In this document: in pieces, positions 1 through 64,000 of the stretch
Numbering within the stretch: the first letter of the stretch is position 1
How the letters are laid out: every line of letters begins with the position of its first letter
NCBI GenBank assembly: GCA_937138395.1
Contig: CAKZPB010000085.1
Coordinates: 1 to 64,000, forward strand
Direction of reading: 5' to 3'
Source: an uncultured Pseudomonadota bacterium
Lineage (GTDB): Bacteria; Pseudomonadota; Gammaproteobacteria; Xanthomonadales; Wenzhouxiangellaceae
DNA length: 64,000 nucleotides
Translations under genes and position numbers: made by a program
Notes under the pieces: model-generated
What the model was told of the DNA's origin: nothing
Seen by the model: the letters and a program-made list of their open reading frames with translations, nothing else
Database searches by the model: none

Positions 1-368
1 GTAATGTCGAACCAGATCTGTTCGCCCCAGCCGATCAGGAAGTTATCGGCAAACACCAGCGGCGTGGTTTCATCACGCGTCAGCTGGCCGTCGGCCTGGA
101 CACGCTGGGTGCGGTAGAACAACACTTGATACAGCGTCTCGTCGGCCTGAAAAGACTCGCTGAAATCAGCCGCATGCGGCATCCAGTCGCGCACCTGCCC
201 GTAGGTCATGCCGGGCTGGAGCTGCTCGATGGCGGCACGATTGTCAATCTCGCGCTCCTGCCAACTGCCGTCACTACGGCTGTCGCCGTCATTTCCAATT
301 GCGACCACGCAGCCGGATAGCCAAACAGCCAGAAGAATCATGGTTAGTGTCTGTAGCCCGTTTTTCAT
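1..368 (-). CDS. DUF3192 family lipoprotein, C-terminus cut by window edge
   Basis: Reading leftwards from an ATG at 366-368 gives an open frame that runs off the window with no stop, about 122 residues. The start MKNGLQTLTMILLAVWLSGC is a lipoprotein signal with the Cys of the lipobox at residue 20. The mature part contains QLQPGMTYGQVRDWM, a Phe-Ser-Glu stretch, VLFYRTQRVQADG and DNFLIGWGE, which match my memory of the DUF3192 family (small envelope lipoproteins related in fold to SmpA/BamE). An AGGA stretch precedes the start. Its molecular role is unknown. It is transcribed divergently from the gene at 536. The family call is fairly sure; the function is not. Confidence 0.75.
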   Translation of the reverse strand, partial: MKNGLQTLTMILLAVWLSGCVVAIGNDGDSRSDGSWQEREIDNRAAIEQLQPGMTYGQVRDWMPHAADFSESFQADETLYQVLFYRTQRVQADGQLTRDETTPLVFADNFLIGWGEQIWFDI

Positions 369-478
369 TGATTCGATCCTCAAGTATTCAAGACACGCTG
401 CCTTAACCCCGAGAATCAGTCTGCACACTCAAGCTGAACGGTAGCTGACTGTCCCTTCCATCGTTGGCGTGCCTTCAT

Positions 479-507
479 TTGCGCACTGCGGCAAGACTTG
501 ATATAGT
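479..507 (+). promoter_or_regulatory. sigma-70-type promoter for the gene at 536
   Basis: TTGCGC at 479-484 and TATAGT at 502-507 are separated by 17 bp, close to the sigma-70 consensus. The expected transcription start is near 514, about 22 nt before the ATG at 536. It lies in the 167-bp gap between divergent genes. Confidence 0.55.
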
Positions 508-535
508 TTGTTTGGGCGTTTGACGGTGGTGTTCG

Positions 536-1366
536 ATGAGGAATTTCAACAGAGTTTTGCTGTTCGCTTTGCTAGTCAGCGGTGCGACGCTTTCATGCGC
601 TGAAAACACTGTGCATTCGGATGATTATCCGGAGATCGGTCAGATTCATGATTTTTTGTACGGCGACGAGTCGCTTTGGCCGATCTTTGAGTCCTGTGCA
701 ACTACTCGGGGTGACTGCGCGATCGTGGCCGGCGTTAAGCACCTTGAGGAGTCGAATTATGAGGACGCGGAACGTTTATTCAATCAAGCGCTGGAACACA
801 ACCATCCGCTGAATGCGCTGCCGATGATCCTGCTCAATGTCGAGCGCGATAATCCGGTCGAAGCATTTGCCTGGAGCCAGCTGCAGCTCAACTATCAAAT
901 GCAGTCCACTGGCACCGAGTTAGCCGATCAGGATCAGGGCTGGGCCTTCGAGCAGTTGTATTTGGCACTCGAGCAACTTAACGATGACCAGGCCGATCTT
1001 GCCTATGATCGCGCCGAGCAGTTGATTCAGCAGTGGCTGCCGACCATGCTGGACACTGAACAAGAACGCAAAAATCGCTGGCAATCACAATGCAGCTGCA
1101 GCAAACCCACGCGGCGAAAGCGGCCCAACTACCCGATGACTTTGGCCAGAGATGGACGCAAGGGAGTCACCATGCATGTTTTTTCCGTTGACTCAAACGG
1201 AAAAGTCGATGACGACATCGCCATCTTCTATACCCATCAAGCATTTCGCCATGCTGGCCACAAGGCCATCCGCGGCTGGCGGTTTCCTGAGATGACAGAA
1301 AAATGCGAGGATCAGGAACAACGGCGGTATTCGCAACAGTTCGATTTCTCACTTGCCCCGCGCTAA
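536..1366 (+). CDS. secreted repeat protein with TonB-like C-terminal domain
   Basis: A 276-residue protein with a signal peptide (about residues 1-22, hydrophobic LLFALLVSGATLSCA). The Cys near the cleavage site could allow a lipoprotein reading. Residues about 60-175 are helical, with the pattern of TPR/Sel1-type repeats (for example HLEESNYEDAERLFNQALEH). Residues about 195-276 hold PNYPMTLARDGRKGVTMHVF, followed by AIRGWRFPE, the pattern of the TonB C-terminal fold seen in periplasmic TonB-family proteins. There is no N-terminal TonB anchor or Pro-rich linker, so it is unlikely to be an energy transducer. Four Cys cluster around the domain junction (CSCS). It probably acts in the periplasm; partner unknown. 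Confidence 0.7.
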   Translation: MRNFNRVLLFALLVSGATLSCAENTVHSDDYPEIGQIHDFLYGDESLWPIFESCATTRGDCAIVAGVKHLEESNYEDAERLFNQALEHNHPLNALPMILLNVERDNPVEAFAWSQLQLNYQMQSTGTELADQDQGWAFEQLYLALEQLNDDQADLAYDRAEQLIQQWLPTMLDTEQERKNRWQSQCSCSKPTRRKRPNYPMTLARDGRKGVTMHVFSVDSNGKVDDDIAIFYTHQAFRHAGHKAIRGWRFPEMTEKCEDQEQRRYSQQFDFSLAPR

Positions 1367-1378
1367 AGAACGATGAAT

Positions 1379-3622
1379 TCAAGCCTGCAGAATTGCATCT
1401 TTAACAGCCTCTACATCCGGCAACATCAACTGGGCCGCATCGCCTAACGGGATGTAGCAATCCTGTCCGGTAATACGTTGAATCGGGCGATCGGCAAGCC
1501 CGCGCTCGACCAATCCAGTCATGACGGCCTCGCTGATGCCGCCGTCCGGCCGGCCCTCGTCGAGCACCAGCACGCGCTTGCACTGCGCCGCATGCTCGGC
1601 GACGGCGTCCAGATTGAGTGGTTTCAACCAGCGTAAATCCAGGATACGTGCATCGAGTTCCGGCTGTTGTGCTTGCGCCAGCTTCAGCGCCTGCAGCGCC
1701 ATCGGCACTCCATTTCCGAACGTAATGATCAAAAATTGCTCGGCTTCCGGGTTGTAGATCCTGGGCTGACCGAACTCCAGGAATTGATCCGGCGATGGAT
1801 AAGCAAAACTCCACTGACCGTCGTCCTTGTCGTACAGGTCCTTGGTCATATACAGCGCAATCGGCTCGATCATTGCGCAGACTCGCCCATCAACTCGCGC
1901 CATCGCGGCCAGCGTACGTAGCATCATCGCCGCATCATCACCGCGCGACGGACAGCCGATGACCAGCCCCGGGATATCGCGCAGCGCGGCAATCGAATTA
2001 TCGTTATGAAAATGCCCGCCGAAGCCTTTTTGATAACCGAGGCCGGCGATGCGCATGACCATCGGATTCTGGAATTGGCCGTTCGAAAAATACTGTAGCG
2101 AACAGGCCTCACCCCGAATCTGGTCACAGGCATTGTGGAAATAGGCGAGGTATTGAATCTCTGGAATCGGCAAATAGCCCATGGCACCATAGCCCTGAGC
2201 CAGGCCCAGGATGCTGGTTTCATCCAACAGCGTATTGAATACGCGCGCATTGCCGAACTGCTTGAACAAGCCTTTCGTGACGGTATACACGCCACCCTTG
2301 CGCGCGACGTCTTCGCCAAAAGCCAGTGCTGCAGGATATTTCAGCATCAGGTCCTGCAGCGCGCGGTTGATCTGGATCGCCATATGCTTCGACGGATCCT
2401 GCTCGGGCAGCCTGTGTTCGCCGCCAAAGTGTTGGTATCGATGCTCCGCATCTATTGTGCGCATGGCTTCGGCAGCAACCGGCTCCGGGCTATGCGGCGC
2501 CAGCGGCCGCATGATATCGGTCAGGTCAGTCAAGCGTGGCTGTTGATCGGCATCATCAGCCGTCCCCAGACATTGCGCTCTCAATTGTTCATAGCGTTGC
2601 AGAATCTGTTCAGGTGTCAGCAAGCCGCGCGCGACCACGTGCTGGGCGGTCACCAGCAATGGATCCAGGCACTCGGCTTGCTCCAGCTCATCGGCTGCCC
2701 GATATTCAATTTCAAAGTCGGTACCGGCATGGCCCATCAAGCGCGTCGTCTTCATATGCAGAAAGACCGGACGGCGAGCCTTTCTACAGTGGTCGACTGC
2801 CTTTTGGACTGAGCCCCAGCCTTGCTGAACATCCAGCCCGTTGACGGCGACGTATTCCAGACCATGCCGATGGGCCATGGACTGTGCGACCCAGCCTGAC
2901 GGCGTCGGCACCGAAATGCCCATGCCGTTGTCTTCGCAGACGAACAGAATCGGTAGCGGCAGCTGTTGATGACGGGTCCAGGCGGCTGTATTCAATGCAC
3001 TTTGTGCGCTGGCGTGGTTCAGGCTGGCATCGCCAAAGCTGCAGATCACGATGCTGTCATCCGGCACCGGCGGCTGATGGCGAATACGCTGCCCGTGTAC
3101 GATTGCCAGCGCCGTGCCGACTGCCTTGGGCAAATGGCTGGCAATGGTTGAAGTCTGTGGCAGTATCCACAGTGGCTTGTTGCCCCAGACCTTGTGGCGG
3201 CCGCCTGAGGCAGGGTCAGCTGCTGCCGCAGCAAACGACAGACAGGTGTCGTGAATAAAGGCATCGGGTGCGCTGCGGTCCTTCAGTTTGCGGTAGCGTT
3301 CCGACACGAATGCACCGGACCGGTAGTGCAGAAACGCCGGATCAGTATCGCGCGTCAGCCGCCCGAGCATGGCATTGCCTTCATGCCCGGATGACCCGAT
3401 GGTATAGAACACCTTGTTTTCCTGACGCTTGACGCGCGCCATCAAGTCGATCTGCCGAGACACCAGTTGGCTTTCGAACAGCTGCAGCAGATCAATGGCT
3501 CCCAATGAAGCATCTTCCGGCTTTGCCGGTGATTTCAACGCAAGCGCCTGGACAAACTCGATAAACCGTTGATCGACCACTTCGGCTCGATTCAGCTTGC
3601 GCGCATGGCGGGAGGAATTCAT
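1379..3622 (-). CDS. fused alpha/beta E1 component of a 2-oxoacid dehydrogenase (branched-chain type)
   Basis: A 747-residue, thiamine-diphosphate-dependent decarboxylase in which E1 alpha (about 1-370) and E1 beta (about 405-747) form one chain. The alpha part has the substrate-entry pattern FLHYRSGAF and a ThDP motif starting SFGDASLNHASAQSALN and ending CEDNGMGIS. The beta part has AFGEDVARKGGVYTVTKGL and EIQYLAYFHNACDQI. In this family E1 decarboxylates 2-oxoacids and passes the acyl group to lipoyl-E2. The closest fit is branched-chain 2-oxoisovalerate dehydrogenase, but the substrate cannot be fixed from sequence. No E2 or E3 gene lies nearby, so it must borrow them. It sits tail-to-tail with the gene at 536, 12 bp apart. 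Confidence 0.85.
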   Translation of the reverse strand: MNSSRHARKLNRAEVVDQRFIEFVQALALKSPAKPEDASLGAIDLLQLFESQLVSRQIDLMARVKRQENKVFYTIGSSGHEGNAMLGRLTRDTDPAFLHYRSGAFVSERYRKLKDRSAPDAFIHDTCLSFAAAAADPASGGRHKVWGNKPLWILPQTSTIASHLPKAVGTALAIVHGQRIRHQPPVPDDSIVICSFGDASLNHASAQSALNTAAWTRHQQLPLPILFVCEDNGMGISVPTPSGWVAQSMAHRHGLEYVAVNGLDVQQGWGSVQKAVDHCRKARRPVFLHMKTTRLMGHAGTDFEIEYRAADELEQAECLDPLLVTAQHVVARGLLTPEQILQRYEQLRAQCLGTADDADQQPRLTDLTDIMRPLAPHSPEPVAAEAMRTIDAEHRYQHFGGEHRLPEQDPSKHMAIQINRALQDLMLKYPAALAFGEDVARKGGVYTVTKGLFKQFGNARVFNTLLDETSILGLAQGYGAMGYLPIPEIQYLAYFHNACDQIRGEACSLQYFSNGQFQNPMVMRIAGLGYQKGFGGHFHNDNSIAALRDIPGLVIGCPSRGDDAAMMLRTLAAMARVDGRVCAMIEPIALYMTKDLYDKDDGQWSFAYPSPDQFLEFGQPRIYNPEAEQFLIITFGNGVPMALQALKLAQAQQPELDARILDLRWLKPLNLDAVAEHAAQCKRVLVLDEGRPDGGISEAVMTGLVERGLADRPIQRITGQDCYIPLGDAAQLMLPDVEAVKDAILQA

Positions 3623-3707
3623 CGGATCTCGCGGGTATGAAGTATCGGCATTCTAGCGTTTCACAAGACAGTCCAGCATGGCTTGTTCAATCAGCCACTG
3701 CAGGCAA

Positions 3708-5189
3708 TCAAAACGTCGACAGGCCCGTCGCTTCCATCAAGCGGTAGCGCCAGTAGCGCAGGTGGCTATGGTCGGCGTAGTATTCGTACGGTCGGCTGAA
3801 GTGCTGGTTCGGGGCGTTGTTCCAGCGCAGCTCGAAAAAATCAGCAGCGTCAATCATGGCCTGATACTCCGAACGCGCCTGGAGTAGCAGGTTGGTCTCC
3901 AGATTGAAATCATCCAGGTTTCGGCGCGTAAAGTTTGCCGACCCCAGCAACAGCGCTGCACGTGTCGTGCTCGAATAACCCTGTTCATCCGGCTTGCGGA
4001 CCAGCATGAACTTGCTGTGGCACTGCTCGCCGTGGGTATCGCACCAGCGGACCGGAATTCCAGCCCGGTGAAGTTCCCATGCTACCTGACGGTTCGGGAT
4101 GCCGTTTTTCTTCTTGCCAAACGCGTCCTCGCTCGGGTCGAGCAGCACGCGGAGTTCAACGCCGCGTTCATGCGCATCGATCAGCGATCGCACTACGCCG
4201 CGGTGGGACAGGTAGAACATGGCCAGATCAACCCGGGCGCCGGGACCGGAGTGCTCGAGTGTACTGATGACATAATCACGAATCTTGCTTTCGGTCAGAA
4301 CCTGCATGGCCGGTGATATCTGCGGCACTGCGCCAGCGGCATTATTTGCTTGAGCAAGGAGTCCGAGTTCCGGTTTGGAAAAGTCCACTACAGCCTGCTC
4401 GGACTGCAGCAGATGGAGGACGCCTGCACCGGAGTATTCCAACGCAACATTCCCGTGCGCGCTACTGGCATCGTGCGGGTTGCCCGAAGTGACCAGGCCG
4501 GTCCAGGTGTTTCCACGATCCACAACCAGCGTTTTGCGATGATTGGCCTTGAAGTTGATCAACTTCAGCCAGGTGCGTAACGAGACCTTTTCCCTGCCAA
4601 CTGGATTGGGTAGCCAACCACCGTTGCTGGAATTACCGAACCACTGGCAGCACAAGCGCCAGAAGCCCGACCACAGCGGATTGGAATCGCGCAATCGGGT
4701 CAGATCGGTGATGACCACCTCAATGCCTGCCTGGCGCAGTACGTTCAAATGGTCTGAATCCAGGCCGCCGTAGAGCGTATTGATCGGATCGGTTATCAAG
4801 ACTACGCGCACGTCGGGCCGATCGGTTTTGCGAGTCAACAGCGCCTCGGTCAGTTGATCGGACAGCGGCCGCATATTGGGCCCGTCGGGTAGACCGGCAA
4901 ATTCGTTAAACAAGAACTTGTCCAGCACAATCAGCTGCTCGGCCTGCCCGATCAGTTCAAGGATACGGTCAAAAATCTGCTGATCGGTGGTTCGTACGTC
5001 GTCGTCATCGACCCAGGTCAAGTCGGCCAGAAAGCGCACTTGCTCAACCTCAGTCGCCGGGGCGGCCACGCTGATGCCTTGCGGCAGCGGCTTGAAACTG
5101 TGGTAAATCATCATGCCGAGCCAGGCCAGGAGGGCTGTCAGGACACACCACTTCAATAACGTGCGCCAGCGCTGAATACGGGTCGTCAT
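3708..5189 (-). CDS. membrane-anchored phospholipase D-like protein (cardiolipin synthase family)
   Basis: About 493 residues. I chose the ATG at 5187-5189 (MTTRIQ), because a few residues later come the hydrophobic anchor LLKWCVLTALLAWLGMMIYH and then a periplasm-like body. Two PLD half-sites are visible: NHRKTLVVD, a full HxKxxxxD motif followed by TSGNPHD, and CHSKFMLVR near 4005-4020 followed by LLLGSANFTRRN. In the second site the Asp of the HKD motif is replaced by Arg, while the His, Lys and downstream GSAN are kept. PLD-superfamily enzymes hydrolyse or transfer phosphodiester head groups; this one probably acts on phospholipids at the membrane. An extracytoplasmic nuclease is an alternative. 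Confidence 0.75.
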   Translation of the reverse strand: MTTRIQRWRTLLKWCVLTALLAWLGMMIYHSFKPLPQGISVAAPATEVEQVRFLADLTWVDDDDVRTTDQQIFDRILELIGQAEQLIVLDKFLFNEFAGLPDGPNMRPLSDQLTEALLTRKTDRPDVRVVLITDPINTLYGGLDSDHLNVLRQAGIEVVITDLTRLRDSNPLWSGFWRLCCQWFGNSSNGGWLPNPVGREKVSLRTWLKLINFKANHRKTLVVDRGNTWTGLVTSGNPHDASSAHGNVALEYSGAGVLHLLQSEQAVVDFSKPELGLLAQANNAAGAVPQISPAMQVLTESKIRDYVISTLEHSGPGARVDLAMFYLSHRGVVRSLIDAHERGVELRVLLDPSEDAFGKKKNGIPNRQVAWELHRAGIPVRWCDTHGEQCHSKFMLVRKPDEQGYSSTTRAALLLGSANFTRRNLDDFNLETNLLLQARSEYQAMIDAADFFELRWNNAPNQHFSRPYEYYADHSHLRYWRYRLMEATGLSTF

Positions 5190-5277
5190 GCAAGCTATCC
5201 TACGCGCGCGCAACACTCGATGGGACTGCTCGTGGAATTCATCGCGCGTGCAAGATAATGAAGCGGGGATGCGCTAA

Positions 5278-5307
5278 TTGACCGGTCGGCCAGTTTATTG
5301 ATATACT
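5278..5307 (+). promoter_or_regulatory. TetR-operon promoter with overlapping palindromic operator
   Basis: TTGACC at 5278-5283, an 18-bp spacer and TATACT at 5302-5307 form a strong sigma-70 promoter. The 16-bp imperfect palindrome TTGACCGGTCGGCCAG (5278-5293), with the perfect core GACCGGTC at 5280-5287, covers the -35 box and looks like a TetR-family operator. The expected transcription start is 5314-5315, and the gene's ATG is at 5315, so the mRNA should have almost no leader. Confidence 0.6.
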
Positions 5308-5314
5308 GCTGCAC

Positions 5315-5944
5315 ATGCCAGCCGATCAAAAAACCAGCCCAACGCCGCGTGATCCCGATGAAACCCGTCGCCGCATCCAGCAGGCCGCATTCGATCTGTT
5401 CGTCGAAAAAGGGTTCGCCGACGTGGCCATGCGCGAGATCGCCGAGCGCTCCGGCGTCACCAAAAGCCTGATTCATCATCATTTTGGCAGCAAGGATGCA
5501 CTCTGGAAATCGTCCAAGGAAGCGGCCTTTGAATTGTATGCCGAAAACCAGCGCAAGGACCTGATGCAGGCCACGTCGTCGAATAGCGATTTGCTGCGGC
5601 GCGGTGTGATCAACTACTTCCAGTTTCTGAAGGATCACCCCGAGGTCGTCCGGCTGTTTTCCTGGTCTCACCTGGAGCGGGACGAATATCTAGGTGAAAA
5701 CGATTCCGAACTGGTCCGGCTGGGTGCTGCGCGCATTCGCGAGGCCCAAGAGGCCGGTATTTTCCGCGATGACATCAATCCTGTGCATGTGATAACGACT
5801 TTCGTCATCACCTGCACGCACTGGTTCGCCGCACATTCTCATCATGGCCAGTGGGACGGCATTGGCAGTGATGAAGATTTTCTCGACGACTTTTTGAATA
5901 TTTTTATGGACGGACTCAAGCCTCAAACGGCGGGGTCGGCCTAA
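5315..5944 (+). CDS. TetR/AcrR family transcriptional regulator
   Basis: A 209-residue protein with an N-terminal TetR helix-turn-helix at about residues 15-62: TRRRIQQAAFDLFVEKGF, MREIAERSGVTKSLIHHHF, GSKDALW. The C-terminal helical domain would bind an unknown ligand and dimerise. It is followed after 54 bp by an RND adaptor gene and then the pump gene, the usual layout for a local repressor of efflux. The palindrome over its own -35 box suggests autorepression. The start is set by the promoter position: no Shine-Dalgarno sequence can fit, because the predicted transcript begins at or next to the ATG. Confidence 0.9.
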   Translation: MPADQKTSPTPRDPDETRRRIQQAAFDLFVEKGFADVAMREIAERSGVTKSLIHHHFGSKDALWKSSKEAAFELYAENQRKDLMQATSSNSDLLRRGVINYFQFLKDHPEVVRLFSWSHLERDEYLGENDSELVRLGAARIREAQEAGIFRDDINPVHVITTFVITCTHWFAAHSHHGQWDGIGSDEDFLDDFLNIFMDGLKPQTAGSA

Positions 5945-5998
5945 TCTTGCCGTCGGGCCATCCAGTAACTGCAACGAAATCGATCAGGACGATATTTC

Positions 5999-7120
5999 AT
6001 GTACGGCAACAACCATCGCAACGTTATTACCCGCTCAGTGATTGACCAACCGACCAGTCTGCTGGGGACGGTATTCGCTTTAGCCACGCTGCTATTGCTG
6101 ACCGGCTGCAGCCAGGAGGAACCCGTAAGCAGTAGCACGGAAGAACCCGGTCGACCAGTGCGTGTCATGCAAGCCCAAACGCTGAACACCGCCGAAACCC
6201 TGCGCTTACCAGCGGCACTTCGGGCCGCAGAACGGGCTCAGCTGGCATTTCTGCAGCCCGGTTATTTAGCCGAACGGTTTGTCGAACGCGGGCAATTGGT
6301 GCGCGCGGGAGAGGTGCTGGCCACGCTGCATAATCCGGCCTTGCAGCCGGGCGTTGCAGCGGCCGAGGCCCAGGTCGTCGAGGCTCGCTCCCGGCTTGAG
6401 CAACTTGAGCGCGATACGCAACGACTGAGCGAGCTGGTGGAGCGCAACCTGGCCTCTGACGATGAACTGGAACAGACCCGCGCCAATCGGGATGTGGCAA
6501 GCGCAGCGCTGCTTCAAGCCGAGGCAAGGCGTGACGAAGCACGCAATCAATTGCTCGACGCCAGCCTGCGCGCGCCATTCGATGGGCGCGTGGTCGAACT
6601 GATGCTGGAGCCCGGCGATTTTGCCGCAGCCGGACAGCCGGTGCTGAGCATCAACGGTACAGCACAGTTGGAGCTGGAACTGCAGCTGCCGGGCCGGCTC
6701 ATTGCCGGGCTGAACAAAGGCCAGACCCTATCCGTCATGCGTTCCCATGATGGTCGCACGACGCGTGCCGAACTGGTCGAAATCGGACGTGCCGCGCCGG
6801 GCCGCACGGCGCCGGTAATCGCGCGCATGGATGCTGCAAGCGCCGACCGATGGCAGGCGGGTGATGCCGTTTACGCTGAACTGGAATTTTCCGGTGAAGA
6901 AGTGCTGAGTATCCCCCTGACCAGCATCGTCAATCCGGGAACGCGGTACAGCCGAGCGTTCCGGGTGCGCGACCAGAAGGCCGAGATGGTCGCCATAGAA
7001 ACCGGTCGAACCCTCCGCGGCTGGGCCCAGGTGACGGGCCCGCTGCAAGCCGGCGACCTGATCATTGTGGCCGGTCAGGCCCAACTACTCGACGGTGAAC
7101 CCGTCCGCATCATCGATTAG
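5999..7120 (+). CDS. RND efflux periplasmic adaptor (membrane fusion) lipoprotein
   Basis: A 373-residue protein. The hydrophobic segment LLGTVFALATLLLLTGC ends in a lipobox with Cys at about residue 37, so the mature protein should be lipid-anchored in the periplasm. It has the HlyD/AcrA order: a first lipoyl half (LAFLQPGYLAERFVERGQLV), a coiled-coil hairpin at about residues 115-190 (EAQVVEARSRLEQLERDTQR), a second lipoyl half (LRAPFDGRVVELMLEPGDF), then beta-barrel and membrane-proximal domains. It would link the inner-membrane pump at 7136 to an outer-membrane channel that is not encoded here. An AGGA about 13 nt before the ATG is the likely ribosome site. Confidence 0.9.
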   Translation: MYGNNHRNVITRSVIDQPTSLLGTVFALATLLLLTGCSQEEPVSSSTEEPGRPVRVMQAQTLNTAETLRLPAALRAAERAQLAFLQPGYLAERFVERGQLVRAGEVLATLHNPALQPGVAAAEAQVVEARSRLEQLERDTQRLSELVERNLASDDELEQTRANRDVASAALLQAEARRDEARNQLLDASLRAPFDGRVVELMLEPGDFAAAGQPVLSINGTAQLELELQLPGRLIAGLNKGQTLSVMRSHDGRTTRAELVEIGRAAPGRTAPVIARMDAASADRWQAGDAVYAELEFSGEEVLSIPLTSIVNPGTRYSRAFRVRDQKAEMVAIETGRTLRGWAQVTGPLQAGDLIIVAGQAQLLDGEPVRIID

Positions 7121-7135
7121 GCGAGCGATATACCT

Positions 7136-10100
7136 ATGAACGCTGTATTTGCTGCACTCGCCCAGCGCCGACTGATCCTGTCGGTGGTTGTATTGCTGTC
7201 GTTGATTGGTGGTTTGGCCTGGTTCAATATGGATCGACAGGAAGATCCGTCCTTTCCCTATCGCTTTGCGCAGGTTGTTGTCGCCTGGCCGGGTGCTGAA
7301 CCCTCCGAGATCGAACGCCTGGTACTGAATCCGCTGGAAGAAGAAATTTTCCAGATCGAAGAAGTCGAGGAGATCGAGGGCATTGCTCGACTGGGAGTGG
7401 CAGTCGTCGGCATTCGGCTCAAGCCCAGCGTTTACAACACCGACAATGTCTGGGATCGCGTGCGCGTGGCAGTCCAGATTGCCGAACGCAAGTTCCCGAA
7501 TGACGTGTTGCCTGCCGAGGTCAACGACCGGGTCATGGATTCACACGGCATCGTACTGGCTCTGACCGGTAGCACCGATCTTCTTGAGCTGCTGGAAGCT
7601 GCGCGCGCGCTGCGCCGTGACCTGTTCCGCATCAGCGCCATTTCGCGAATTGACCTGCTCGGTGATCCTGGAGAACAGCTGCTGATCCGTTTCGATCCGG
7701 CAGAGTCCGCTGCACTGGGCGTCACTCCGGTCAGCCTGGCTGAACAGTTGGCCGAGCGCAATCAGACGCTGGCCGGCGGCAGCCTGGATGTTCAGGGCCG
7801 AAGCCTGTTACTGACGCCACTGACCGATTTCGACAGCCTGGACGAACTGCTGCAAACGCCGATTCGAACCAGCACAGGCGCGATGCTGCCGCTATCCGAG
7901 ATTGCCGACGTCAGTCTGGAGGTCGAACAACCCGCGACCGAACGCATGTGGCTCGATGGCGAACCAACCATTGCGCTCGGCCTGGTCATTCCTGAAGATC
8001 AACTGAATGCTGTCGAATTCGGCAGCCAGGTCCGGGCCAAGGTTGATCAGATCCGCGATCAATATGCGCCATTACAGATTGAAGAAATGTTCTTCCAGCC
8101 ACGCTGGGTCGAAGATCGGCTGAGCGAATTAGGACGATCACTGTTGATTGGTGTCATCACCGTCGCCTTCATTCTGCTTCTGTTCATGGGCCTGCGGCTC
8201 GGTCTGCTGGTGGCCAGCATCCTGCCGATCGTGATCTTCAGTGCGCTGGCCGTCTTTGCGATTGGCGGCGGTGTACTGCATCAGATCGCGATTGCCGGCA
8301 TGGTCATCGCCTTGGGCATGCTGGTCGACAACGCCATCGTCATGATCGAAAACCTGCAGTATCACATTGATCGCGGCATGGCGCGCAGTCAGGCCGGCGC
8401 GACCGCAGTCAGGGAACTGGCCGGCCCGCTGGCCGCAGCAACGGGCACGACGCTGGCTGCGTTTGCGCCGCTGTTGCTGTCAAGAGGCGACACCGCTGAC
8501 TTTACCCGCGGCATTCCGATCATGGTCATGCTTACGCTGGTCGTCAGCTACTTTTATGCGCTGCTGGTCACCCCGCTGCTGGGCTCGTCATTTCTGAAGC
8601 CAGGCAAGGACCACGGCAATCAGCCCAACGCATTTGATCGGCTCGGCAACCGCCTGGGAAAAATCAGCGTTCGTCGCAGCGGCACCATCCTGATCGTCGC
8701 CGGGCTGCTGATGGTCGGATCGGCCGTGCTTTCGCAATGGTTGCCGCGCGATTTCTTTCCGTCGGCCGACCGCAACCAGATGATCGTCGACTTGACCTTC
8801 CCGGAAGGTACCCGAACCGATTATTCGGCACTGATGGCGAAAAGCCTGGCGGATCAGCTGCGGGCACGCGAAGATATCCAGGCTATTCATGTCTTCGCCG
8901 GCTTCAGCGGACCCCGTTTTTTCTATAACCTGCAGACCAAACCTTCATCGCCACAGCTGGCACGACTGGTGATCATTTCAAGAACCGATGAGGATCTGTA
9001 CGCAATTTCCGACCAGGTCCGCGCGGCGGCGCCGATCATGGCGCCCGAGGCCCAGATAGTCGTGCGTCGCTTGGGACAGGGCCCGCCAACCGAAGCCGAT
9101 GTGGAGCTTCAGGTAATTGGTCAGGACATCGGGGACCTGCAGCGTGCAGTCGAACGGATCATGACTGAGTTACGCAACACGCCAGGCGCCATCGATGTGC
9201 GCCATGAACTCGGTGTTGGCATGCCCTCTCTGGAATTCATCATCGACGACAGCGAAGCCGCGCGCTTCGGCGTAACCCGGGCACAGATTGGCCAGATTCT
9301 CGGCGACGCGACGCTGGGTCGACAGTTCTCGACCTGGCGCGTCGGGCGCGAACCGGTGCCGATGAGAATCCGTTCGCCCGAAGGCGAATCGTTTCCTGCA
9401 GAAGGGCTTGAAGGTCTGAATATACAGACCAATCAGGGGCCACGCCCGATCAGCCAGTTTGTCTCGACCGAGCTGAATTTTCAGCCACCCATCATCGAGC
9501 ACCTCGACCTGCAGCGCATGACAACGGTACTGGCAGAAACCACAAGTGATATGACCTACAGCCAGGTGCTGGAACTCTTTTTCAGCAACTTTGACCGGTC
9601 TCAGCTTCCTCCAGGCATCGAACTGAAGGTCGGCGGTGCGGCATCCGAGGCAGGCGACGCCAACGAAGCGGTCTTCACCGCGCTGCCGATTGGTATTTTG
9701 CTGTTGCTGGTGTTTCTGATGTGGCAGTTCAACTCGTTCCGACTGGTCGGCATTGTGCTGTCAACGGTGCCTCTTGCAGCCGTTGGCGTAGTGCCCGGTT
9801 TGATGCTGGCCGGACAGCCCTTCAACTTCACGGCCATGCTCGGCGTGATTGCGCTGGTCGGGATTGTGGTCAATAACGCCATTGTGTTGATCGACGTCGC
9901 CGAGCGCGAACGGCTAGAGGGTCATTCCATTGACGATGCCATTCAAGCCGCGGTCAAGCGGCGGACGCGTCCGATCTTGCTGACCACGCTGACCACCATC
10001 GTCGGCCTGCTGCCACTGACGATGACCGAATCGACGCTCTGGCCGCCGATGGCCTGGGCCATTATTTCCGGGCTGATGTCATCGACCGCACTGACGCTGC

Positions 10101-10162
10101 TGGTCATACCGGTGTTGTATCGGTTGGCAATGCGGTTCGAGTGGAAAGCACAAACAATCTGA
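7136..10162 (+). CDS. RND multidrug efflux permease (AcrB-type)
   Basis: A 1008-residue inner-membrane transporter with duplicated halves: one N-terminal TM helix, a large periplasmic loop, six TM helices, then the same again. It would export drugs or lipophilic compounds using proton entry, together with the adaptor at 5999, which ends 15 bp upstream. TM4 reads GMLVDNAIVMIENL, so D398 matches the first Asp of the AcrB relay, but the second Asp is N399. TM10 reads GIVVNNAIVLID, with N913/N914 where AcrB has Lys. The substrate is unknown. It is probably cotranscribed with the TetR gene and the adaptor. Confidence 0.92.
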   Translation: MNAVFAALAQRRLILSVVVLLSLIGGLAWFNMDRQEDPSFPYRFAQVVVAWPGAEPSEIERLVLNPLEEEIFQIEEVEEIEGIARLGVAVVGIRLKPSVYNTDNVWDRVRVAVQIAERKFPNDVLPAEVNDRVMDSHGIVLALTGSTDLLELLEAARALRRDLFRISAISRIDLLGDPGEQLLIRFDPAESAALGVTPVSLAEQLAERNQTLAGGSLDVQGRSLLLTPLTDFDSLDELLQTPIRTSTGAMLPLSEIADVSLEVEQPATERMWLDGEPTIALGLVIPEDQLNAVEFGSQVRAKVDQIRDQYAPLQIEEMFFQPRWVEDRLSELGRSLLIGVITVAFILLLFMGLRLGLLVASILPIVIFSALAVFAIGGGVLHQIAIAGMVIALGMLVDNAIVMIENLQYHIDRGMARSQAGATAVRELAGPLAAATGTTLAAFAPLLLSRGDTADFTRGIPIMVMLTLVVSYFYALLVTPLLGSSFLKPGKDHGNQPNAFDRLGNRLGKISVRRSGTILIVAGLLMVGSAVLSQWLPRDFFPSADRNQMIVDLTFPEGTRTDYSALMAKSLADQLRAREDIQAIHVFAGFSGPRFFYNLQTKPSSPQLARLVIISRTDEDLYAISDQVRAAAPIMAPEAQIVVRRLGQGPPTEADVELQVIGQDIGDLQRAVERIMTELRNTPGAIDVRHELGVGMPSLEFIIDDSEAARFGVTRAQIGQILGDATLGRQFSTWRVGREPVPMRIRSPEGESFPAEGLEGLNIQTNQGPRPISQFVSTELNFQPPIIEHLDLQRMTTVLAETTSDMTYSQVLELFFSNFDRSQLPPGIELKVGGAASEAGDANEAVFTALPIGILLLLVFLMWQFNSFRLVGIVLSTVPLAAVGVVPGLMLAGQPFNFTAMLGVIALVGIVVNNAIVLIDVAERERLEGHSIDDAIQAAVKRRTRPILLTTLTTIVGLLPLTMTESTLWPPMAWAIISGLMSSTALTLLVIPVLYRLAMRFEWKAQTI

Positions 10163-10573
10163 GCGAGCGCGATTCGCAAAAAATGCCTTTATCAAAACCT
10201 TCCCTAGGCAAGAATGAATTATCAATTTTCGAAAATATTTAAGGTTTAAAGCATTCCTGATTACGCGGGTGATTCAGCTTACATCCTGGCGGCTTGAAGT
10301 TGATTGCTGCAACCAAGCGTATCCTTCATTCTGGGATCCCGGTTCTACTGGTATTCCCAAAATCCGGGTTTTTATTGTCATTCCGGACGCAGTGAAACGA
10401 AGATCCGGAATCTCCCTGTACAGCAGCTCGGATTGGCGAGGGCGACGGCTAAAGGAGATTCCGGGTTCCGGCGCAGCCCTGAGGCGAAATGCTTTTGCTC
10501 TTAAGATAAATTTAGACAGATCAACCCTGCAGGAATTTCAATCACAGAAGGTATTTTGGTAATTAAGATCCGT
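10163..10573. repeat. 411-bp intergenic stretch with a dispersed-repeat-like palindromic element
   Basis: No convincing gene. The first part (10190-10260) is AT-rich. From about 10325 to 10475 the sequence has the feel of an extragenic dispersed repeat: short variants of 'attccgg.../...ggaatc' recur in both orientations. CCGGAATCTCC (10405-10415) and GGAGATTCCGG (10454-10464) form a perfect 11-bp inverted repeat around a 38-bp loop. Nearby GGGATCCCGG (10332-10341) is another partial palindrome. I cannot count copies in the genome from this window. Confidence 0.5.
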
Positions 10574-11251
10574 TCAATCAGCGCCGTGATGCATCAATTC
10601 CAAACTGTCCTTCAAGAACCTTCGATACCAGTCGCGGAAATCATTCGCAGTCAGGCCGGGGCTGGCAACCCGGAGCGGTTCGTACCGGCGCGTTTCGCGC
10701 CAGTCCGCCGTGATCAGCAGCGGCTGTCCGCTTTCAGAATCACTGATCTCAATACCGGCGATGCCGCGGCCGGAGCTACGAATGAATTGCTCCACCCTTG
10801 TTGCGATCTTCATTGGATCAATCGCCGTGATGAACAATTGATCGACGCTAGGCTGAAGCCTCAGCACACCAGGACCGGACTCATCGACTAGCTCGAATCG
10901 AGCATCTTCGTTCAGGGTTTTTCGGACGGCGCGATCGATGACGGACTGCATTTCCTTGCGTGTGCCGTCGATATCAACCTGCGGATTGGCCAGTCGCGAC
11001 CCGGTTCGCTCGGATGGCCGACCCCAGGCCGGATCAAATTCGATCTCGGCAGGCTCGATCAATACGGCACGATAGCTGGAGAAGTCTGCATCTGCCTGCA
11101 CCCAGGCCTGATCCAAGCGCTGGCCTTGTGCAATAGTCATCCCCTCGGGCGGGCTTGAATCCATCCGATCGTAGCCCGGCGCAGCACACGCCGCCAGCGC
11201 CATGCAGAAGACAGCGGCGAGCACGAGTCGAAGAAAGATGGCATTGGACAT
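10574..11251 (-). CDS. DUF3313-family lipoprotein
   Basis: A 225-residue protein with a lipoprotein signal (LVLAAVFCMALAAC, lipobox Cys at about residue 22). The mature part has YRAVLIEPAEIEFDPAW and, later, VLRLQPSVDQLFITA and FRDWYRRFL, the pattern I associate with DUF3313 envelope proteins, whose role is unknown. The 82-bp gap to the phospholipase gene at 11334 is divergent and must hold both promoters. The 3' end borders the repeat-like stretch. The family call is moderate; no function can be claimed. Confidence 0.65.
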   Translation of the reverse strand: MSNAIFLRLVLAAVFCMALAACAAPGYDRMDSSPPEGMTIAQGQRLDQAWVQADADFSSYRAVLIEPAEIEFDPAWGRPSERTGSRLANPQVDIDGTRKEMQSVIDRAVRKTLNEDARFELVDESGPGVLRLQPSVDQLFITAIDPMKIATRVEQFIRSSGRGIAGIEISDSESGQPLLITADWRETRRYEPLRVASPGLTANDFRDWYRRFLKDSLELMHHGAD

Positions 11252-11333
11252 GATTATTCTCCGAATTGGAACACCAGAACGATAGGTCCAGTACTATATC
11301 GAACTCCTTTCTAGTCTTCAAAATTCACGAATC

Positions 11334-12449
11334 ATGACTTCGTTAAAAAGATTGAACATTCCTTTGTCGGGCACATTCGCAGTTCTGGTTGGCATGCTGT
11401 GTACGACCGTTGTCCAGGCCGAAGATGCCGGTGCCGCTGCACTACCGGAACTGGACGCGCAACAGGCAGTCGATGCCTGCCGACGGCTGGAACACCCGGA
11501 TCAGCGACTGGCTTGTTATGACCGTATCCAGGGCGTTTCGGTAACTGGCGGCCGCTATGAGCCTGAATCCACAGCGACGACGATTGCAATTGAAACTCAA
11601 TCAGAAATGATGGATGACGCTGTAAGCCTGGCAGCCGAAGACGTCGAGATCCCGCTGAATCGCTCGCGCATGATGCGGGAATGGGAACTGGACGACGCCA
11701 CCGATGGCGGTGTGTTGCGTATTCGAACCCACGAGTCCGTATATGCGCTGCCTGCGAGGTACAGCAGCGACCCGAACGACCTGCCCAGTTCACCGGCACC
11801 CGGCAGAACCGTGACCGAGTCTCTGAATCTCGACGCGGTCGAGGCCAAGTTTCAGCTCAGCCTGAAAACCAAATTATTCGACAATGTGCTCGGTGATAAC
11901 GGCGATATCTGGTTTGGCTACACCCAGCAATCCAGCTGGCAGGCCTACAACACCATCGAGTCCTCGCCCTTTCGCGAAACACAATACGCACCGGAAATTT
12001 TTGCCACGCTGAGAACCGGTATCGACCTGCCGTTTGGCTGGCGTTGGCAGATGGTCAATTTTGGCTTCCTGCATCAGTCCAATGGGTTTGACGAGCCACG
12101 CTCCAGAAGCTGGAATCGCTGGTACGCACAGTTTGGCTTCGAGAACAACGGCTGGGAACTGTTTATTCGCCCCTGGTCTGAAACGGATACCGACGACAAT
12201 CCCGATATCCGCGATTATTTCGGGCGCGCCGATATCCGCTTGCAATGGCATCGAAGCAAGCACGATTTTGGCCTGACCGGTCGCTATGCAGCCGACGACA
12301 ACCGGGGCGCAGTTCAATTCGACTGGCACTATCCGTTGTGGGGTGATTTGAAAGCCTATCTGCAGGTCTTTCATGGCTATGGCGAGACGCTGATTGACTA
12401 CAACCACCGGCAAACAACCGTTGGTGTTGGCATCTCGCTGGTTCAGTAG
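11334..12449 (+). CDS. pldA: outer-membrane phospholipase A (OMPLA)
   Basis: A 371-residue protein with a signal peptide (to about residue 30, VVQA). The C-terminal 220 residues carry the OMPLA barrel with the catalytic set H247, S249 (FLHQSNGF) and N261 (RSWNR). The His-to-Ser and Ser-to-Asn spacings are 2 and 12, the same as H142/S144/N156 of E. coli OMPLA. It hydrolyses mislocalised phospholipids in the outer leaflet when the membrane is perturbed. It is about 80 residues longer than the E. coli enzyme. The extra N-terminal part has a DACRRLEHPDQRLACYDRI motif with two Cys, common in proteobacterial periplasmic proteins. The last residues (VGVGISLVQ) fit a terminal beta-strand. Confidence 0.88.
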   Translation: MTSLKRLNIPLSGTFAVLVGMLCTTVVQAEDAGAAALPELDAQQAVDACRRLEHPDQRLACYDRIQGVSVTGGRYEPESTATTIAIETQSEMMDDAVSLAAEDVEIPLNRSRMMREWELDDATDGGVLRIRTHESVYALPARYSSDPNDLPSSPAPGRTVTESLNLDAVEAKFQLSLKTKLFDNVLGDNGDIWFGYTQQSSWQAYNTIESSPFRETQYAPEIFATLRTGIDLPFGWRWQMVNFGFLHQSNGFDEPRSRSWNRWYAQFGFENNGWELFIRPWSETDTDDNPDIRDYFGRADIRLQWHRSKHDFGLTGRYAADDNRGAVQFDWHYPLWGDLKAYLQVFHGYGETLIDYNHRQTTVGVGISLVQ

Positions 12450-12462
12450 AGCGCCTAAGCTC

Positions 12463-13347
12463 ATGCCTCATGATCAGCCTGTCTTGCAGGTCACAACCAG
12501 CGATGGACATCAATTCGAGCTGATTGACTGCGGCGATTCAAGCTGCCGCTATACGCTGCTGTTTCTGCCCGGACTGGGCATTTCCGCGCGCCACTTGATC
12601 AGGTTCGGGCGGGCACTGGCTGAACACAACATTCGCGCACTGATTCACGAATGGCGCGGTGCCGGCTCGTCGAGTCTGCGTGCCTCCAGAACCTGCAACT
12701 GGGGCTATCAAGAGCTGCTGAACCAGGACTTGGCAGCAGCGCTGGATTGCGTTGTTGAAATCACCGATGGCCCCATCTGGATCGGTGGCCACAGCCTCGG
12801 ATCCCAGCTCGCCAGTCTGATGGCTGCGCTGCAGCCTGAGCGGATCAGAGGACTGACCATCGTCGCCGGAGGCACGCCGCACTGGCGTGCTTTTACCGGC
12901 CTGATGCGCATCAAGATTCTGATTGCGGCCGGTTTTTTTTCAGGCCTATCGATCATCGTTGGCCATTTGCCCGGTAAACGCCTGGGCTTTGGCGGCCAAG
13001 AAGCGCGCAGCGTCATGACCAACTGGTGCAGGACCATCCTCAGTGGCCGCTACCGGCAGCCTGACCGTGACGCCAATGGTCAACTTGTCGAACTGGAGCA
13101 AGCGCTGGCGGCACTCGACCTTCCGGTTTTGAGCCTGCGCATGTGCGACGATGGCTGGGTACCGCAACGCTGTCTGGATATCCTGCTGAGCAAAATGCCC
13201 GATTCGAAGATCACGCAGCGCCAATTGAGCGCCGAACAGCTTGGGCGAACTGCCGATCACTTTGGCTGGATGCAGGCACCGGAGAACCCGGCCTGTGTAA
13301 TTGGTAACTGGATCCAGCAAAACGACACCAGCCGGGATTTACGATGA
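12463..13347 (+). CDS. alpha/beta hydrolase
   Basis: About 294 residues from the ATG at 12463 (MPHDQPVLQ); in-frame codons further upstream would overlap the end of the phospholipase gene. The fold is shown by LLFLPGLGISARHLI (oxyanion region), the nucleophile elbow GGHSLGS with Ser111, an acid in LRMCDDGWVP, and a late His in GRTADHFGW. A central hydrophobic lid, ILIAAGFFSGLSIIVGHL, suggests contact with a membrane or a lipid-like substrate. The substrate is unknown. Its last 4 bases overlap the start of the antiporter gene (ATGA), so the two are translationally coupled. The phospholipase upstream may share the transcript. Confidence 0.8.
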   Translation: MPHDQPVLQVTTSDGHQFELIDCGDSSCRYTLLFLPGLGISARHLIRFGRALAEHNIRALIHEWRGAGSSSLRASRTCNWGYQELLNQDLAAALDCVVEITDGPIWIGGHSLGSQLASLMAALQPERIRGLTIVAGGTPHWRAFTGLMRIKILIAAGFFSGLSIIVGHLPGKRLGFGGQEARSVMTNWCRTILSGRYRQPDRDANGQLVELEQALAALDLPVLSLRMCDDGWVPQRCLDILLSKMPDSKITQRQLSAEQLGRTADHFGWMQAPENPACVIGNWIQQNDTSRDLR

Positions 13348-15185
13348 CGCTCGATCTGGCCTACCTGATCCTGATGGTGCTGGCTGTCGGCATGCTGTGC
13401 CAATGGTTGTCATGGCGTATGCGGATGCCGGCCATTGTTCTGCTGATTGCTGCGGGGTTCGTGTTGGGGCCTTTCACCGGACTGCTGGACATCAAACTCG
13501 AACAGAATGCGCTGACTCATGTTATCGGGCTTGGGGTTGCCATCATTCTGTTCGAAGGCGGCATGGCCCTGAACTTGAACGAACTCAAGCGAAGCGGCCG
13601 CGGCATACGCCGGCTGGTCGTGCTGGGTGCGCCCATCGCCTGGGGTCTGGGCAGCGCGGCAGCGTATTTTATTGGCGGCCTGAGTTGGCCGGTTTCCTGT
13701 GTGCTGGGTGCAATACTGGTTGTGACGGGTCCTACGGTCGTCCAACCGATTCTGGAACACGCTCGATTGAACCGCCGCTCATCGTCACTGCTGCGCTGGG
13801 AAGGCATCCTGAATGACCCGATTGGCGTGTTGCTGGCCGTCCTGGTCTATCAGTACTTCACTATTGCCGGCGAGGGACTTGGTGCCACGCTGACTGCGCT
13901 GTCGCTGGCGGTTCTGGTCGCGCTTTTGACTGGCGGCTTGGGCGGATGGCTGGTCGGCAAAGCCTACCGAAAGGGATTTGTGCCTGAATATCTGAAGCCG
14001 CCGATTCTGATGGTGCTGGTGTTGATCGTATTCAGCGCGAGCAATCTGGTGCAGAAGGAAGCCGGCCTGCTCAGCGTGACGCTGATGGGCATGGTGCTTG
14101 GCAACATGCAGCTCGGCGAACGTGATGAACTGCAGCACTTCAAGGAAAATCTGACGGTCATTCTGATTTCTGTGCTGTTCATCGTGATCACCTCCGAGCT
14201 CGAGCTTGAGCAGCTGGCGATGATCGACTTTCGCATTGTGCTGTTGGTATTGGCGTTTCTGCTGCTGGTCCGCCCACTGTCGATTCTGCTGGCGACACTG
14301 GGCTCGACCATCGAACGAAAAGACCGGATCCTGCTGGCCTGGATTGCACCACGCGGCATTGTGGCTGCCGCAACCGTCGGCTTGTTCGGCCCCGGGCTGG
14401 TCGATGCAGGCTACAGCGATGCTGCCCTGCTGATTCCGATCGTTTTTGCGGTCATTATCGTCACGGTTCTGCTGCATAGCCTTACGCTCGCACCCTTGGC
14501 GCGAAAGATGGACCTGGCCGCCGATGACGATAATGGCCTGCTGATCGTTGGCGCCTCGAATTGGTCCGTTGCATTGGCGGATGCGCTGAATAAACTGGGT
14601 ATCGAAACGATGCTGGTCGATGGGGTCTATCAGAAGCTGAAGCCTGCACGCATGAATGGGCTTGAAACCTATTACGGTGAAATTCTTTCCGAAGACGCTG
14701 AAACAGAACTCGAAACCCACCATCTCAGCCATTTGCTGTGTGCCACCGACAATGATTTTTATAATGCGTTGGTCTGCGCAGCCAAAGGGCCGCATTTCGG
14801 CCAGCACAGAACGCTGCAATTACCAAGTCACCAGGAATTCAGGCAGTCTCGTCAGCAGCTGTCGCGTCATCAGCGGGGCGATGTCGCGTTCGAGGACAGC
14901 GCCAATTTCGAACAGCTGCATGAACGCCTCAGCCAGGGCTGGTCATTTCAGCATTCGCTGCTGACCGACGAATTCACGCTTGAAAATCTGCTGGACAATA
15001 TCGGCAGCAACAGCAACGAGGCGATTTTGATAGCAGCCATCGACGCAGACGGCAAGCTGCAGATGAAGTCCGAGCAGCAACCCTTGAAGCCGGCCAGAGA
15101 ATGGCGAGTCATTTACTTTGCATCCAATGAGAATGCATCATCCGATACCGGCAACCATTCAACGCAAGCCGATGATTCTGATTGA
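13344..15185 (+). CDS. CPA1-type cation/proton antiporter with C-terminal nucleotide-binding-like domain
   Basis: A 613-residue protein. Residues 1-390 form about 12 TM helices of the Na+(K+)/H+ exchanger fold, with TGPTVVQPILEHARLN in an unwound helix and the Asn-Asp pair in GILNDPIGVLLAVL. Residues about 395-500 look like an RCK_N Rossmann domain (NGLLIVGASNWSVALADAL, then TMLVDG and a Glu-rich stretch), but the usual GxGxxG is GASNWS. The tail after about 520 is polar and may be a gating or cytosolic region. It would exchange Na+ or K+ for protons at the inner membrane. Ion choice cannot be read from sequence. It overlaps the hydrolase gene by 4 bp. Confidence 0.85.
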   Translation: MTLDLAYLILMVLAVGMLCQWLSWRMRMPAIVLLIAAGFVLGPFTGLLDIKLEQNALTHVIGLGVAIILFEGGMALNLNELKRSGRGIRRLVVLGAPIAWGLGSAAAYFIGGLSWPVSCVLGAILVVTGPTVVQPILEHARLNRRSSSLLRWEGILNDPIGVLLAVLVYQYFTIAGEGLGATLTALSLAVLVALLTGGLGGWLVGKAYRKGFVPEYLKPPILMVLVLIVFSASNLVQKEAGLLSVTLMGMVLGNMQLGERDELQHFKENLTVILISVLFIVITSELELEQLAMIDFRIVLLVLAFLLLVRPLSILLATLGSTIERKDRILLAWIAPRGIVAAATVGLFGPGLVDAGYSDAALLIPIVFAVIIVTVLLHSLTLAPLARKMDLAADDDNGLLIVGASNWSVALADALNKLGIETMLVDGVYQKLKPARMNGLETYYGEILSEDAETELETHHLSHLLCATDNDFYNALVCAAKGPHFGQHRTLQLPSHQEFRQSRQQLSRHQRGDVAFEDSANFEQLHERLSQGWSFQHSLLTDEFTLENLLDNIGSNSNEAILIAAIDADGKLQMKSEQQPLKPAREWRVIYFASNENASSDTGNHSTQADDSD

Positions 15186-15228
15186 TCAATGCTGGATTGA
15201 TGGCATGGATAACACCGCATCCACGGCT

Positions 15229-17160
15229 TCAATGCTTGGCCAGAGCATACGCGAGCAGCCGCGCAAAGAAACGTGCTTTCAGCGGTTGCTTACCATCCAG
15301 GCCCATGCGCTGGATGGCTTCGGGGAATCGCTCAGGCCGCCCTTTCCAGGCTGAACGCAGCAGATCCAGTTTGTTCTCAGCCAGGCGTTGCACCGTTTGC
15401 AGCGCATCAATCAGCTGTTGTTCGGTTTCGCTGAAGTCGCTACCGAAAGGATAAGTTGGAAATGCGCCCTGATCAACCATCGGCCCAAGACGTTCGGCCA
15501 GGACATCTGCCGTGTTGGTGCTTGCCTGTGCCGGCAATTGCCAGTTCGTGGCCAGCTTGCCTGCAGACTTGGCCTGCTCCATCAGGGCAGACTGGTGATT
15601 TGCGTCGGTAATCATCAGCATCGCCTGAATGCATTCTTCATCGGATTTACCGCGCAGATCAGCCACGCCATACTCGGTCACGACCCAATCGCGCAGGTGC
15701 CGCGGAATAGTAATGTGCGGATACTGCCAGACGACATTCGACTGCTCCTCGCCGTTATTGGTACGCACAGCCCTGAGCATCAGCGCCGATCGACCATCCC
15801 GCATCGCCTGGGCCATGGCAACAAAATTGTATTGCCCGCCGACCCCGGACACCATCTGATAGTTGGCCAGACCATCCGATACGGCTGCACCGGTTGCGGT
15901 CATCATCATGCAGGTATTGATAAACCGGGCGTGCCGTCGCTGTTCGATCTCCAGCGCTTCACGTCCGCCGTAGAGCTGATTGATGCGGCCAACACCATGC
16001 ATGCGAAAGCGCGCCTGTTCGGACTCATCCAGATGGTTCAGGAATTCGTAAAACGGTTTCGATCCCAGGAAGAACCCACCGTCCATGATTGCACCCTGGC
16101 CCTGCTCTGCAACCTGCTCTCCCTGATTGGCTCGCCGCATCCGATCGATATCCTCGAACACCTCGCGCTTCAGAATTCCGGCCTTGTACAGATGCATGAA
16201 GCCATCCATGAACATTTCGCTGGCGCCATACAGACCCTGCATGAACGGTGCCGACTCGCGTGGAGCGGCGGGTGAATCGACGTCAAGTGCAGCCGCAACG
16301 GCTCGATACCGTTCGTTCTGCTCGTGCCGCATGATCAGGCTGTGCACCAGCGCATCGCTGAGCGACCCAATGCCAATCTGCAGCGTGCCGCCGTCGGCTA
16401 TCAAGCCCGATGCATGAAAGCCTACCGCGTGATCCTGCAGCGTGACCGGCCCACGCGGCACTGCAAACAAGGGCTGCAGGGGATCGTCTTCGATAATATG
16501 ATCGAAGAAATCAGCCTCAACAACCGCGTCCCCCTGCATGAACGGCAAATCGGGATGCACATGTGCAATGGTCAGGGCCCGATGGTCCGGCCTGGCATTC
16601 AGAAGTGTTTTCAGGTCCAGCGTGACGTCTGGATTGCACGACAGACTGTACGTCGCCTGCCCGCCGTGACCAAGGACCGGTCCAGAGACCAGCTGAAAAA
16701 TCAGATTGGCACCACGATCGATCATGTCGCGTGCAACATGCGTGTAATTCGACGAAATATAGTTGCGCTGCATCGTGGAATTACCCAAGGCCGCGCCCGA
16801 CTGAAAATAAAACTCGGTCACCTTGATATTGTCAGGCACCCGATTGCGTTTCAGATCGATCAGGTATTGAAGCCTGGGATAATCAGCACCGAACAGCCGC
16901 CTCACAATCGGGTCCATCAAACGCGCCTGCAGCCAGTGATTCGACTGCGGAATATCGAGTGACAGCGCGGTCACGATTTCCAACTGAATGGATGGATCTT
17001 CGCAGGCGCGCTGATACAGCGCATTGATCAACCGGTTCGGCTTGCCCAGTCCGAGTGGTGTCCCAAGCACGATCTTTTTACCAATCCGCTGAAGAACCAG
17101 ATCAACAGTCTTGTTCAGGGTTGAATTCAGCGATTCGATGGCTGATGGATTGCTAGACAT
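15229..17160 (-). CDS. acetyl-CoA hydrolase/transferase family protein
   Basis: A 643-residue cytoplasmic protein of the CoA-transferase family. The N-terminal half has KIVLGTPLGLGKPNRLI and later GGTLQIGIGSLSDALVHSL. The C-terminal domain has VSGVGGQYNFVAMAQAM and WVVTEYGVADLRGKSDEE, the two signatures of the acetyl-CoA hydrolase/transferase C-terminal domain. Family members move CoA between acetate and other acids. This one is longer than the usual 430-510 residues, with a ~100-residue insertion after about residue 290. The acceptor is unknown. It converges on the antiporter gene, with 43 bp between. A 20-bp inverted repeat lies 20 bp before its start (17181-17200). Confidence 0.85.
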   Translation of the reverse strand: MSSNPSAIESLNSTLNKTVDLVLQRIGKKIVLGTPLGLGKPNRLINALYQRACEDPSIQLEIVTALSLDIPQSNHWLQARLMDPIVRRLFGADYPRLQYLIDLKRNRVPDNIKVTEFYFQSGAALGNSTMQRNYISSNYTHVARDMIDRGANLIFQLVSGPVLGHGGQATYSLSCNPDVTLDLKTLLNARPDHRALTIAHVHPDLPFMQGDAVVEADFFDHIIEDDPLQPLFAVPRGPVTLQDHAVGFHASGLIADGGTLQIGIGSLSDALVHSLIMRHEQNERYRAVAAALDVDSPAAPRESAPFMQGLYGASEMFMDGFMHLYKAGILKREVFEDIDRMRRANQGEQVAEQGQGAIMDGGFFLGSKPFYEFLNHLDESEQARFRMHGVGRINQLYGGREALEIEQRRHARFINTCMMMTATGAAVSDGLANYQMVSGVGGQYNFVAMAQAMRDGRSALMLRAVRTNNGEEQSNVVWQYPHITIPRHLRDWVVTEYGVADLRGKSDEECIQAMLMITDANHQSALMEQAKSAGKLATNWQLPAQASTNTADVLAERLGPMVDQGAFPTYPFGSDFSETEQQLIDALQTVQRLAENKLDLLRSAWKGRPERFPEAIQRMGLDGKQPLKARFFARLLAYALAKH

Positions 17161-17383
17161 GACGTTGGGCAGAATTGATTACATCTACGGTAGCAGATGT
17201 TGAAAATAACAAACTACTAATTTGCCATTACAAAGCATGGCTATAGAATTCCGAATTGGTCTTTGTTTAATATCATTACTGCTCAGCTGTGCTCAGTGAT
17301 CGGCTAGGAATCGATCTTTCCAAAAGCCTAAATTCAATATCTAGACCCTTTCGCCGCTCACTGCGTGAGCTGGTGCGAGGTAC

Positions 17384-17407
17384 TTTTTTGTGTCTTGCGA
17401 CAAAAAA
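17384..17407 (+). repeat. hairpin with poly-T/poly-A arms
   Basis: TTTTTTGT (17384-17391) pairs with ACAAAAAA (17400-17407) around an 8-nt loop. The A/T arms make it weak as RNA. Similar 'tacttttttgt...acaaaaaa' pieces are common in extragenic repeats of proteobacteria. Confidence 0.5.
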
Positions 17408-17725
17408 ATGCACCCATAAATCGCGCTTTCAACAGCCACCGGAAGTGCCTTCTATTGAATTGGGGCAATCATTCGGCCCGTGTCTTTGTTTAGGCTTTTC
17501 GGATCGTGAGGTGCAATCGGTTAACCCTTATGGCTTACGAGCCTGGCTTTTGAGTTGGTTTGGAACCAAAAGCGATTGAAGACCGTGATTCCAGCTTATT
17601 GCGGGAATTGACTTTGATTTTAACGTTGCCTTTGACGCTGGCGAGCCTTGGCGGTGCCGAGGAGCACAGCGGCAGGCGGATCGAGGCAAAAAGGTGTCTG
17701 AGCGAAAGCGTGTTCTTTTCGCCCC

Positions 17726-17839
17726 GCGATTGTCATGACAAGCAGCGAGCACCACAGGGCATCCAGCGCTTTGCGCTGGACACCGACACCGGCGGGAGCG
17801 TTTTTGCTTACTTTTTCGGCAGCGATTGTCATCACAAGC
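17726..17839. repeat. pair of 18-bp direct repeats holding a TTGTCATGACAA palindrome
   Basis: GCGATTGTCATGACAAGC (17726-17743) and GCGATTGTCATCACAAGC (17822-17839) match at 17 of 18 positions, 96 bp apart. The first copy includes the perfect 12-bp palindrome TTGTCATGACAA (17730-17741); the second copy breaks it with a single G-to-C change. The spacing suggests an ordered element, either a duplicated binding site or the ends of a small extragenic repeat. Confidence 0.6.
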
Positions 17840-18067
17840 GGTAAGACGCATCAGCCCGCGCAGCGGGCGGCGGAAAGCTGTTGATTTAATGAAACCAAAA
17901 AAATCCAATCTTTAGCTGGTGAAGCGGTGCGCCGAAACGCCCAAGATTTTAATTTCGTATGAATCCCAATGGCTAGTGAAAAACCACAACATCTCGCTAA
18001 AAATAAAATCTCGAAAGAAATTAAATGTATGCTTGTGATTATTAAAACCTTAAGCGCAATTAAAACG

Positions 18068-18487
18068 ATGAACACATGGCTAAAGTGTATTTTGATAGCG
18101 CTAGCGATGACCACGCTGGTCGCCTGCAGTGAACAAACCAATGAAGAGACCAATCAACCAATGACGACTGATCGCTCCGCAACCATGCGTTCGGATGCGC
18201 TGGGACGAGAAATCGAGCAGGCCACTGCCGATCTCGCTTCACGCACCGGTCTTGATCAGAGCGGCATCGAGGTCAGCGTTGCGGAATTCGTGACCTGGAG
18301 TAACGGCTCGATCGGTTGTCCGCAACCGGGCATGAACTATACGATGGCACTGGTGCCCGGCTACCGAATACTATTGGTAGCCAGCGGGCGGACGTATCAT
18401 TACCATGGCGCACGCGAGCGTGAACCCTTTTACTGCCCGGCCGAGCGTGCTGGCCAGCCGTTGCCGGCAGATCAATCGGTCAGTTGA
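18068..18487 (+). CDS. small lipoprotein of unknown function
   Basis: I set the start at the ATG 18068 (MNTWLKCILIALAMTTLVAC), which places a lipoprotein signal with its Cys at residue 20 at the N-terminus; the frame is open further upstream but that part is AT-rich and unlike a protein. The mature 120 residues include DLASRTGLDQSGIEVSVAEF, then TWSNGSIGCPQPGMNYTMAL and GRTYHYHGA. The 'SLGCPxPG..Y..' style, with a later Cys, resembles small envelope proteins seen in many Gram-negatives, but I cannot name the family. Two mature Cys may form a disulfide. No operon partner is evident. Confidence 0.7.
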   Translation: MNTWLKCILIALAMTTLVACSEQTNEETNQPMTTDRSATMRSDALGREIEQATADLASRTGLDQSGIEVSVAEFVTWSNGSIGCPQPGMNYTMALVPGYRILLVASGRTYHYHGAREREPFYCPAERAGQPLPADQSVS

Positions 18488-18514
18488 TGATCCCCATCCA
18501 TTCTTGCAAAAGCC

Positions 18515-19249
18515 CTACCACTCTATAGCTTGACCGTCCCAGGCGAAGAAGCCACCGCTGTCGTCTTCATCCAGACTATCGATAACATCCAGTAAGTAAT
18601 CAGTGGTTTGTTCTACCGAGAACAGCTTGTGCTCCGGCACGCGTGACTGAAACGGCCTGGACAGTCCGGTATCGGTGGTTCCAGGGTGGAGTGCTGCCAC
18701 GATCACGTTCTTATTCCGGCGTTTCAGCTCGATTGCGGCGGTTTTCAGCAGCTGATTCAAGCCCGCCTTCGAGGCACGATAGGTATACCAGCCACCAAGG
18801 CGATTGTCGGAAATCGAGCCAACGCGAGCCGATATGGCACACATCACGGCCTTGCCCTGCCTGGTCATCAGCGGTCGCAATGCCTTGAATACCAGAATCG
18901 GACCGAACGTGTTCACGGCAAACACTTGTTGCAGGGCACTCGAGTCCAGATCCTCGAGCTTTTTTTCAGGCATCAGGTCACCTGAATGCAGGATGCCGGC
19001 CGCATTGATGGCCAGATTCAACTGTGTACCTTCGGCTTTGAGTTGAACGACCAACTGCTCAATGGTTTCGGTTTTGGTCACATCCAGCGGTGCAATGAGT
19101 AGCCGATCGCAGTGCAAGTCGTTCAGTTCCTGTGCTGCCTCAGGCTTGCGACAGGTTGCGATGACGCGGTCGACGCGCGCATTGGCCAGCAGCGCACGCA
19201 CCAGTCCCAGCCCGATGCCTCGGCTGGCACCCTGCACCAATGCCGTCAT
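18515..19249 (-). CDS. SDR-family oxidoreductase (CsgA-like)
   Basis: About 244 residues from the ATG at 19249 (MTALVQGASRGIGLGLV), where the Rossmann fold begins at once; further in-frame starts at 19279 and 19318 are possible but add no domain. It shows the TGxxxGxG-type motif QGASRGIG, the NAAG loop (INAAGILHSG), a Ser-containing strand (CAISARVGS) and the catalytic YxxxK (YTYRASKAGLNQ). The subfamily resembles short C-factor/CsgA-like dehydrogenases. It would use NAD(P)H on an unknown carbonyl or alcohol. It converges on the small lipoprotein gene, 28 bp apart. Confidence 0.85.
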   Translation of the reverse strand: MTALVQGASRGIGLGLVRALLANARVDRVIATCRKPEAAQELNDLHCDRLLIAPLDVTKTETIEQLVVQLKAEGTQLNLAINAAGILHSGDLMPEKKLEDLDSSALQQVFAVNTFGPILVFKALRPLMTRQGKAVMCAISARVGSISDNRLGGWYTYRASKAGLNQLLKTAAIELKRRNKNVIVAALHPGTTDTGLSRPFQSRVPEHKLFSVEQTTDYLLDVIDSLDEDDSGGFFAWDGQAIEW

Positions 19250-19320
19250 GGGTGCTTCGAATGATGTCAATGCGTTCATTGCATGGAATGAGTCAACGTT
19301 TGGACCGCAATACTGCACGG

Positions 19321-19349
19321 TTGTCGTGATTGGACGGTGATTTTAGGCT
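19321..19349 (+). promoter_or_regulatory. candidate promoter for the peptide ABC operon
   Basis: TTGTCG (19321-19326) and TAGGCT (19344-19349) are 17 bp apart. The start of transcription would be near 19356, 31 nt before the ATG at 19387. The boxes deviate moderately from consensus. Confidence 0.4.
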
Positions 19350-19386
19350 ACTCTTGTGGCCTGTTCCCCGATGCCACTGCTGATCA

Positions 19387-21204
19387 ATGAAACGACCGAA
19401 TCCATTCAGATGTCTCCCGCTTACAGCGCTGATGATCATGGGGATGTTGCTGCTTGCGGCCTGTAGCGAGCCACCTTCTGATGATAATCGCGATGTCTAT
19501 CGTCACTCCGAAGATGAAGCACCGGCCAGCCTGGACCCGGCGCAAGCCTCAACGGTGTACTCCAATATGGTCGTGGTCAATGTGTTCGATACGCTGTACC
19601 GCTACAAGTACCTCGCGCGACCCTATGAGCTGGCGCCCAACCTGGCAGCCGGCTTCCCGGACGTGTCAGACGACGGCTTGACCTATACGTTTCGAATTCG
19701 CTCCGGCGTTGAATTTACCGATGACCCTGCATTTCCGGACGGCACCGGGCGCGAAGTGACTGCACACGATCTGGTCTATTCCATTCAGCGACATTTTGAT
19801 CCGGGCGTTCGTTCGCAAGGTGCATGGTTATGGTCAGGTCGCATCGTCGGTCTGGACGAATGGGGTCAAAACGGAGCGGATTACGCAGCGCCGATTGAAG
19901 GCCTGAAGGCGCTGGATGATCACACGCTCCAGATACAGCTGACCGCGCCCTACCCACAGCTGGTCTATACCCTGGCTGCAGGCTTTTCAGCGCTGGTGCC
20001 CAAAGAGGCCGTCGAATTCTATGGCCGCGAATTTTCAGTTAAACCGGTCGGGTCCGGACCGTTCAAACTGACCTCGTTCAACAGTGCACTGGCGACCTTT
20101 GATCGCAATCCGAAGTTCGACCGCGGGGTGCTGAATCTGGCGGACGAAGGCTATCGTGATGATCTGCACGGCACCTACGGCCTGCAAGCGCTGGATGGGC
20201 AAGCTTATCCATTTGTTGATGGGCTCGAGATTCATTTCATCGACGAAAATGCATCGCGCTGGAACAGCTTTATCAGCGGTGAAGTGCACAACGTGATGGT
20301 GCCGAATGAACAGATCGACCGCGTGCTGACCAGCAAAGATCCGATTGAACTGAATGATGACATGGCCGAACGCTTTCACAAACACTCGGGTATCGAAGCC
20401 GGCTTTGTCTACGGCGGCTTCAACATGGCCGATGAGCGCTTTGGCCATCACCCCGACCCGGATCAGGACGCGGCCAATCGGGCGCTACGCTGCGCCATTC
20501 GCGATGCATTTGACTGGCAGGCACGCAACGAAACCTTCTACTTTGGGCTCGGCAATGTATTTCCAGGTGTCATCGTGCCGCTGGTGCCCGAATTCGATGC
20601 CGATCTGTCGCGTCGTTCAGTTCAACACAACCTGCAGTCGGCCAACCAGGCACTGGACGAGTACGGCTGGCGCGACCAGCTACCGAGCATGAGTTATGGA
20701 ATGCCATCATCCGTTCAACAGCGGCAAATGTTCGAACAATTCCGCGCGCAAGTACAAGAGATCGGCTTCAGTACCGACCAGTTTTCACCGGAGAGCTTCG
20801 CCACCTTTGGCGACTTCAGCCGGGCCATCAAGAACCGCGAATTGGATCTGTTTTTCCTGGGCTGGTCACTGGATTATCCGGACGCCCAAAACACCCTTCA
20901 ACTGTTTTATGGACCGAACGAAACGCCCGGCTCGAACAATTTCAATTACAACAACCCCGCATTCGATGCCCTGTACGAACAAACGCTGACGCTGCAGCCA
21001 GGCCAGCAACGGACCGCGCTGTATCGACAGATGAATCAGCTGGTCATCGATGATTGTGTGGTCATCTCCGGTTTGTCGCGTACCCGCGTGCATCTGTGGG
21101 ACAAGCAGGTGCGCATGCTGCCCGATCGAGAAATTCTGGGCGGTTTTTTCATGCGTTTTGTTGATATCGGCAACGAGTCGGAAACAGCGGCAATGAGCAA
21201 CTGA
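19387..21204 (+). CDS. peptide-type ABC transporter substrate-binding lipoprotein
   Basis: A 605-residue SBP_bac_5 protein. The signal LTALMIMGMLLLAACSEP ends in a lipobox, so it is tethered in the periplasm. The body has ASLDPAQASTVYSNMVVVNV, VYSIQRHFDP, PVGSGPFKLTSFN and FLGWSLDYPDAQN, typical for oligopeptide or dipeptide binders (family 5). It is first in a five-gene operon with two permeases and two ATPases, so it probably sets the specificity of the importer. Short peptides are the natural guess; nickel or sugar-peptide ligands are also known for the family. Confidence 0.92.
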   Translation: MKRPNPFRCLPLTALMIMGMLLLAACSEPPSDDNRDVYRHSEDEAPASLDPAQASTVYSNMVVVNVFDTLYRYKYLARPYELAPNLAAGFPDVSDDGLTYTFRIRSGVEFTDDPAFPDGTGREVTAHDLVYSIQRHFDPGVRSQGAWLWSGRIVGLDEWGQNGADYAAPIEGLKALDDHTLQIQLTAPYPQLVYTLAAGFSALVPKEAVEFYGREFSVKPVGSGPFKLTSFNSALATFDRNPKFDRGVLNLADEGYRDDLHGTYGLQALDGQAYPFVDGLEIHFIDENASRWNSFISGEVHNVMVPNEQIDRVLTSKDPIELNDDMAERFHKHSGIEAGFVYGGFNMADERFGHHPDPDQDAANRALRCAIRDAFDWQARNETFYFGLGNVFPGVIVPLVPEFDADLSRRSVQHNLQSANQALDEYGWRDQLPSMSYGMPSSVQQRQMFEQFRAQVQEIGFSTDQFSPESFATFGDFSRAIKNRELDLFFLGWSLDYPDAQNTLQLFYGPNETPGSNNFNYNNPAFDALYEQTLTLQPGQQRTALYRQMNQLVIDDCVVISGLSRTRVHLWDKQVRMLPDREILGGFFMRFVDIGNESETAAMSN

Positions 21205-21244
21205 GCAGACCTTGAACGCGGCTTGAACAAGCCTCATTCTGTCG

Positions 21245-22204
21245 ATGGAATTATTGAGCTACGTCATACGCAAGTTGATCGGGGGCATTCCTCTGATCCT
21301 CGGCGTCACGCTGATCAGTTTCGTGCTGATGGTGTACTTCGGCCCGGACAAGACCTTCGAACTGCTGAGCAAGAACCCGACCGAGGCCGAAATCGCCCAG
21401 GTTCGTGCTCAACTGGGCTATGACCGGCCGTTCCTGGTTCGCTACGCAGAGTATCTGAAGGAAATGGCCACGTTGGATTTCGGCTTCTCCGACTCCACCG
21501 GTGAGCGCGTCAGCTCCATTCTTAGCCGCACCATTCCTGTTTCCCTGGCGTTGCTTGCACCGGGCTTCGTGCTCGGTAACCTGCTGGGTATTGTGCTTGG
21601 CCTGGTCGCAGCCTGGTATCGCGGTGGCTGGGTGGACAAGCTGATCATGGGCGGTGCCGTCGTTGGCATGTCGATCAGTTTTCTGGTCGTTATCGTGGCG
21701 TTTCAGGCGCTGTTTGGAGTTGTGCTGGGCTGGTTTCCGGTGCGCGGCTGGAACGTGCACGATCTTCCCAGCTACGCCTACTACGTCACCGTGCCGACCC
21801 TGGCATCGGTTTTTGTGGCACTGGGCTACAACACGCGTTTCTTTCGCGCTGTGCTGGTCGAAGAAATCAATCGTGACCACGTGCGCACGGCACGCGCATT
21901 CGGCGCGCGGCCGGCAGAAATATTGTTCCGCAACGTGCTGATGAATGCGATGATCCCGATTGTTACCCGCATCCTGTTTTCAATCCCGCTGATTGTCGTA
22001 TCTGGCAGCCTGTTGATCGAGAGTTATTTCGGCATACCCGGCATTGGCAAAGTGACCTTCGACGCGATTACCTCTGGAGACCAGCCAATCCTTAAAGCGG
22101 TGGTCGGTCTGACTGCTGTGTTGTTTGTGCTGATCCTGATCGTTACCGATATTCTGTATCGCGTTGTTGACCCCCGCGTTTCGCTGACCGGAGACGCTCG
22201 TTGA
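21245..22204 (+). CDS. ABC peptide importer permease (DppB/OppB type)
   Basis: A 319-residue inner-membrane protein with an N-terminal helix (YVIRKLIGGIPLILGVTLIS) and about five more TM helices. The binding-protein-dependent transport loop EEINRDHVRTARAFGARPAE contacts the ATPase. PLIVVSGSLLIESYFGIPGIG near the C-terminus is characteristic of the B-type subunit. It is 40 bp after the binding protein, and its stop overlaps the TTG start of the next permease. Confidence 0.93.
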   Translation: MELLSYVIRKLIGGIPLILGVTLISFVLMVYFGPDKTFELLSKNPTEAEIAQVRAQLGYDRPFLVRYAEYLKEMATLDFGFSDSTGERVSSILSRTIPVSLALLAPGFVLGNLLGIVLGLVAAWYRGGWVDKLIMGGAVVGMSISFLVVIVAFQALFGVVLGWFPVRGWNVHDLPSYAYYVTVPTLASVFVALGYNTRFFRAVLVEEINRDHVRTARAFGARPAEILFRNVLMNAMIPIVTRILFSIPLIVVSGSLLIESYFGIPGIGKVTFDAITSGDQPILKAVVGLTAVLFVLILIVTDILYRVVDPRVSLTGDAR

Positions 22205-23112
22205 GCGATCCCGGCATCATCCTGCCGGCACCCGAACCGGCGGCCGCCAGACTGCGGCCCGAACGCACTTCGCTGTGGGGTCGTGCGCTGGATCAATTCC
22301 GCCGAGATCACGCTGCCATTACGGGTCTGGCCATCGTCGCCGTATTCTTTCTGATGGCAGTTGGCGTCTGGTTCGGCTGGTGGGGCACGCAATGGTCGCA
22401 GGCCCTCGGCGGGCGCTGGGAGGGTCCGTCCGGCGGCCACTGGTTAGGCACCAATCTGCTCGGCCAGGATATTTTCCAGCGCGCCGTCTATTCGACCCGC
22501 ACGGCCTTTGAAATCGGCCTGATCGTTGCCATCCTGTCGACCCTGCTTGGCGGGCTGCTCGGCGCACTGTCAGGTTTTTATTCAAGCCGCTGGATCGACA
22601 GCGTCTTGCTGTGGCTGATGGGCACACTGGATTCGATCCCGTTCTATCTGTTCGTGGCCGCCGTTGCAGTCGCCATGGCCGGCAACCCCTGGGCCATGCA
22701 TATTGCAATGGTTGCAACCTTCTGGACCACAACCGCCCGGCTGGTGCGCGGCGAAGTGATCAAACTGAAGAACCTGGAATTCGTCGAAGCCGCCCACGCC
22801 ATCGGACTGGGCCAATTTCGGATCATTTTCCGTCACCTTCTACCGAACACATTTCATATTCTGCTGGTTCAGGGCACGATCGTATTCGTATCGGCGATCA
22901 AGGCCGAAGTCATCCTCAGCTTTCTTGGTCTGGGTGTGCAGGATGGCGTCAGTTGGGGACTGATGATTGCCGAATCGACCCAGGAAGTGCTGGCCGGTCA
23001 GTACATGAATTTCATCGTTGCGTCCAGCTTCATGTTCGTGCTGGTCATGGCGTTCAACCTATTTTCCGATGGCCTGCAGGATGCGCTTGATCCGCGTCGG
23101 GCGCCACGATAG
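22201..23112 (+). CDS. ABC peptide importer permease (DppC/OppC type)
   Basis: A 303-residue protein starting with TTG at 22201, overlapping the TGA of the preceding gene by 4 bp (TTGA), a sign of coupled translation. It has the C-type features: a cytoplasmic N-terminus, a TM segment (ITGLAIVAVFFLMAVGVW), WLGTNLLGQDIFQRAVYSTR, and the EAA loop FVEAAHAIGLGQFRIIFRH. AEVILSFLGLGVQDGVSWG near the end matches this subunit. It pairs with the 21245 product to form the channel. Confidence 0.92.
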   Translation: MSDPGIILPAPEPAAARLRPERTSLWGRALDQFRRDHAAITGLAIVAVFFLMAVGVWFGWWGTQWSQALGGRWEGPSGGHWLGTNLLGQDIFQRAVYSTRTAFEIGLIVAILSTLLGGLLGALSGFYSSRWIDSVLLWLMGTLDSIPFYLFVAAVAVAMAGNPWAMHIAMVATFWTTTARLVRGEVIKLKNLEFVEAAHAIGLGQFRIIFRHLLPNTFHILLVQGTIVFVSAIKAEVILSFLGLGVQDGVSWGLMIAESTQEVLAGQYMNFIVASSFMFVLVMAFNLFSDGLQDALDPRRAPR

Positions 23113-23118
23113 CTGACC

Positions 23119-24120
23119 ATGACCAGAATAAACCAACCACACCCGGTGCTCCGCGTCGACAATCTGTGCGTCGAATTCGCGACCACTGCTGGTCAGATTC
23201 GGGCGGTGGACCAACTGAGCTTTTCGGTCGAAGCAGGCCAGACCCTGGGCATCGTCGGCGAATCAGGCTGCGGCAAATCAGTCACGAGTCTGGCCATCAT
23301 GGGCCTGCTGCCCAAGCCGGCCGGACGGATCGTCGACGGCAGTGTGCTGCTTGATGGCCAGGAATTGACGCGGTTGCCGGAGGGCCGACTGCGTCAGCTG
23401 CGCGGCGCCGAACTTTCAATGATTTTCCAGGAACCGATGACGGCATTGAATCCGGTCTATTCGATTGCCCGGCAGATGACCGCCGTACTGAAGCGCCATC
23501 AACAGTTGTCAGCACGTCAGGCGCGACATCGTGCCATCGAGATGCTGGCCCGGGTCGGTATTCCCAGGCCGGATCAACGCATCGATGACTACCCTCACCA
23601 GCTATCTGGCGGAATGCGCCAGCGCGTCATGATTGCCATGGCCTTGTCCTGCCAGCCCAAGCTGTTGATCGCCGACGAGCCTACCACTGCACTGGACGTC
23701 ACGACCCAGGCGCAGGTGCTGAGACAGATGGTCGACCTGCAGCAGGAGCTTGGCACTGCAGTCATCCTGATCACGCATGACCTCGGCGTGATCGCCGAGA
23801 CCTGCGACCAGGCGGTGGTCATGTACTGCGGCAGCAAAGTCGAACAAGCGCCCGTTGCCGATTTGTTTCTCCAGCCCCGACATCCCTATACGGCCGGCCT
23901 GATGCAATCGATTCCGCGCATCCGGGAACACAAGCTCGACCGCTTGCCGGTGATCGAAGGCCAGGTACCAAACCTGGCAGCGCTGCCGCCCGGCTGTCGA
24001 TTTGCCGGACGGTGTCCCAATCGTGAGGATCGCTGTGTGCAGCAGCAACCGCCGTTAACCGAACGCGGCGCCCAGCAATTTGCCTGCTTCAATCCCTGGA
24101 ACGGGCCGGTCGAATCATGA
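23119..24120 (+). CDS. ABC peptide importer ATPase (DppD/OppD type)
   Basis: A 333-residue ATPase with Walker [10 protein letters not shown]-loop in [14 protein letters not shown], signature [15 protein letters not shown], Walker B and D-loop [14 protein letters not shown], and the H-loop in ITHDLG. The C-terminus has the oligopeptide extension [16 protein letters not shown], where Cys residues may bind an iron-sulfur centre, as in other OppD/DppD proteins. It starts 6 bp after the second permease and overlaps the next ATPase gene by 4 bp (ATGA). Confidence 0.94.
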
Positions 24121-25136
24121 ATGCACCGCTGCTGAAAGTCGAGAATCTGGCCAAGCATTTTCCAGTGCGCGGCGGCCTGTTGCGCAGAGTTCAGGCCCAG
24201 CTGAAGGCGGTCGATGGCGTCAGCTTCGAACTGGAAGCCCATCGCACCTTTGGCCTGGTTGGCGAATCAGGCTGCGGAAAATCCACCCTTGGACGAACAC
24301 TGCTGAGACTGCATGAGCCAACTGCCGGCAGACTCTGGTTCGAAGGGCAGGATCTGACTGAGCTGGATACCTCAGCCCTGAAACGCCAGCGCAAGCAGAT
24401 GCAGATTATTTTTCAGGATCCGTTTGCCTCGCTTTCACCGCGCCGGACGGTCTACGAGACGCTGCGTGAACCGCTGGACCTGCACCGTATCGGTACTGCG
24501 AGTGGCCGCAAACGGCGCATTCAGGAATTGCTTGAAGTCGTGGGTCTGCGGCCCGAAGCCATCCATCGTTATCCGCATGAGTTTTCCGGCGGCCAGCGTC
24601 AGCGCATTGGTATCGCCCGTGCCCTCGCAGTGGAACCGAAGCTGATTGTGGCAGATGAAGCAGTCTCGGCGCTGGATGTTTCGGTACAGTCGCAGATTCT
24701 GAATCTGATCGGCGACCTGCAGCGGGAATTCGGGGTTGCATTCGTGTTCATTTCACATGACCTGGCGGTCGTACAGCACATCAGTCACGAAGTCGGTGTC
24801 ATGTATCTGGGCCAGCTGGTGGAGCAGGCGTCGGTCGAGCGGATCTATTCAATGCCGACCCATCCCTACACGAAGGCGCTGTTGAAGGCCGTACCGAAGC
24901 CTGATCCGCAGTCCGACGATCTTGACGCTGCAGCCGCCAGCGTGCTGGAGGGTGACGTGCCATCACCCATTCATCCACCGTCCGGCTGTAGTTTTCATAC
25001 TCGCTGCCCGGAGGCCATGGCGATCTGTCGCAGTCAGACACCGAAAAGCATTAATATTGGCAGCGAAACCGACCCACATCAGGTGCGGTGTCATCTGGTC
25101 GACCCGGCACTGTCGCTGCACATCAAGCATGAATGA
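24117..25136 (+). CDS. ABC peptide importer ATPase (DppF/OppF type)
   Basis: A 339-residue second ATPase that forms a heterodimer with the 23119 product. Motifs: Walker [17 protein letters not shown]-loop [15 protein letters not shown], signature [15 protein letters not shown], Walker [15 protein letters not shown] and [12 protein letters not shown]. Note DEAVSALD, the normal F-subunit form. The C-terminal [17 protein letters not shown] again has spaced Cys. It is the last gene of the operon; no clear terminator follows. Confidence 0.94.
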
Positions 25137-25234
25137 TCCTCTGAATTACGCTGTGCGCAGCGCATATCAGTCAGAATAGGCAGCGTCGCACCGGTACAGC
25201 GTTTTTCAAAGTTTCTTACGTCGAGGTAAGCTGA

Positions 25235-25690
25235 ATGAGCCCAAGGCAAAGCATGCTGATGGCAATCGTATTGATTAACGTTGCCGCCCTTACCGCCTGT
25301 AGCACGGTGCGCGTGGACTCGGTCGAACCCGGTATCGAGCTCGAATCTCTGACCATTCAGCCCAGCGGCCTGGAGATTAATCTGCTGGTTGAAAATCGCA
25401 ATGATCAACCGATCCTCCTGCAAGCGACTGCGCTCGAATTGTCGCTGGACGATCGCGTGATCCTCGATCTGACCGCACCGCTGAATCTGCAGATTGGCCC
25501 AAGAGGCCGCGAATCACTGGTTCTGACGACTACGCCGAAGCCGGGCGGTCAACAGGCGCTGGAAGCCATTGAGCAATCAGCGGCCTATCGAATGGTCGGG
25601 CGACTGGAGTTCGAATCCTTGCGAACCTACAGGCTCGAACAGGAGGGCTTCTTGCACCCGGTTCCAGGCCAGCCCGGACGATATCGCTAG
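25235..25690 (+). CDS. LEA type 2 family lipoprotein
   Basis: A 151-residue protein with a lipoprotein signal (MLMAIVLINVAALTACS). The mature part is one LEA14/WHy-type beta-sandwich: SLTIQPSGLEINLLVENRND, LDDRVILDLTAPLNLQIGPR and SLVLTTTP. In plants and bacteria these domains are linked to stress or envelope stability; here the role is unknown. GAGGT precedes the ATG. It lies downstream of the peptide importer but 98 bp away, so probably has its own promoter. Confidence 0.8.
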   Translation: MSPRQSMLMAIVLINVAALTACSTVRVDSVEPGIELESLTIQPSGLEINLLVENRNDQPILLQATALELSLDDRVILDLTAPLNLQIGPRGRESLVLTTTPKPGGQQALEAIEQSAAYRMVGRLEFESLRTYRLEQEGFLHPVPGQPGRYR

Positions 25691-25862
25691 AATCGTCCCG
25701 CAAACGCCATGACGATTGGCTGATGCAGTGAAGGATGAATTTGTTTATGCTAAGCCAACGCTATTCAAAGACAGCAATGCGCTCGGCTCATGGAGCCGTC
25801 GCAGTAATCAGCCAGCAGCAGATAGCTCATGCTCGCGGCTGCACATCACAGGGAAAACCAAC

Positions 25863-26432
25863 ATGACCATTCGAATCGTACTCGACCTCTCGGATCACGA
25901 CCTGAAGCATTTTCGCCATTTGGCCAAACAGGCGATGGAAAACTCGAAGAATGAATCGACCGAGAAGGTCATTGCCGGTGCGCATGAGCTGTTGGCCGAA
26001 GTCAATGAAAAGGTGACATCGGACTTCATTCGCGAACGCATCGGACAGATCAAGATCTTGTCGGACATGCTCGAGGATACGGGCTGGGGCATGCAGGAAG
26101 TCGGTCGGCGACGCGTCAAGGCGGCCCTGGCATACTTCAACCAGCCCGAAGACCTGATACCCGATCACTTACCTGGTATCGGTTTTCTTGACGACGCAAT
26201 CATGATCGAACTCCTGGCGCGCGAGCTCAAACCCGAAATCGATGCCTACCGTGACTTTGTCGACTACCGGGCGACCGAAGCCCGGCGCTTGGGCAAAAGC
26301 GCGGATGAACTCAATCGCGGTGACTTCCTCGAGGCCCGACAAAAAGCCCTGCTATCGCGCATGCGCCGTCGCCGTCGCGGCAGTCGTGGTGGCGGAGGTG
26401 GCGGCGCCAAGTCCCCGTTTTCGCTGTTCTGA
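25863..26432 (+). CDS. DUF1232/YkvA-like protein with Arg- and Gly-rich tail
   Basis: About 189 residues from the ATG at 25863 (MTIRIVLDLSDHDLKHF); the frame is open upstream but that stretch lacks protein character. Residues 70-130 hold VKAALAYFNQPEDLIPDHLP followed by GIGFLDDAIMIELLA, the signature of DUF1232 (YkvA). The protein has no clear membrane helix; before this motif it is acidic and helical. The C-terminus, residues about 168-189, has five Arg followed by GSRGGGGGGAK, a basic flexible tail that could bind nucleic acid or membrane. Function unknown. Confidence 0.75.
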   Translation: MTIRIVLDLSDHDLKHFRHLAKQAMENSKNESTEKVIAGAHELLAEVNEKVTSDFIRERIGQIKILSDMLEDTGWGMQEVGRRRVKAALAYFNQPEDLIPDHLPGIGFLDDAIMIELLARELKPEIDAYRDFVDYRATEARRLGKSADELNRGDFLEARQKALLSRMRRRRRGSRGGGGGGAKSPFSLF

Positions 26433-26456
26433 CCTTCGCCAGAACCTGCGCTTGCA

Positions 26457-26478
26457 CTGATCGCCATTCGGCGATCAG
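26457..26478. terminator. hairpin between convergent genes, possible bidirectional terminator
   Basis: CTGATCGCC (26457-26465) and GGCGATCAG (26470-26478) form a perfect 9-bp stem with loop ATTC. It lies between the convergent DUF1232 gene and xthA and overlaps the xthA stop codon. There is no T-run on either side, so terminator activity would need another factor. Confidence 0.4.
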
Positions 26479-27245
26479 GGTATAGCCAGTTCCACCGTCA
26501 CTGGCGCATGATCGGACGGACGTTCATTGCGGCGCGGCTCAAGATCAATATGGCTGGCCGTACAGCGTGGTTTCAGTGCGTCGGAAACCAGGCATAGGTC
26601 AATCCGCAGTCCCATCTTCCGACGAAAAGCCATTTGCCGGTAGTCGTACCAGGAATACACCCGGTCCGGCTGTTCGAACAAACGGTAACTGTCGTGCAGT
26701 CCGAGCTCGATCATCTTTTGCAGCGCGGCGCGCTCCGGCTCACTGCAAAGAATCTTGTCTCGCCACGCATCCGGGTCATGCACATCGCGATCCTCAGGCG
26801 CAATATTGAAGTCGCCGATCACGACCAGCTGCTCGTGCTGCTGCCGTTCCTGTTCGATCCAGCGCGTGACTGCCTCAAGCCACTTCAACTTCCACTGATA
26901 TTTCTCGTCACCAACGGCCTTGCCGTTGACCACGTAAAGATTGATCACGCGCACGTCTTGATAAGTGCCGGCAATAACGCGCTTGTGCGGATCCTCAAAC
27001 TGATCGATCTCTTTGGTCAGCGACTGACCGGGCGCCGGTGACAGCAATGCGACCCCGTTGTAGGTCGGCTGGCCGGAAAAAGCGGCGTGATAGCCGATCT
27101 CGCGAAATGCGTCGACCGGAAACTTGTCGTCGGTCAGCTTGGTTTCCTGCAGGCCGAGCACGTCCGGTTTGTGTTGTTCAAGCCACTCGATAACCTGCTC
27201 AAGCCGTACCTTGAGCGAATTGACGTTCCAGGAAGTAATTTTCAT
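26475..27245 (-). CDS. xthA: exodeoxyribonuclease III
   Basis: A 256-residue EEP-family nuclease: it removes nucleotides 3'-to-5' from duplex DNA and cuts at abasic sites in base-excision repair. Motifs in order: MKITSWNVNSLKVRLEQVIE (Asn metal ligand), DVLGLQETKLTDDKFP (catalytic Glu), FNIAPEDRDVHDP, YRQMAFRRKMGLRIDLCLVS and the final PSDHAPV with the catalytic Asp-His. Length is usual for the family. The start codon is immediately at the beginning of the fold. It ends on the hairpin shared with the convergent gene. Confidence 0.93.
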   Translation of the reverse strand: MKITSWNVNSLKVRLEQVIEWLEQHKPDVLGLQETKLTDDKFPVDAFREIGYHAAFSGQPTYNGVALLSPAPGQSLTKEIDQFEDPHKRVIAGTYQDVRVINLYVVNGKAVGDEKYQWKLKWLEAVTRWIEQERQQHEQLVVIGDFNIAPEDRDVHDPDAWRDKILCSEPERAALQKMIELGLHDSYRLFEQPDRVYSWYDYRQMAFRRKMGLRIDLCLVSDALKPRCTASHIDLEPRRNERPSDHAPVTVELAIP

Positions 27246-27278
27246 TGTTCACCAATCCATGCAGAGGCAGCCGGGAAT

Positions 27279-27635
27279 TCAATCATCATCGGCCCAGTCT
27301 TCGCCGTAATCGAAGGTGATTTCTTCACCTTTGGCAATATCGCGCAGCGCATAAAGATCTTCATCCCACCAGTCGGCGTTGGGTTGGCTGGAATGATTCA
27401 GGAAGCGCATCTCGTTTTTTCCGTCGATGCCTTCCCAGCGATCACGCGCTTCGTTCCACAACCACAGCACGTGCATGCCGTCGGTCTGCGTAGCAGGGCC
27501 GGCGTACGTGCCGATGAACTGCTCCGCCTTGATCTTTTTTTGCGCAAAGAGTCCGCGACCATGGATCGCTGAATCGGCTACATAGACCATCGGGTTCTCG
27601 TCGTAAGCCGGTTTTTTCTTCTTGGATTTCAGCAT
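27279..27635 (-). CDS. small SET-domain protein (putative lysine methyltransferase)
   Basis: A 118-residue protein that is essentially one SET domain: VADSAIHGRGLFAQKKIKAE (SAM-binding start), NHSSQPNADWW at residues 80-90, then EEITFDYGED, the two conserved SET signatures NHSxxPN and (D)Y at about 109-110. SET enzymes transfer methyl groups from SAM to protein lysines; a bacterial target is unknown here. It starts with KSKKKK, a basic N-terminus. It lies 33 bp from xthA and 29 bp from the unrecognised gene at 27665, same strand, so the three may form one transcript. Confidence 0.85.
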   Translation of the reverse strand: MLKSKKKKPAYDENPMVYVADSAIHGRGLFAQKKIKAEQFIGTYAGPATQTDGMHVLWLWNEARDRWEGIDGKNEMRFLNHSSQPNADWWDEDLYALRDIAKGEEITFDYGEDWADDD

Positions 27636-27664
27636 TCGCCTATCCTATCAACAAGCAACCTCGT

Positions 27665-28747
27665 TCATTGCTCAGGTAACGTCAACCTCGATTTCTGCAC
27701 AAGCATCAGTGGACGACTCTGCAGCGGCAGGCCACGGGCCTTGAACCGCTGGTTCAGCGTCGCAACCGCTTCGGTCTTGAGCGGATAGTAATGCGTGAGC
27801 TGACCTTGTTCGACTGCACTGTAGGCAACCAGACCGGGGCCTTCGACTTGCTGCGTCCATACGCTGGATGCATCGCCGAAGCTTCCATCCACCGGTTCTT
27901 CAAGCCACTGGCCGTCGGGATGAATGATCGATTCAGATTCAGCCGAGTGACAGGACCAGGCTACCCAGTGAGCATCCAGCAGCGCTGTGGTCTGTCGAAA
28001 AGCACGCAGCCAGAGCGCATAGTCCTCCGCTTCTAGACCCGACTGATCGTAGGTCAAAAATTGAATGGCAAATTTCTGAGCGTCGATGTCCCAGTCCAGA
28101 TTCAGGTCAGCCGGCATGCGGTCTTCGAATGGCTTTCTGGACTCGAGCAGCGCGTGTTCCAGCGGGGCCCAGAAGGCATCCAGACCTGCGGCCGCGATCT
28201 GCATCTTGGTCAATGCCATCAGGTCGACCAGCGTCATTAACTGACCATGCACCGGCTCGAGCCCGGTCAGATCAAACAGCGTGCCGAGACTGGGCGGTTT
28301 CAGGCCGCCCTCGTCAAACAACGTCTGCTCCAGTCTGGACTCGAGTGATTCGGCATTCATCGCAGGGGTCGTCAAGATGAGCGGCAGACAAACGAACAAA
28401 CCGGACGGCTGCTCGCTGATCGGCGCCAGCGAGTCCCGCGCCGGATTCGCCTGGTGAGTCCCGATGGCGGTCACGCCGGGCGCATGGCGCTGATCCAGAC
28501 GTCCAACTTCGATCATTGCATTCCACGGTGATCGACTCGGGCTAAGGATCTGGCCTGGCTCCAGCAGCAATCCGGCCATGCACAGATGCGCTGACGTGGC
28601 TTCGGGAATACAGGCGGCCAGGTCGTCGGCCACAGGTTCGCTCAACCGCGCCGTTTGTTCGTGCTCCAGAATAAACCCGGCTGCTCTGGACGGTGGACGG
28701 ATTTCAATTCCGGCGACCAGCCGGATATGATGAAGATCGGATTTCAT
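27665..28747 (-). CDS. protein of unknown function upstream of the SET gene
   Basis: A 360-residue protein I do not recognise. It has no signal peptide and no clear TM helix; the composition is cytoplasmic. Segments that may help in a search: PWNAMIEVGRLDQRHAPGV, LDAFWAPLEHALLESRKPF, LDAHWVAWSCHSAESESIIH and LTHYYPLKTEAVATLNQRF. The last 75 residues look like a small alpha/beta domain. It is the likely first gene of a set with the SET methyltransferase and xthA, and divergent from the GNAT gene at 28814. No ribosome site is evident at 28747, so an internal start is possible. Confidence 0.6.
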   Translation of the reverse strand: MKSDLHHIRLVAGIEIRPPSRAAGFILEHEQTARLSEPVADDLAACIPEATSAHLCMAGLLLEPGQILSPSRSPWNAMIEVGRLDQRHAPGVTAIGTHQANPARDSLAPISEQPSGLFVCLPLILTTPAMNAESLESRLEQTLFDEGGLKPPSLGTLFDLTGLEPVHGQLMTLVDLMALTKMQIAAAGLDAFWAPLEHALLESRKPFEDRMPADLNLDWDIDAQKFAIQFLTYDQSGLEAEDYALWLRAFRQTTALLDAHWVAWSCHSAESESIIHPDGQWLEEPVDGSFGDASSVWTQQVEGPGLVAYSAVEQGQLTHYYPLKTEAVATLNQRFKARGLPLQSRPLMLVQKSRLTLPEQ

Positions 28748-28813
28748 AAAAATAGCTATTGCGCTGACATGCGGGTCTAGAGCCAGTGCTGGGCGGAACG
28801 AATTGGATAAGGA

Positions 28814-29305
28814 ATGAATAAAACAGACGTCACTATACCCGCCTCACTGCGGTGGCATGTGCAGCGCTTCGACCAATTATCAGCCCGGGCGCTGTACCGT
28901 TTGCTGGCCGCTCGGATCAACGTATTTGTTGTTGAGCAACAGTGCCCGTATCCCGAACTGGATGGCAAGGACCAACTTGCACTGCATGTCAGCGTGCTGG
29001 ACACGACCGGGCCGGACACGCAGTTGCTGGCCTATGCCAGGATCCTGCCGCCTGGCCAGAACCAGAAAAAGGCCATCATCGGCCGCGTGCTGACGACGCA
29101 GGCTGGACGAGGCATGCAGCTCGGGCGGGCCGTCATGCGACGCGCAATGGATGTGGTTGGGCAGCAGTTCGGTGACATCGGTATTCAAATTTCAGCTCAG
29201 CGTTACCTTGAACATTTCTATCAAAGCCTGGGTTTCGAAACCATCACCGAACCCTATCTTGAAGATGGCATCGAGCACATCGGCATGCTGTACGCCCCAG
29301 ATTGA
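28814..29305 (+). CDS. GNAT-family acetyltransferase, ElaA-like
   Basis: A 163-residue protein. The N-terminal ARALYRLLAARINVFVVEQQ, followed by CPYPELDGKD, is the ElaA hallmark; the acetyl-CoA loop is IIGRVLTTQAGRGMQLGRAV; the last part is FYQSLGFETITEPYLEDGIEH. ElaA proteins are small GNAT enzymes of unclear substrate in enterobacteria. The AAGGA before the ATG at 28814 sets the start. It is divergent from the unknown gene at 27665, 66 bp apart. Confidence 0.87.
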   Translation: MNKTDVTIPASLRWHVQRFDQLSARALYRLLAARINVFVVEQQCPYPELDGKDQLALHVSVLDTTGPDTQLLAYARILPPGQNQKKAIIGRVLTTQAGRGMQLGRAVMRRAMDVVGQQFGDIGIQISAQRYLEHFYQSLGFETITEPYLEDGIEHIGMLYAPD

Positions 29306-29337
29306 TTCATTACCGCTGCAGCGCTGGATACTTCGGA

Positions 29338-29367
29338 TTGCAATTGCGAGCGCTCAATGTCTACACT
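29338..29367 (+). promoter_or_regulatory. candidate promoter for the MltF-like gene
   Basis: TTGCAA (29338-29343) and TACACT (29362-29367) are separated by 18 bp. Transcription would start near 29374, 35 nt before the ATG at 29409, and carry the MltF-like and VKOR genes. Confidence 0.4.
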
Positions 29368-29408
29368 AAAACCCCTATCCTGAGACGAATGATGCGACCA
29401 CGATTTCG

Positions 29409-30866
29409 ATGAACATGACCTCACTCTTTCGTGCATCGCACGCCCTGCTGATTCTACTGCTGAGCCTTGTCCTGCCAGCCGAGGCAAACGATGACCAGCT
29501 CATGCTGGATCAATCCTCGATCCCGGCCGCAGAAGTATTCAGCGGCGATCTGGATCAAATGGTCGAGCGTCGTGTCATCCGGGCCCTGGTGCCCTACAGC
29601 CCGATTTTCTTTTTTGTTGACGACAAAGCTCGCCCAAGAGGCATCAGCCAGGATTACTTGAGCGAATTCGAACAATTCCTCAACCAATCACTGGAAATCG
29701 AGGGCATTCCGGTTTCGATCGCGGCGGTGCCAGTAACCCGGGAGCAACTGATCCCTTGGCTGCTGGAAGGCCGAGGCGACCTGATCGTAGCCGACCTGAC
29801 CATTACGGATGCACGAAGCGAACAGATGCAGTTCAGTGAGCCGATTGCGCGGGGTGTATCGGAACTGCTGATCTCGGGTCCCTCTGCAGCACCGATCGGA
29901 AGATTGGAGGAACTGGCCGGACGCACCGTACTGACCCGTGTAGACAGCAGTTATCTGAACAGCCTGAATGCGCTGAGCACGCGACTGGTCCAGGATGGTC
30001 TACCCGCCATCGATATCGAACTCGCACCAGGCCACTTCGAGGATGGCGATTTGCTCGAAGTGGTTAATGCCGGCATCGCCGCCCATACGGTCATCGATGG
30101 CTATATGGCGCGCTACTGGCAGCAGGCATTGCCCAACATCACCGTTCATGATGAATTGAAGCTGCGGGAAGACAGTGCAATCGGTTGGGCCATTCGGACC
30201 GAAAATCACCAGCTGAAGCGCGTCGTCGACGAATTTGTCCGCAGCCACCGCGACGGCACTCTGTTTGGCAATATCACAATCGACAAATACCTGAAGAATC
30301 CGAAGTGGATTACCAATCCCGATCAGAATGCAGCTCGGGCACGATTCAACGACATGGCGCATCTGTTCCAGACCTTTGCGCAGACCTATGAACTCGACTG
30401 GCTGTTGCTGGTCGCGCAGGGCTATCAGGAATCAACGCTGGATCAGACCAAGCGATCCCACGTCGGCGCCATCGGCGTCATGCAGCTTCTCCAGTCGACA
30501 GCAGACGATATGGATGTCGGCGACATAATGGAACTTGAAAACAATATCCACGCCGGCGTCAAGTATGTTCGCTACGTCATGGACCATTTCTTCAATGACC
30601 CGGCCATCGATCAACGCAACCGGATGCTGCTGGCCCTGGCTTCGTACAATGCAGGACCTGGACGGATTCGTTCACTGCGCCGAAAGGCGGCCGAACGGGG
30701 CCTGGACCCGAATCAATGGTTTGATCATGTTGAAATCGTTGTTGCCCAGGACATTGGTCGTGAAACGGTGAACTACGTGCGCAACATTTTCAAGTACTAC
30801 ATTGCCTATCGCATGATCATGCGCCAACAACAGCAGATTGCCTCGCAGCCCAATCCGGGAAACTGA
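29409..30866 (+). CDS. lytic transglycosylase of the MltF type
   Basis: A 485-residue exported protein. Signal peptide about 1-25 (ALLILLLSLVLPAEA) without a lipobox, so it is likely soluble in the periplasm rather than anchored as MltF is. Residues about 45-295 are a family-3 solute-binding domain (VPYSPIFFFVDDKARPRG, LIVADLTITDARSEQMQF). Residues about 325-465 are the SLT catalytic domain: catalytic Glu E341 in GYQESTLD, then SHVGAIGVMQLLQSTADDM and ALASYNAGPGRI. It would cleave peptidoglycan to 1,6-anhydro-muropeptides, controlled by ligand binding to the first domain. It is 3 bp before the VKOR gene. Confidence 0.9.
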   Translation: MNMTSLFRASHALLILLLSLVLPAEANDDQLMLDQSSIPAAEVFSGDLDQMVERRVIRALVPYSPIFFFVDDKARPRGISQDYLSEFEQFLNQSLEIEGIPVSIAAVPVTREQLIPWLLEGRGDLIVADLTITDARSEQMQFSEPIARGVSELLISGPSAAPIGRLEELAGRTVLTRVDSSYLNSLNALSTRLVQDGLPAIDIELAPGHFEDGDLLEVVNAGIAAHTVIDGYMARYWQQALPNITVHDELKLREDSAIGWAIRTENHQLKRVVDEFVRSHRDGTLFGNITIDKYLKNPKWITNPDQNAARARFNDMAHLFQTFAQTYELDWLLLVAQGYQESTLDQTKRSHVGAIGVMQLLQSTADDMDVGDIMELENNIHAGVKYVRYVMDHFFNDPAIDQRNRMLLALASYNAGPGRIRSLRRKAAERGLDPNQWFDHVEIVVAQDIGRETVNYVRNIFKYYIAYRMIMRQQQQIASQPNPGN

Positions 30867-30869
30867 ATC

Positions 30870-31733
30870 ATGAGCAAACGCAACACATCATCGCGAAGGG
30901 TGGTTGCCCCGAGCAAGCAACGCATCAAGCAAACACCCGACTGGTCAGTTGTTTGTCTTGCATTGCTCGGCATGGCGATCACGGCGTATCTGTCGTTCGG
31001 CAGCCTGTTCAGCAACGCACCGCTGTTCTGCGGCCCGGAATCGGGCTGTGACATCGTGCAGAACAGCCGCTTTGGCACTCTGCTCGGCCTGCCAATCGCC
31101 TTGTGGGGCTTTGGTTTATATGCCTGGATTGCACTCAGTGCCTACAGCATGCCGGCCAAACCGAAACGCTGGAAACGTCTGGCCTGGCTGACCGCCCTGG
31201 GACTTGCGATCAGCCTGTATCTGACCTTGGCCGGGCTGTTGTTTCTGGAGGCATGGTGTGCCTGGTGCCTGGCGTCCCAGCTGACTATGCTCGCGCTGTT
31301 CCTGGCCGTCTGGTTGCGCCCGCCCGAGTCCGGCCCCGGCATGAGCTGGCTGGTCTGGAATCGCAATCTACTGTTGATTTCGCTGTTTTTCTCCGGCGTA
31401 CTGTATGCCTGGCAAGACGGCCTGTTGCAGCCACCCGAAAATCAGGAACTGCGCGCACTCGCGGAGCATCTCGACGCAACGGGCGCGGCTTACTTCGGTG
31501 CCTTCTGGTGTCCGAACTGCCAGGATCAGCGTGAGTTGTTTGGCCGCTCGGCTGATCGTCTGCCCTACGTCGAGTGTTCGCCAAACGGCCGCGGCGGCAT
31601 CGTGGCGTTCGAATGTGTGTCCAATGACATCACCGCGTATCCGACCTGGATCATCGACGGTCGTCGTCATCAACGCGTGCTGTCCATTGATGAGCTGAAG
31701 CGCCTGAGCGGATTCAAGGAGCCGCAAACCTGA
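30870..31733 (+). CDS. VKOR-thioredoxin fusion (disulfide-forming protein)
   Basis: A 287-residue inner-membrane protein. The first ~145 residues are a four-helix VKOR domain: C54 and C60 in CGPESGC form the loop pair, and C130/C133 in EAWCAWCLAS form the CxxC active site. After one more TM helix comes a thioredoxin-like domain (residues about 190-285) with C214/C217 in FWCPNCQD and the cis-Pro in ITAYPTWIIDG. Such bacterial VKORs make disulfides in periplasmic proteins and take the place of DsbB/DsbA. It starts 3 bp after the transglycosylase gene, suggesting one operon. Confidence 0.88.
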   Translation: MSKRNTSSRRVVAPSKQRIKQTPDWSVVCLALLGMAITAYLSFGSLFSNAPLFCGPESGCDIVQNSRFGTLLGLPIALWGFGLYAWIALSAYSMPAKPKRWKRLAWLTALGLAISLYLTLAGLLFLEAWCAWCLASQLTMLALFLAVWLRPPESGPGMSWLVWNRNLLLISLFFSGVLYAWQDGLLQPPENQELRALAEHLDATGAAYFGAFWCPNCQDQRELFGRSADRLPYVECSPNGRGGIVAFECVSNDITAYPTWIIDGRRHQRVLSIDELKRLSGFKEPQT

Positions 31734-31887
31734 ACCAGCGCAGATGGCTGCTGCGTCGTCTATTGCACAGCGCATGATGGCTTGATGCATCCAAGCGGTG
31801 GATGGCCGATGAACGTCATATCCCGGTCATCATGGCTGGGTACAGTGCAGGCGATCTGACATCGTCCATCCAGAAGGTTGATCAATC

Positions 31888-33840
31888 ATGGTCCGTTGGT
31901 TACCGGCAGTCTTGCTATCATTTGCCTCATCAGTCCTGGCTGTTCAGCCGGACTTCATTGCCACCCCCGAGGTTGTCAGAGGCGACAACTCCGATGGGGT
32001 GTTCAGCGGTCGCGTATTCCACGACCTGGACCGCAATGGACGACCTGGGCAAGATGAACCCGGTGTGGCCGGCGTGCTGGTCTCGAATGGCCGAGGCTGG
32101 ACACGCAGCGATGCCTCCGGACACTATGAAATCGCGGCCATTGCCAACCATGACTTGACCATTGTCCAGCCCACGGGCTGGCGTGTGCCGACCGACCGGC
32201 GCTGGGTGCCGCAGTTTGCCTATATCCATAAACCGGGCGGCACCGGATACCCGTTGCGCTACGGCGGCCTGCCGGATACCGGACCTGTGCCGGCCGCGGT
32301 TCACTTTCCGCTGATTCAGGACCAAGCTGCAGATCAGGATTTCACCTGTGCCGTGATCGGCGACAGCCAGACCTATTCGAATCAGCAGCTGAGCTGGTTG
32401 CGAGACGGCGTCATGACCGATCTACTGCGCGCCGGTCTGGAGCCTGAAGACTGCCTGCTGTACGTCGGCGATGTCTTGGGCGATGACCTTGGCCTGCTCG
32501 ACCGGCTGCTCAAGCTCGGCGCTACGGCCGGTGCGCCACAGTGGCTGGTGCACGGCAACCATGATTTCGATTTTGATGCACGGTCCGATCAGGACTCTGC
32601 CGACAGCTGGCGACGCTTGTATGGGCCAAATTACTATGCCTTCGAGCAGGGCCAGGTGCTGTTTATTGCTTTAGACAACGTGATCTATCCCTGCGGGGCA
32701 GTCGATCGAGATCGGGGCCGTGAATTCTGCGGTGATCCAGAACGACCGCGCTACAACGGCCGCATCAGCGACACGCAGCTCGAATGGCTGCAGGGACTGC
32801 TCGACCGCACCCCCGAGGACCGCTTGATCGTACTTGCACACCACATCCCGTTTGTTTCTTTTGTGGACGCCGGGCGCGCGCAACATCAGACCGATCGGCT
32901 TGATCGAATTCATGCCATGCTCGCTGGACGGCCGGCGCTGTCGCTGTCTGGACACACTCATACAATTGAAAACCATGCGCCAGGACAACAGTTCGAAGGC
33001 TGGGCTGAACACACCCAATCCGGGCCGTTGCCGTTCCGGCACATCATCGCCGGCGCTGCATCGGGCAGCTGGTTTCAAGGTGATTTCAACATCGACGGCA
33101 ATCCAATGGCGCTACAGCGCATGGGTGCACCCCCAGGCTATCTGAAGATCGACTTCGTCGGCACGGATTACAGCGAACGGTATATCGGTGCTCGCATCGA
33201 TCCCCAGCGCGGCCAGTGGATCGGTTTCAACACACCCGCCTTTCGCGAATGGTTTGAAACGCTGTCGCCCGTGCGTTCGCAGAGCCGCGAAGCGCGTGAT
33301 CCAGTCCCGCCGCTGTCGATCAATGATCTGCCCGATACCGGTATTCTGACCGCTGACGATTTACAGCGCGGTGTCTGGCTGACCGCAAACGTCTGGGCTG
33401 GTTCGGCAGAAACGCGGGTTCTGGCTCGATGGTCCGACGGCCGAGTGCAGGTGCTCGAACGCACTCAGCAAGGCACAGGAGAGGCGCCCTTGTCCGGCGC
33501 TCAATGGGCCGACCCATTCGCGGCCGAGCGACAACTATCAGTCAGCCGCTATGCGCTGCAAAGCCGCTCCGGTGATGAACGGGCGCAGGGATTCGAGCTG
33601 TTTCAGGGCAACCGCTATGGCCCCAGCCCACCCGGTCCGCAGGGTACGCTGGCCGAGCGCAACATGCATCTATGGCGAGTCAAATTACCTGAAGACCTCA
33701 CTTCAGGCGTTTATCGAATCCAGGTCACAAGCACTAATCGCCATGGCTACACCTATCTTGACGAAGTGCTGCTGGAAGTACTCGACCAGCGTCCATCGCC
33801 GTATTTTCGATCCGAGCTATGGACGGACGAACAGGACTGA
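31888..33840 (+). CDS. calcineurin-like phosphoesterase with N- and C-terminal beta domains
   Basis: A 650-residue exported protein; signal peptide about 1-18 (LPAVLLSFASSVLA). Residues 30-90 form a small beta domain (GVFSGRVFHDLDRNGRPGQD, ending VLVSNGRGWTRSD), like a SdrD/metallophos N-terminal domain. The central metallo-phosphoesterase core has AVIGDSQTY, YVGDVLGDDLGLLDRLLK, LVHGNHDFDFD and LSGHTHTIEN, the standard metal-ligand set. The C-terminal ~200 residues are another beta-rich domain. It probably hydrolyses phosphoesters in the periplasm or outside the cell. The substrate is unknown. The start follows an AGAAGG site. Confidence 0.85.
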   Translation: MVRWLPAVLLSFASSVLAVQPDFIATPEVVRGDNSDGVFSGRVFHDLDRNGRPGQDEPGVAGVLVSNGRGWTRSDASGHYEIAAIANHDLTIVQPTGWRVPTDRRWVPQFAYIHKPGGTGYPLRYGGLPDTGPVPAAVHFPLIQDQAADQDFTCAVIGDSQTYSNQQLSWLRDGVMTDLLRAGLEPEDCLLYVGDVLGDDLGLLDRLLKLGATAGAPQWLVHGNHDFDFDARSDQDSADSWRRLYGPNYYAFEQGQVLFIALDNVIYPCGAVDRDRGREFCGDPERPRYNGRISDTQLEWLQGLLDRTPEDRLIVLAHHIPFVSFVDAGRAQHQTDRLDRIHAMLAGRPALSLSGHTHTIENHAPGQQFEGWAEHTQSGPLPFRHIIAGAASGSWFQGDFNIDGNPMALQRMGAPPGYLKIDFVGTDYSERYIGARIDPQRGQWIGFNTPAFREWFETLSPVRSQSREARDPVPPLSINDLPDTGILTADDLQRGVWLTANVWAGSAETRVLARWSDGRVQVLERTQQGTGEAPLSGAQWADPFAAERQLSVSRYALQSRSGDERAQGFELFQGNRYGPSPPGPQGTLAERNMHLWRVKLPEDLTSGVYRIQVTSTNRHGYTYLDEVLLEVLDQRPSPYFRSELWTDEQD

Positions 33841-33896
33841 CGCCACGATTCTGTCTTCTGTATTGGTCCGGCTAATGGCCAGCTGATCCACTGCGC

Positions 33897-33917
33897 AAGT
33901 CATGACCCAAGTCATGA
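33897..33917. promoter_or_regulatory. tandem 9-bp repeats upstream of the DUF885-META gene
   Basis: AAGTCATGA occurs at 33897-33905 and again at 33909-33917, a 12-bp period, each holding the palindrome TCATGA. They lie about 45-65 bp upstream of a candidate -10 box CATAAT (33963-33968), a position suited to an activator or a second promoter element. Confidence 0.4.
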
Positions 33918-33997
33918 TTCAAGGGGCACTCCGCACACCGTTTTTCAGCGCTTAGCTGCAGGCATAATGAGGACTGGCTCAGGATGCAGATGCAGTC

Positions 33998-36151
33998 ATG
34001 ATGAATCATTCAGAGTGGCCTGGCTTTATGGCGGCAGCAATGCTTGCAGTTCAACTCGTGTTCGTCCCGAATTTGGCCGAAGCCGAGGGTCATCATGCGG
34101 CTGCGACGCTGGATCAGCTGATTCAGGACTTCGAGCGAAGCGAACTGGAGGCTGATCCGATCCGTGCAGGCCTGGCAGGCGATCTGGAGTCTTCGAGTCG
34201 CTGGCCGGATGCTTCGTTCGAAGCGGTCGCGCAGCGGCGCACGCTGGATCGTGACTTGTACAAGCGCCTGCAAAGCATCTCACCTGCCGAACTGCCCGAA
34301 AGCGAGCAGATCAATTATCTGGTGCTCGACCACCTGCTGAGCTCACGCATCACGCTGGCAGCATTCGATCGTGAGCGCATTCCGTTCACCAACGATTCCG
34401 GGTTCTTTGCAACCCCCTTTCAGGTTGCCCGGACCACGCGCATCATGAATCTTGATCAGGCTGAAGCCTGGCTACTGCGCATCGAACGCATCCCGGCCTG
34501 GCTCGATCAGCACATGGCCTGGCTTGAGCGTGGTATCGAGACCGATACCGTGCAGCCTGCATATGTTGTCAAGGCCGTGGTTGATCAGGTCATGCATATC
34601 AATGCAACGCCAAGCCAGAACAGCCCGCTCCTGGCCCCGTTCGAAGGGCTGCCAAAGGCGCTGGAAGCCGAGCACGGCGCAGCGCTCCGTGCACGTGCAG
34701 GCCGAGCCATCGAACAGCGGGTTGGGCCTGCCTTTGCCCGGCTTGAACGATTCTTTGTTGACACCTATCTGGCCGAGCCACGGAACAGCATCGGTATTGC
34801 TGACATCCCAAAAGGGCGGGCGCTGTATCGGGCGCTGGTGCGCTATCACACGACCCTGGATACCAGCCCGGAAGCCATCCATCAGCGCGGCCTGGATGAA
34901 GTCCAGCGGATCCGCGCCGAGATGGAGAAGATCATTGCAGAGACCGGGTTCGAAGGCAATTTCGCGGCATTCGTCGAACACTTGCGGACCGACTCGAAGT
35001 TCTACGCCCGGACCGGGCATGAGCTGTTGATGCACGCGGCCTGGATTGCCAAGCGCGCCGACGACGCGATGCCATCACTGTTCCGCAACCTAGCGCGTTT
35101 GCCGTATGGTGTAAGACCAGTGCCGCCTGAACTGGCCCCGACCTACACGACCGGGCGTTACTGGCCCGGCAATGCCGATCAAGGCATCGCCGGGGCGTTT
35201 ATGGTCAACACCTATGCACTGGATCAGCGCCCGCTGTATGCCTTACCCGCACTGACCCTGCATGAGGGCGTGCCCGGCCATCATCACCAGTTTGCGCTAT
35301 CGTCCGAAATGGACCACGTGCCGCGTTTTCGACGCAACCTGTACCTGACGGCCTTTAACGAAGGCTGGGGTCTGTATGCCGAACGACTGGGTCTGGATAT
35401 GAACATCTACACCACGCCCTACGAACATTTCGGGCGCTTGAGTTATGAAATGTGGCGTGCATGTCGACTGGTCGTGGATACCGGCATTCATTACTTTGGC
35501 TGGACACGTGAACAGGCCGAAGCCTGTCTGCTGGAGAATTCCGCGCTTGCGCCACGCAACGTGACGACCGAAGTTGCGCGCTATATATCCTGGCCCGGCC
35601 AGGCCCTGGCCTACAAGCCAGGTGAACTGCTGATTCGTGAGTTGCGCAGTCAGGCAGAGCAGACGCTCGGAACCGAATTTGACCTTCGCAGTTTTCACGA
35701 TGTGCTACTGTCCGACGGCGCAATTCCGCTGAACGCACTGGAGCAGAAGATGAAGGATTGGATCGCCGATCAGTCCAACCCGCCTGAAAGCACAGCCGCA
35801 AGCAGCATCGAGCTGGCTGGCACGTCCTGGCGATTGAGTATGCTGGCTGACCAGCCCACAGACGCTGCAGAAATCACCATGCACTTCGCCGCAGACGGCC
35901 GTGTCTCGGGGCGCTCGGCCTGCAACCGCTACTTTGGTCAATGGACTTTGGACGATCGGGATCAGCTCGAATTCAGTCACTTGGGCTCCAGCAAGATGGC
36001 TTGTGAACCGGCACTCATGGCACTCGAAGCGCAGTTCCATCAGACGGTCCGCTCCGTTGCAAAACTGAGCATCACAGCCGATGGCATGCTGCAGGCAGCG
36101 CAGCAGGGCCAAACCGTCTGGACCGCCCGGGGAATCGACCACCCTGATTAA
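33998..36151 (+). CDS. DUF885-type metallopeptidase fused to a C-terminal META domain
   Basis: A 717-residue exported protein; signal about residues 1-26 (MAAAMLAVQLVFVPNLAEA). Residues 30-590 are a DUF885 domain, a gluzincin-like zinc peptidase family: HEGVPGHH at H422-H429 binds metal and E455 in FNEGWGLYAERLGL is the expected extra ligand. Residues about 604-717 are a META/HslJ domain: ELAGTSWRLSML, GRVSGRSACNRYFGQWTL, MACEPALMALEAQFH. META domains occur in heat-shock HslJ and in lipoproteins, so this fused form is unusual to me. It could degrade peptides outside the cytoplasm. It converges on tatC. Confidence 0.88.
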   Translation: MMNHSEWPGFMAAAMLAVQLVFVPNLAEAEGHHAAATLDQLIQDFERSELEADPIRAGLAGDLESSSRWPDASFEAVAQRRTLDRDLYKRLQSISPAELPESEQINYLVLDHLLSSRITLAAFDRERIPFTNDSGFFATPFQVARTTRIMNLDQAEAWLLRIERIPAWLDQHMAWLERGIETDTVQPAYVVKAVVDQVMHINATPSQNSPLLAPFEGLPKALEAEHGAALRARAGRAIEQRVGPAFARLERFFVDTYLAEPRNSIGIADIPKGRALYRALVRYHTTLDTSPEAIHQRGLDEVQRIRAEMEKIIAETGFEGNFAAFVEHLRTDSKFYARTGHELLMHAAWIAKRADDAMPSLFRNLARLPYGVRPVPPELAPTYTTGRYWPGNADQGIAGAFMVNTYALDQRPLYALPALTLHEGVPGHHHQFALSSEMDHVPRFRRNLYLTAFNEGWGLYAERLGLDMNIYTTPYEHFGRLSYEMWRACRLVVDTGIHYFGWTREQAEACLLENSALAPRNVTTEVARYISWPGQALAYKPGELLIRELRSQAEQTLGTEFDLRSFHDVLLSDGAIPLNALEQKMKDWIADQSNPPESTAASSIELAGTSWRLSMLADQPTDAAEITMHFAADGRVSGRSACNRYFGQWTLDDRDQLEFSHLGSSKMACEPALMALEAQFHQTVRSVAKLSITADGMLQAAQQGQTVWTARGIDHPD

Positions 36152-36167
36152 AGCAGAGCAGTGCGGG

Positions 36168-36926
36168 TCAGGCCTCCTTTTCCAGCTCCTTGTGCGAGCG
36201 GTTGACCAGCAAACGGGAAAACACAATCCCGAGTTCGTACAGCAGCCAGACCGGCAGCGCCAGCAGGGTCTGGGAAATGACATCGGGTGGCGTAATCAGC
36301 ATGGCGATAAAAAACACGCCAACGACGACGTAGCCCCGGGCCTTGGCCAGCAGCTCCGGTGTAACCAACCCGATGGCCACCAGGGCAACGGTGATGACAG
36401 GCACTTCAAACGACAGGCCGAACGCCAGAAACAGAATCAGCACAAAATCCAGGTAGCGGTTGATGTCGGTCATCACGGCAACTCCTTCCGGCGCCATCTT
36501 GGCAATGAAGGTAAAAATGACCGGAAACACAACGAAGTAGGCAAACAGGCAGCCCAGGTAGAACAGCAGCGTGGCGGCCACCAACAGCGGCTTGGCAATC
36601 CGCTTTTCGTGTTTGTACAAGCCCGGCGCGATAAACGCCCAGGACTGATAAATCACGAATGGCATGGCCACCAAAATCGCCAGAATCAGGACCAGCTTGA
36701 ACGGCGCAAATACCGGCGAGGCCACGTCGATCGCGATCATGCTAGCGCCTTCGGGTAATGCCGCAATCAGGGGCTCGGATACGACGGCGTACAGCTGACG
36801 TGCAAAAGGCACCATCGCAATCATGCACACAACGACGGCCAGCACGGCTTTGATCAGGCGGCTTCTCAGCTCCAGCAGATGATCAATCAGCGATAGTTCC
36901 TGATCCGTGTCAGCGCTCGACGACAT
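36168..36926 (-). CDS. tatC: Tat protein translocase subunit TatC
   Basis: About 252 residues from the ATG at 36924-36926 (MSSSADTDQELSLIDHLLEL); an upstream in-frame extension is basic and unlike TatC, and it overlaps tatB in another frame. Six TM helices follow, with the typical LIDHLLELRSRLIKAV N-terminus, FIAPGLYKHEKRIAKPLL and a conserved Glu-containing FLAFGLSFEVPVI. TatC recognises twin-arginine signal peptides in the inner membrane. The start overlaps the tatB end by 17 bp. It is the last gene of tatABC. Confidence 0.93.
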   Translation of the reverse strand: MSSSADTDQELSLIDHLLELRSRLIKAVLAVVVCMIAMVPFARQLYAVVSEPLIAALPEGASMIAIDVASPVFAPFKLVLILAILVAMPFVIYQSWAFIAPGLYKHEKRIAKPLLVAATLLFYLGCLFAYFVVFPVIFTFIAKMAPEGVAVMTDINRYLDFVLILFLAFGLSFEVPVITVALVAIGLVTPELLAKARGYVVVGVFFIAMLITPPDVISQTLLALPVWLLYELGIVFSRLLVNRSHKELEKEA

Positions 36927-37233
36927 CGGAATTGGACTGCGAGGCAGACGTTGGATCTGAAGAAGGTATGGATTCTGTAGGTGAGGATTCAACCTCGGAT
37001 TCGGCCGAGGGCTTATCGCCCGCGTCCGCACTGGGAGATGCCTGCATGATCTTGCGGTTGTGGTCCAGATCCAGCTCGGCCTGCAGCTCCGACTGGATGC
37101 CCTGCCAGGCAGCACGCGCCTGACGTGACCATCTCCCTGCAGTGCGGGCGATCCCCGGCAGCCGCTGTGGGCCAACCACGATCAGTGCGATCACGGCCAG
37201 CAACAACATTTCGGTAAAGCCGATGCCGCTCAT
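36910..37233 (-). CDS. tatB: Tat protein translocase subunit TatB
   Basis: A 107-residue protein: one N-terminal TM helix, SGIGFTEMLLLAVIALIVVG, then the GPQRLPGIARTAGRW amphipathic helix of TatB and an acidic, Ser-rich tail (ESEVESSPTESIPSSD). TatB forms the receptor with TatC. The gene starts 7 bp after tatA and overlaps tatC, so they are cotranscribed. Length is short but within the family range. Confidence 0.92.
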   Translation of the reverse strand: MSGIGFTEMLLLAVIALIVVGPQRLPGIARTAGRWSRQARAAWQGIQSELQAELDLDHNRKIMQASPSADAGDKPSAESEVESSPTESIPSSDPTSASQSNSDVVER

Positions 37234-37240
37234 GGCAGAG

Positions 37241-37447
37241 TCAGGATGAAGCGTTATCGTCGTTCGATCGTTCGGACTTCAGCGGACTGTCTTCAGAAGC
37301 ATCCTTGTCGCTCTCACTGACACCTTTGCGGAAATCACGGATCGCAGACCCAAGATCGCCGCCGACGTTGCGCAGTTTTTTGGTTCCAAAAATCAGTAGA
37401 ACGATCAGCAGAACTATCAGGAGCTGCCAGGGTGAAATACCAGCCAT
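37241..37447 (-). CDS. tatA: Tat protein translocase subunit TatA
   Basis: A 68-residue protein with one TM helix ([15 protein letters not shown]) and the conserved [20 protein letters not shown] amphipathic helix, then a charged tail. TatA oligomers form the pore for folded proteins. It is the first gene of tatABC on the minus strand. The gene at 37483 upstream is on the same strand, 35 bp away, and may share a transcript. Confidence 0.94.
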
Positions 37448-37482
37448 CGTCGGATCTCGTCAAAACCAGGTTGGAGTATAGC

Positions 37483-38436
37483 TCAGGCAGTTTTGATGCG
37501 TATTGACGCCCATCCAGCCAGCATCAACAGCAAAGACAGTAGCGTCAAGCCGATCGGGCCCAGCGCTGGCACAATCATCGGCGGCCGGCCGCGATTACAG
37601 CCGGCCGGTGGGCCGATTGCCAGTGATTCAAAGCCGACAATGTCAGCGTCGGCGACTTTTTCGGCGGTGCCGGTTACCGGGTCGATGCGCAGTATTTCAG
37701 AGGGCGTATTGATGTTTGCGCCGAACAGGCGGTCAGTCACTGCCCACAACGTGCCGGTTTCATCGAAGGCCAGGCCCGCATTGGCATAAGGGCTTGCCGC
37801 ATCACCCAGCGGGCCAATCATCTGCGCCTGACCGGTCTGAATATCAATTTCATACAGGTTGGGTGAATCCTCTCGATCATTACCATCCAGGCCCTGACCA
37901 AGTCCAATCACGCGATCACCCCATACGCTGATGGCGGTGATGGGTGCACCCAGATCACCCACCTGGCCGACCAACTCGAGGGCCGGCTGCTCCGTATTGA
38001 TGCGATATAGACTTTGCTTGCGATCTGAAACCATCAGCAATTCGCCTTCACAGGTGAAGGCAAGGCCGCTATCCAGCACTTCGCCAATCGGAACTTCAAG
38101 GTTATTGCGGCGATTGTTGACCGCGGCGGCCTGACCGGATTCTGTGGAAATGCGGACAAGGGTATTGTCGTTGTCCGAGGCACCGAACAGCGTGCCTTCG
38201 GGTGAAAATGCCAGACCCTCGATATCAATGAAGCCGGTCCAGCCGATATAGTCGGTGTCGCCCGTAGCCAGATCGATGCGATACAACGCGTTGACCTGTG
38301 TATCCACGGCCAGGTTGCCCCTGGAATTGACGCTGTAGGCATACGTCTGGGCCAATAGCGGCCCGCTCCCGGTTAAAAGCAGGAGCAGCAACAGGAGACC
38401 GTTTGTGCGTTTGGCCAGGTGCATGGAATTAGGCAT
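37483..38436 (-). CDS. secreted beta-propeller-like protein with C-terminal sorting signal
   Basis: About 317 residues from the ATG at 38436 (a GTG lies just before it). Signal peptide about 1-30, LLLLLLLLTGSGPLLAQ. The body repeats ALYRIDLATGDTDYIG, TLVRISTESGQAAAV, LYEIDIQTGQAQMIG and ILRIDPVTGTAEKV, a DUF4394/NHL-like propeller of at least four blades. The C-terminus PALGPIGLTLLSLLLMLAGW, then basic RIK, matches the tripartite sorting signals of the PEP/IPTL-CTERM class: short motif, TM helix, basic end. Such proteins are processed at the envelope and often form surface structures. The matching protease was not found here. Confidence 0.75.
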   Translation of the reverse strand: MPNSMHLAKRTNGLLLLLLLLTGSGPLLAQTYAYSVNSRGNLAVDTQVNALYRIDLATGDTDYIGWTGFIDIEGLAFSPEGTLFGASDNDNTLVRISTESGQAAAVNNRRNNLEVPIGEVLDSGLAFTCEGELLMVSDRKQSLYRINTEQPALELVGQVGDLGAPITAISVWGDRVIGLGQGLDGNDREDSPNLYEIDIQTGQAQMIGPLGDAASPYANAGLAFDETGTLWAVTDRLFGANINTPSEILRIDPVTGTAEKVADADIVGFESLAIGPPAGCNRGRPPMIVPALGPIGLTLLSLLLMLAGWASIRIKTA

Positions 38437-38650
38437 CACTTATCGTTAATTAGTCGACTATTCTTGTCGACTTGCCCCAAATAGTAGCAGATCTGGCATT
38501 GTGAACACAATCACGGCTGCGGCTTGCGACAATTAGGCTATTGATCCATTCAGTCGCTGAATCCTTTTCGACATTGCGCCTACAACCCATTGTCTTCAGC
38601 ACAGTACACTGCAATCTGCTTCCGACACCTTCATCGAGGGCCGACCTGGC

Positions 38651-39811
38651 ATGAGTAAAACCCGGATCCATCACGCAGCGGATGCTTCGCGAGTGCGCAG
38701 TCGTCAACAGGTTCGTGAACTGACCGCTCACCGCAAACCACCACGGGTTGGCATCATTCTGGCCAACCTGGGAACGCCCGATCGGCCCGATGCAGCTGCA
38801 CTGCGCAAATACCTGCGCGAATTTCTGTGGGATCGACGCGTGGTCGAGATTCCGCGCGCGCTGTGGTGGTTGATCCTGAACCTGATCATTGTGCCCTTCC
38901 GGTCGCCACAGTCTGCCAAAGCCTACCAACGGGTTTGGACCGAACGTGGCTCGCCGCTGCTTTTTCACACACAGGATCTGGCCATGGCGCTCCAGGACGA
39001 GCTGCAGCGCAATTGGCCGCAAGTTTCGGTCTATCCTGCCATGCGCTATGGCCAGCTCAGCATCGCCGAAGCCCTGGAAGATGCCCGGCGCGATAATGTG
39101 CAGCGGCTGCTGGTGCTGCCAATGTATCCCCAGTATTCCGCGACGACTTCAGCCAGCGTGTTCGATGGCCTTGCCGACGCACTGAAAAAGACCCGATGGG
39201 TACCCGAACTGCGATTTATCAGCCATTATCACCATGACGAGGGCTGGGTCGAAGCCGTCGCCGACCGGATCCGGGCGTTTCAGAGTGAACACGGTGAACC
39301 GGAAAAGCTGGTGTTTTCATTCCATGGCATCCCGAAAAATTACTTGCTGGACGGCGATCCCTACTACTGCCAATGTCAGGCTTCGGCGCGCAAGATCGCA
39401 GCCAAGCTGGGGCTGGAGCCCAGGCACTGGCAGATCAGTTTTCAGTCCCGCCTGGGCAAAGCGGAGTGGTTGAAGCCCTACACCGACAAGACCCTGCAGG
39501 AACTGGCTCGAATGGGCCTGCGACATGTGCAGGTCGTCTGCCCTGGATTTGCGGTGGACTGCCTGGAAACCATCGACGAGATCGGCTTCGAGAATCGCGA
39601 AGAATTCGAGGAAGCCGGTGGCGATAGACTGGAATACATCCCTGCGCTGAACGCGCATCCTGATCATGCACGCGTGCTGGCTGATCTTTGCTGGCGTCAC
39701 GGTCAGGGCTGGCCGGAGTTTTCTGGTCAACTGGCCGTCGGCAAAGAAGAACTCGAGCAGCGGATCAAGCGCGCTGACGTGGCAGCGAATCAGCTCGGTC
39801 TCGACACCTGA
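38651..39811 (+). CDS. hemH: ferrochelatase
   Basis: A 386-residue cytoplasmic or membrane-associated enzyme that inserts Fe(II) into protoporphyrin IX, the last step of heme synthesis. Motifs: IILANLGTPDRPDAAALRKY, VYPAMRYGQ, YPQYSATTSASVFDG, the metal-binding His in FSFHGIPKNYLLDGDPYYCQ, and CPGFAVDCLETIDEIGFENR. The N-terminal 25 residues are an added basic stretch. A GAGGG site precedes the ATG. The divergent gene at 37483 has a 214-bp gap with it. Length is usual for a gammaproteobacterial enzyme. Confidence 0.95.
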   Translation: MSKTRIHHAADASRVRSRQQVRELTAHRKPPRVGIILANLGTPDRPDAAALRKYLREFLWDRRVVEIPRALWWLILNLIIVPFRSPQSAKAYQRVWTERGSPLLFHTQDLAMALQDELQRNWPQVSVYPAMRYGQLSIAEALEDARRDNVQRLLVLPMYPQYSATTSASVFDGLADALKKTRWVPELRFISHYHHDEGWVEAVADRIRAFQSEHGEPEKLVFSFHGIPKNYLLDGDPYYCQCQASARKIAAKLGLEPRHWQISFQSRLGKAEWLKPYTDKTLQELARMGLRHVQVVCPGFAVDCLETIDEIGFENREEFEEAGGDRLEYIPALNAHPDHARVLADLCWRHGQGWPEFSGQLAVGKEELEQRIKRADVAANQLGLDT

Positions 39812-39902
39812 CCGACGTTTTCCAGTCTCCTCGATTGCCTGCGCAATTCAGTCCGGTGCGATACTTGATCAATGTAAGCAGAACCGGCAGGATTTTATTG
39901 CA

Positions 39903-41714
39903 ATGACCCAATCGGCATTGACCGTACTGCAGGATGTGTTCGGTTTTTCCAGCTTTCGCGCTGGCCAGGCCGAAATCATCGACTCCTTGATCGACGGACA
40001 CGATTCGCTGGTGCTGATGCCGACGGGCGGCGGTAAATCCTTGTGCTATCAGATTCCGGCACTGGTCCGTGAAGGCACCGGCATTGTTGTTTCACCGTTG
40101 ATTGCGCTGATGCGTGACCAGGTCGAAGCATTGAAAGCCTGTGGCGTTCAAGCCGAAGTGCTCAATTCCAGCCTGAGCCAGGCACAGCAACAGACCGTCG
40201 AACGGGACTTGGCCGAAGGGCGACTAGATCTGCTGTATATCGCGCCAGAGCGCATCATGCAATCTCGCACGCTGGCCCTGCTGCAACGCTGCGCGCTATC
40301 GCTGTTTGCCATCGATGAGGCGCACTGTGTTTCGCAGTGGGGGCATGATTTCCGCCCCGAATATCTGAAGCTGGGCGAACTGGCCGAACGATTTCCTGAC
40401 GTGCCGCGGATTGCCCTGACCGCGACCGCCGATACCCGAACCCGCGATGAAATCAGCCGGGCGTTGTTCAACCAGACGCAAAAATTATTCGTCGCCAGCT
40501 TTGACCGTCCCAATATTCACTACCGCGTGGCCGCTCGCAACAACGCGCGCAGACAATTGCTGGATTTCATCCAGTCCGTGCACCCGAATGATTCAGGCAT
40601 TGTCTACTGCCTGTCGCGCAAACGCGTCGAGCAGGTATCGCAGTGGCTGGTCGACGCTGGCTTCAACGCGCTGCCCTACCACGCCGGTCTGAGCGCCGAA
40701 CAGCGCCAACAGCATCAGGATCGTTTCATTCGCGAAGAAGGCCTGATCATTGTTGCCACCATCGCCTTTGGTATGGGCATTGATAAACCGGACGTGCGTT
40801 TTGTTGCACACCTTGATCTACCGCGCTCGATTGAATCGTATTACCAGGAGACTGGACGGGCCGGACGCGATGGGCAGGCCGCCAACGCCTGGATGATCTA
40901 CGGTTTGGAAGACGTCTATCGGTTGCGCCAGTTACTGGCCGACTCCGATCGCTCCGAAGCACTCCAACAACAGGATCGTCAGCGGCTCGAAGCCTTACTC
41001 GGTTATTGCGAGCAGGTCGAGTGTCGTCGGCCCGCCTTGCTCGGTTACTTCGGTGAGTCGTACGAAGGCAATTGTGGTCATTGCGATAACTGCCACAATC
41101 CACCTGAACTGAACGACGCAACCGAAGAAGCCCAGAAGGCGCTGTCGTGTATTTATCGCACGGGCCAACGGTTCGGTGCGGCGCATATCGTGCAGGTGCT
41201 GCTTGGTAAACGCAGCGAGCGCATCGAATCGCTGGGCCATGACCAGCTCAGTACGTTCGGAATTGGCCGCAATCAACCGAAAACCTACTGGCATGCTTTG
41301 CTCAGGCAACTGCTTGCACAGGGCCTGCTGGCAGTCGACCCGGACGGGTATGGCGGCCTCAGACTGGACCCGAGTTGCAGGCCGCTGTTGCGTGATCAAG
41401 CCTCGTTTGCAATGCGCCAGGATGCTGGCGTATCACATTCGCGATCGCCAAAGAAAGCTTCAGCCAAACAGCATATCGCCCCAGAACACCAGGCGCTGTT
41501 CGACCAGCTGCGTGCACTTCGATTGGAACTGGCCCGGGAACAGTCTGTTCCGCCCTACGTGATATTCCATGACGCCACCCTGAAAGCCATGGCCGAGGCG
41601 CAGCCGGAAACGCTGCAGGACATGGCTAATATTCATGGCATTGGGCAGCACAAGCTCGATCAATATGGAGAAGCATTTTTGGACCTGTTGATCGAGACCG
41701 CTGCCCGACAATAG
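39903..41714 (+). CDS. recQ: ATP-dependent DNA helicase RecQ
   Basis: About 603 residues from the ATG at 39903 (MTQSALTVLQDVFGFSSFRA); the frame stays open upstream into hemH but that region is in another frame of hemH. Motifs: PTGGGKSLCYQIPAL (Walker A), FAIDEAHCVSQWGHDFRPEY (DEAH and the aromatic loop), TATADTRTR, VATIAFGMGIDKPDVRFVAH, and ESYYQETGRAGRDGQ. The RQC zinc site is CEQVECRRPALLGYFGE, then GNCGHCDNC. HRDC follows at the end (LAREQSVPPYVIFHDATL). It unwinds DNA in repair and recombination. Confidence 0.95.
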   Translation: MTQSALTVLQDVFGFSSFRAGQAEIIDSLIDGHDSLVLMPTGGGKSLCYQIPALVREGTGIVVSPLIALMRDQVEALKACGVQAEVLNSSLSQAQQQTVERDLAEGRLDLLYIAPERIMQSRTLALLQRCALSLFAIDEAHCVSQWGHDFRPEYLKLGELAERFPDVPRIALTATADTRTRDEISRALFNQTQKLFVASFDRPNIHYRVAARNNARRQLLDFIQSVHPNDSGIVYCLSRKRVEQVSQWLVDAGFNALPYHAGLSAEQRQQHQDRFIREEGLIIVATIAFGMGIDKPDVRFVAHLDLPRSIESYYQETGRAGRDGQAANAWMIYGLEDVYRLRQLLADSDRSEALQQQDRQRLEALLGYCEQVECRRPALLGYFGESYEGNCGHCDNCHNPPELNDATEEAQKALSCIYRTGQRFGAAHIVQVLLGKRSERIESLGHDQLSTFGIGRNQPKTYWHALLRQLLAQGLLAVDPDGYGGLRLDPSCRPLLRDQASFAMRQDAGVSHSRSPKKASAKQHIAPEHQALFDQLRALRLELAREQSVPPYVIFHDATLKAMAEAQPETLQDMANIHGIGQHKLDQYGEAFLDLLIETAARQ

Positions 41715-41769
41715 CGCTCCGCACTCGATCCACCCTGACCGAATCGGCTGAGGGGTCAACAGACCGGTG

Positions 41770-42135
41770 CTAGCGAAACAGCTGTACGACCGGCGTCAGC
41801 AGAAACAGCACAATCAAAATGGCAATGGTGATGTAGGCAGCCATCGGACCGGGATTCGTGCGCAGGGCATCCAACAGCCCTGGCTGAGTGCCCTGTGCTT
41901 TCTGCTGATGCCAATCCTGCTGTGCCTGCTGCGCACGTCCAGACTGAAATTCATTGAACAATTCAAGCGCCTGATCGAACTCTTGATCATGCTTGATCCA
42001 GATGCTGCCCGCGCTGATCATGAAGGCGCTCGGTGGTACCTGATAGTGATCGATATCGTGTTCGTTCAACAACTGCAACACTTCGATGACTTCATCCTCT
42101 GGCACGTGTCGGAGGTTGAGCAACATTTTAGCCAT
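41770..42135 (-). CDS. DUF6164-family membrane protein
   Basis: About 121 residues from the ATG at 42135 (MAKMLLNLRHVPEDEVIEV); the family begins at this Met. The N-terminal part LLNLRHVPEDEVIEVLQLL is a conserved DUF6164-like stretch, followed by PSAFMISAGSIWIKHDQEFD, and one C-terminal TM helix AAYITIAILIVLFLLTPVVQ. Role unknown. It converges on recQ, 55 bp apart. Confidence 0.75.
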   Translation of the reverse strand: MAKMLLNLRHVPEDEVIEVLQLLNEHDIDHYQVPPSAFMISAGSIWIKHDQEFDQALELFNEFQSGRAQQAQQDWHQQKAQGTQPGLLDALRTNPGPMAAYITIAILIVLFLLTPVVQLFR

Positions 42136-42183
42136 GGTGTAGCCAACGCGCTTCATCGACGGCGTGAATCGCCCTGTTCAATA

Positions 42184-42220
42184 CAAACAAAGTGCCGAAC
42201 GGCAGATTACCCTTCGGCAC
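42184..42220 (-). terminator. rho-independent terminator after the DUF3617 gene
   Basis: Read on the minus strand: GTGCCGAA (42220-42213), a 13-nt loop, TTCGGCAC (42199-42192), then TTTGTTTGT (42191-42183), an 8-bp stem and U-rich tail. It lies 18 bp downstream of the DUF3617 stop. Confidence 0.6.
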
Positions 42221-42237
42221 CGAGCCGGAAGCACGGA

Positions 42238-42675
42238 TCAACAGTCACCCAGGCGCTCGCCCGACATGGTCATGTTCATTTGCATTGGACCCATTGGCGA
42301 CTCCATGTCACCGGTCATCTGAGCCGACATCGAATCACCGTTGTATTCCATGTCCATCTGCATGGTCATATTCATATCGCTGCCGGTATCGCACACCATC
42401 GTGATGCTGGCATTGTCCTTCTTCAGGCTTTTTTCGGTAATTTCACATTCGTTATCGTCGTTGACGAAAGCCATACCTTCATCAATGGTTTCCTGCGTAA
42501 TGCATTCGGTTGAAATATCTTCCTGATCAGGGATCGGGAATGGGCCTTCCATGGTGACCTTGCTGGTCATTTGCCATTCGCCGGGCTCGATATTCGGTTT
42601 TTCGTCATCAGCCTGGACGTTGCTGACGGCCAAAACCATCAGGGCTGAAAGGATCAGGGTACGCTTAATCATCAT
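42238..42675 (-). CDS. DUF3617 family periplasmic protein
   Basis: A 145-residue protein with signal peptide 1-22 (LILSALMVLAVSNVQA). The mature part IEPGEWQMTSKVTMEG, STECITQETI and NECEITEK is typical of DUF3617. Methionine is very frequent near the end (MNMTMQMDMEYNGDSMSAQM). Three mature Cys are near sites conserved in the family. It has a GGAG site before the ATG and a terminator after it. The function is unknown; a small-molecule or metal binder is a guess. Confidence 0.85.
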   Translation of the reverse strand: MMIKRTLILSALMVLAVSNVQADDEKPNIEPGEWQMTSKVTMEGPFPIPDQEDISTECITQETIDEGMAFVNDDNECEITEKSLKKDNASITMVCDTGSDMNMTMQMDMEYNGDSMSAQMTGDMESPMGPMQMNMTMSGERLGDC

Positions 42676-42789
42676 GTTCTCCGGTACTATGTGGCTATTG
42701 GTGGACAGATCGTATAACGAATAACGTAGTCAGTTTACCGCACAGGACATTTCTTCACTGATTCCAGGCTTTTTTTGTTCGAGGGCAGC

Positions 42790-44169
42790 ATGAAAACCAA
42801 TCCATACAGCACTAGCATGATTCAATTTATTTTCTTGGCCTTTGTGCTCGGCGTGCCGGCGTCTTTGCCTGCCAATGATCAATTGACAGCAGAGCCGGTT
42901 GCGGCAGTGCTGGATCAACGGGCTCGCATCGAGCCCGAAAATCGCATGACCAATGAACGCATCGAGCAATTGCTGCCCAAGCTGATGCAGGAGACCGAAA
43001 TCGACCTGTGGCTGGTCATGGCGCGTGAATATGCCGAAGACCCGGTGTTCTTTTCGCTGGTGCCACAGCCGGTGTTTGCGGCACGGCGCACGACCATGCT
43101 GCTGTTCCACCTGCAGCCGGACGGCACAGTACAGCCATTGTCGGTCAACACCTATCCATTCGGCGAGCCGTACCAGTCGGTCTGGTCCGGCGGTAATCTG
43201 GACGAGCAGTGGCAAGCGCTCGGTAATCTGATCGCCGAGCTCGACCCGGCGCGCATCGGCATCAATACCTCACGCCACTGGCCGGTCGCTGATGGCCTGA
43301 CCGAAGGCCTGCATCGACGCTTGATCGAAGTATTGCCCGAGGGCTTCGACGAACGACTGGTTTCAGCCGAAAACCTGGTGGTGCGCTGGATCGAAACACG
43401 CAGTGCTTCGGAACAGGCTGTGTACCCGCATATTTTCAAGCTGGCGCGCTCAGTCATTGCGGAGGGCTTTTCATCCAAAGTCATCACGCCCGGGGTCACG
43501 ACGACCGACGATGTCGCCTGGTATCTGCGCCAGCGCTTCCATGAACTGGACTTGCCGGTCTGGTTCATGCCGTACGTCAATCTGCAGCGCGAGGGCGTGG
43601 CGTGTGAGTCGGACGACCCGTTCTGCGGCACCAGCGGGGTCATCATGCCCGGCGACGTGCTGCATACCGATGTCGGCATTTGCTATCTGAAACTCTGCAC
43701 CGACACCCAGGAAATGGCCTATGTGCTAAAACCCGGTGAATCCGACGTGCCGGCAGGCTTGAAGCAGGCCCTGGCAGTCGGCAATCAGTGGCAGGACTAT
43801 CTGACGGATTCGTTCGTTACCGCGCAGACCGGCAATCAGATCCTGGCTGAAACCCGGCGCAAGGCGAACGATGCAGGCATTGAATCAAGCACGTATACAC
43901 ACCCGATCGGGTTCTTTGGTCACGCGCCAGGCCCCACCATCGGCATGTGGGACAACCAGGGCGAAACACCGGTGCGTGGTGACTGGCCGCTGCATCCGAA
44001 TACGGCGTACGCCATCGAAGGCAACATCCGCACTCAATTACCCGAATGGGGCAATCAGGGCGTTCGAATCAAGCTGGAACAGGGCGCGCTGTTTGACGGC
44101 GAGCACGTCACCTACCTGGCCGGGCGGCAAACCGAGTGGCATCTGATCGGCCCAAAAACGGCACGTTGA
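42790..44169 (+). CDS. exported M24-family metallopeptidase (Xaa-Pro aminopeptidase-like)
   Basis: About 459 residues from the ATG at 42790 (MKTNPYSTSMIQFIFLAFVL), preceded by GAGGG; a TTG 15 bp upstream is in frame. Signal peptide about 1-30. The C-terminal pita-bread fold keeps the metal ligands as I read them: D in HTDVGICYL, D in CTDTQEMA, H in THPIGFFGH, E in AIEGNIRT and E in IKLEQGALF. The N-terminal creatinase-like domain is short. It removes N-terminal residues before proline or acts on related peptides. Two metals, probably Mn or Co, are expected from the family. Confidence 0.85.
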   Translation: MKTNPYSTSMIQFIFLAFVLGVPASLPANDQLTAEPVAAVLDQRARIEPENRMTNERIEQLLPKLMQETEIDLWLVMAREYAEDPVFFSLVPQPVFAARRTTMLLFHLQPDGTVQPLSVNTYPFGEPYQSVWSGGNLDEQWQALGNLIAELDPARIGINTSRHWPVADGLTEGLHRRLIEVLPEGFDERLVSAENLVVRWIETRSASEQAVYPHIFKLARSVIAEGFSSKVITPGVTTTDDVAWYLRQRFHELDLPVWFMPYVNLQREGVACESDDPFCGTSGVIMPGDVLHTDVGICYLKLCTDTQEMAYVLKPGESDVPAGLKQALAVGNQWQDYLTDSFVTAQTGNQILAETRRKANDAGIESSTYTHPIGFFGHAPGPTIGMWDNQGETPVRGDWPLHPNTAYAIEGNIRTQLPEWGNQGVRIKLEQGALFDGEHVTYLAGRQTEWHLIGPKTAR

Positions 44170-44214
44170 GGGAGACCGTATCGTTTGCAGCACCGCATTG
44201 AGTAACTTGATGCC

Positions 44215-44442
44215 TTAGCCGCCGCCCTGCGCGTCTGCATCGTCCAGCCGCTGATCGGCTGCTTCCTGCAGCTGATCTTCTACTGCGCGCGCCCGATCCA
44301 TTGCATCTTCCTGAGCCTGCAGCAAGTGGGGTGAATCCTCTTCTGACGTCGTCTCTGGTTCTACAGCCTGATCCGAACAGGCAGTGAGCAGAAATAGCGA
44401 ACTGATCAACAGCATCGCCAACGTGGTCCTGACCGCTTGCAT
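44215..44442 (-). CDS. small lipoprotein with acidic helical body
   Basis: About 75 residues from the ATG at 44442 (MQAVRTTLAMLLISSLFLLT, then AC), with an AGGGA site. The lipobox Cys is at residue 22. The mature part SDQAVEPETTSEEDSPHLLQ and the following helix QAQEDAMDRARAVEDQLQEA is acidic and helical with coiled-coil tendency. No family is recognised. It converges on the M24 gene. Confidence 0.6.
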   Translation of the reverse strand: MQAVRTTLAMLLISSLFLLTACSDQAVEPETTSEEDSPHLLQAQEDAMDRARAVEDQLQEAADQRLDDADAQGGG

Positions 44443-44576
44443 GGTTTTTTCCCTGTCGGAAATGATCAACATGGCGTTCTCCGGTTAAGAATTCATCAAC
44501 ATGACCTCTGCACTATAGACCGTGCAAGCCCATTTCGGTAGGCTGATTAGCTGATTCTATTAACGAGGTTGCATCC

Positions 44577-47336
44577 ATGAAATCAAAGGTCCTTGCCCTG
44601 ACGGCAAGTCTGATGCTAACGATCTTATCCGCGCCAACCTGGGCTTCGGATGAGGCTTCCCTTGCCTACCTGGACGATCTGCCCCCGCTTCTGGATCGCG
44701 AGATCTTTTTCGGGGACCCGGAGATTGCCGGCAGTCAGATTTCGCCGAACGGCGAGTACATGACGTTCCGGCGGCCGTATCAAGGGGTGATGAATATCTG
44801 GATCAAGCCGCTCGACGCCGATTTTGATGATGCCCGACCGCTGACCGCCGATGAACGCCCGGTCTCCAGCTACTTTTGGAGTCAGGACTCACGCTATGTG
44901 CTGTACGTGCAGGATAAAGGCGGCGATGAAAATTTCCACGTGTATGCCGTTGATCCAAATTCCGATGCCGAAGAAGCCACTGGCGTTCCGGCCGCTCGCA
45001 ACCTGACCGACTTCGATGACATGCGCGCCCTGCTGTACTCGGTGCCAAAAGCCAAGCCGGATACGATCTTCGTCGGCATGAACGACCGCGATCCGGCACT
45101 GCACGATGTCTATTCCGTTTCGATCGAAAGCGGCGAGCGTGAACTGATCGTTGAAAACACGGCCAACGTTGCCGGCTGGTTATTCGACCTGAACGGGAAT
45201 CTGCGCATGGCTGTGCGGCAGACGCCGGAGGGCGGTACCGAGACGCTGAAGGTCGAAGACGGCGAACTCGGCGCAGTCCTGTTTGACTGCGACTGGACCG
45301 AAACCTGTGGGCCGCTGCGCTTCCACCCGGACGGAGAACAGGTCTACTTCCAGAGCAACAAGGGCGACGATGTCGATCTGACCAGCCTGTATTTAATGGA
45401 CGCCGAGAGCGGCGAGCTGACGCTGGTCGAATCCGATCCGGAAGGCGAGGTTGATTTCGGCGGTGCCCTGTTTTCGAATGCAGAGGATGAACTGCTGGCA
45501 ACCGTGTATGTCGGCGACCGCACCCGCGTCTATCCAAAGACCGATGAAGCACGCGCAATGTTGGACTTTCTGCGTGAAAACCTGCCCGACGGTGAACTGA
45601 ACGTGTCGCCCCAGACCAGCGATGATCGACTGATCAAGGTCACGGTCTCCAGTGATGTCAATCCAGCGACAGTCTATCTGTTCGACTCCGAAACCATGAC
45701 GGTCGAAAAGCTGTACGAAGGTCGTCCGGAACTGCCGACCGAGCACATGGCCAATATGCAGCCCATTCGCTATACGGCCAGGGACGGCCTTGAAATCCCG
45801 GCCTACCTGACCTTGCCCAAAGGCGTGGAGCCCGAAGGCCTGGCCCTGGTGGCATTGATTCACGGCGGCCCTTGGGCGCGCGATACCTGGGGCTACTCGT
45901 CGGGCGTTCAGTTCCTGGCCAACCGTGGCTATGCCGTATTGCAGCCCAACTTTCGCTCGTCGACCGGTTTCGGCAAAGCCTTCCTGAACGCCGGCAATAA
46001 CCAGTGGGGCGATGCGATGCAGGACGACATCACCGACGGCATTGCGCACCTGGTTGAGCAGGGCATCGTTAACCCTGACAAGGTCTGCATCATGGGCGGC
46101 TCCTATGGCGGCTACGCAACGTTGGCCGGCATGACCTTTACGCCGGAGGTCTACAACTGTGGCGTCAGTATTGTAGGTCCGTCCAACCTGATCACCCTGT
46201 TGAACTCGATCCCGGCCTACTGGGGCACGATCCGAAAGATCTTCACGCTGCGCATGGGCAACACCGATACCGAAGAAGACCGTGCCCGACTCGAACGCCA
46301 GTCGCCGTTAAACAGCGTCGATAACATCGAGTCACCGCTGCTGGTGATCCAGGGCGCCAACGATCCACGCGTCAAGCAGGCCGAATCGGATCAGATCGTC
46401 ATCGCGATGCGCGACAAGGAATTGCCGGTGGAATACATCGTGGCGCCGGATGAGGGCCACGGGTTCCAGGGTCGCGAAAACCGCATTGCCATGTTTGCCC
46501 GCATCGAAGCGTTTCTGGCCGATCACAACGGCGGACGGTATCAGTCGGAGATGCCGGAGGATATTGCCGCACGCCTGGCAGCGATCACCGTCGATATCGA
46601 CGACGTCCAAGCGCCGCAGATTGCGACGGAACTCGATGCCGCTCGCATCAATCCGCTGCCGCTGGTCGATGCTGACCTGGTGCGGATCGGACCACAACAA
46701 TTCCAGGCGACGCTGAACATGAGCGGTCAGGAGATCCCGATTCAGGGCAGTCGCGTCGTCAGCGAAGTTGATCTGAATGGTGAAACGGCACTCGAAGTTG
46801 TTGTCACCAGCCAGAGTCCGATGGGCAGCGGAACCGATACCTATCACCTCGATGCCGATTCACTGCTGCCGATCCTGCGCAATATCGAGCAGGGTCCGGC
46901 CACCATCGAGGCTCGTTACGAAGGCGATCGGGTCAGCGGCCAGATCCTGGCCCAGGGCCAGACCATTCCGATCGAGCTGGAGTTACCTGCACCATCGTTC
47001 GGCTCGGACAGCGCATTGTTGACCGCCGTGCTGGGCATGCAGTTGGAGGACGGATTTACAACGAACGTCCGGGCAATTGAAGTCGGCATGCAAAATCGCG
47101 TACGGATCTACTCGGTCACGGTCGAGGGCAGCGAAGATATCAGCGTGCCGGCAGGGGAATACTCCACCTGGCGCGTCGCGATTGAACCGCTGGACGGCGA
47201 AGGTGGCGGCCAAACCCTTTGGGTCACACAGCAAGCACCGCGGATGTCAGTCAAGTCCGAGACACTCTTACCACCGGCGATGGGTGGTGCCACCGTCTAC
47301 TCGGAACTGACGTCACTGGACCCCCCTGAAGCCTGA
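44577..47336 (+). CDS. exported S9-family prolyl oligopeptidase-like peptidase with DUF3108-like C-terminal domain
   Basis: A 919-residue protein with a signal peptide 1-24 (ALTASLMLTILSAPTWA). Residues 60-390 form a beta-propeller; residues about 400-660 are the alpha/beta hydrolase domain with Ser509 in GGSYGGYATLAG, Asp596 in GANDPRV and His628 in DEGHGFQGREN. This is the S9 triad in the right order. The last ~230 residues, after about 690, do not belong to S9: they have FQATLNMSGQEIPIQGSRVV, VSVPAGEYSTWRV-type text (near 47145) and TLWVTQQAPRMSVKSET, like the DUF3108 domain of exported proteins. It would cleave peptides outside the cytoplasm. GAGG precedes the ATG; a terminator follows. 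Confidence 0.9.
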   Translation: MKSKVLALTASLMLTILSAPTWASDEASLAYLDDLPPLLDREIFFGDPEIAGSQISPNGEYMTFRRPYQGVMNIWIKPLDADFDDARPLTADERPVSSYFWSQDSRYVLYVQDKGGDENFHVYAVDPNSDAEEATGVPAARNLTDFDDMRALLYSVPKAKPDTIFVGMNDRDPALHDVYSVSIESGERELIVENTANVAGWLFDLNGNLRMAVRQTPEGGTETLKVEDGELGAVLFDCDWTETCGPLRFHPDGEQVYFQSNKGDDVDLTSLYLMDAESGELTLVESDPEGEVDFGGALFSNAEDELLATVYVGDRTRVYPKTDEARAMLDFLRENLPDGELNVSPQTSDDRLIKVTVSSDVNPATVYLFDSETMTVEKLYEGRPELPTEHMANMQPIRYTARDGLEIPAYLTLPKGVEPEGLALVALIHGGPWARDTWGYSSGVQFLANRGYAVLQPNFRSSTGFGKAFLNAGNNQWGDAMQDDITDGIAHLVEQGIVNPDKVCIMGGSYGGYATLAGMTFTPEVYNCGVSIVGPSNLITLLNSIPAYWGTIRKIFTLRMGNTDTEEDRARLERQSPLNSVDNIESPLLVIQGANDPRVKQAESDQIVIAMRDKELPVEYIVAPDEGHGFQGRENRIAMFARIEAFLADHNGGRYQSEMPEDIAARLAAITVDIDDVQAPQIATELDAARINPLPLVDADLVRIGPQQFQATLNMSGQEIPIQGSRVVSEVDLNGETALEVVVTSQSPMGSGTDTYHLDADSLLPILRNIEQGPATIEARYEGDRVSGQILAQGQTIPIELELPAPSFGSDSALLTAVLGMQLEDGFTTNVRAIEVGMQNRVRIYSVTVEGSEDISVPAGEYSTWRVAIEPLDGEGGGQTLWVTQQAPRMSVKSETLLPPAMGGATVYSELTSLDPPEA

Positions 47337-47361
47337 GCAAAGCAACACGAACTTTACCGAA

Positions 47362-47385
47362 GGCCGCTGTTCCAGCGGCCTTTTT
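47362..47385 (+). terminator. rho-independent terminator after the S9 peptidase
   Basis: GGCCGCTG (47362-47369), loop TTC, CAGCGGCC (47373-47380), then TTTTT (47381-47385): a perfect 8-bp GC-rich stem with a T-run, 25 bp after the stop codon. Confidence 0.88.
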
Positions 47386-47391
47386 CATAGG

Positions 47392-47486
47392 CCAGACCGA
47401 TTGATCAGCGGTCTGGAATGGTCCGGCGATTTCCAGGCTGGTCGGACCACCTTAAGACCGAAAATTTGGAAATTCGGGCCATTTCC
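47392..47486 (+). other. three tandem inverted repeats between S9 and fis
   Basis: Three stem-loops follow the terminator: CCAGACC (47392-47398) with GGTCTGG (47410-47416); TGGTCCG (47419-47425) with CGGACCA (47443-47449); GGAAAT (47468-47473) with ATTTCC (47481-47486). The second can also compete with the first through shared GGTC/GACC text. They lie 110-210 nt before the fis start. I cannot say if they are transcribed as a leader or act as DNA sites. Confidence 0.5.
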
Positions 47487-47599
47487 GACCCAGCATTAAA
47501 TAGCGACTGTGATAGGCTTACTCTCCGTTTGAACCTGTCTAACCGCGCATCAAGACCCGGTGCTGCTGGTTGACGTTGTTTTGGATCGTTTTCGAGATC

Positions 47600-47851
47600 A
47601 TGCCCAAAGCCAAGCTCAACGCCAACACACCCTGTTTACGCCAGCACATCACCGATGCCGTCAGCCAGTATCTGAAGGATATGGGCAACACACCGCCGGA
47701 TAATCTGTATCAGGTGCTGATCGCCGAAGTCGAAAAACCGATGATCGAGACGGTGCTCGAACACACCAATGGCAACCAGTCACGCGCAGCCGAATTGCTC
47801 GGCCTGACGCGCGGCACGCTGCGCAATCGAATCCGCCGTTACGGCCTGTGA
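47600..47851 (+). CDS. fis: DNA-binding protein Fis
   Basis: About 83 residues from the ATG at 47600 (MPKAKLNANTPCLRQHITD); a TTG 30 bp upstream is in frame. The C-terminal helix-turn-helix TRGNQ-type segment is EHTNGNQSRAAELLGLTRG, then [11 protein letters not shown]. It bends DNA and controls ribosomal RNA, recombination and growth-phase genes. It is shorter than the 98-residue E. coli Fis: the N-terminal arm before helix A, which contacts DNA invertases, is mostly missing. The stop overlaps the GTG start of purH (GTGA). Confidence 0.9.
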   Translation: MPKAKLNANTPCLRQHITDAVSQYLKDMGNTPPDNLYQVLIAEVEKPMIETVLEHTNGNQSRAAELLGLTRGTLRNRIRRYGL

Positions 47852-49398
47852 CTTCTCGCCCGGCCTCGATTCGACGCGCATTGCTCAGCGTGTCCGACAA
47901 GCAGGGTCTGGTCGAACTGGCTGAAGCACTTCATCAAGCCGGTATTGAATTATTGTCGACCGGAGGCTCTGCAGCGATGTTGCGCGATGCCGGCGTGCCG
48001 GTCCGGGATGTGTCCGACTACACCGGCTTTCCGGAAATCATGGGAGGTCGGGTCAAGACCCTGCATCCGCTCATTCACGGCGGTCTTCTTGCGCGGGCCG
48101 GACTGGATGATGACGTTGCGGCCGAGCACAACGTGTTGCCAATCGATCTGCTGGTCGTCAACCTGTATCCATTTGCAGCGACCGTAGCCGAAGCCGACTG
48201 CACGTTCGAGCAGGCCGTTGAACAGATCGACATTGGCGGACCGGCCATGCTTCGTGCAGCCGCCAAGAACCACGAACGGGTCAGCGTGCTGTGTTCGCCG
48301 TCAGACTACGCGGGCCTGATTGCGCAGCTGCCAGACGGTCCGGATGCGACGCGCCGTCGCGAGCTTGCATTGAAAGCCTTTGCACACACCGCACACTACG
48401 ATGGTCAGGTCAGTCAGTGGTTTTCGCGCCAGCAATCTGACGACACTCTGCCGACGCAACTGAGCCTGAATATCGACCAACACCAGGCGCTGCGCTACGG
48501 CGAAAACCCTCACCAGGCCGCCGCATTGTATGTGCCCCGCGGGGTTGAGCCGACCGGACTGGCCGGTGCCGAGCAGATTCAGGGCAAATCACTTTCCTAC
48601 AACAATCTGCTGGACGCCGATGCCGCATGGCAGGCAGTGCAGTCGCTGGCATCAGAGGCTGGCTGTGTAATCATCAAGCACACCAACCCGTGCGGTGCAG
48701 CTCAGGCCGAACAACTGGTCAACGCCTATCGCAAGGCCCTTGCCTGCGATCCAACCTCGGCGTTTGGCGGTATTCTGGCGTTCAATCGTGAACTGGATCA
48801 GGCCACTGCCAGCGCAGTATCCGACCAGTTTGCCGAGGTCATTCTGGCGCCCGCGGTCAGCGAGGCAGCGCGCGCAGTGCTGGCTCAAAAGAAGAATATG
48901 CGCGTGCTGATTCCGGCCGCGCCGTCCAGCAATGAACTTGCGCTGACCCGAATCGACGGTGGCTGGCTGGCCCAAACGCTCGACCGGATCGATGATGCGC
49001 CGGATGACTGGCGAGTCGTCACTGCCCGTCAGCCGGAGGAGCATGAATGGCTGGATTTGCGCTTTGCCTGGGCCGTTGTCAAGATGGTTCGCTCGAATGC
49101 CATCGTGCTGGCCAGGGACCGCGCCACGATCGGAGTTGGCGCCGGGCAGATGAGCCGCGTTGACTCTTCACGCATTGCCAGCCTGAAAGCACAGGATCAG
49201 AATCAGGCTCTGACCGGTTCGGTCATGGCGTCAGACGCATTCTTTCCGTTTGCCGACGGCGTGGAAACGGCCGCTGAAGCCGGCGTCGGCGCCGTTATCC
49301 AGCCCGGCGGATCCAAACGCGATGATGAAGTCATACGAGCCGCAGATGCCGCCGGAATGGCCATGGTATTGACCGGACGCCGTCACTTTCGTCACTAA
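47848..49398 (+). CDS. purH: bifunctional AICAR formyltransferase/IMP cyclohydrolase
   Basis: A 516-residue cytoplasmic enzyme for the last two steps of purine synthesis: AICAR to FAICAR with 10-formyl-THF, then to IMP. The N-terminal cyclohydrolase has [29 protein letters not shown] and [16 protein letters not shown]; the C-terminal transformylase has [27 protein letters not shown] and [20 protein letters not shown]-like text. It starts with GTG inside the fis stop. The fis-purH overlap is known from related gammaproteobacteria; purD, the usual next gene, is absent here. Confidence 0.95.
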
Positions 49399-49407
49399 TT
49401 CAACGTC

Positions 49408-50232
49408 ATGCGAATCCCAATCCTGACCTATCACGGCGTTGGCGTGGACGGTAACGACTATGCAAGCAATGACCATATCGGACTCAAGACGGATCTGGAA
49501 CGATTGCATGCCGAGGGCTTTCGGGTCATTTCGCTTGAACAGATCGCGCGCGCACTGATCCTGGGCACGCTTGACCAACTGCCAGCGCGGGCCCTGGCCA
49601 TCACCTTTGATGATGGCAGTGGATTCGACTTTTTTGACCTGGAGCATCCCGCCTTTGGTCCCCAACGAAGCCTGCTGAACATCCTGCGCGATTTCCAGCA
49701 GCAGTTCGGCATCGAGGCGCAGCCCGGACTGCATGCCACCAACTTTGCCATCGTATCGCCGGATGCGCGTCAGGTGCTCGATCGTACCTGCCTGATCGGC
49801 CAGGGCTGGTGGGGCGATGACTGGTGGGCTCCGGCGAATGATGAAGGCCTGATGTCGATCGCCAATCATAGCTGGGATCATCGCCACGGCACGCTGCCGG
49901 AATCGATGCAGTTCAGCCCCGGCTACGGACAGTTCAAGGAGCTTTCAGGCATCGAAGAATGTGACTGGCAGGTACGGCAGGCACAGCAGTATCTTCAGGA
50001 TCGGCTGGGCCAGCCCCCGCTGCCCATCTTTGCCTATCCCTACGGCGAGGTTGCGCCGCTGCTGGCCGATGACTATCTGCCACAGCAAGCTCAGTCCCTC
50101 GGCCTGCTGGCTGCGGTCACCGGCGAGCCGGCTCCCGTGACCACCGACGTCGACTGCTGGCGCATACCACGCTATATTTTTCGCCGCGATTGGTCTGAGC
50201 CCGACGAATTGCTCCGCGTACTGCATGACTGA
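49408..50232 (+). CDS. polysaccharide deacetylase family protein
   Basis: A 274-residue cytoplasmic-looking protein (no signal peptide) with the NodB fold: ILTYHGVGVDGNDYASNDHI, the Asp-Asp motif in AITFDDGSGFDFFDL, the His pair in ANHSWDHRHG, and IFAYPYGE. NodB-like enzymes remove acetyl groups from N-acetyl sugars of polysaccharide or peptidoglycan; the lack of a signal peptide means the substrate may be cytoplasmic or the start is mis-set. It begins 9 bp after purH and is likely cotranscribed. Confidence 0.85.
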   Translation: MRIPILTYHGVGVDGNDYASNDHIGLKTDLERLHAEGFRVISLEQIARALILGTLDQLPARALAITFDDGSGFDFFDLEHPAFGPQRSLLNILRDFQQQFGIEAQPGLHATNFAIVSPDARQVLDRTCLIGQGWWGDDWWAPANDEGLMSIANHSWDHRHGTLPESMQFSPGYGQFKELSGIEECDWQVRQAQQYLQDRLGQPPLPIFAYPYGEVAPLLADDYLPQQAQSLGLLAAVTGEPAPVTTDVDCWRIPRYIFRRDWSEPDELLRVLHD

Positions 50233-50303
50233 CTTGCAATCGGAACCGGTTTGCATTGAAATAACGTAATCAGACGACTCATCCGCAGCGCAACGTTACC
50301 GAT

Positions 50304-50810
50304 ATGAATCAAGCCGGCGAGCTCAATGAATGCTTTCGAGTCGTAGAAGTCTCCGACGCAGCTTTTGTGGCCGGCGGGCTCTTTCAACTCAAGTTCGGCG
50401 ACCCGATCCCGGACTATGGCCGCCACCTGGTTGCGCTGTACCAAAACCATTCGCATCAATACGTGCCGGTTGGCTATCTGAACGTCTTTCCGCATGACAC
50501 CGTAGCGCTGATTGGTGGCGGCTGCACCGACGGCCGGGCTTTTGAATACATTGACCAACAACATGCCGATGCAATTCGCGCCTCGGGCGGCACGCTGTTC
50601 AATCTGCTGCGCTACGCATTCACGCGGATGGCCACCGATTACGAGGCCTTCTTTGGCTACTGTGGTGATGCGCGCGCCGAAGAAGTCGACCTGGCCGCTG
50701 GCTTCAAGCACACCGGGGTTCCGCAGCTGCTGGTGAATTTCCATCGGCCGGTCGTTCATGCTCGGCGCGAGACGCTCATCAAAGAAGTCGCTGCACTCGG
50801 GCCGTTTTAA
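50304..50810 (+). CDS. conserved-looking hypothetical protein
   Basis: A 168-residue cytoplasmic protein I do not recognise with certainty. It has FRVVEVSDAAFVAGGLFQLK, YVPVGYLNVFPHDTVALIGG, GTLFNLLRYAFTRMA and FFGYCGDARAEEVDLAAGF, then HTGVPQLLVNFHRP. The order of strands and helices is reminiscent of a GNAT acetyltransferase but no acetyl-CoA loop is evident. It sits 71 bp after the deacetylase, same strand, and 67 bp before the second RND adaptor. Confidence 0.65.
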   Translation: MNQAGELNECFRVVEVSDAAFVAGGLFQLKFGDPIPDYGRHLVALYQNHSHQYVPVGYLNVFPHDTVALIGGGCTDGRAFEYIDQQHADAIRASGGTLFNLLRYAFTRMATDYEAFFGYCGDARAEEVDLAAGFKHTGVPQLLVNFHRPVVHARRETLIKEVAALGPF

Positions 50811-50877
50811 CTGCACTGATAACGGTTTTTCACCTGCTGGTGCATAATGCGGTCATTCACTCCTCGATCCCGAAATC

Positions 50878-52017
50878 ATGTGCCCACCGTTTCAATCATC
50901 CGAACGCCATGTCGTACGTGGCTGTCTGCTGCGACCAGTCTTGCTCCGCAGCGGTATCACTTGGCTGATCGTCGTGGCGGCACTGTTCCCGACGCAGTGC
51001 CTGATTGCTCAGGAACCGGCACCGGTGGTGATCGCCGAGCCGACAGTCGAACCGGCGGTGGAGCGGGTCGAGTTGACCGGATCGTTCACCGCTCGGCGAG
51101 CAGCCGACCTGTCGCCGCGGCTGGCCGGGTTAGTCGAGAGCATCCACTTCGAGGCCGGCGACGCAGTCGAGGCCGGGCAGCTGCTGGTTCAGTTCGACGA
51201 CCGCCTGGCCGCACTGGAGCTGGCCCAGGCTGAGGCCGACGTCAAGCGCGCCCGATCAGCCTACGACGAGGCCGTGCGGCTGCGCGACGAGGGCCTGCGG
51301 CTGGCCGAAGACCGGTTTCTGCCAGACACCGAGATTCGGGCACGCGCATCGGGTGCCGAGGTGGCGCGCGCCGAACTCGACGTGGCCGAGGCCGCGCGCG
51401 ATACATCAGCCGCGCGTGTTTCGTTCCACCGCGTGGTCGCGCCATTCAACGGGGTTATCGCGCGACGCTTGACCGAGGCCGGCGAGTGGGTATCGACCGG
51501 CACGGCGCTGGCCGAACTGGTTGCCATCGAGGACCTGTGGTTGGAGCTGCAGGCGCCGCAGCGGCTGTGGCCGCAGCTGCCGCGCTCGGCCGGGATCGAG
51601 GTAACGGTAGACGCAATCCCCGATCGTCGCTTTGATGCCGAGCTGGCCGCGCGCGTGCCAGTCAGCGATCCGAACGCCCGGACCTTTCTCGTGCGGCTGA
51701 TCCTGACCGACGCCGATTCGGACATCACACCGGGCATGTCGGCCCGCGCGACGATCCGCCTGCAAACTGCTGCCGACGTCTTGCTGGTGCCTCGCGACGC
51801 GCTGATCCGCTACCCGGACGGTACGATCACGCTGTTCGTGGTCGACCGCACGGTATCGCCGCCGGTGGTCCGCCAACGCGAAGTCACGCTCGGCCGGGTC
51901 GACGGTGACCGTGCCGTGATCACCAGCGGACTGGAACCGGATCTGCCGGTGGTCATTCGCGGCAACGAGCTGCTGGTCGACGGCCAATCGGTCCGCATCG
52001 TCGACGGGGAGCGCTGA
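50878..52017 (+). CDS. RND efflux periplasmic adaptor (second system)
   Basis: A 379-residue HlyD/AcrA-type protein. Signal or anchor about residues 20-45 (LRSGITWLIVVAALFPTQCL). Then lipoyl half LAGLVESIHFEAGDAVEAGQ, coiled-coil at about 110-170 (ALELAQAEADVKRARSAYDE), second lipoyl half FHRVVAPFNGVIARRLTEAG, a beta-barrel and the C-terminal TIRLQTAADVLLVPRDALIR. It is 4 bp before the pump at 52022. Third codon positions are strikingly G/C-rich compared with the neighbours on both sides. No regulator or outer-membrane channel gene is adjacent. Confidence 0.9.
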   Translation: MCPPFQSSERHVVRGCLLRPVLLRSGITWLIVVAALFPTQCLIAQEPAPVVIAEPTVEPAVERVELTGSFTARRAADLSPRLAGLVESIHFEAGDAVEAGQLLVQFDDRLAALELAQAEADVKRARSAYDEAVRLRDEGLRLAEDRFLPDTEIRARASGAEVARAELDVAEAARDTSAARVSFHRVVAPFNGVIARRLTEAGEWVSTGTALAELVAIEDLWLELQAPQRLWPQLPRSAGIEVTVDAIPDRRFDAELAARVPVSDPNARTFLVRLILTDADSDITPGMSARATIRLQTAADVLLVPRDALIRYPDGTITLFVVDRTVSPPVVRQREVTLGRVDGDRAVITSGLEPDLPVVIRGNELLVDGQSVRIVDGER

Positions 52018-52021
52018 GACA

Positions 52022-55000
52022 ATGTTTGCCGGCGTCATCCGACATGGAACCATCCTTGCCGTGGTCGTGCTGGTGATCTGCGTGCTGGGCGTATTGGCCG
52101 CGCTTCGCATCCCGGTGCAGATGATCCCGGACCTCGACGTTCGCGTGGTCAGCGTCGAAACGCGCTGGCCGGGCGCGACGCCGCAGGACGTCGAGAAAGA
52201 GATCCTGGTCGAGCAGGAGGAATATCTTCGCGCCCTGCCCGGCGTGGAGCGAATGATTTCCTCGGCGTCGTACGGCTCGGCGCAGATCGAACTTGAGTTT
52301 CCGTTCGGTGTGGATATCAACGAGGCGCTGATCCGGGTCAATAACGCACTGAGCCAGGTCCCCGGCTACCCCGAGAACGTCGACGAGCCTAGCCTGGAAG
52401 CCAGCTCGTTCTCGCAGAACTCGTTCATGTTCTTTTCAATCCGGCCGCAAACCGGCAACCCGTTCGATCTGGATATGGCGCTGATGCGCGACTTCATCGA
52501 CGACAACGTTCGCACGCGCATGGAGCGGGTACCGGGCGTGTCGCGGGTCAACGTCTGGGGCGGCGCCGAGCGGCAGGTGCGCATCATGGTCGATCCGGGC
52601 GCTGCGGCCGAGCTGGGCATCACGCTGGACCAGGTGCGCGACGCTGTTCGTGGCCGCAACCGCGACGTGTCCGGTGGCGACCTGGAAGCCGGCAAGCGGC
52701 GCTACCTGCTGCGCACCGTCGGTCGCTATGACTCGGTCGAGGAGATCGAAAACACCATCATCGACGTGCGCGACGACGCGATTCTGCGGCTCGGCGACAT
52801 CGCCGAAGTCGAGCTGTTGCACTACGAGTTGCGCGACCGCGCCTCGGTCAACGGAATGCAAAGCATCACGCTGGCCGTCGACCGCGAACCGGGCTCCAAC
52901 GTCATCGATATCAAGCGCGCGATGCTGCCCGCGATTGATCGGATCAACAACGACCTGGTCCGCCCGGCCGGCATGGAAATCACGCCGATCGCCGACGATG
53001 TGGTCTACGTCGAAGCCTCGGTGGCCAACGTCTGGAAGAATCTGATCCTCGGCGCCCTGCTTGCGACCGGCGTGATGTATTTGTTTCTTCGTTCGGGCCA
53101 GGCCACGCTGGTCGGCGTCATTGGCGTGCCGATCTGCACGATCGCCGCATTTCTGGGTCTGCTCGCGGCCGGCCGCACCATCAACGTCATCTCGCTGGCC
53201 GGCGTGGCCTTCGCGGTCGGCATGACGCTCGACAACACCATCGTCGTGCTCGAGGCGATCGAGCGCAAGCGCAGGCAGGGCATGGAAAAGATGCAGGCCG
53301 CGCTGGACGGCGTCCGCCAGGTCTGGCCTGCGGTGCTGGCATCGACCATGACAACCGTGCTGGTATTCGCGCCGATCTTCTTCATCCAGCAGGAGGCCGG
53401 CCAGCTGTTCTCCGACGTCGCGATTGCGATCTCGGCCTCGATCCTGGCCAGCATGCTGGTCGCGATTACCGTGGTGCCGGCGCTATCAGCGCGGCTCAGC
53501 TTCGGCCTGAAAAAGCATGCTGAAACCGGCACCGCGTTGCGCGAGTCCATGGTCGCCGGGGTGGCCTGGCTGATTGGCACTGCGCCGCGCCGCTTGGTCA
53601 CGATGGCCGCAACGCTGGGCGCGGTGGTCGTCATTCTATGGACGCTGACGCCGCCGGCTGAATATCTGCCCGAAGGCGAAGAGCCAAAGCTGTTTGCGCG
53701 GATGATCGCGCCGCCGGGCTACAACCTGACGGAGATGAACCGCATCGGCGACGCGCTGGAACAGCGCTTCCTGCCGTATGTCGATGCCGATCCAGAGCTA
53801 TTTGCCAACGGTGAAGCGGACGTGCCGGCACTGGCCTATTTCAACCTGTCGGTTGATCCCGGCGGGCTGCGCGTCATCACTGAACCGATCGAACCCCGAT
53901 ATGTCGATCCGCTGATCGAGGTCATGACGGCGCACTACGAAACCTACGCCGGCATGCGCGCATTCATCAGTCGTGGATCGATCATATCCGGCAACGACGG
54001 CGGCACGCGCAGCGTCAACCTCGACATCACCGGCCAGGACCTGGCCGAGCTGTATGTCGTCGCCGAAGCAGCTTACCGCTATGCCGAGGAGGCCTTCGAG
54101 AACCCCCAGATCAATTCCTCGCCAGGCTCGCTGTCGCTGGATCAGCCGCTGATCGAAATCCGGCCGGACTGGGATCGATCCGCCGAGCTCGGCTTCACGG
54201 CCGACGGCCTCGGTTTTGCCGTTGCCGCGCTGACCGACGGGGCCTTTGTCGACGAGTACTTTCGCGGCGACGACAAGATTGACGTATTCCTGTATTCGAC
54301 AGCCGGCAGCGACCGCAACCTCAGCGGTGTCGAGGACCTGCCGGTGTTCACGCCTTCGGGCGCCGTGGTGCCACTGTCGGCCATCGCCGAGATCGTCGAG
54401 ACGGTCGACACCGACTCGGTCAGGCGCCTGAACGGCCGGCGCACGGTCACGCTGAACATCATCCCGCCGCGCTCGGTGGCGCTGGAGACCGCCGTCGGCA
54501 CCGTGCGTACCGACGTCATCGAGCGGATGCGCGCCGACGGAGGGCTGCCGCAAGGTATCTCGGTCGACATCTCGGGCGCCAGTGACGAATTGACCCAGAC
54601 GCGGGCGGCGCTGGCCGACAACTACGTGGTTGCGATCGTGCTCAGCTTCCTGGTCATGGTCGCAATCTTCAACCACTGGGGCTGGCCGCTGGTGATTTTG
54701 ACCGCCGTGCCACTGGGTATCGCCGGCGGCATTGCCGGACTCGCGGCGCTGAACGGTGTCGGCGTGCGTCAGCCGTTCGACATGATCACGATGCTCGGGT
54801 TTCTGATCCTGCTAGGCGTCGTCGTCAACAATCCGATCCTGATCGTCGATCGCACGCTGAACAACCTGCGCGAGGGCATGGACGACATCATCGAAGCCGT
54901 GCGTGAGGCGGTGCAATCACGCATCCGGCCGATCCTGATGTCGATGATCACTACGCTGTTCGGACTGGCCCCGCTGGTGTTCTTGCCAGGCGAAGGCACC

Positions 55001-55171
55001 GAACTCTATCGCGGCGTTGGCGTGGTCGTATTGTCCGGCCTGCTGTTTGCAACCTTGGTCACATTGACCTTCCTGCCGGCGTTGCTGGTCACTATTTTGA
55101 AGTTACTATCGATGCGCAGATCGGATACCTCGGCATCGTTCAGCGGCGGAGAGACTGCATCGAAGTCCTGA
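52022..55171 (+). CDS. RND efflux permease (second system)
   Basis: A 1049-residue RND transporter with the duplicated 6+6 TM layout. Signatures: VIRHGTILAVVVLVICVLG at the start, GMTLDNTIVVLEAIERKR in TM4 (D404 kept, N405 in place of the second Asp) and GVVVNNPILIVDRTLNNL in TM10 (N936/N937 where AcrB has Lys). It belongs to a broad AcrB/HAE-type group but differs from the pump at 7136. Its base composition is more GC-rich than the flanking genes. With the adaptor at 50878 it forms a two-gene operon. Substrate unknown. Confidence 0.92.
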   Translation: MFAGVIRHGTILAVVVLVICVLGVLAALRIPVQMIPDLDVRVVSVETRWPGATPQDVEKEILVEQEEYLRALPGVERMISSASYGSAQIELEFPFGVDINEALIRVNNALSQVPGYPENVDEPSLEASSFSQNSFMFFSIRPQTGNPFDLDMALMRDFIDDNVRTRMERVPGVSRVNVWGGAERQVRIMVDPGAAAELGITLDQVRDAVRGRNRDVSGGDLEAGKRRYLLRTVGRYDSVEEIENTIIDVRDDAILRLGDIAEVELLHYELRDRASVNGMQSITLAVDREPGSNVIDIKRAMLPAIDRINNDLVRPAGMEITPIADDVVYVEASVANVWKNLILGALLATGVMYLFLRSGQATLVGVIGVPICTIAAFLGLLAAGRTINVISLAGVAFAVGMTLDNTIVVLEAIERKRRQGMEKMQAALDGVRQVWPAVLASTMTTVLVFAPIFFIQQEAGQLFSDVAIAISASILASMLVAITVVPALSARLSFGLKKHAETGTALRESMVAGVAWLIGTAPRRLVTMAATLGAVVVILWTLTPPAEYLPEGEEPKLFARMIAPPGYNLTEMNRIGDALEQRFLPYVDADPELFANGEADVPALAYFNLSVDPGGLRVITEPIEPRYVDPLIEVMTAHYETYAGMRAFISRGSIISGNDGGTRSVNLDITGQDLAELYVVAEAAYRYAEEAFENPQINSSPGSLSLDQPLIEIRPDWDRSAELGFTADGLGFAVAALTDGAFVDEYFRGDDKIDVFLYSTAGSDRNLSGVEDLPVFTPSGAVVPLSAIAEIVETVDTDSVRRLNGRRTVTLNIIPPRSVALETAVGTVRTDVIERMRADGGLPQGISVDISGASDELTQTRAALADNYVVAIVLSFLVMVAIFNHWGWPLVILTAVPLGIAGGIAGLAALNGVGVRQPFDMITMLGFLILLGVVVNNPILIVDRTLNNLREGMDDIIEAVREAVQSRIRPILMSMITTLFGLAPLVFLPGEGTELYRGVGVVVLSGLLFATLVTLTFLPALLVTILKLLSMRRSDTSASFSGGETASKS

Positions 55172-55218
55172 CGATGGGTTCGAAGTCAATCTGTGCTGTG
55201 ACCCATTGACCCGAACAC

Positions 55219-55629
55219 TTAATCTGAAGGCGCATGGATGTTCAAGCGCGCCCGGTTTTCGTAGCCTCGAACCAGTTTGAACAGCTCAATGTCGTCACAA
55301 CCGAGTTCATCGATCAGCGTGTCGACCTCCGCCTGCTGTTGGCGTTCTGTTTGGGTCAGAAATGCCTGGATGTCATTCACAGATTTTGACGGGTTCTGTT
55401 CAAGGAGTTCCAGTTCGGCCCGTCGCTGCACTGCCGCAAGGTTACGGTCAAAATCAACCTTGGTATCATTTCCCGATTGGCCACAGCGATTCATGGCTCG
55501 GTCGACGGCAACAAAACGCTCGAAGATATATACCGGCTCGGTCCGATAGCTGACCTTCGATACCGCATAGATCTCGAAAGCAAAATAGCCGACCACAATG
55601 AATATAAACAGCAGCATGCCTGGTTTCAT
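55219..55629 (-). CDS. small single-pass membrane protein of unknown function
   Basis: A 136-residue protein with an N-terminal TM helix LLFIFIVVGYFAFEIYAVS and a mostly helical C-terminal part of about 110 residues (RNLAAVQRRAELELLEQNPS, QAFLTQTERQQQAEVDTLID). Two Cys are present (MNRCGQ, ELGCDD), possibly paired. I recognise no family. It converges on the second RND pump, 47 bp apart. Confidence 0.65.
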   Translation of the reverse strand: MKPGMLLFIFIVVGYFAFEIYAVSKVSYRTEPVYIFERFVAVDRAMNRCGQSGNDTKVDFDRNLAAVQRRAELELLEQNPSKSVNDIQAFLTQTERQQQAEVDTLIDELGCDDIELFKLVRGYENRARLNIHAPSD

Positions 55630-55693
55630 GCCCGTGCTCCCTGCAAACGAACTTGGATAACCAGCTTAGCGCAAGATCTCCATAAGTAGAGGA

Positions 55694-56395
55694 TCAGGCC
55701 AGATTGGCGCGACCACCATCGAGATTGAACACCGCGCCGGTGGTCCAGGCACTGTCGTCGGACAGCAAGTGAGCGGCAAGGGCGGCGACGTCTTCAGGCT
55801 GGCCGATTCGCTGCAGCGGATGCGCACGTGCAACACCTTGCTTGATGTTCTCGCTGGCGGTCAATTCCTTGGCCAGCGGGGTGTCGGTCAGGCTCATTGC
55901 AATCGCGTTGACGCGGGTCTTCGGCGCCATTTCAGCCGCCAGCGTGCGGCACAAGGCTTCTACGGCACCCTTTGCGCTGGCCACCGCGGTGTGGTTGGTA
56001 AAGCCACGCTGCGCAGCCACCGACGAAAACAGCACCAGACTGCTGTGGTCCGAGAGCTTGTCCTTGGCGCATTGAATGGCCTGGACCGCACCAATCACGT
56101 TGACGTCGAATGCCTGCATCATGTCCTCGCGCGTCACGCGCTTCAGCGGCTTGAGTCCGATCGTGCCAACCGCGTAGGCGAACCCATTGATTTCGTCGAT
56201 CGGCTCCAGCGCAGTTTCGACCGACTGTGGATCGGTCACGTCGGCCACAGCATAGTCTGCATCCAGTTCATCGGCCAGTTCAGCCAGCTTGGATTCGGTT
56301 CGTCCGATCAGGAATACGCGTTGACCATTGGCAGAAAGTCGTCTTGCCAATGCAGAGCCGACGCCGCCGGCACCGCCAAAGATTACAGTTTGCAT
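55694..56395 (-). CDS. SDR-family oxidoreductase (FabG-like)
   Basis: A 233-residue enzyme: cofactor motif FGGAGGVGSALARRL, an Arg at GRTESKLAELADELDA suggesting NADP, AYAVGTIG in place of NNAG, a catalytic Ser in LFSSVAAQRG, and HTAVASAKGAVEAL at the active-site position, where the Tyr of YxxxK appears to be replaced (HTAVASAK keeps the Lys). The end, DDVAALAAHLLSDDSAWTTG then AVFNLDGG, is the classic FabG-like ending. The substrate is unknown. The possible loss of the catalytic Tyr makes its activity doubtful. Confidence 0.85.
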   Translation of the reverse strand: MQTVIFGGAGGVGSALARRLSANGQRVFLIGRTESKLAELADELDADYAVADVTDPQSVETALEPIDEINGFAYAVGTIGLKPLKRVTREDMMQAFDVNVIGAVQAIQCAKDKLSDHSSLVLFSSVAAQRGFTNHTAVASAKGAVEALCRTLAAEMAPKTRVNAIAMSLTDTPLAKELTASENIKQGVARAHPLQRIGQPEDVAALAAHLLSDDSAWTTGAVFNLDGGRANLA

Positions 56396-56441
56396 GCATT
56401 TACCTCGAATGATCTGATTTGGAATTAGTACGGGAAAAGGC

Positions 56442-57077
56442 TCAGTTCAGCACCGGAGCTTGTTGGATGTGCTGCGGGTTTTCGATCTCGGAGACCAGAA
56501 AATCGGCAACGCTGGCCCTGGAGATCATGCCCATCGCCCAATCCGACGGCTCGACCCGGACGTTGTAGGAGCCGCACTTGCCTCCGGTCAGCACCACCGG
56601 ACGCGCAATCGTCCAGTCCAGGTCGCTGTCCTTGATCATGGTTTCCTGAATCGACTTGTCGGCATAAATCCGGGCAAATACGGCATTGAAGCCGATGCGG
56701 TTGAGCGGGTTCATGGTCTCGCCGCTGTCACCGGCGCCATAGCCCGTGACCGTGATCAGGCGCTCGACGCCCTTGGTCTTCATCGCAGGAATCAAAATGC
56801 GCGTGGCCTTGGAGAACAATTCGGTGCCGCCCAGCACGGTGCCGGGATTGAGCTTGATGCCGAGCGTCTGGACAACGGCATCGACGCCGTCCAGCGCCGC
56901 CTCAACCGAATCCCGATCCAGCGCATCGCCGTCGAACTTCTCGAGCTTGGGGTGATCCAGATCGATACCAGAAGCCGAACGGGCAAAGGCGCGAACCGTA
57001 TGGTCCCGCTCCAGAGCCAGCTTGACGGTCTCGAGTCCGATGCCGCTACTACCACCGATGACCACTACATGTGCCAT
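56442..57077 (-). CDS. NAD(P)-binding NmrA/SDR-atypical protein
   Basis: A 211-residue protein with the atypical-SDR N-terminus VVIGGSSGIGLETVKLALE and AVVQTLGIKLNPGTVLGG, MKTKGVERLITVTGYGAGDSG, and LDWTIARPVVLTGG. This is the pattern of NAD(P)H-binding YwnB/NmrA-like proteins, which reduce or sense small molecules. It is 46 bp from the SDR gene at 55694, same strand, so they may be cotranscribed. Confidence 0.85.
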   Translation of the reverse strand: MAHVVVIGGSSGIGLETVKLALERDHTVRAFARSASGIDLDHPKLEKFDGDALDRDSVEAALDGVDAVVQTLGIKLNPGTVLGGTELFSKATRILIPAMKTKGVERLITVTGYGAGDSGETMNPLNRIGFNAVFARIYADKSIQETMIKDSDLDWTIARPVVLTGGKCGSYNVRVEPSDWAMGMISRASVADFLVSEIENPQHIQQAPVLN

Positions 57078-57186
57078 AGCATTTCCACAGAATTAAAGCG
57101 CTCTATAAAAACATGGCGCCGTGAGTAGAGCGGGAAGGCCGATCAGCGCCGAGCTTTCCGGCTTGCTGATCTTGGCTTGCGCGTGT

Positions 57187-58566
57187 TCAGCGACGCACTC
57201 GTCCAGCCCAGGCGATGAGCAGTGACAAGATCAACGGAACCAGCCGTTCGATGGCATCTCCAGGTGCGTTGGGCGTGAAGCTCAGCGCGACCGTCAAGGT
57301 AAAGCCGGTCAGCATCGCGGCCAGGCGGTGGCCCGGTTGAACGCCACCGTAGAACAGCAGAATGATCAATAGCGGACCAAATGCATTCCCCAGGCCCTGC
57401 CAGGCAAACAGTACGCGGTCAAAGATGGTCGCCGGGAAGAACAGCGCGAGTATCACGGCCGCAATGCCAAGCAGAATGATCACGATTCGGTCTGCGGTCA
57501 GTGACAACCGGCCACGCTTCAGATCATGACTGACCGCAGAGCCGGCCACCAGGAGCTGACTATCGGCCGTCGACATGATGGCGGCCAGCACGCCGCCGGC
57601 GACCAGGCCGCCGATCACGGCCGGTAATAATTCAGCTGCCAATACCAGCAACAAGGATTCGCCGTCGGCCAGCTCGGGCATCAATGCCCTGCCCGCCCAG
57701 CCCAGCAGCACCATGCCGGTATAGATCAGGGCCGCCCAGGTCAGTGCCACCATTCGCGCAACGCGCACCGATTCGGCTTTTTCCAGCGCCATGAAGCGAT
57801 TGACCACGTGCGGCTGGCCCGGATAGCCCAAACCAATACCGAACAGACCGGCGACAAACAGCACGGCCAGCGGCAGATTCGGCTGGTCGGCCCAGCGCAG
57901 CAATGCGGGATCATCCAGCGCCCGCAGGCCCTCCATCATACCGCTGAAGCCACCAACGGCAACCAGGGCCGCAACCGGCAGCACCAGTGCGACCAGCAGC
58001 ATCATCAGCCCCTGCAGCGAATCGGTGACGCTGGCCGCCCAGAAGCCACCCAGAAACACGTAGGCAATGACAATCGCCGCACCGATCGCGATGGCCAAGG
58101 CCGATGAAATCGGCAGGGCGGCACCAATGGCCGTGCCGGCCGCCTGGAACTGCGAGGCCACGTAGAACGTGAAGCAGAACAGGATGATCAGGGCGCCCAG
58201 CGCGCGCAGACGGCGTTCGGTTTTCGGATCGGTATCCGAAGCCAGGAATTCAACCAGTGTCAGCGCGCCGTTGGCGTGACTGGCCGGCTGCAGGCGCGGC
58301 GCGATAAAAACCCAGTTGATGACAAAGCCCAGCAGTATGGCCGGCACCAGCCAGATGGCCGACAAGCCCCAGGCATAGGCCGCGCCACTCATGCCGAGTA
58401 GCGTCCAGGCCGAAGACGAACTGGCTGAGGCACTTAATGCCGCCACCCAGGGCCCCATTTTTCGTCCGGCCAGATGGAAATCCGCGGTGTCATGGGTGCG
58501 CTTTTGCGCCCAGGCACCGATCGCAAGCAATGCGATCAAGTACGCGAGCATCGTGGCGATCAGCAT
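57187..58566 (-). CDS. sodium/solute symporter (PutP family)
   Basis: A 459-residue inner-membrane protein with about 13 TM helices. The PutP-family signatures are clear: LSASASSSSAWTLLGMSGAA, GLSAIWLVPAILLGFVINWV, GLGYPGQPHVVNRFMALEK, and AIMSTADSQLLVAGSAVSHD. It would import proline or a related compound with Na+. Substrate specificity cannot be set. It is upstream of the NmrA-like gene on the minus strand and 85 bp from the photolyase gene. Confidence 0.88.
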   Translation of the reverse strand: MLIATMLAYLIALLAIGAWAQKRTHDTADFHLAGRKMGPWVAALSASASSSSAWTLLGMSGAAYAWGLSAIWLVPAILLGFVINWVFIAPRLQPASHANGALTLVEFLASDTDPKTERRLRALGALIILFCFTFYVASQFQAAGTAIGAALPISSALAIAIGAAIVIAYVFLGGFWAASVTDSLQGLMMLLVALVLPVAALVAVGGFSGMMEGLRALDDPALLRWADQPNLPLAVLFVAGLFGIGLGYPGQPHVVNRFMALEKAESVRVARMVALTWAALIYTGMVLLGWAGRALMPELADGESLLLVLAAELLPAVIGGLVAGGVLAAIMSTADSQLLVAGSAVSHDLKRGRLSLTADRIVIILLGIAAVILALFFPATIFDRVLFAWQGLGNAFGPLLIILLFYGGVQPGHRLAAMLTGFTLTVALSFTPNAPGDAIERLVPLILSLLIAWAGRVRR

Positions 58567-58651
58567 GGTGTGGTTGCAAGTGGGTCGGTCATGAGCCGCA
58601 TCCTACCTGATTCCAACGCAGCCCCTGTGCATTGCATGTATTTGGCTGTCG

Positions 58652-60175
58652 TTAAAACAATGACGCCTGTCGTTGATCTTTTTTCTTTCGTCTCGAGCGG
58701 GAACCACGCCGGCTACCCAACTGCTGCTGAACTTGCTGACTCTGCGCGTTGAAGCCCGGCTTACGACGAAACTCGGCATAGCGCTCGCGTGCCTCTCGAG
58801 CCGCGGCACGGTAATCAACGATCGGCTCCGGGTAGTCGGCGGCACCCAGGGATTCCCGCTCGGATTGACCCACCCGCCAGGGCTCAAAGCACTGATCCAC
58901 GTCGAGTCCGGCCAGTTCGGGCACCCAGCGTCGAACGAATGTGCTGTTTGGATCCTGGTCCTGCGCCTGCTTGACCGGGTTGTACATGCGCGGAATATTG
59001 ATGCCGGTCGTGCCGGACTGCATCTGGCACTGGTTGTAGTGAATGCCGGGTTCGTAATCGGTAAACAGCCGCGCCAGATGCAGCGACGGCTCGCGCCAGT
59101 GCAGCCACAGATGATACGAAGCAAAGCTCATCAACAGGGCACGCATTCGAAAATTCAGCCAGCCGGTATGCACCAGATAGCGCATACAGGCATCGACCAT
59201 CGGGTAACCGGTCCGTCCTTCTGCCCAGGCATCGAACCTGGCCTGATCAAAATCGTCTTCCCGCATGCCGTCAAAGCCGCGATGTACGTTGTGATATTCG
59301 ATATCCGGTCGCTGCTCCAGCTTTTGAATGAAATGGCAGTGCCAGTGAAGTCGCCGGTCGAACTGATTCAGCGATTGCACCCAGCGCGATTCACCCTGGT
59401 CCCGCGCCCGTGATCGGACCACCCGCGTGCTTTGCACAATGCGACGCAGACTCAAGGAGCCGTAGGCGATATGTGGGCTCAGTCGGGAACCCGCCGTTTC
59501 GGCAGACAACGGCGACGAAATACCGCCGCGAAAGGCAACACCCCGCTCGGACAGGAAGCTCTCCAAGACGCCTTTGCCCGCAATCAACCCACCTCGTTGA
59601 CGCTCCGGGCATGGGCGCTGGTCACGACAGGGTGCGGAGTCGAAGTTGATGGCATTCGAGCCATCGGATCGAATCGCTGGAACCAGCTGTGCCGGAGCAT
59701 CCAGCGCAGGCTCTGCCATCAGCGCCTCCCATTGTTTAGCCCAGCCATCACGATTGATCAAACCGCGCACCACGCCGAACTGCGGATATTCCTTGAATGG
59801 AATTCCCTGAGACCGCGACCAGGCACGCACCGCTCGGTCGCGTGTAAAGGTCCAGGCATTACCGGTTTCCTCATGTGCATGAATACTGGCGATCGAGTGA
59901 TGCCGATGAATTCGTTTCAATACTTCAATAACATCACCGATTTGAACCTGCAGCGGAGCGCCCCGCTTGGCCAGGGCTTGTTGCAGATCTCGCAAACAAT
60001 CCGCGGTGAAGTCCTGCTGACGTTGACTTGCATCGGGTAATTGCCAGTATTCCGGCTCAATGACATACAGCGGCAATACCGCCCCTGTTGCAGCCGCTTC
60101 AATCAATGGCGCATGATCATCAACGCGCAAATCGCGCTTGAACCAGACGATTTGCACGGGATTGGTGGGTTCCAT
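58652..60175 (-). CDS. cryptochrome/photolyase family protein (DNA photolyase-like)
   Basis: A 507-residue flavoprotein. The N-terminal alpha/beta domain begins VQIVWFKRDLRVDDHAPLIE; the FAD-binding helical domain has RLSPHIAYGSLSLRRI, WVQSLNQFDRRLHWHCHFIQ, RTGYPMVDACMRYLVHTGWL, and the tail TDYEPGIHYNQCQMQSGTTG, INIPRMYNPVKQAQ. It would repair UV pyrimidine dimers with light. The C-terminal 35 residues are basic and Gln-rich (SRRGSRSRRKKKDQ). I do not assign CPD versus 6-4 specificity. It ends close to the symporter gene and is single on its side. Confidence 0.9.
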   Translation of the reverse strand: MEPTNPVQIVWFKRDLRVDDHAPLIEAAATGAVLPLYVIEPEYWQLPDASQRQQDFTADCLRDLQQALAKRGAPLQVQIGDVIEVLKRIHRHHSIASIHAHEETGNAWTFTRDRAVRAWSRSQGIPFKEYPQFGVVRGLINRDGWAKQWEALMAEPALDAPAQLVPAIRSDGSNAINFDSAPCRDQRPCPERQRGGLIAGKGVLESFLSERGVAFRGGISSPLSAETAGSRLSPHIAYGSLSLRRIVQSTRVVRSRARDQGESRWVQSLNQFDRRLHWHCHFIQKLEQRPDIEYHNVHRGFDGMREDDFDQARFDAWAEGRTGYPMVDACMRYLVHTGWLNFRMRALLMSFASYHLWLHWREPSLHLARLFTDYEPGIHYNQCQMQSGTTGINIPRMYNPVKQAQDQDPNSTFVRRWVPELAGLDVDQCFEPWRVGQSERESLGAADYPEPIVDYRAAAREARERYAEFRRKPGFNAQSQQVQQQLGSRRGSRSRRKKKDQRQASLF

Positions 60176-60529
60176 ACCTTGTCAACAAGCTCGATGGGTT
60201 GGCCTCAACTCTAGCAACGACGAATTAAGCCAATGTCGATTCCCAGTCGAGACCTGAATCAGGTCCTCAACCATTGGCGACATCAAGTGGCATCCTGACC
60301 CGATTGGGGCATTCAATGCGCTCAGTTGTTCCCAATCACTCGCCCTGGTATCTGTCGCTCGAATCATCTTGTTGGCGCCTCGCATAGGCATATCAAAACC
60401 GACCCTGCGTGCATAGTGAGTAGCGCGCAGATCGAACCACTCAGAGATCAAGCTTGAATAACGAATAAATCCAATGGCCCGACCCGTATCCATGCTGCGA
60501 TCGATTGAAGTGAAGCGCTTTCTACCCAG
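60176..60529. other. 354-bp gap between photolyase and dgkA
   Basis: I see no convincing gene. A minus-strand open frame (60182-60493, 103 codons) exists but has no ribosome site and an untypical composition. One perfect 13-bp palindrome, ACCTGAATCAGGT (60252-60264), lies about 80 bp upstream of the photolyase start and could be a repressor site; photolyase genes are often UV- or light-regulated, but the link is only positional. Confidence 0.4.
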
Positions 60530-60904
60530 TCAGCCAAACCGATCCAGAATTACAAGGATCCAGATCAACCCAGCCAGCATCATCAGGGTCATGACCATGG
60601 CCGAGCCGGCGTCCTTGGCTTTGCCGGACAACTCATGCATCTCCGGGCCGATGCGGTCGACCGTGGCTTCAATTGCAGAATTGCCAAGCTCAGCCGCCAT
60701 GGCTGCAATCCAGAACGCCAACAGCAGCCCGAACTGCAGCCAGCTTTGAGCCAGCCAAAACGCGACTGGTGTTGCAACGACAAGCACCAGGGTCTGAAAA
60801 CGAAACGCCGCTTCGTCTTGCCAGACGCGTTGATAGCCCTTCAGCGAATTTCGCGTAGCGTATTGGAGCCGCTGCCATTCATTGCGCGGCGTACGCGGTT
60901 TCAC
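60530..60904 (-). CDS. dgkA: diacylglycerol kinase
   Basis: A 124-residue integral membrane enzyme that phosphorylates diacylglycerol to phosphatidate, recycling lipid from osmolyte-glucan synthesis. It has the DgkA signature ELGNSAIEATVDRIGPEMHE then LSGKAKDAGSAMVM, with three TM helices (TPVAFWLAQSWLQFGLLLAF, MTLMMLAGLIWILVILDRFG). Length matches the family. Its start overlaps the prlC stop (ATGA), so it is the last gene of the alaA-prlC-dgkA set. Confidence 0.93.
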   Translation of the reverse strand: MKPRTPRNEWQRLQYATRNSLKGYQRVWQDEAAFRFQTLVLVVATPVAFWLAQSWLQFGLLLAFWIAAMAAELGNSAIEATVDRIGPEMHELSGKAKDAGSAMVMTLMMLAGLIWILVILDRFG

Positions 60905-62934
60905 CCGCCGACTCCATATGCGGCCAGCAGCGGCTGCAAACCGGCTTCACTGCCACGAAATGCCTGCCAGGACTCCTGCATGGGTCGACTGCCACCAACG
61001 CTGAGGATTTCTTTGCGCAGTCGCTGTCCACTCGGCGCGTGCCAAAGGCCGTGCTCGCGAAATACCTCAAACGCATCCCGCGCCAATCGTTCGGCCCACA
61101 GATAGCTGTAATATCCTGCTGCATAGCCGCCGTCGAAGAGATGACCAAAAGACATCAGGTAGCGGTTACTGCTCGGCATGGGTGTGACGGCAACCTGATC
61201 GTGCACCTGTCGCATCACTTCGATGGGATCGAGATCGGCCTGGAGGTGAAGCTTCATATCCGTCAGGGCAAATTCGAGTTGGCGCGTCAGCGCAATCGCG
61301 CCTAGAAATCGCCGGTCGGCATCCAGCGCCTGCAGCAGGTTGTCGGGTATCGGTTCACCAGTCTCGAAATGCCTGGCAAACGTCGACAAAAACACCGGTT
61401 CCCAGACCCAGCCTTCCAGCAACTGGCTTGGCAATTCGACGGCATCCCACTCGACGCCGGCGATGCCTGATACAGCCGGCCAGTCAATTTCGGATAACAA
61501 GTGATGCAGACAGTGACCGAATTCATGAAACAGTGTGACCACATCGCTATGGCGCAGCAGGCTGGGCTTGTCACCGGCCGGCGCGGCACTGTTGCAAGTC
61601 AGAAAGGCGACGGGCGCTCTGACCTGGCTTTTCAGTCGCATGCGCTGGCGGCACACGTCCATCCAGGCGCCGCCCTGCTTCCTGCTGCGACTGTATAAAT
61701 CAATGTAAAGCCCGGCGGGTGTCGCACTCGAATCACCGGATGAAATCGTATAGAAACGAACGTCAGGGTGCCAGGTGCTGACCGATGGATCGTGCTGGAT
61801 ATCGAGCCCGAACAATTCGCGTGCCAGATCAAACAGTGCGTCCAGCGTCGATTCCAGCTCGAAATAGTCTTTCAGAAGGTCCTGGCTGAGCCCAATGTGC
61901 TGCTCGCGCATCTTTTCTGACCAGTAGCTGATATCCCAGGCCTCCAGCTGCTCAGGTCCACCGTTCCGGGCTGTAAATTCGGTCAGATGATCAAGCTGAC
62001 GCTGAGCCGGTTGGTGCGCGTATTTGGCCAGTCGTTGCAAAAAACCAATTACCGGTGCCGCACCATCGGCCATGCGTTTGACCAACTTCAATTCGGCCGC
62101 GCTTTCATAGCCCAGCAAGCCCGCCTGCTCATTGCGCAAGGACAACATGCTCTGGATCACTGGACCATTATCAAATTCACCTGCGTTAGGTCCCTGGTCT
62201 GAGGCGCGCGTGCTGTGCGCGAGATAAAAACGTTCGCGCAGCGCGCGATCATCGGCATAGGTGATGATGGCATGAAAGCATGGATAGGAAAGATCAGCCC
62301 TGAACCCTTCAATGCCGGCTGCCTGCGCATTGCTGCGAAGCACATCAAGGGCCGAATCAGGCAATCCAGGAAGCTCGCTTTGGTCGGCAAACGTTTCTGC
62401 ATAGGCTTCGGTGGCGTCGAGGACCTGATTGCCAAACTGATTCCCCAGCGTGGACAATTCCAGGCTGATTTGCGCAAAACGACTGCGCTCAGGCTCTGGC
62501 AGATCCACGCCCGATAAACGGAAATCGTCGAGCTCGTTGTGCACCATGCGCTGGAAATCGTGGGGCTGATCCTTGAAATCAGCTTGATCGGCGACGGCCT
62601 GCCATAACTTCATCAGGTTTTGATTCTGACCGCGGGCAGTGAAAAACGCAGTGATTTGTTCCAGGCACTCGCTGTAGGCCTGCCGCCACGCATCGCTGTT
62701 CACAACGGAGTGCAGATGCCGAACGCTGGACCAGCATTGCGCGAGCGCGTCATCAGCCAGCACCTCGCGCTCGATCCACGGGATGCGCTCATCCTCAGCG
62801 GGCGGCTGGTCCGTCAATTCATCCAGCAGGGCCTGATATTCGGCCAGTCGCTGTTCCACGGCTGGAACAGCATGCTCGGCCGAAATAGTCTCAAAATTCG
62901 GCAGTCCGTCGAGCAGCAGCGGATTGATGCTCAT
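60901..62934 (-). CDS. prlC: oligopeptidase A (M3 family)
   Basis: A 677-residue cytoplasmic zinc peptidase. The zinc site HEFGH lies in TLFHEFGHCLHHLLSE (HExxH), with a later Glu in VEWDAVELPSQLLEGW. The N-terminus NPLLLDGLPNFETISAEHAV is typical of PrlC. It degrades signal peptides and short peptides after import. It overlaps the dgkA start at one end and the alaA-type stop at the other, a tightly packed operon. Confidence 0.94.
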   Translation of the reverse strand: MSINPLLLDGLPNFETISAEHAVPAVEQRLAEYQALLDELTDQPPAEDERIPWIEREVLADDALAQCWSSVRHLHSVVNSDAWRQAYSECLEQITAFFTARGQNQNLMKLWQAVADQADFKDQPHDFQRMVHNELDDFRLSGVDLPEPERSRFAQISLELSTLGNQFGNQVLDATEAYAETFADQSELPGLPDSALDVLRSNAQAAGIEGFRADLSYPCFHAIITYADDRALRERFYLAHSTRASDQGPNAGEFDNGPVIQSMLSLRNEQAGLLGYESAAELKLVKRMADGAAPVIGFLQRLAKYAHQPAQRQLDHLTEFTARNGGPEQLEAWDISYWSEKMREQHIGLSQDLLKDYFELESTLDALFDLARELFGLDIQHDPSVSTWHPDVRFYTISSGDSSATPAGLYIDLYSRSRKQGGAWMDVCRQRMRLKSQVRAPVAFLTCNSAAPAGDKPSLLRHSDVVTLFHEFGHCLHHLLSEIDWPAVSGIAGVEWDAVELPSQLLEGWVWEPVFLSTFARHFETGEPIPDNLLQALDADRRFLGAIALTRQLEFALTDMKLHLQADLDPIEVMRQVHDQVAVTPMPSSNRYLMSFGHLFDGGYAAGYYSYLWAERLARDAFEVFREHGLWHAPSGQRLRKEILSVGGSRPMQESWQAFRGSEAGLQPLLAAYGVGG

Positions 62935-64000
62935 TCAAAATCCTCCAGTAAGAATCGATCGATTGCGTCCAGCGCGTTGCGCAGACGGCTGGCTTCCGGC
63001 AGCAGCGTAATACGGAAATGCAGCTTGCTGTTGATATTGAAACTGGTGCCGGGAACAATCAGAATCTGTTCGCGCTCCAGCAATTGCTCGGCAAAGCGAT
63101 GATCATCGAAATCCCAGGATTCGCCACGCGCGACTTCAGGCAGCTGAACCGATGGGAAGGCATACATGGCGCCCTGGGGCGTAACCAGATCCAGGCAGTC
63201 CGATCGCTCGACTGCATCGATCACTGCCTGACGGCTCTCGTGCAGGCGGCCGCCCGGCTGAACCAGCGCATCGATCGACTGATAACCTCCCAGCGCAGTC
63301 TGAACTGCCCATTGGGTCGGGACATTCGACGATAGCCGCAGAGCAGCCAGTTTTTCCACTGCCAAACGATAATCTTCAGCGCGTTCGAGCGCACCGGTAA
63401 AGACCATCCAGCCGACACGCCAACCGCAGGCCCGATACACCTTGGACAAACCGCCGAAACTGACGCATAAACAATCGGCATCCAACGTTGCCATCGGAAC
63501 GAATTCGGCGTCGTCATACACAATCCGATCGTAGATTTCGTCGCTGAATAACACCAGGTTGTGTTTTTCAGCCAGACCGGCCAGACGCTCCAACAGCGCG
63601 CGCGAATACACGGCTCCCGTCGGGTTATTCGGATTGATCACCACCAACGCGCGGGTTCTGGGTGTAATTTGTCGCTCGATGGCGTCCGGATCGGGCATGA
63701 ACCGATTTTCGGCCGTGCACTGATAATGCACGGCCCGACCGCCATTCAGAGTCACGGCGGCGGTCCACAATGGGTAGTCTGGCGCTGGTATCAGGACCTC
63801 GTCGCCGGGTTCGAGCAAGGCACGCAAGCTCAGGTCAACCAGCTCGGATACGCCATTACCAATCATGACCTGGTGGAACCGTGTGTCCTTTAGACCGCGC
63901 TCCTGAAATTGGATGGCGACGGCCTCTCGCGCCGGGAAAATGCCGGTTTGCGGGCCATACGGGTCACTGGCCTTCAAGTTGCGGACGATGGCTTCACGCA
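62931..64000 (-). CDS. alaA: PLP-dependent aminotransferase, alanine-type (AlaA-like), N-terminus cut by window edge
   Basis: The frame is open to the window edge, so the N-terminal ~45 residues are missing. The visible part starts REAIVRNLKASDPYGPQTGI and has MIGNGVSELVDLSLRALLEP, PAPDYPLWTAAV, INPNNPTGAVYS, FSDEIYDRIVYDDAEF, and the PLP lysine in FGGLSKVYRACGWRVGWMV. ALGGYQSIDALVQPGGRL and the ending match E. coli AlaA, which makes alanine from pyruvate with glutamate. A TTG at 63977 is not the true start, since coding text continues beyond it. Its stop overlaps the prlC start by 4 bp. Confidence 0.9.
   Translation of the reverse strand, partial: REAIVRNLKASDPYGPQTGIFPAREAVAIQFQERGLKDTRFHQVMIGNGVSELVDLSLRALLEPGDEVLIPAPDYPLWTAAVTLNGGRAVHYQCTAENRFMPDPDAIERQITPRTRALVVINPNNPTGAVYSRALLERLAGLAEKHNLVLFSDEIYDRIVYDDAEFVPMATLDADCLCVSFGGLSKVYRACGWRVGWMVFTGALERAEDYRLAVEKLAALRLSSNVPTQWAVQTALGGYQSIDALVQPGGRLHESRQAVIDAVERSDCLDLVTPQGAMYAFPSVQLPEVARGESWDFDDHRFAEQLLEREQILIVPGTSFNINSKLHFRITLLPEASRLRNALDAIDRFLLEDFE

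Follow-up and report, generated by a model that had tools for sequence, protein, structure and literature searches.

A DUF885-family protein with an in-frame C-terminal META domain in a Wenzhouxiangellaceae genome

Introduction

Does a predicted metallopeptidase of the DUF885 family continue, in one uninterrupted reading frame, into a META domain, and what might the added domain do for the enzyme? The question is raised by a gene in a stretch of 64,000 nucleotides from contig CAKZPB010000085.1 (assembly GCA_937138395.1), which belongs to an uncultured gammaproteobacterium of the family Wenzhouxiangellaceae. We refer to this whole stretch as the window. Searches of open-licence papers turned up no description of a DUF885-META fusion, and none of the DUF885 papers listed there deals with the function of the family.

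Results

One reading frame carries both domains

Positions 33998-36151 of the plus strand form a single open reading frame of 717 codons plus a stop, with no internal stop. Pfam matches to both families fall within it, as the initial annotation, which had placed a peptidase-like domain and META in one stop-free frame, led us to expect. The fusion is real in the assembly, rare and lineage-specific, a new pairing of two known families. Its parts are these:

33998..34090, plus strand: probable Sec-type signal peptide, residues ~1-31, with no Cys and therefore no lipobox (judged by eye from the sequence)
34157..35752, plus strand: DUF885 domain (PF05960), residues 54-585, with HEGVPGHH (422-429) and E455 (full-length Pfam match, six-frame search, invariant columns, Foldseek)
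35753..35809, plus strand: residues 586-604, comprising the last part of the DUF885 chain and the linker (orthologue matches ending at 591-614; sequence)
35810..36124, plus strand: META domain (PF03724), residues 605-709, with Cys 642 and Cys 669 (Pfam, six-frame search, AlphaFold2, PDB matches)

The DUF885 match covers profile positions 1-532 of 532 (E 3.4e-156, 522.4 bits against a cut-off of 32.4), and most ten-residue blocks of this part have pLDDT of at least 90 in the full-length model. Foldseek returned 3o0y (E 9.7e-30), 3iuk (E 8.1e-22) and 3u24 (E 1.6e-15). The first of these, a DUF885 lipoprotein from Colwellia psychrerythraea, is the best match in both sequence and structure. Its alignment stops at fusion residue 590, which corresponds to residue 607 of 609 in 3o0y, and the catalytic domain is therefore complete before META starts. 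The two proteins have the DUF885 fold in common, but the 3o0y chain stops where the match stops and has no META domain. The motif HEGVPGHH and E455, singled out by the initial annotation, proved well conserved: across an alignment of 36 rows chosen from the collected loci, frames with stops being omitted, no row departs from H422, E423, P426, G427, H428, H429, Q431, E455, G456 or W457. The motif has the form HExxPGHH, not plain HExxH. The Peptidase_MA clan is named in PMC12572635, in a passage about HExxH; from that clan the DUF885 part may be expected to share zinc-peptidase chemistry, its own motif being HExxPGHH as against HExxH.

The tail scores as META at 79.1 bits against a cut-off of 24 (E 3e-22, profile positions 3-107 of 109). 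The initial annotation had drawn this domain from 604 to 717; the tail is indeed META, but META proper is confined to residues 605-709. Folded alone by AlphaFold2 with 28 alignment rows, the domain reached a pLDDT of 92.8. The full-length model was built with DUF885 rows only, and pLDDT is low at 598-622 and 685-717; these values say little about the linker and META, because the alignment has no rows beyond ~600. The fused domain keeps seven of eight near-invariant META residues (L10, W15, G42, C46, N47, C73 and E81, A2 numbering), and the eighth, T69 of A2, is Ser. Its closest structural matches, 2la7 (Z 14.9, rmsd 2.2, 117 aligned) and HslJ 2kts (Z 13.2, rmsd 3.0, 114 aligned), have the same barrel fold but are stand-alone chains; DUF4847 4zgf (Z 12.7), MxiM 1y9l (Z 10.9) and ToxS 8u2f (Z 10.2) follow. 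Against the HslJ equivalog model NF007766 (NCBIfam) the score was 20.3 bits, far under the cut-off of 168.

Cys occurs in the fusion protein only at 489, 510, 642 and 669. With none before residue 489, the lipobox Cys after the signal peptide that marks a META lipoprotein is absent. Residues 591-604 of the linker are rich in Pro, Ser, Thr and Ala, a composition that suggests flexibility.

A misassembly or base-call error might have joined neighbouring genes, or the tail might be a separate short gene. The assembly is a draft of 142 contigs. Codon 585 is an in-frame ATG preceded at six bases by GGAG, and this leaves room for a separate short META product, which would be cytoplasmic, unexported. 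Measured against six neighbouring genes, the codon fit of DUF885 is -0.36 overall (-0.31 to -0.40 in segments of 120 codons), that of META -0.40 and that of the 120-codon segment straddling the join -0.44; META thus falls at the bottom of the DUF885 range without being clearly foreign. Against an artefact, the join is in frame, falls between the domains and lies within one contig of 75,941 bases, GC does not shift across it (GC3 is 0.666 and 0.686 for the DUF885 and META parts), and the META half lacks any signal peptide or lipobox, features that most of the stand-alone META proteins examined possess (by eye). We regard an artefact as very improbable.

Orthologues end where META would begin

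A search of 43 genomes of the family found an orthologue in 18 besides the window's own (19 places), at 54-64% identity. None of the 18 has META after DUF885, the matches ending at fusion residues 591-614. Only three matches reach residue 600 or beyond, those in G065 (600), G160 (604) and G134 (614), and the latter two each contain one stop. Five of the orthologue-bearing genomes (G051, G065, G104, G139 and G151) do have a META match, in each case on a different contig. A META search of the loci collected by then found the domain only at the locus of the window's own genome.

The neighbouring genes that matter for comparison are as follows:

30870..31733, plus strand: VKOR-family gene (PF07884), encoding 287 aa and ending in a thioredoxin-like region with WCPNC, the latter judged by eye (Pfam, synteny)
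31888..33840, plus strand: calcineurin-like phosphoesterase between the VKOR and fusion genes (Pfam)
36168..37175, minus strand: tatC (PF00902), convergent with the fusion gene (Pfam)

In five of five genus mates (G051, G065, G104, G151 and G152) a VKOR gene lies directly upstream of DUF885. Since the upstream VKOR gene is common to the window and the genus mates, the fusion gene and their DUF885 genes are orthologues occupying one locus; the adjacency may also point to a connection of disulfide formation with the DUF885 enzyme. The intervening phosphoesterase, a three-part protein with Metallophos and MetallophosC above cut-off and MetallophosN below, has no match in the corresponding stretches of the five genus mates. 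The genes 3' of DUF885 differ between window and genus mates within the 4-5 kb compared, tatC not being found over that distance downstream of DUF885 in the latter, and a breakpoint therefore lies near the fusion. Further upstream in the window, 29409-30866 joins a transglycosylase SLT domain to a family 3 solute-binding domain, a layout that we take to be MltF-like.

Judged from these sequences, the simplest account is a gain of META on the branch leading to the window's species. The best-scoring relatives of the fused META within the family genomes are only 35-39% identical, and the window genome holds just one further META, of a different type. In a META tree of 32 rows the fused domain falls in an open, weakly supported group. 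The genus mates G051 and G065 carry a stand-alone META gene adjoining a peptidylprolyl-isomerase-like gene (named by eye), and no close match to that isomerase was found in the window genome (the best is 47% over residues 20-162 of 322). On these comparisons a stand-alone META of the G051/G065 type is no more than one possible source of the fused domain.

These facts bear on the idea that META was recently joined in frame, when the DUF885 stop was lost or the region rearranged, in a near-neutral event, with no particular function as yet. The fusion occurs in one of 43 family genomes, and because it is known from one genome only, such an accident is a serious rival; the nearby breakpoint and the weakly supported tree group likewise speak for it. 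On the other side, the join falls between the two domains, and META has kept seven of its eight near-invariant residues and its predicted fold at 35-39% identity to family relatives. That conservation argues for selection since META originated, an origin that may predate the fusion. On balance we consider a near-neutral accident unlikely, if well worth keeping in view.

The pairing is rare in wider samples

The possibility that the fusion is common was checked in samples of the order, class, phylum and plasmids, which overlap one another, and no second case appeared among the matches listed. The whole protein, used as query against 151 genomes of the order (149 with a match), and residues 520-717, used against 398 genomes of the phylum (147 with a match), each gave no second DUF885-META protein among the matches listed, nor, among these, any other stop-free match past residue 606. 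With the META profile as query, no DUF885-META frame besides the window's was found among the matches listed from 299 genomes of the order (157 with a match) or from 374 of the phylum (138 with a match), and no second one in 312 of the class (50 with a match). Of 72,556 plasmid records, 66 had a match, and the 12 listed out of these 66 include no DUF885-META protein. A pattern scan of genome contigs recovered seven relatives, none extending beyond residue 598. Our own DUF885 and META models, run over the collected loci, placed both domains in one frame solely in the window's genome, and DUF885 was absent from 15 META loci added later and scanned with our own model.

Two candidates were examined and rejected. 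In G082 a match running to residue 700 contains two stops; the frame itself aligns only as far as frame position 601, and has no META by our own model. A match to residue 638 on a Niveispirillum plasmid spans two annotated genes, one for DUF885 and one for a LytTR protein.

META domains in other long proteins

The initial annotation held that META domains usually stand alone or sit in lipoproteins. This agrees with most META proteins that we examined, stand-alone members looking for the most part like lipoproteins (lipobox by eye) and the multi-domain ones having YscW, MliC, NlpE or DUF4377 as partners. For long proteins we took the listed META frames of at least 500 residues, which, being chosen for length, do not represent META proteins fairly; G079, G967, G1004, G1026 and G001 were judged from translation, and the other long frames were scanned with Pfam. 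Seventeen non-enzyme frames have a further Pfam domain (YscW, MliC, NlpE, DUF4377 or PliI), and META comes last in 15 of the 17, the exceptions being L115 and L131. Three long frames (G823, G829 and G438) have no other Pfam match. In L036, L112, L113, L124, L139 and L140 META is terminal in proteins with YscW and the lysozyme-inhibitor domain MliC, and in L136 and L142 NlpE domains take the place of YscW/MliC, again with META terminal. The G117 proteins at L119 2001-3590 (minus strand) and L122 2840-4303 (minus strand) carry a tandem META pair, L119 having an additional match to the lysozyme inhibitor PliI barely above cut-off.

Enzyme fusions among the listed long frames number four, including DUF885-META. 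The others, all recognized by Pfam, are these:

L114 2783-5137, minus strand: Amidohydro_3 (PF07969) with C-terminal META at 681-781, from G007
L061 166-1824, plus strand: beta-lactamase-family protein with C-terminal META at 445-548, from G181
L133 2499-4220, minus strand: beta-lactamase-family protein with C-terminal META at 459-563, from G603

Like the fusion protein, each is a predicted hydrolase with META at its tail. They differ in the enzyme part, which is unrelated to the DUF885 family in the G007 amidohydrolase and belongs to a serine-hydrolase family in G181 and G603. The G181 and G603 proteins give a significant BLASTP alignment to each other over META only (30.6%, E 2e-9), and because the alignment is confined to META the two fusions are probably of separate origin.

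The partners of META, and some of its weaker structural matches, could suggest that it serves as a built-in inhibitor or regulator, the barrel or linker shielding the active-site cleft until itself cut or moved aside. META is found together with MliC, and its structural matches include potempin E (8ehc, Z 9.2; 8ehd, Z 8.3), which we take to be an inhibitor, and U-Omp19 (7mhw, titled a protease inhibitor, Z 5.6), although Z values of 5-8 are common for small folds. The match to the U-Omp19 barrel lends little weight, because, according to the title of PMC9486555, a disordered region of that protein retains full inhibitor activity. The 18 orthologues, moreover, manage without META. We consider built-in inhibition improbable.

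Discussion

The reading we favour, tentatively and at a little short of an even chance, is that an exported, soluble, periplasmic DUF885 enzyme gained a C-terminal META barrel on this species' branch as a docking module. The DUF885 protein, a predicted metallopeptidase, would be exported to the periplasm, its probable location, and remain soluble there; the META beta-barrel would have been added at its C-terminus through a short linker. The barrel would then bind a partner in the envelope, which could be a protein or, as for the structurally related MxiM, a lipid; this binding would hold the soluble peptidase close to the outer membrane or to its substrate. Stand-alone META proteins are mostly lipoprotein-like and the fusion has no lipobox, so META may place the enzyme at the envelope or next to a partner. 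In keeping with this reading, the long META frames elsewhere combine META, mostly in last place, with modules of envelope proteins (YscW, MliC, NlpE), and three further enzymes have it at the tail. PMC3270026 reports, for both Leishmania META1 and HslJ, a hydrophobic cavity resembling that of MxiM, and lipid binding by the cavity of MxiM. The initial annotation had proposed that META binds the substrate, the envelope or an inhibitor; an HslJ-like or MxiM-like barrel, as modelled, would fit such binding and favours no single partner. Docking is compatible with many small barrels and not specific to META.

A partial parallel exists in eukaryotes. Leishmania META2, as described in PMC3270026, has three META domains and a calpain-like domain; it resembles the fusion protein in combining META with a peptidase-like domain in one protein, and differs in being eukaryotic and calpain-like, with META N-terminal.

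On its own, the gene described here adds a single new domain combination, found in a single genome, and not a new kind of system. A broader and more speculative proposal, to which we give rather little credence, is that META is mobile and that unrelated exported hydrolases (the DUF885 peptidase, the amidohydrolase and the two beta-lactamase-like proteins) have independently acquired it at the C-terminus as a module for docking or control. If that were true, one type of barrel would set where enzymes sit, or when they act, in the envelope, and the long-mysterious META domain would have a general role. META fusions to assayable enzymes would offer a handle on the domain, through comparison of the enzyme with and without META.
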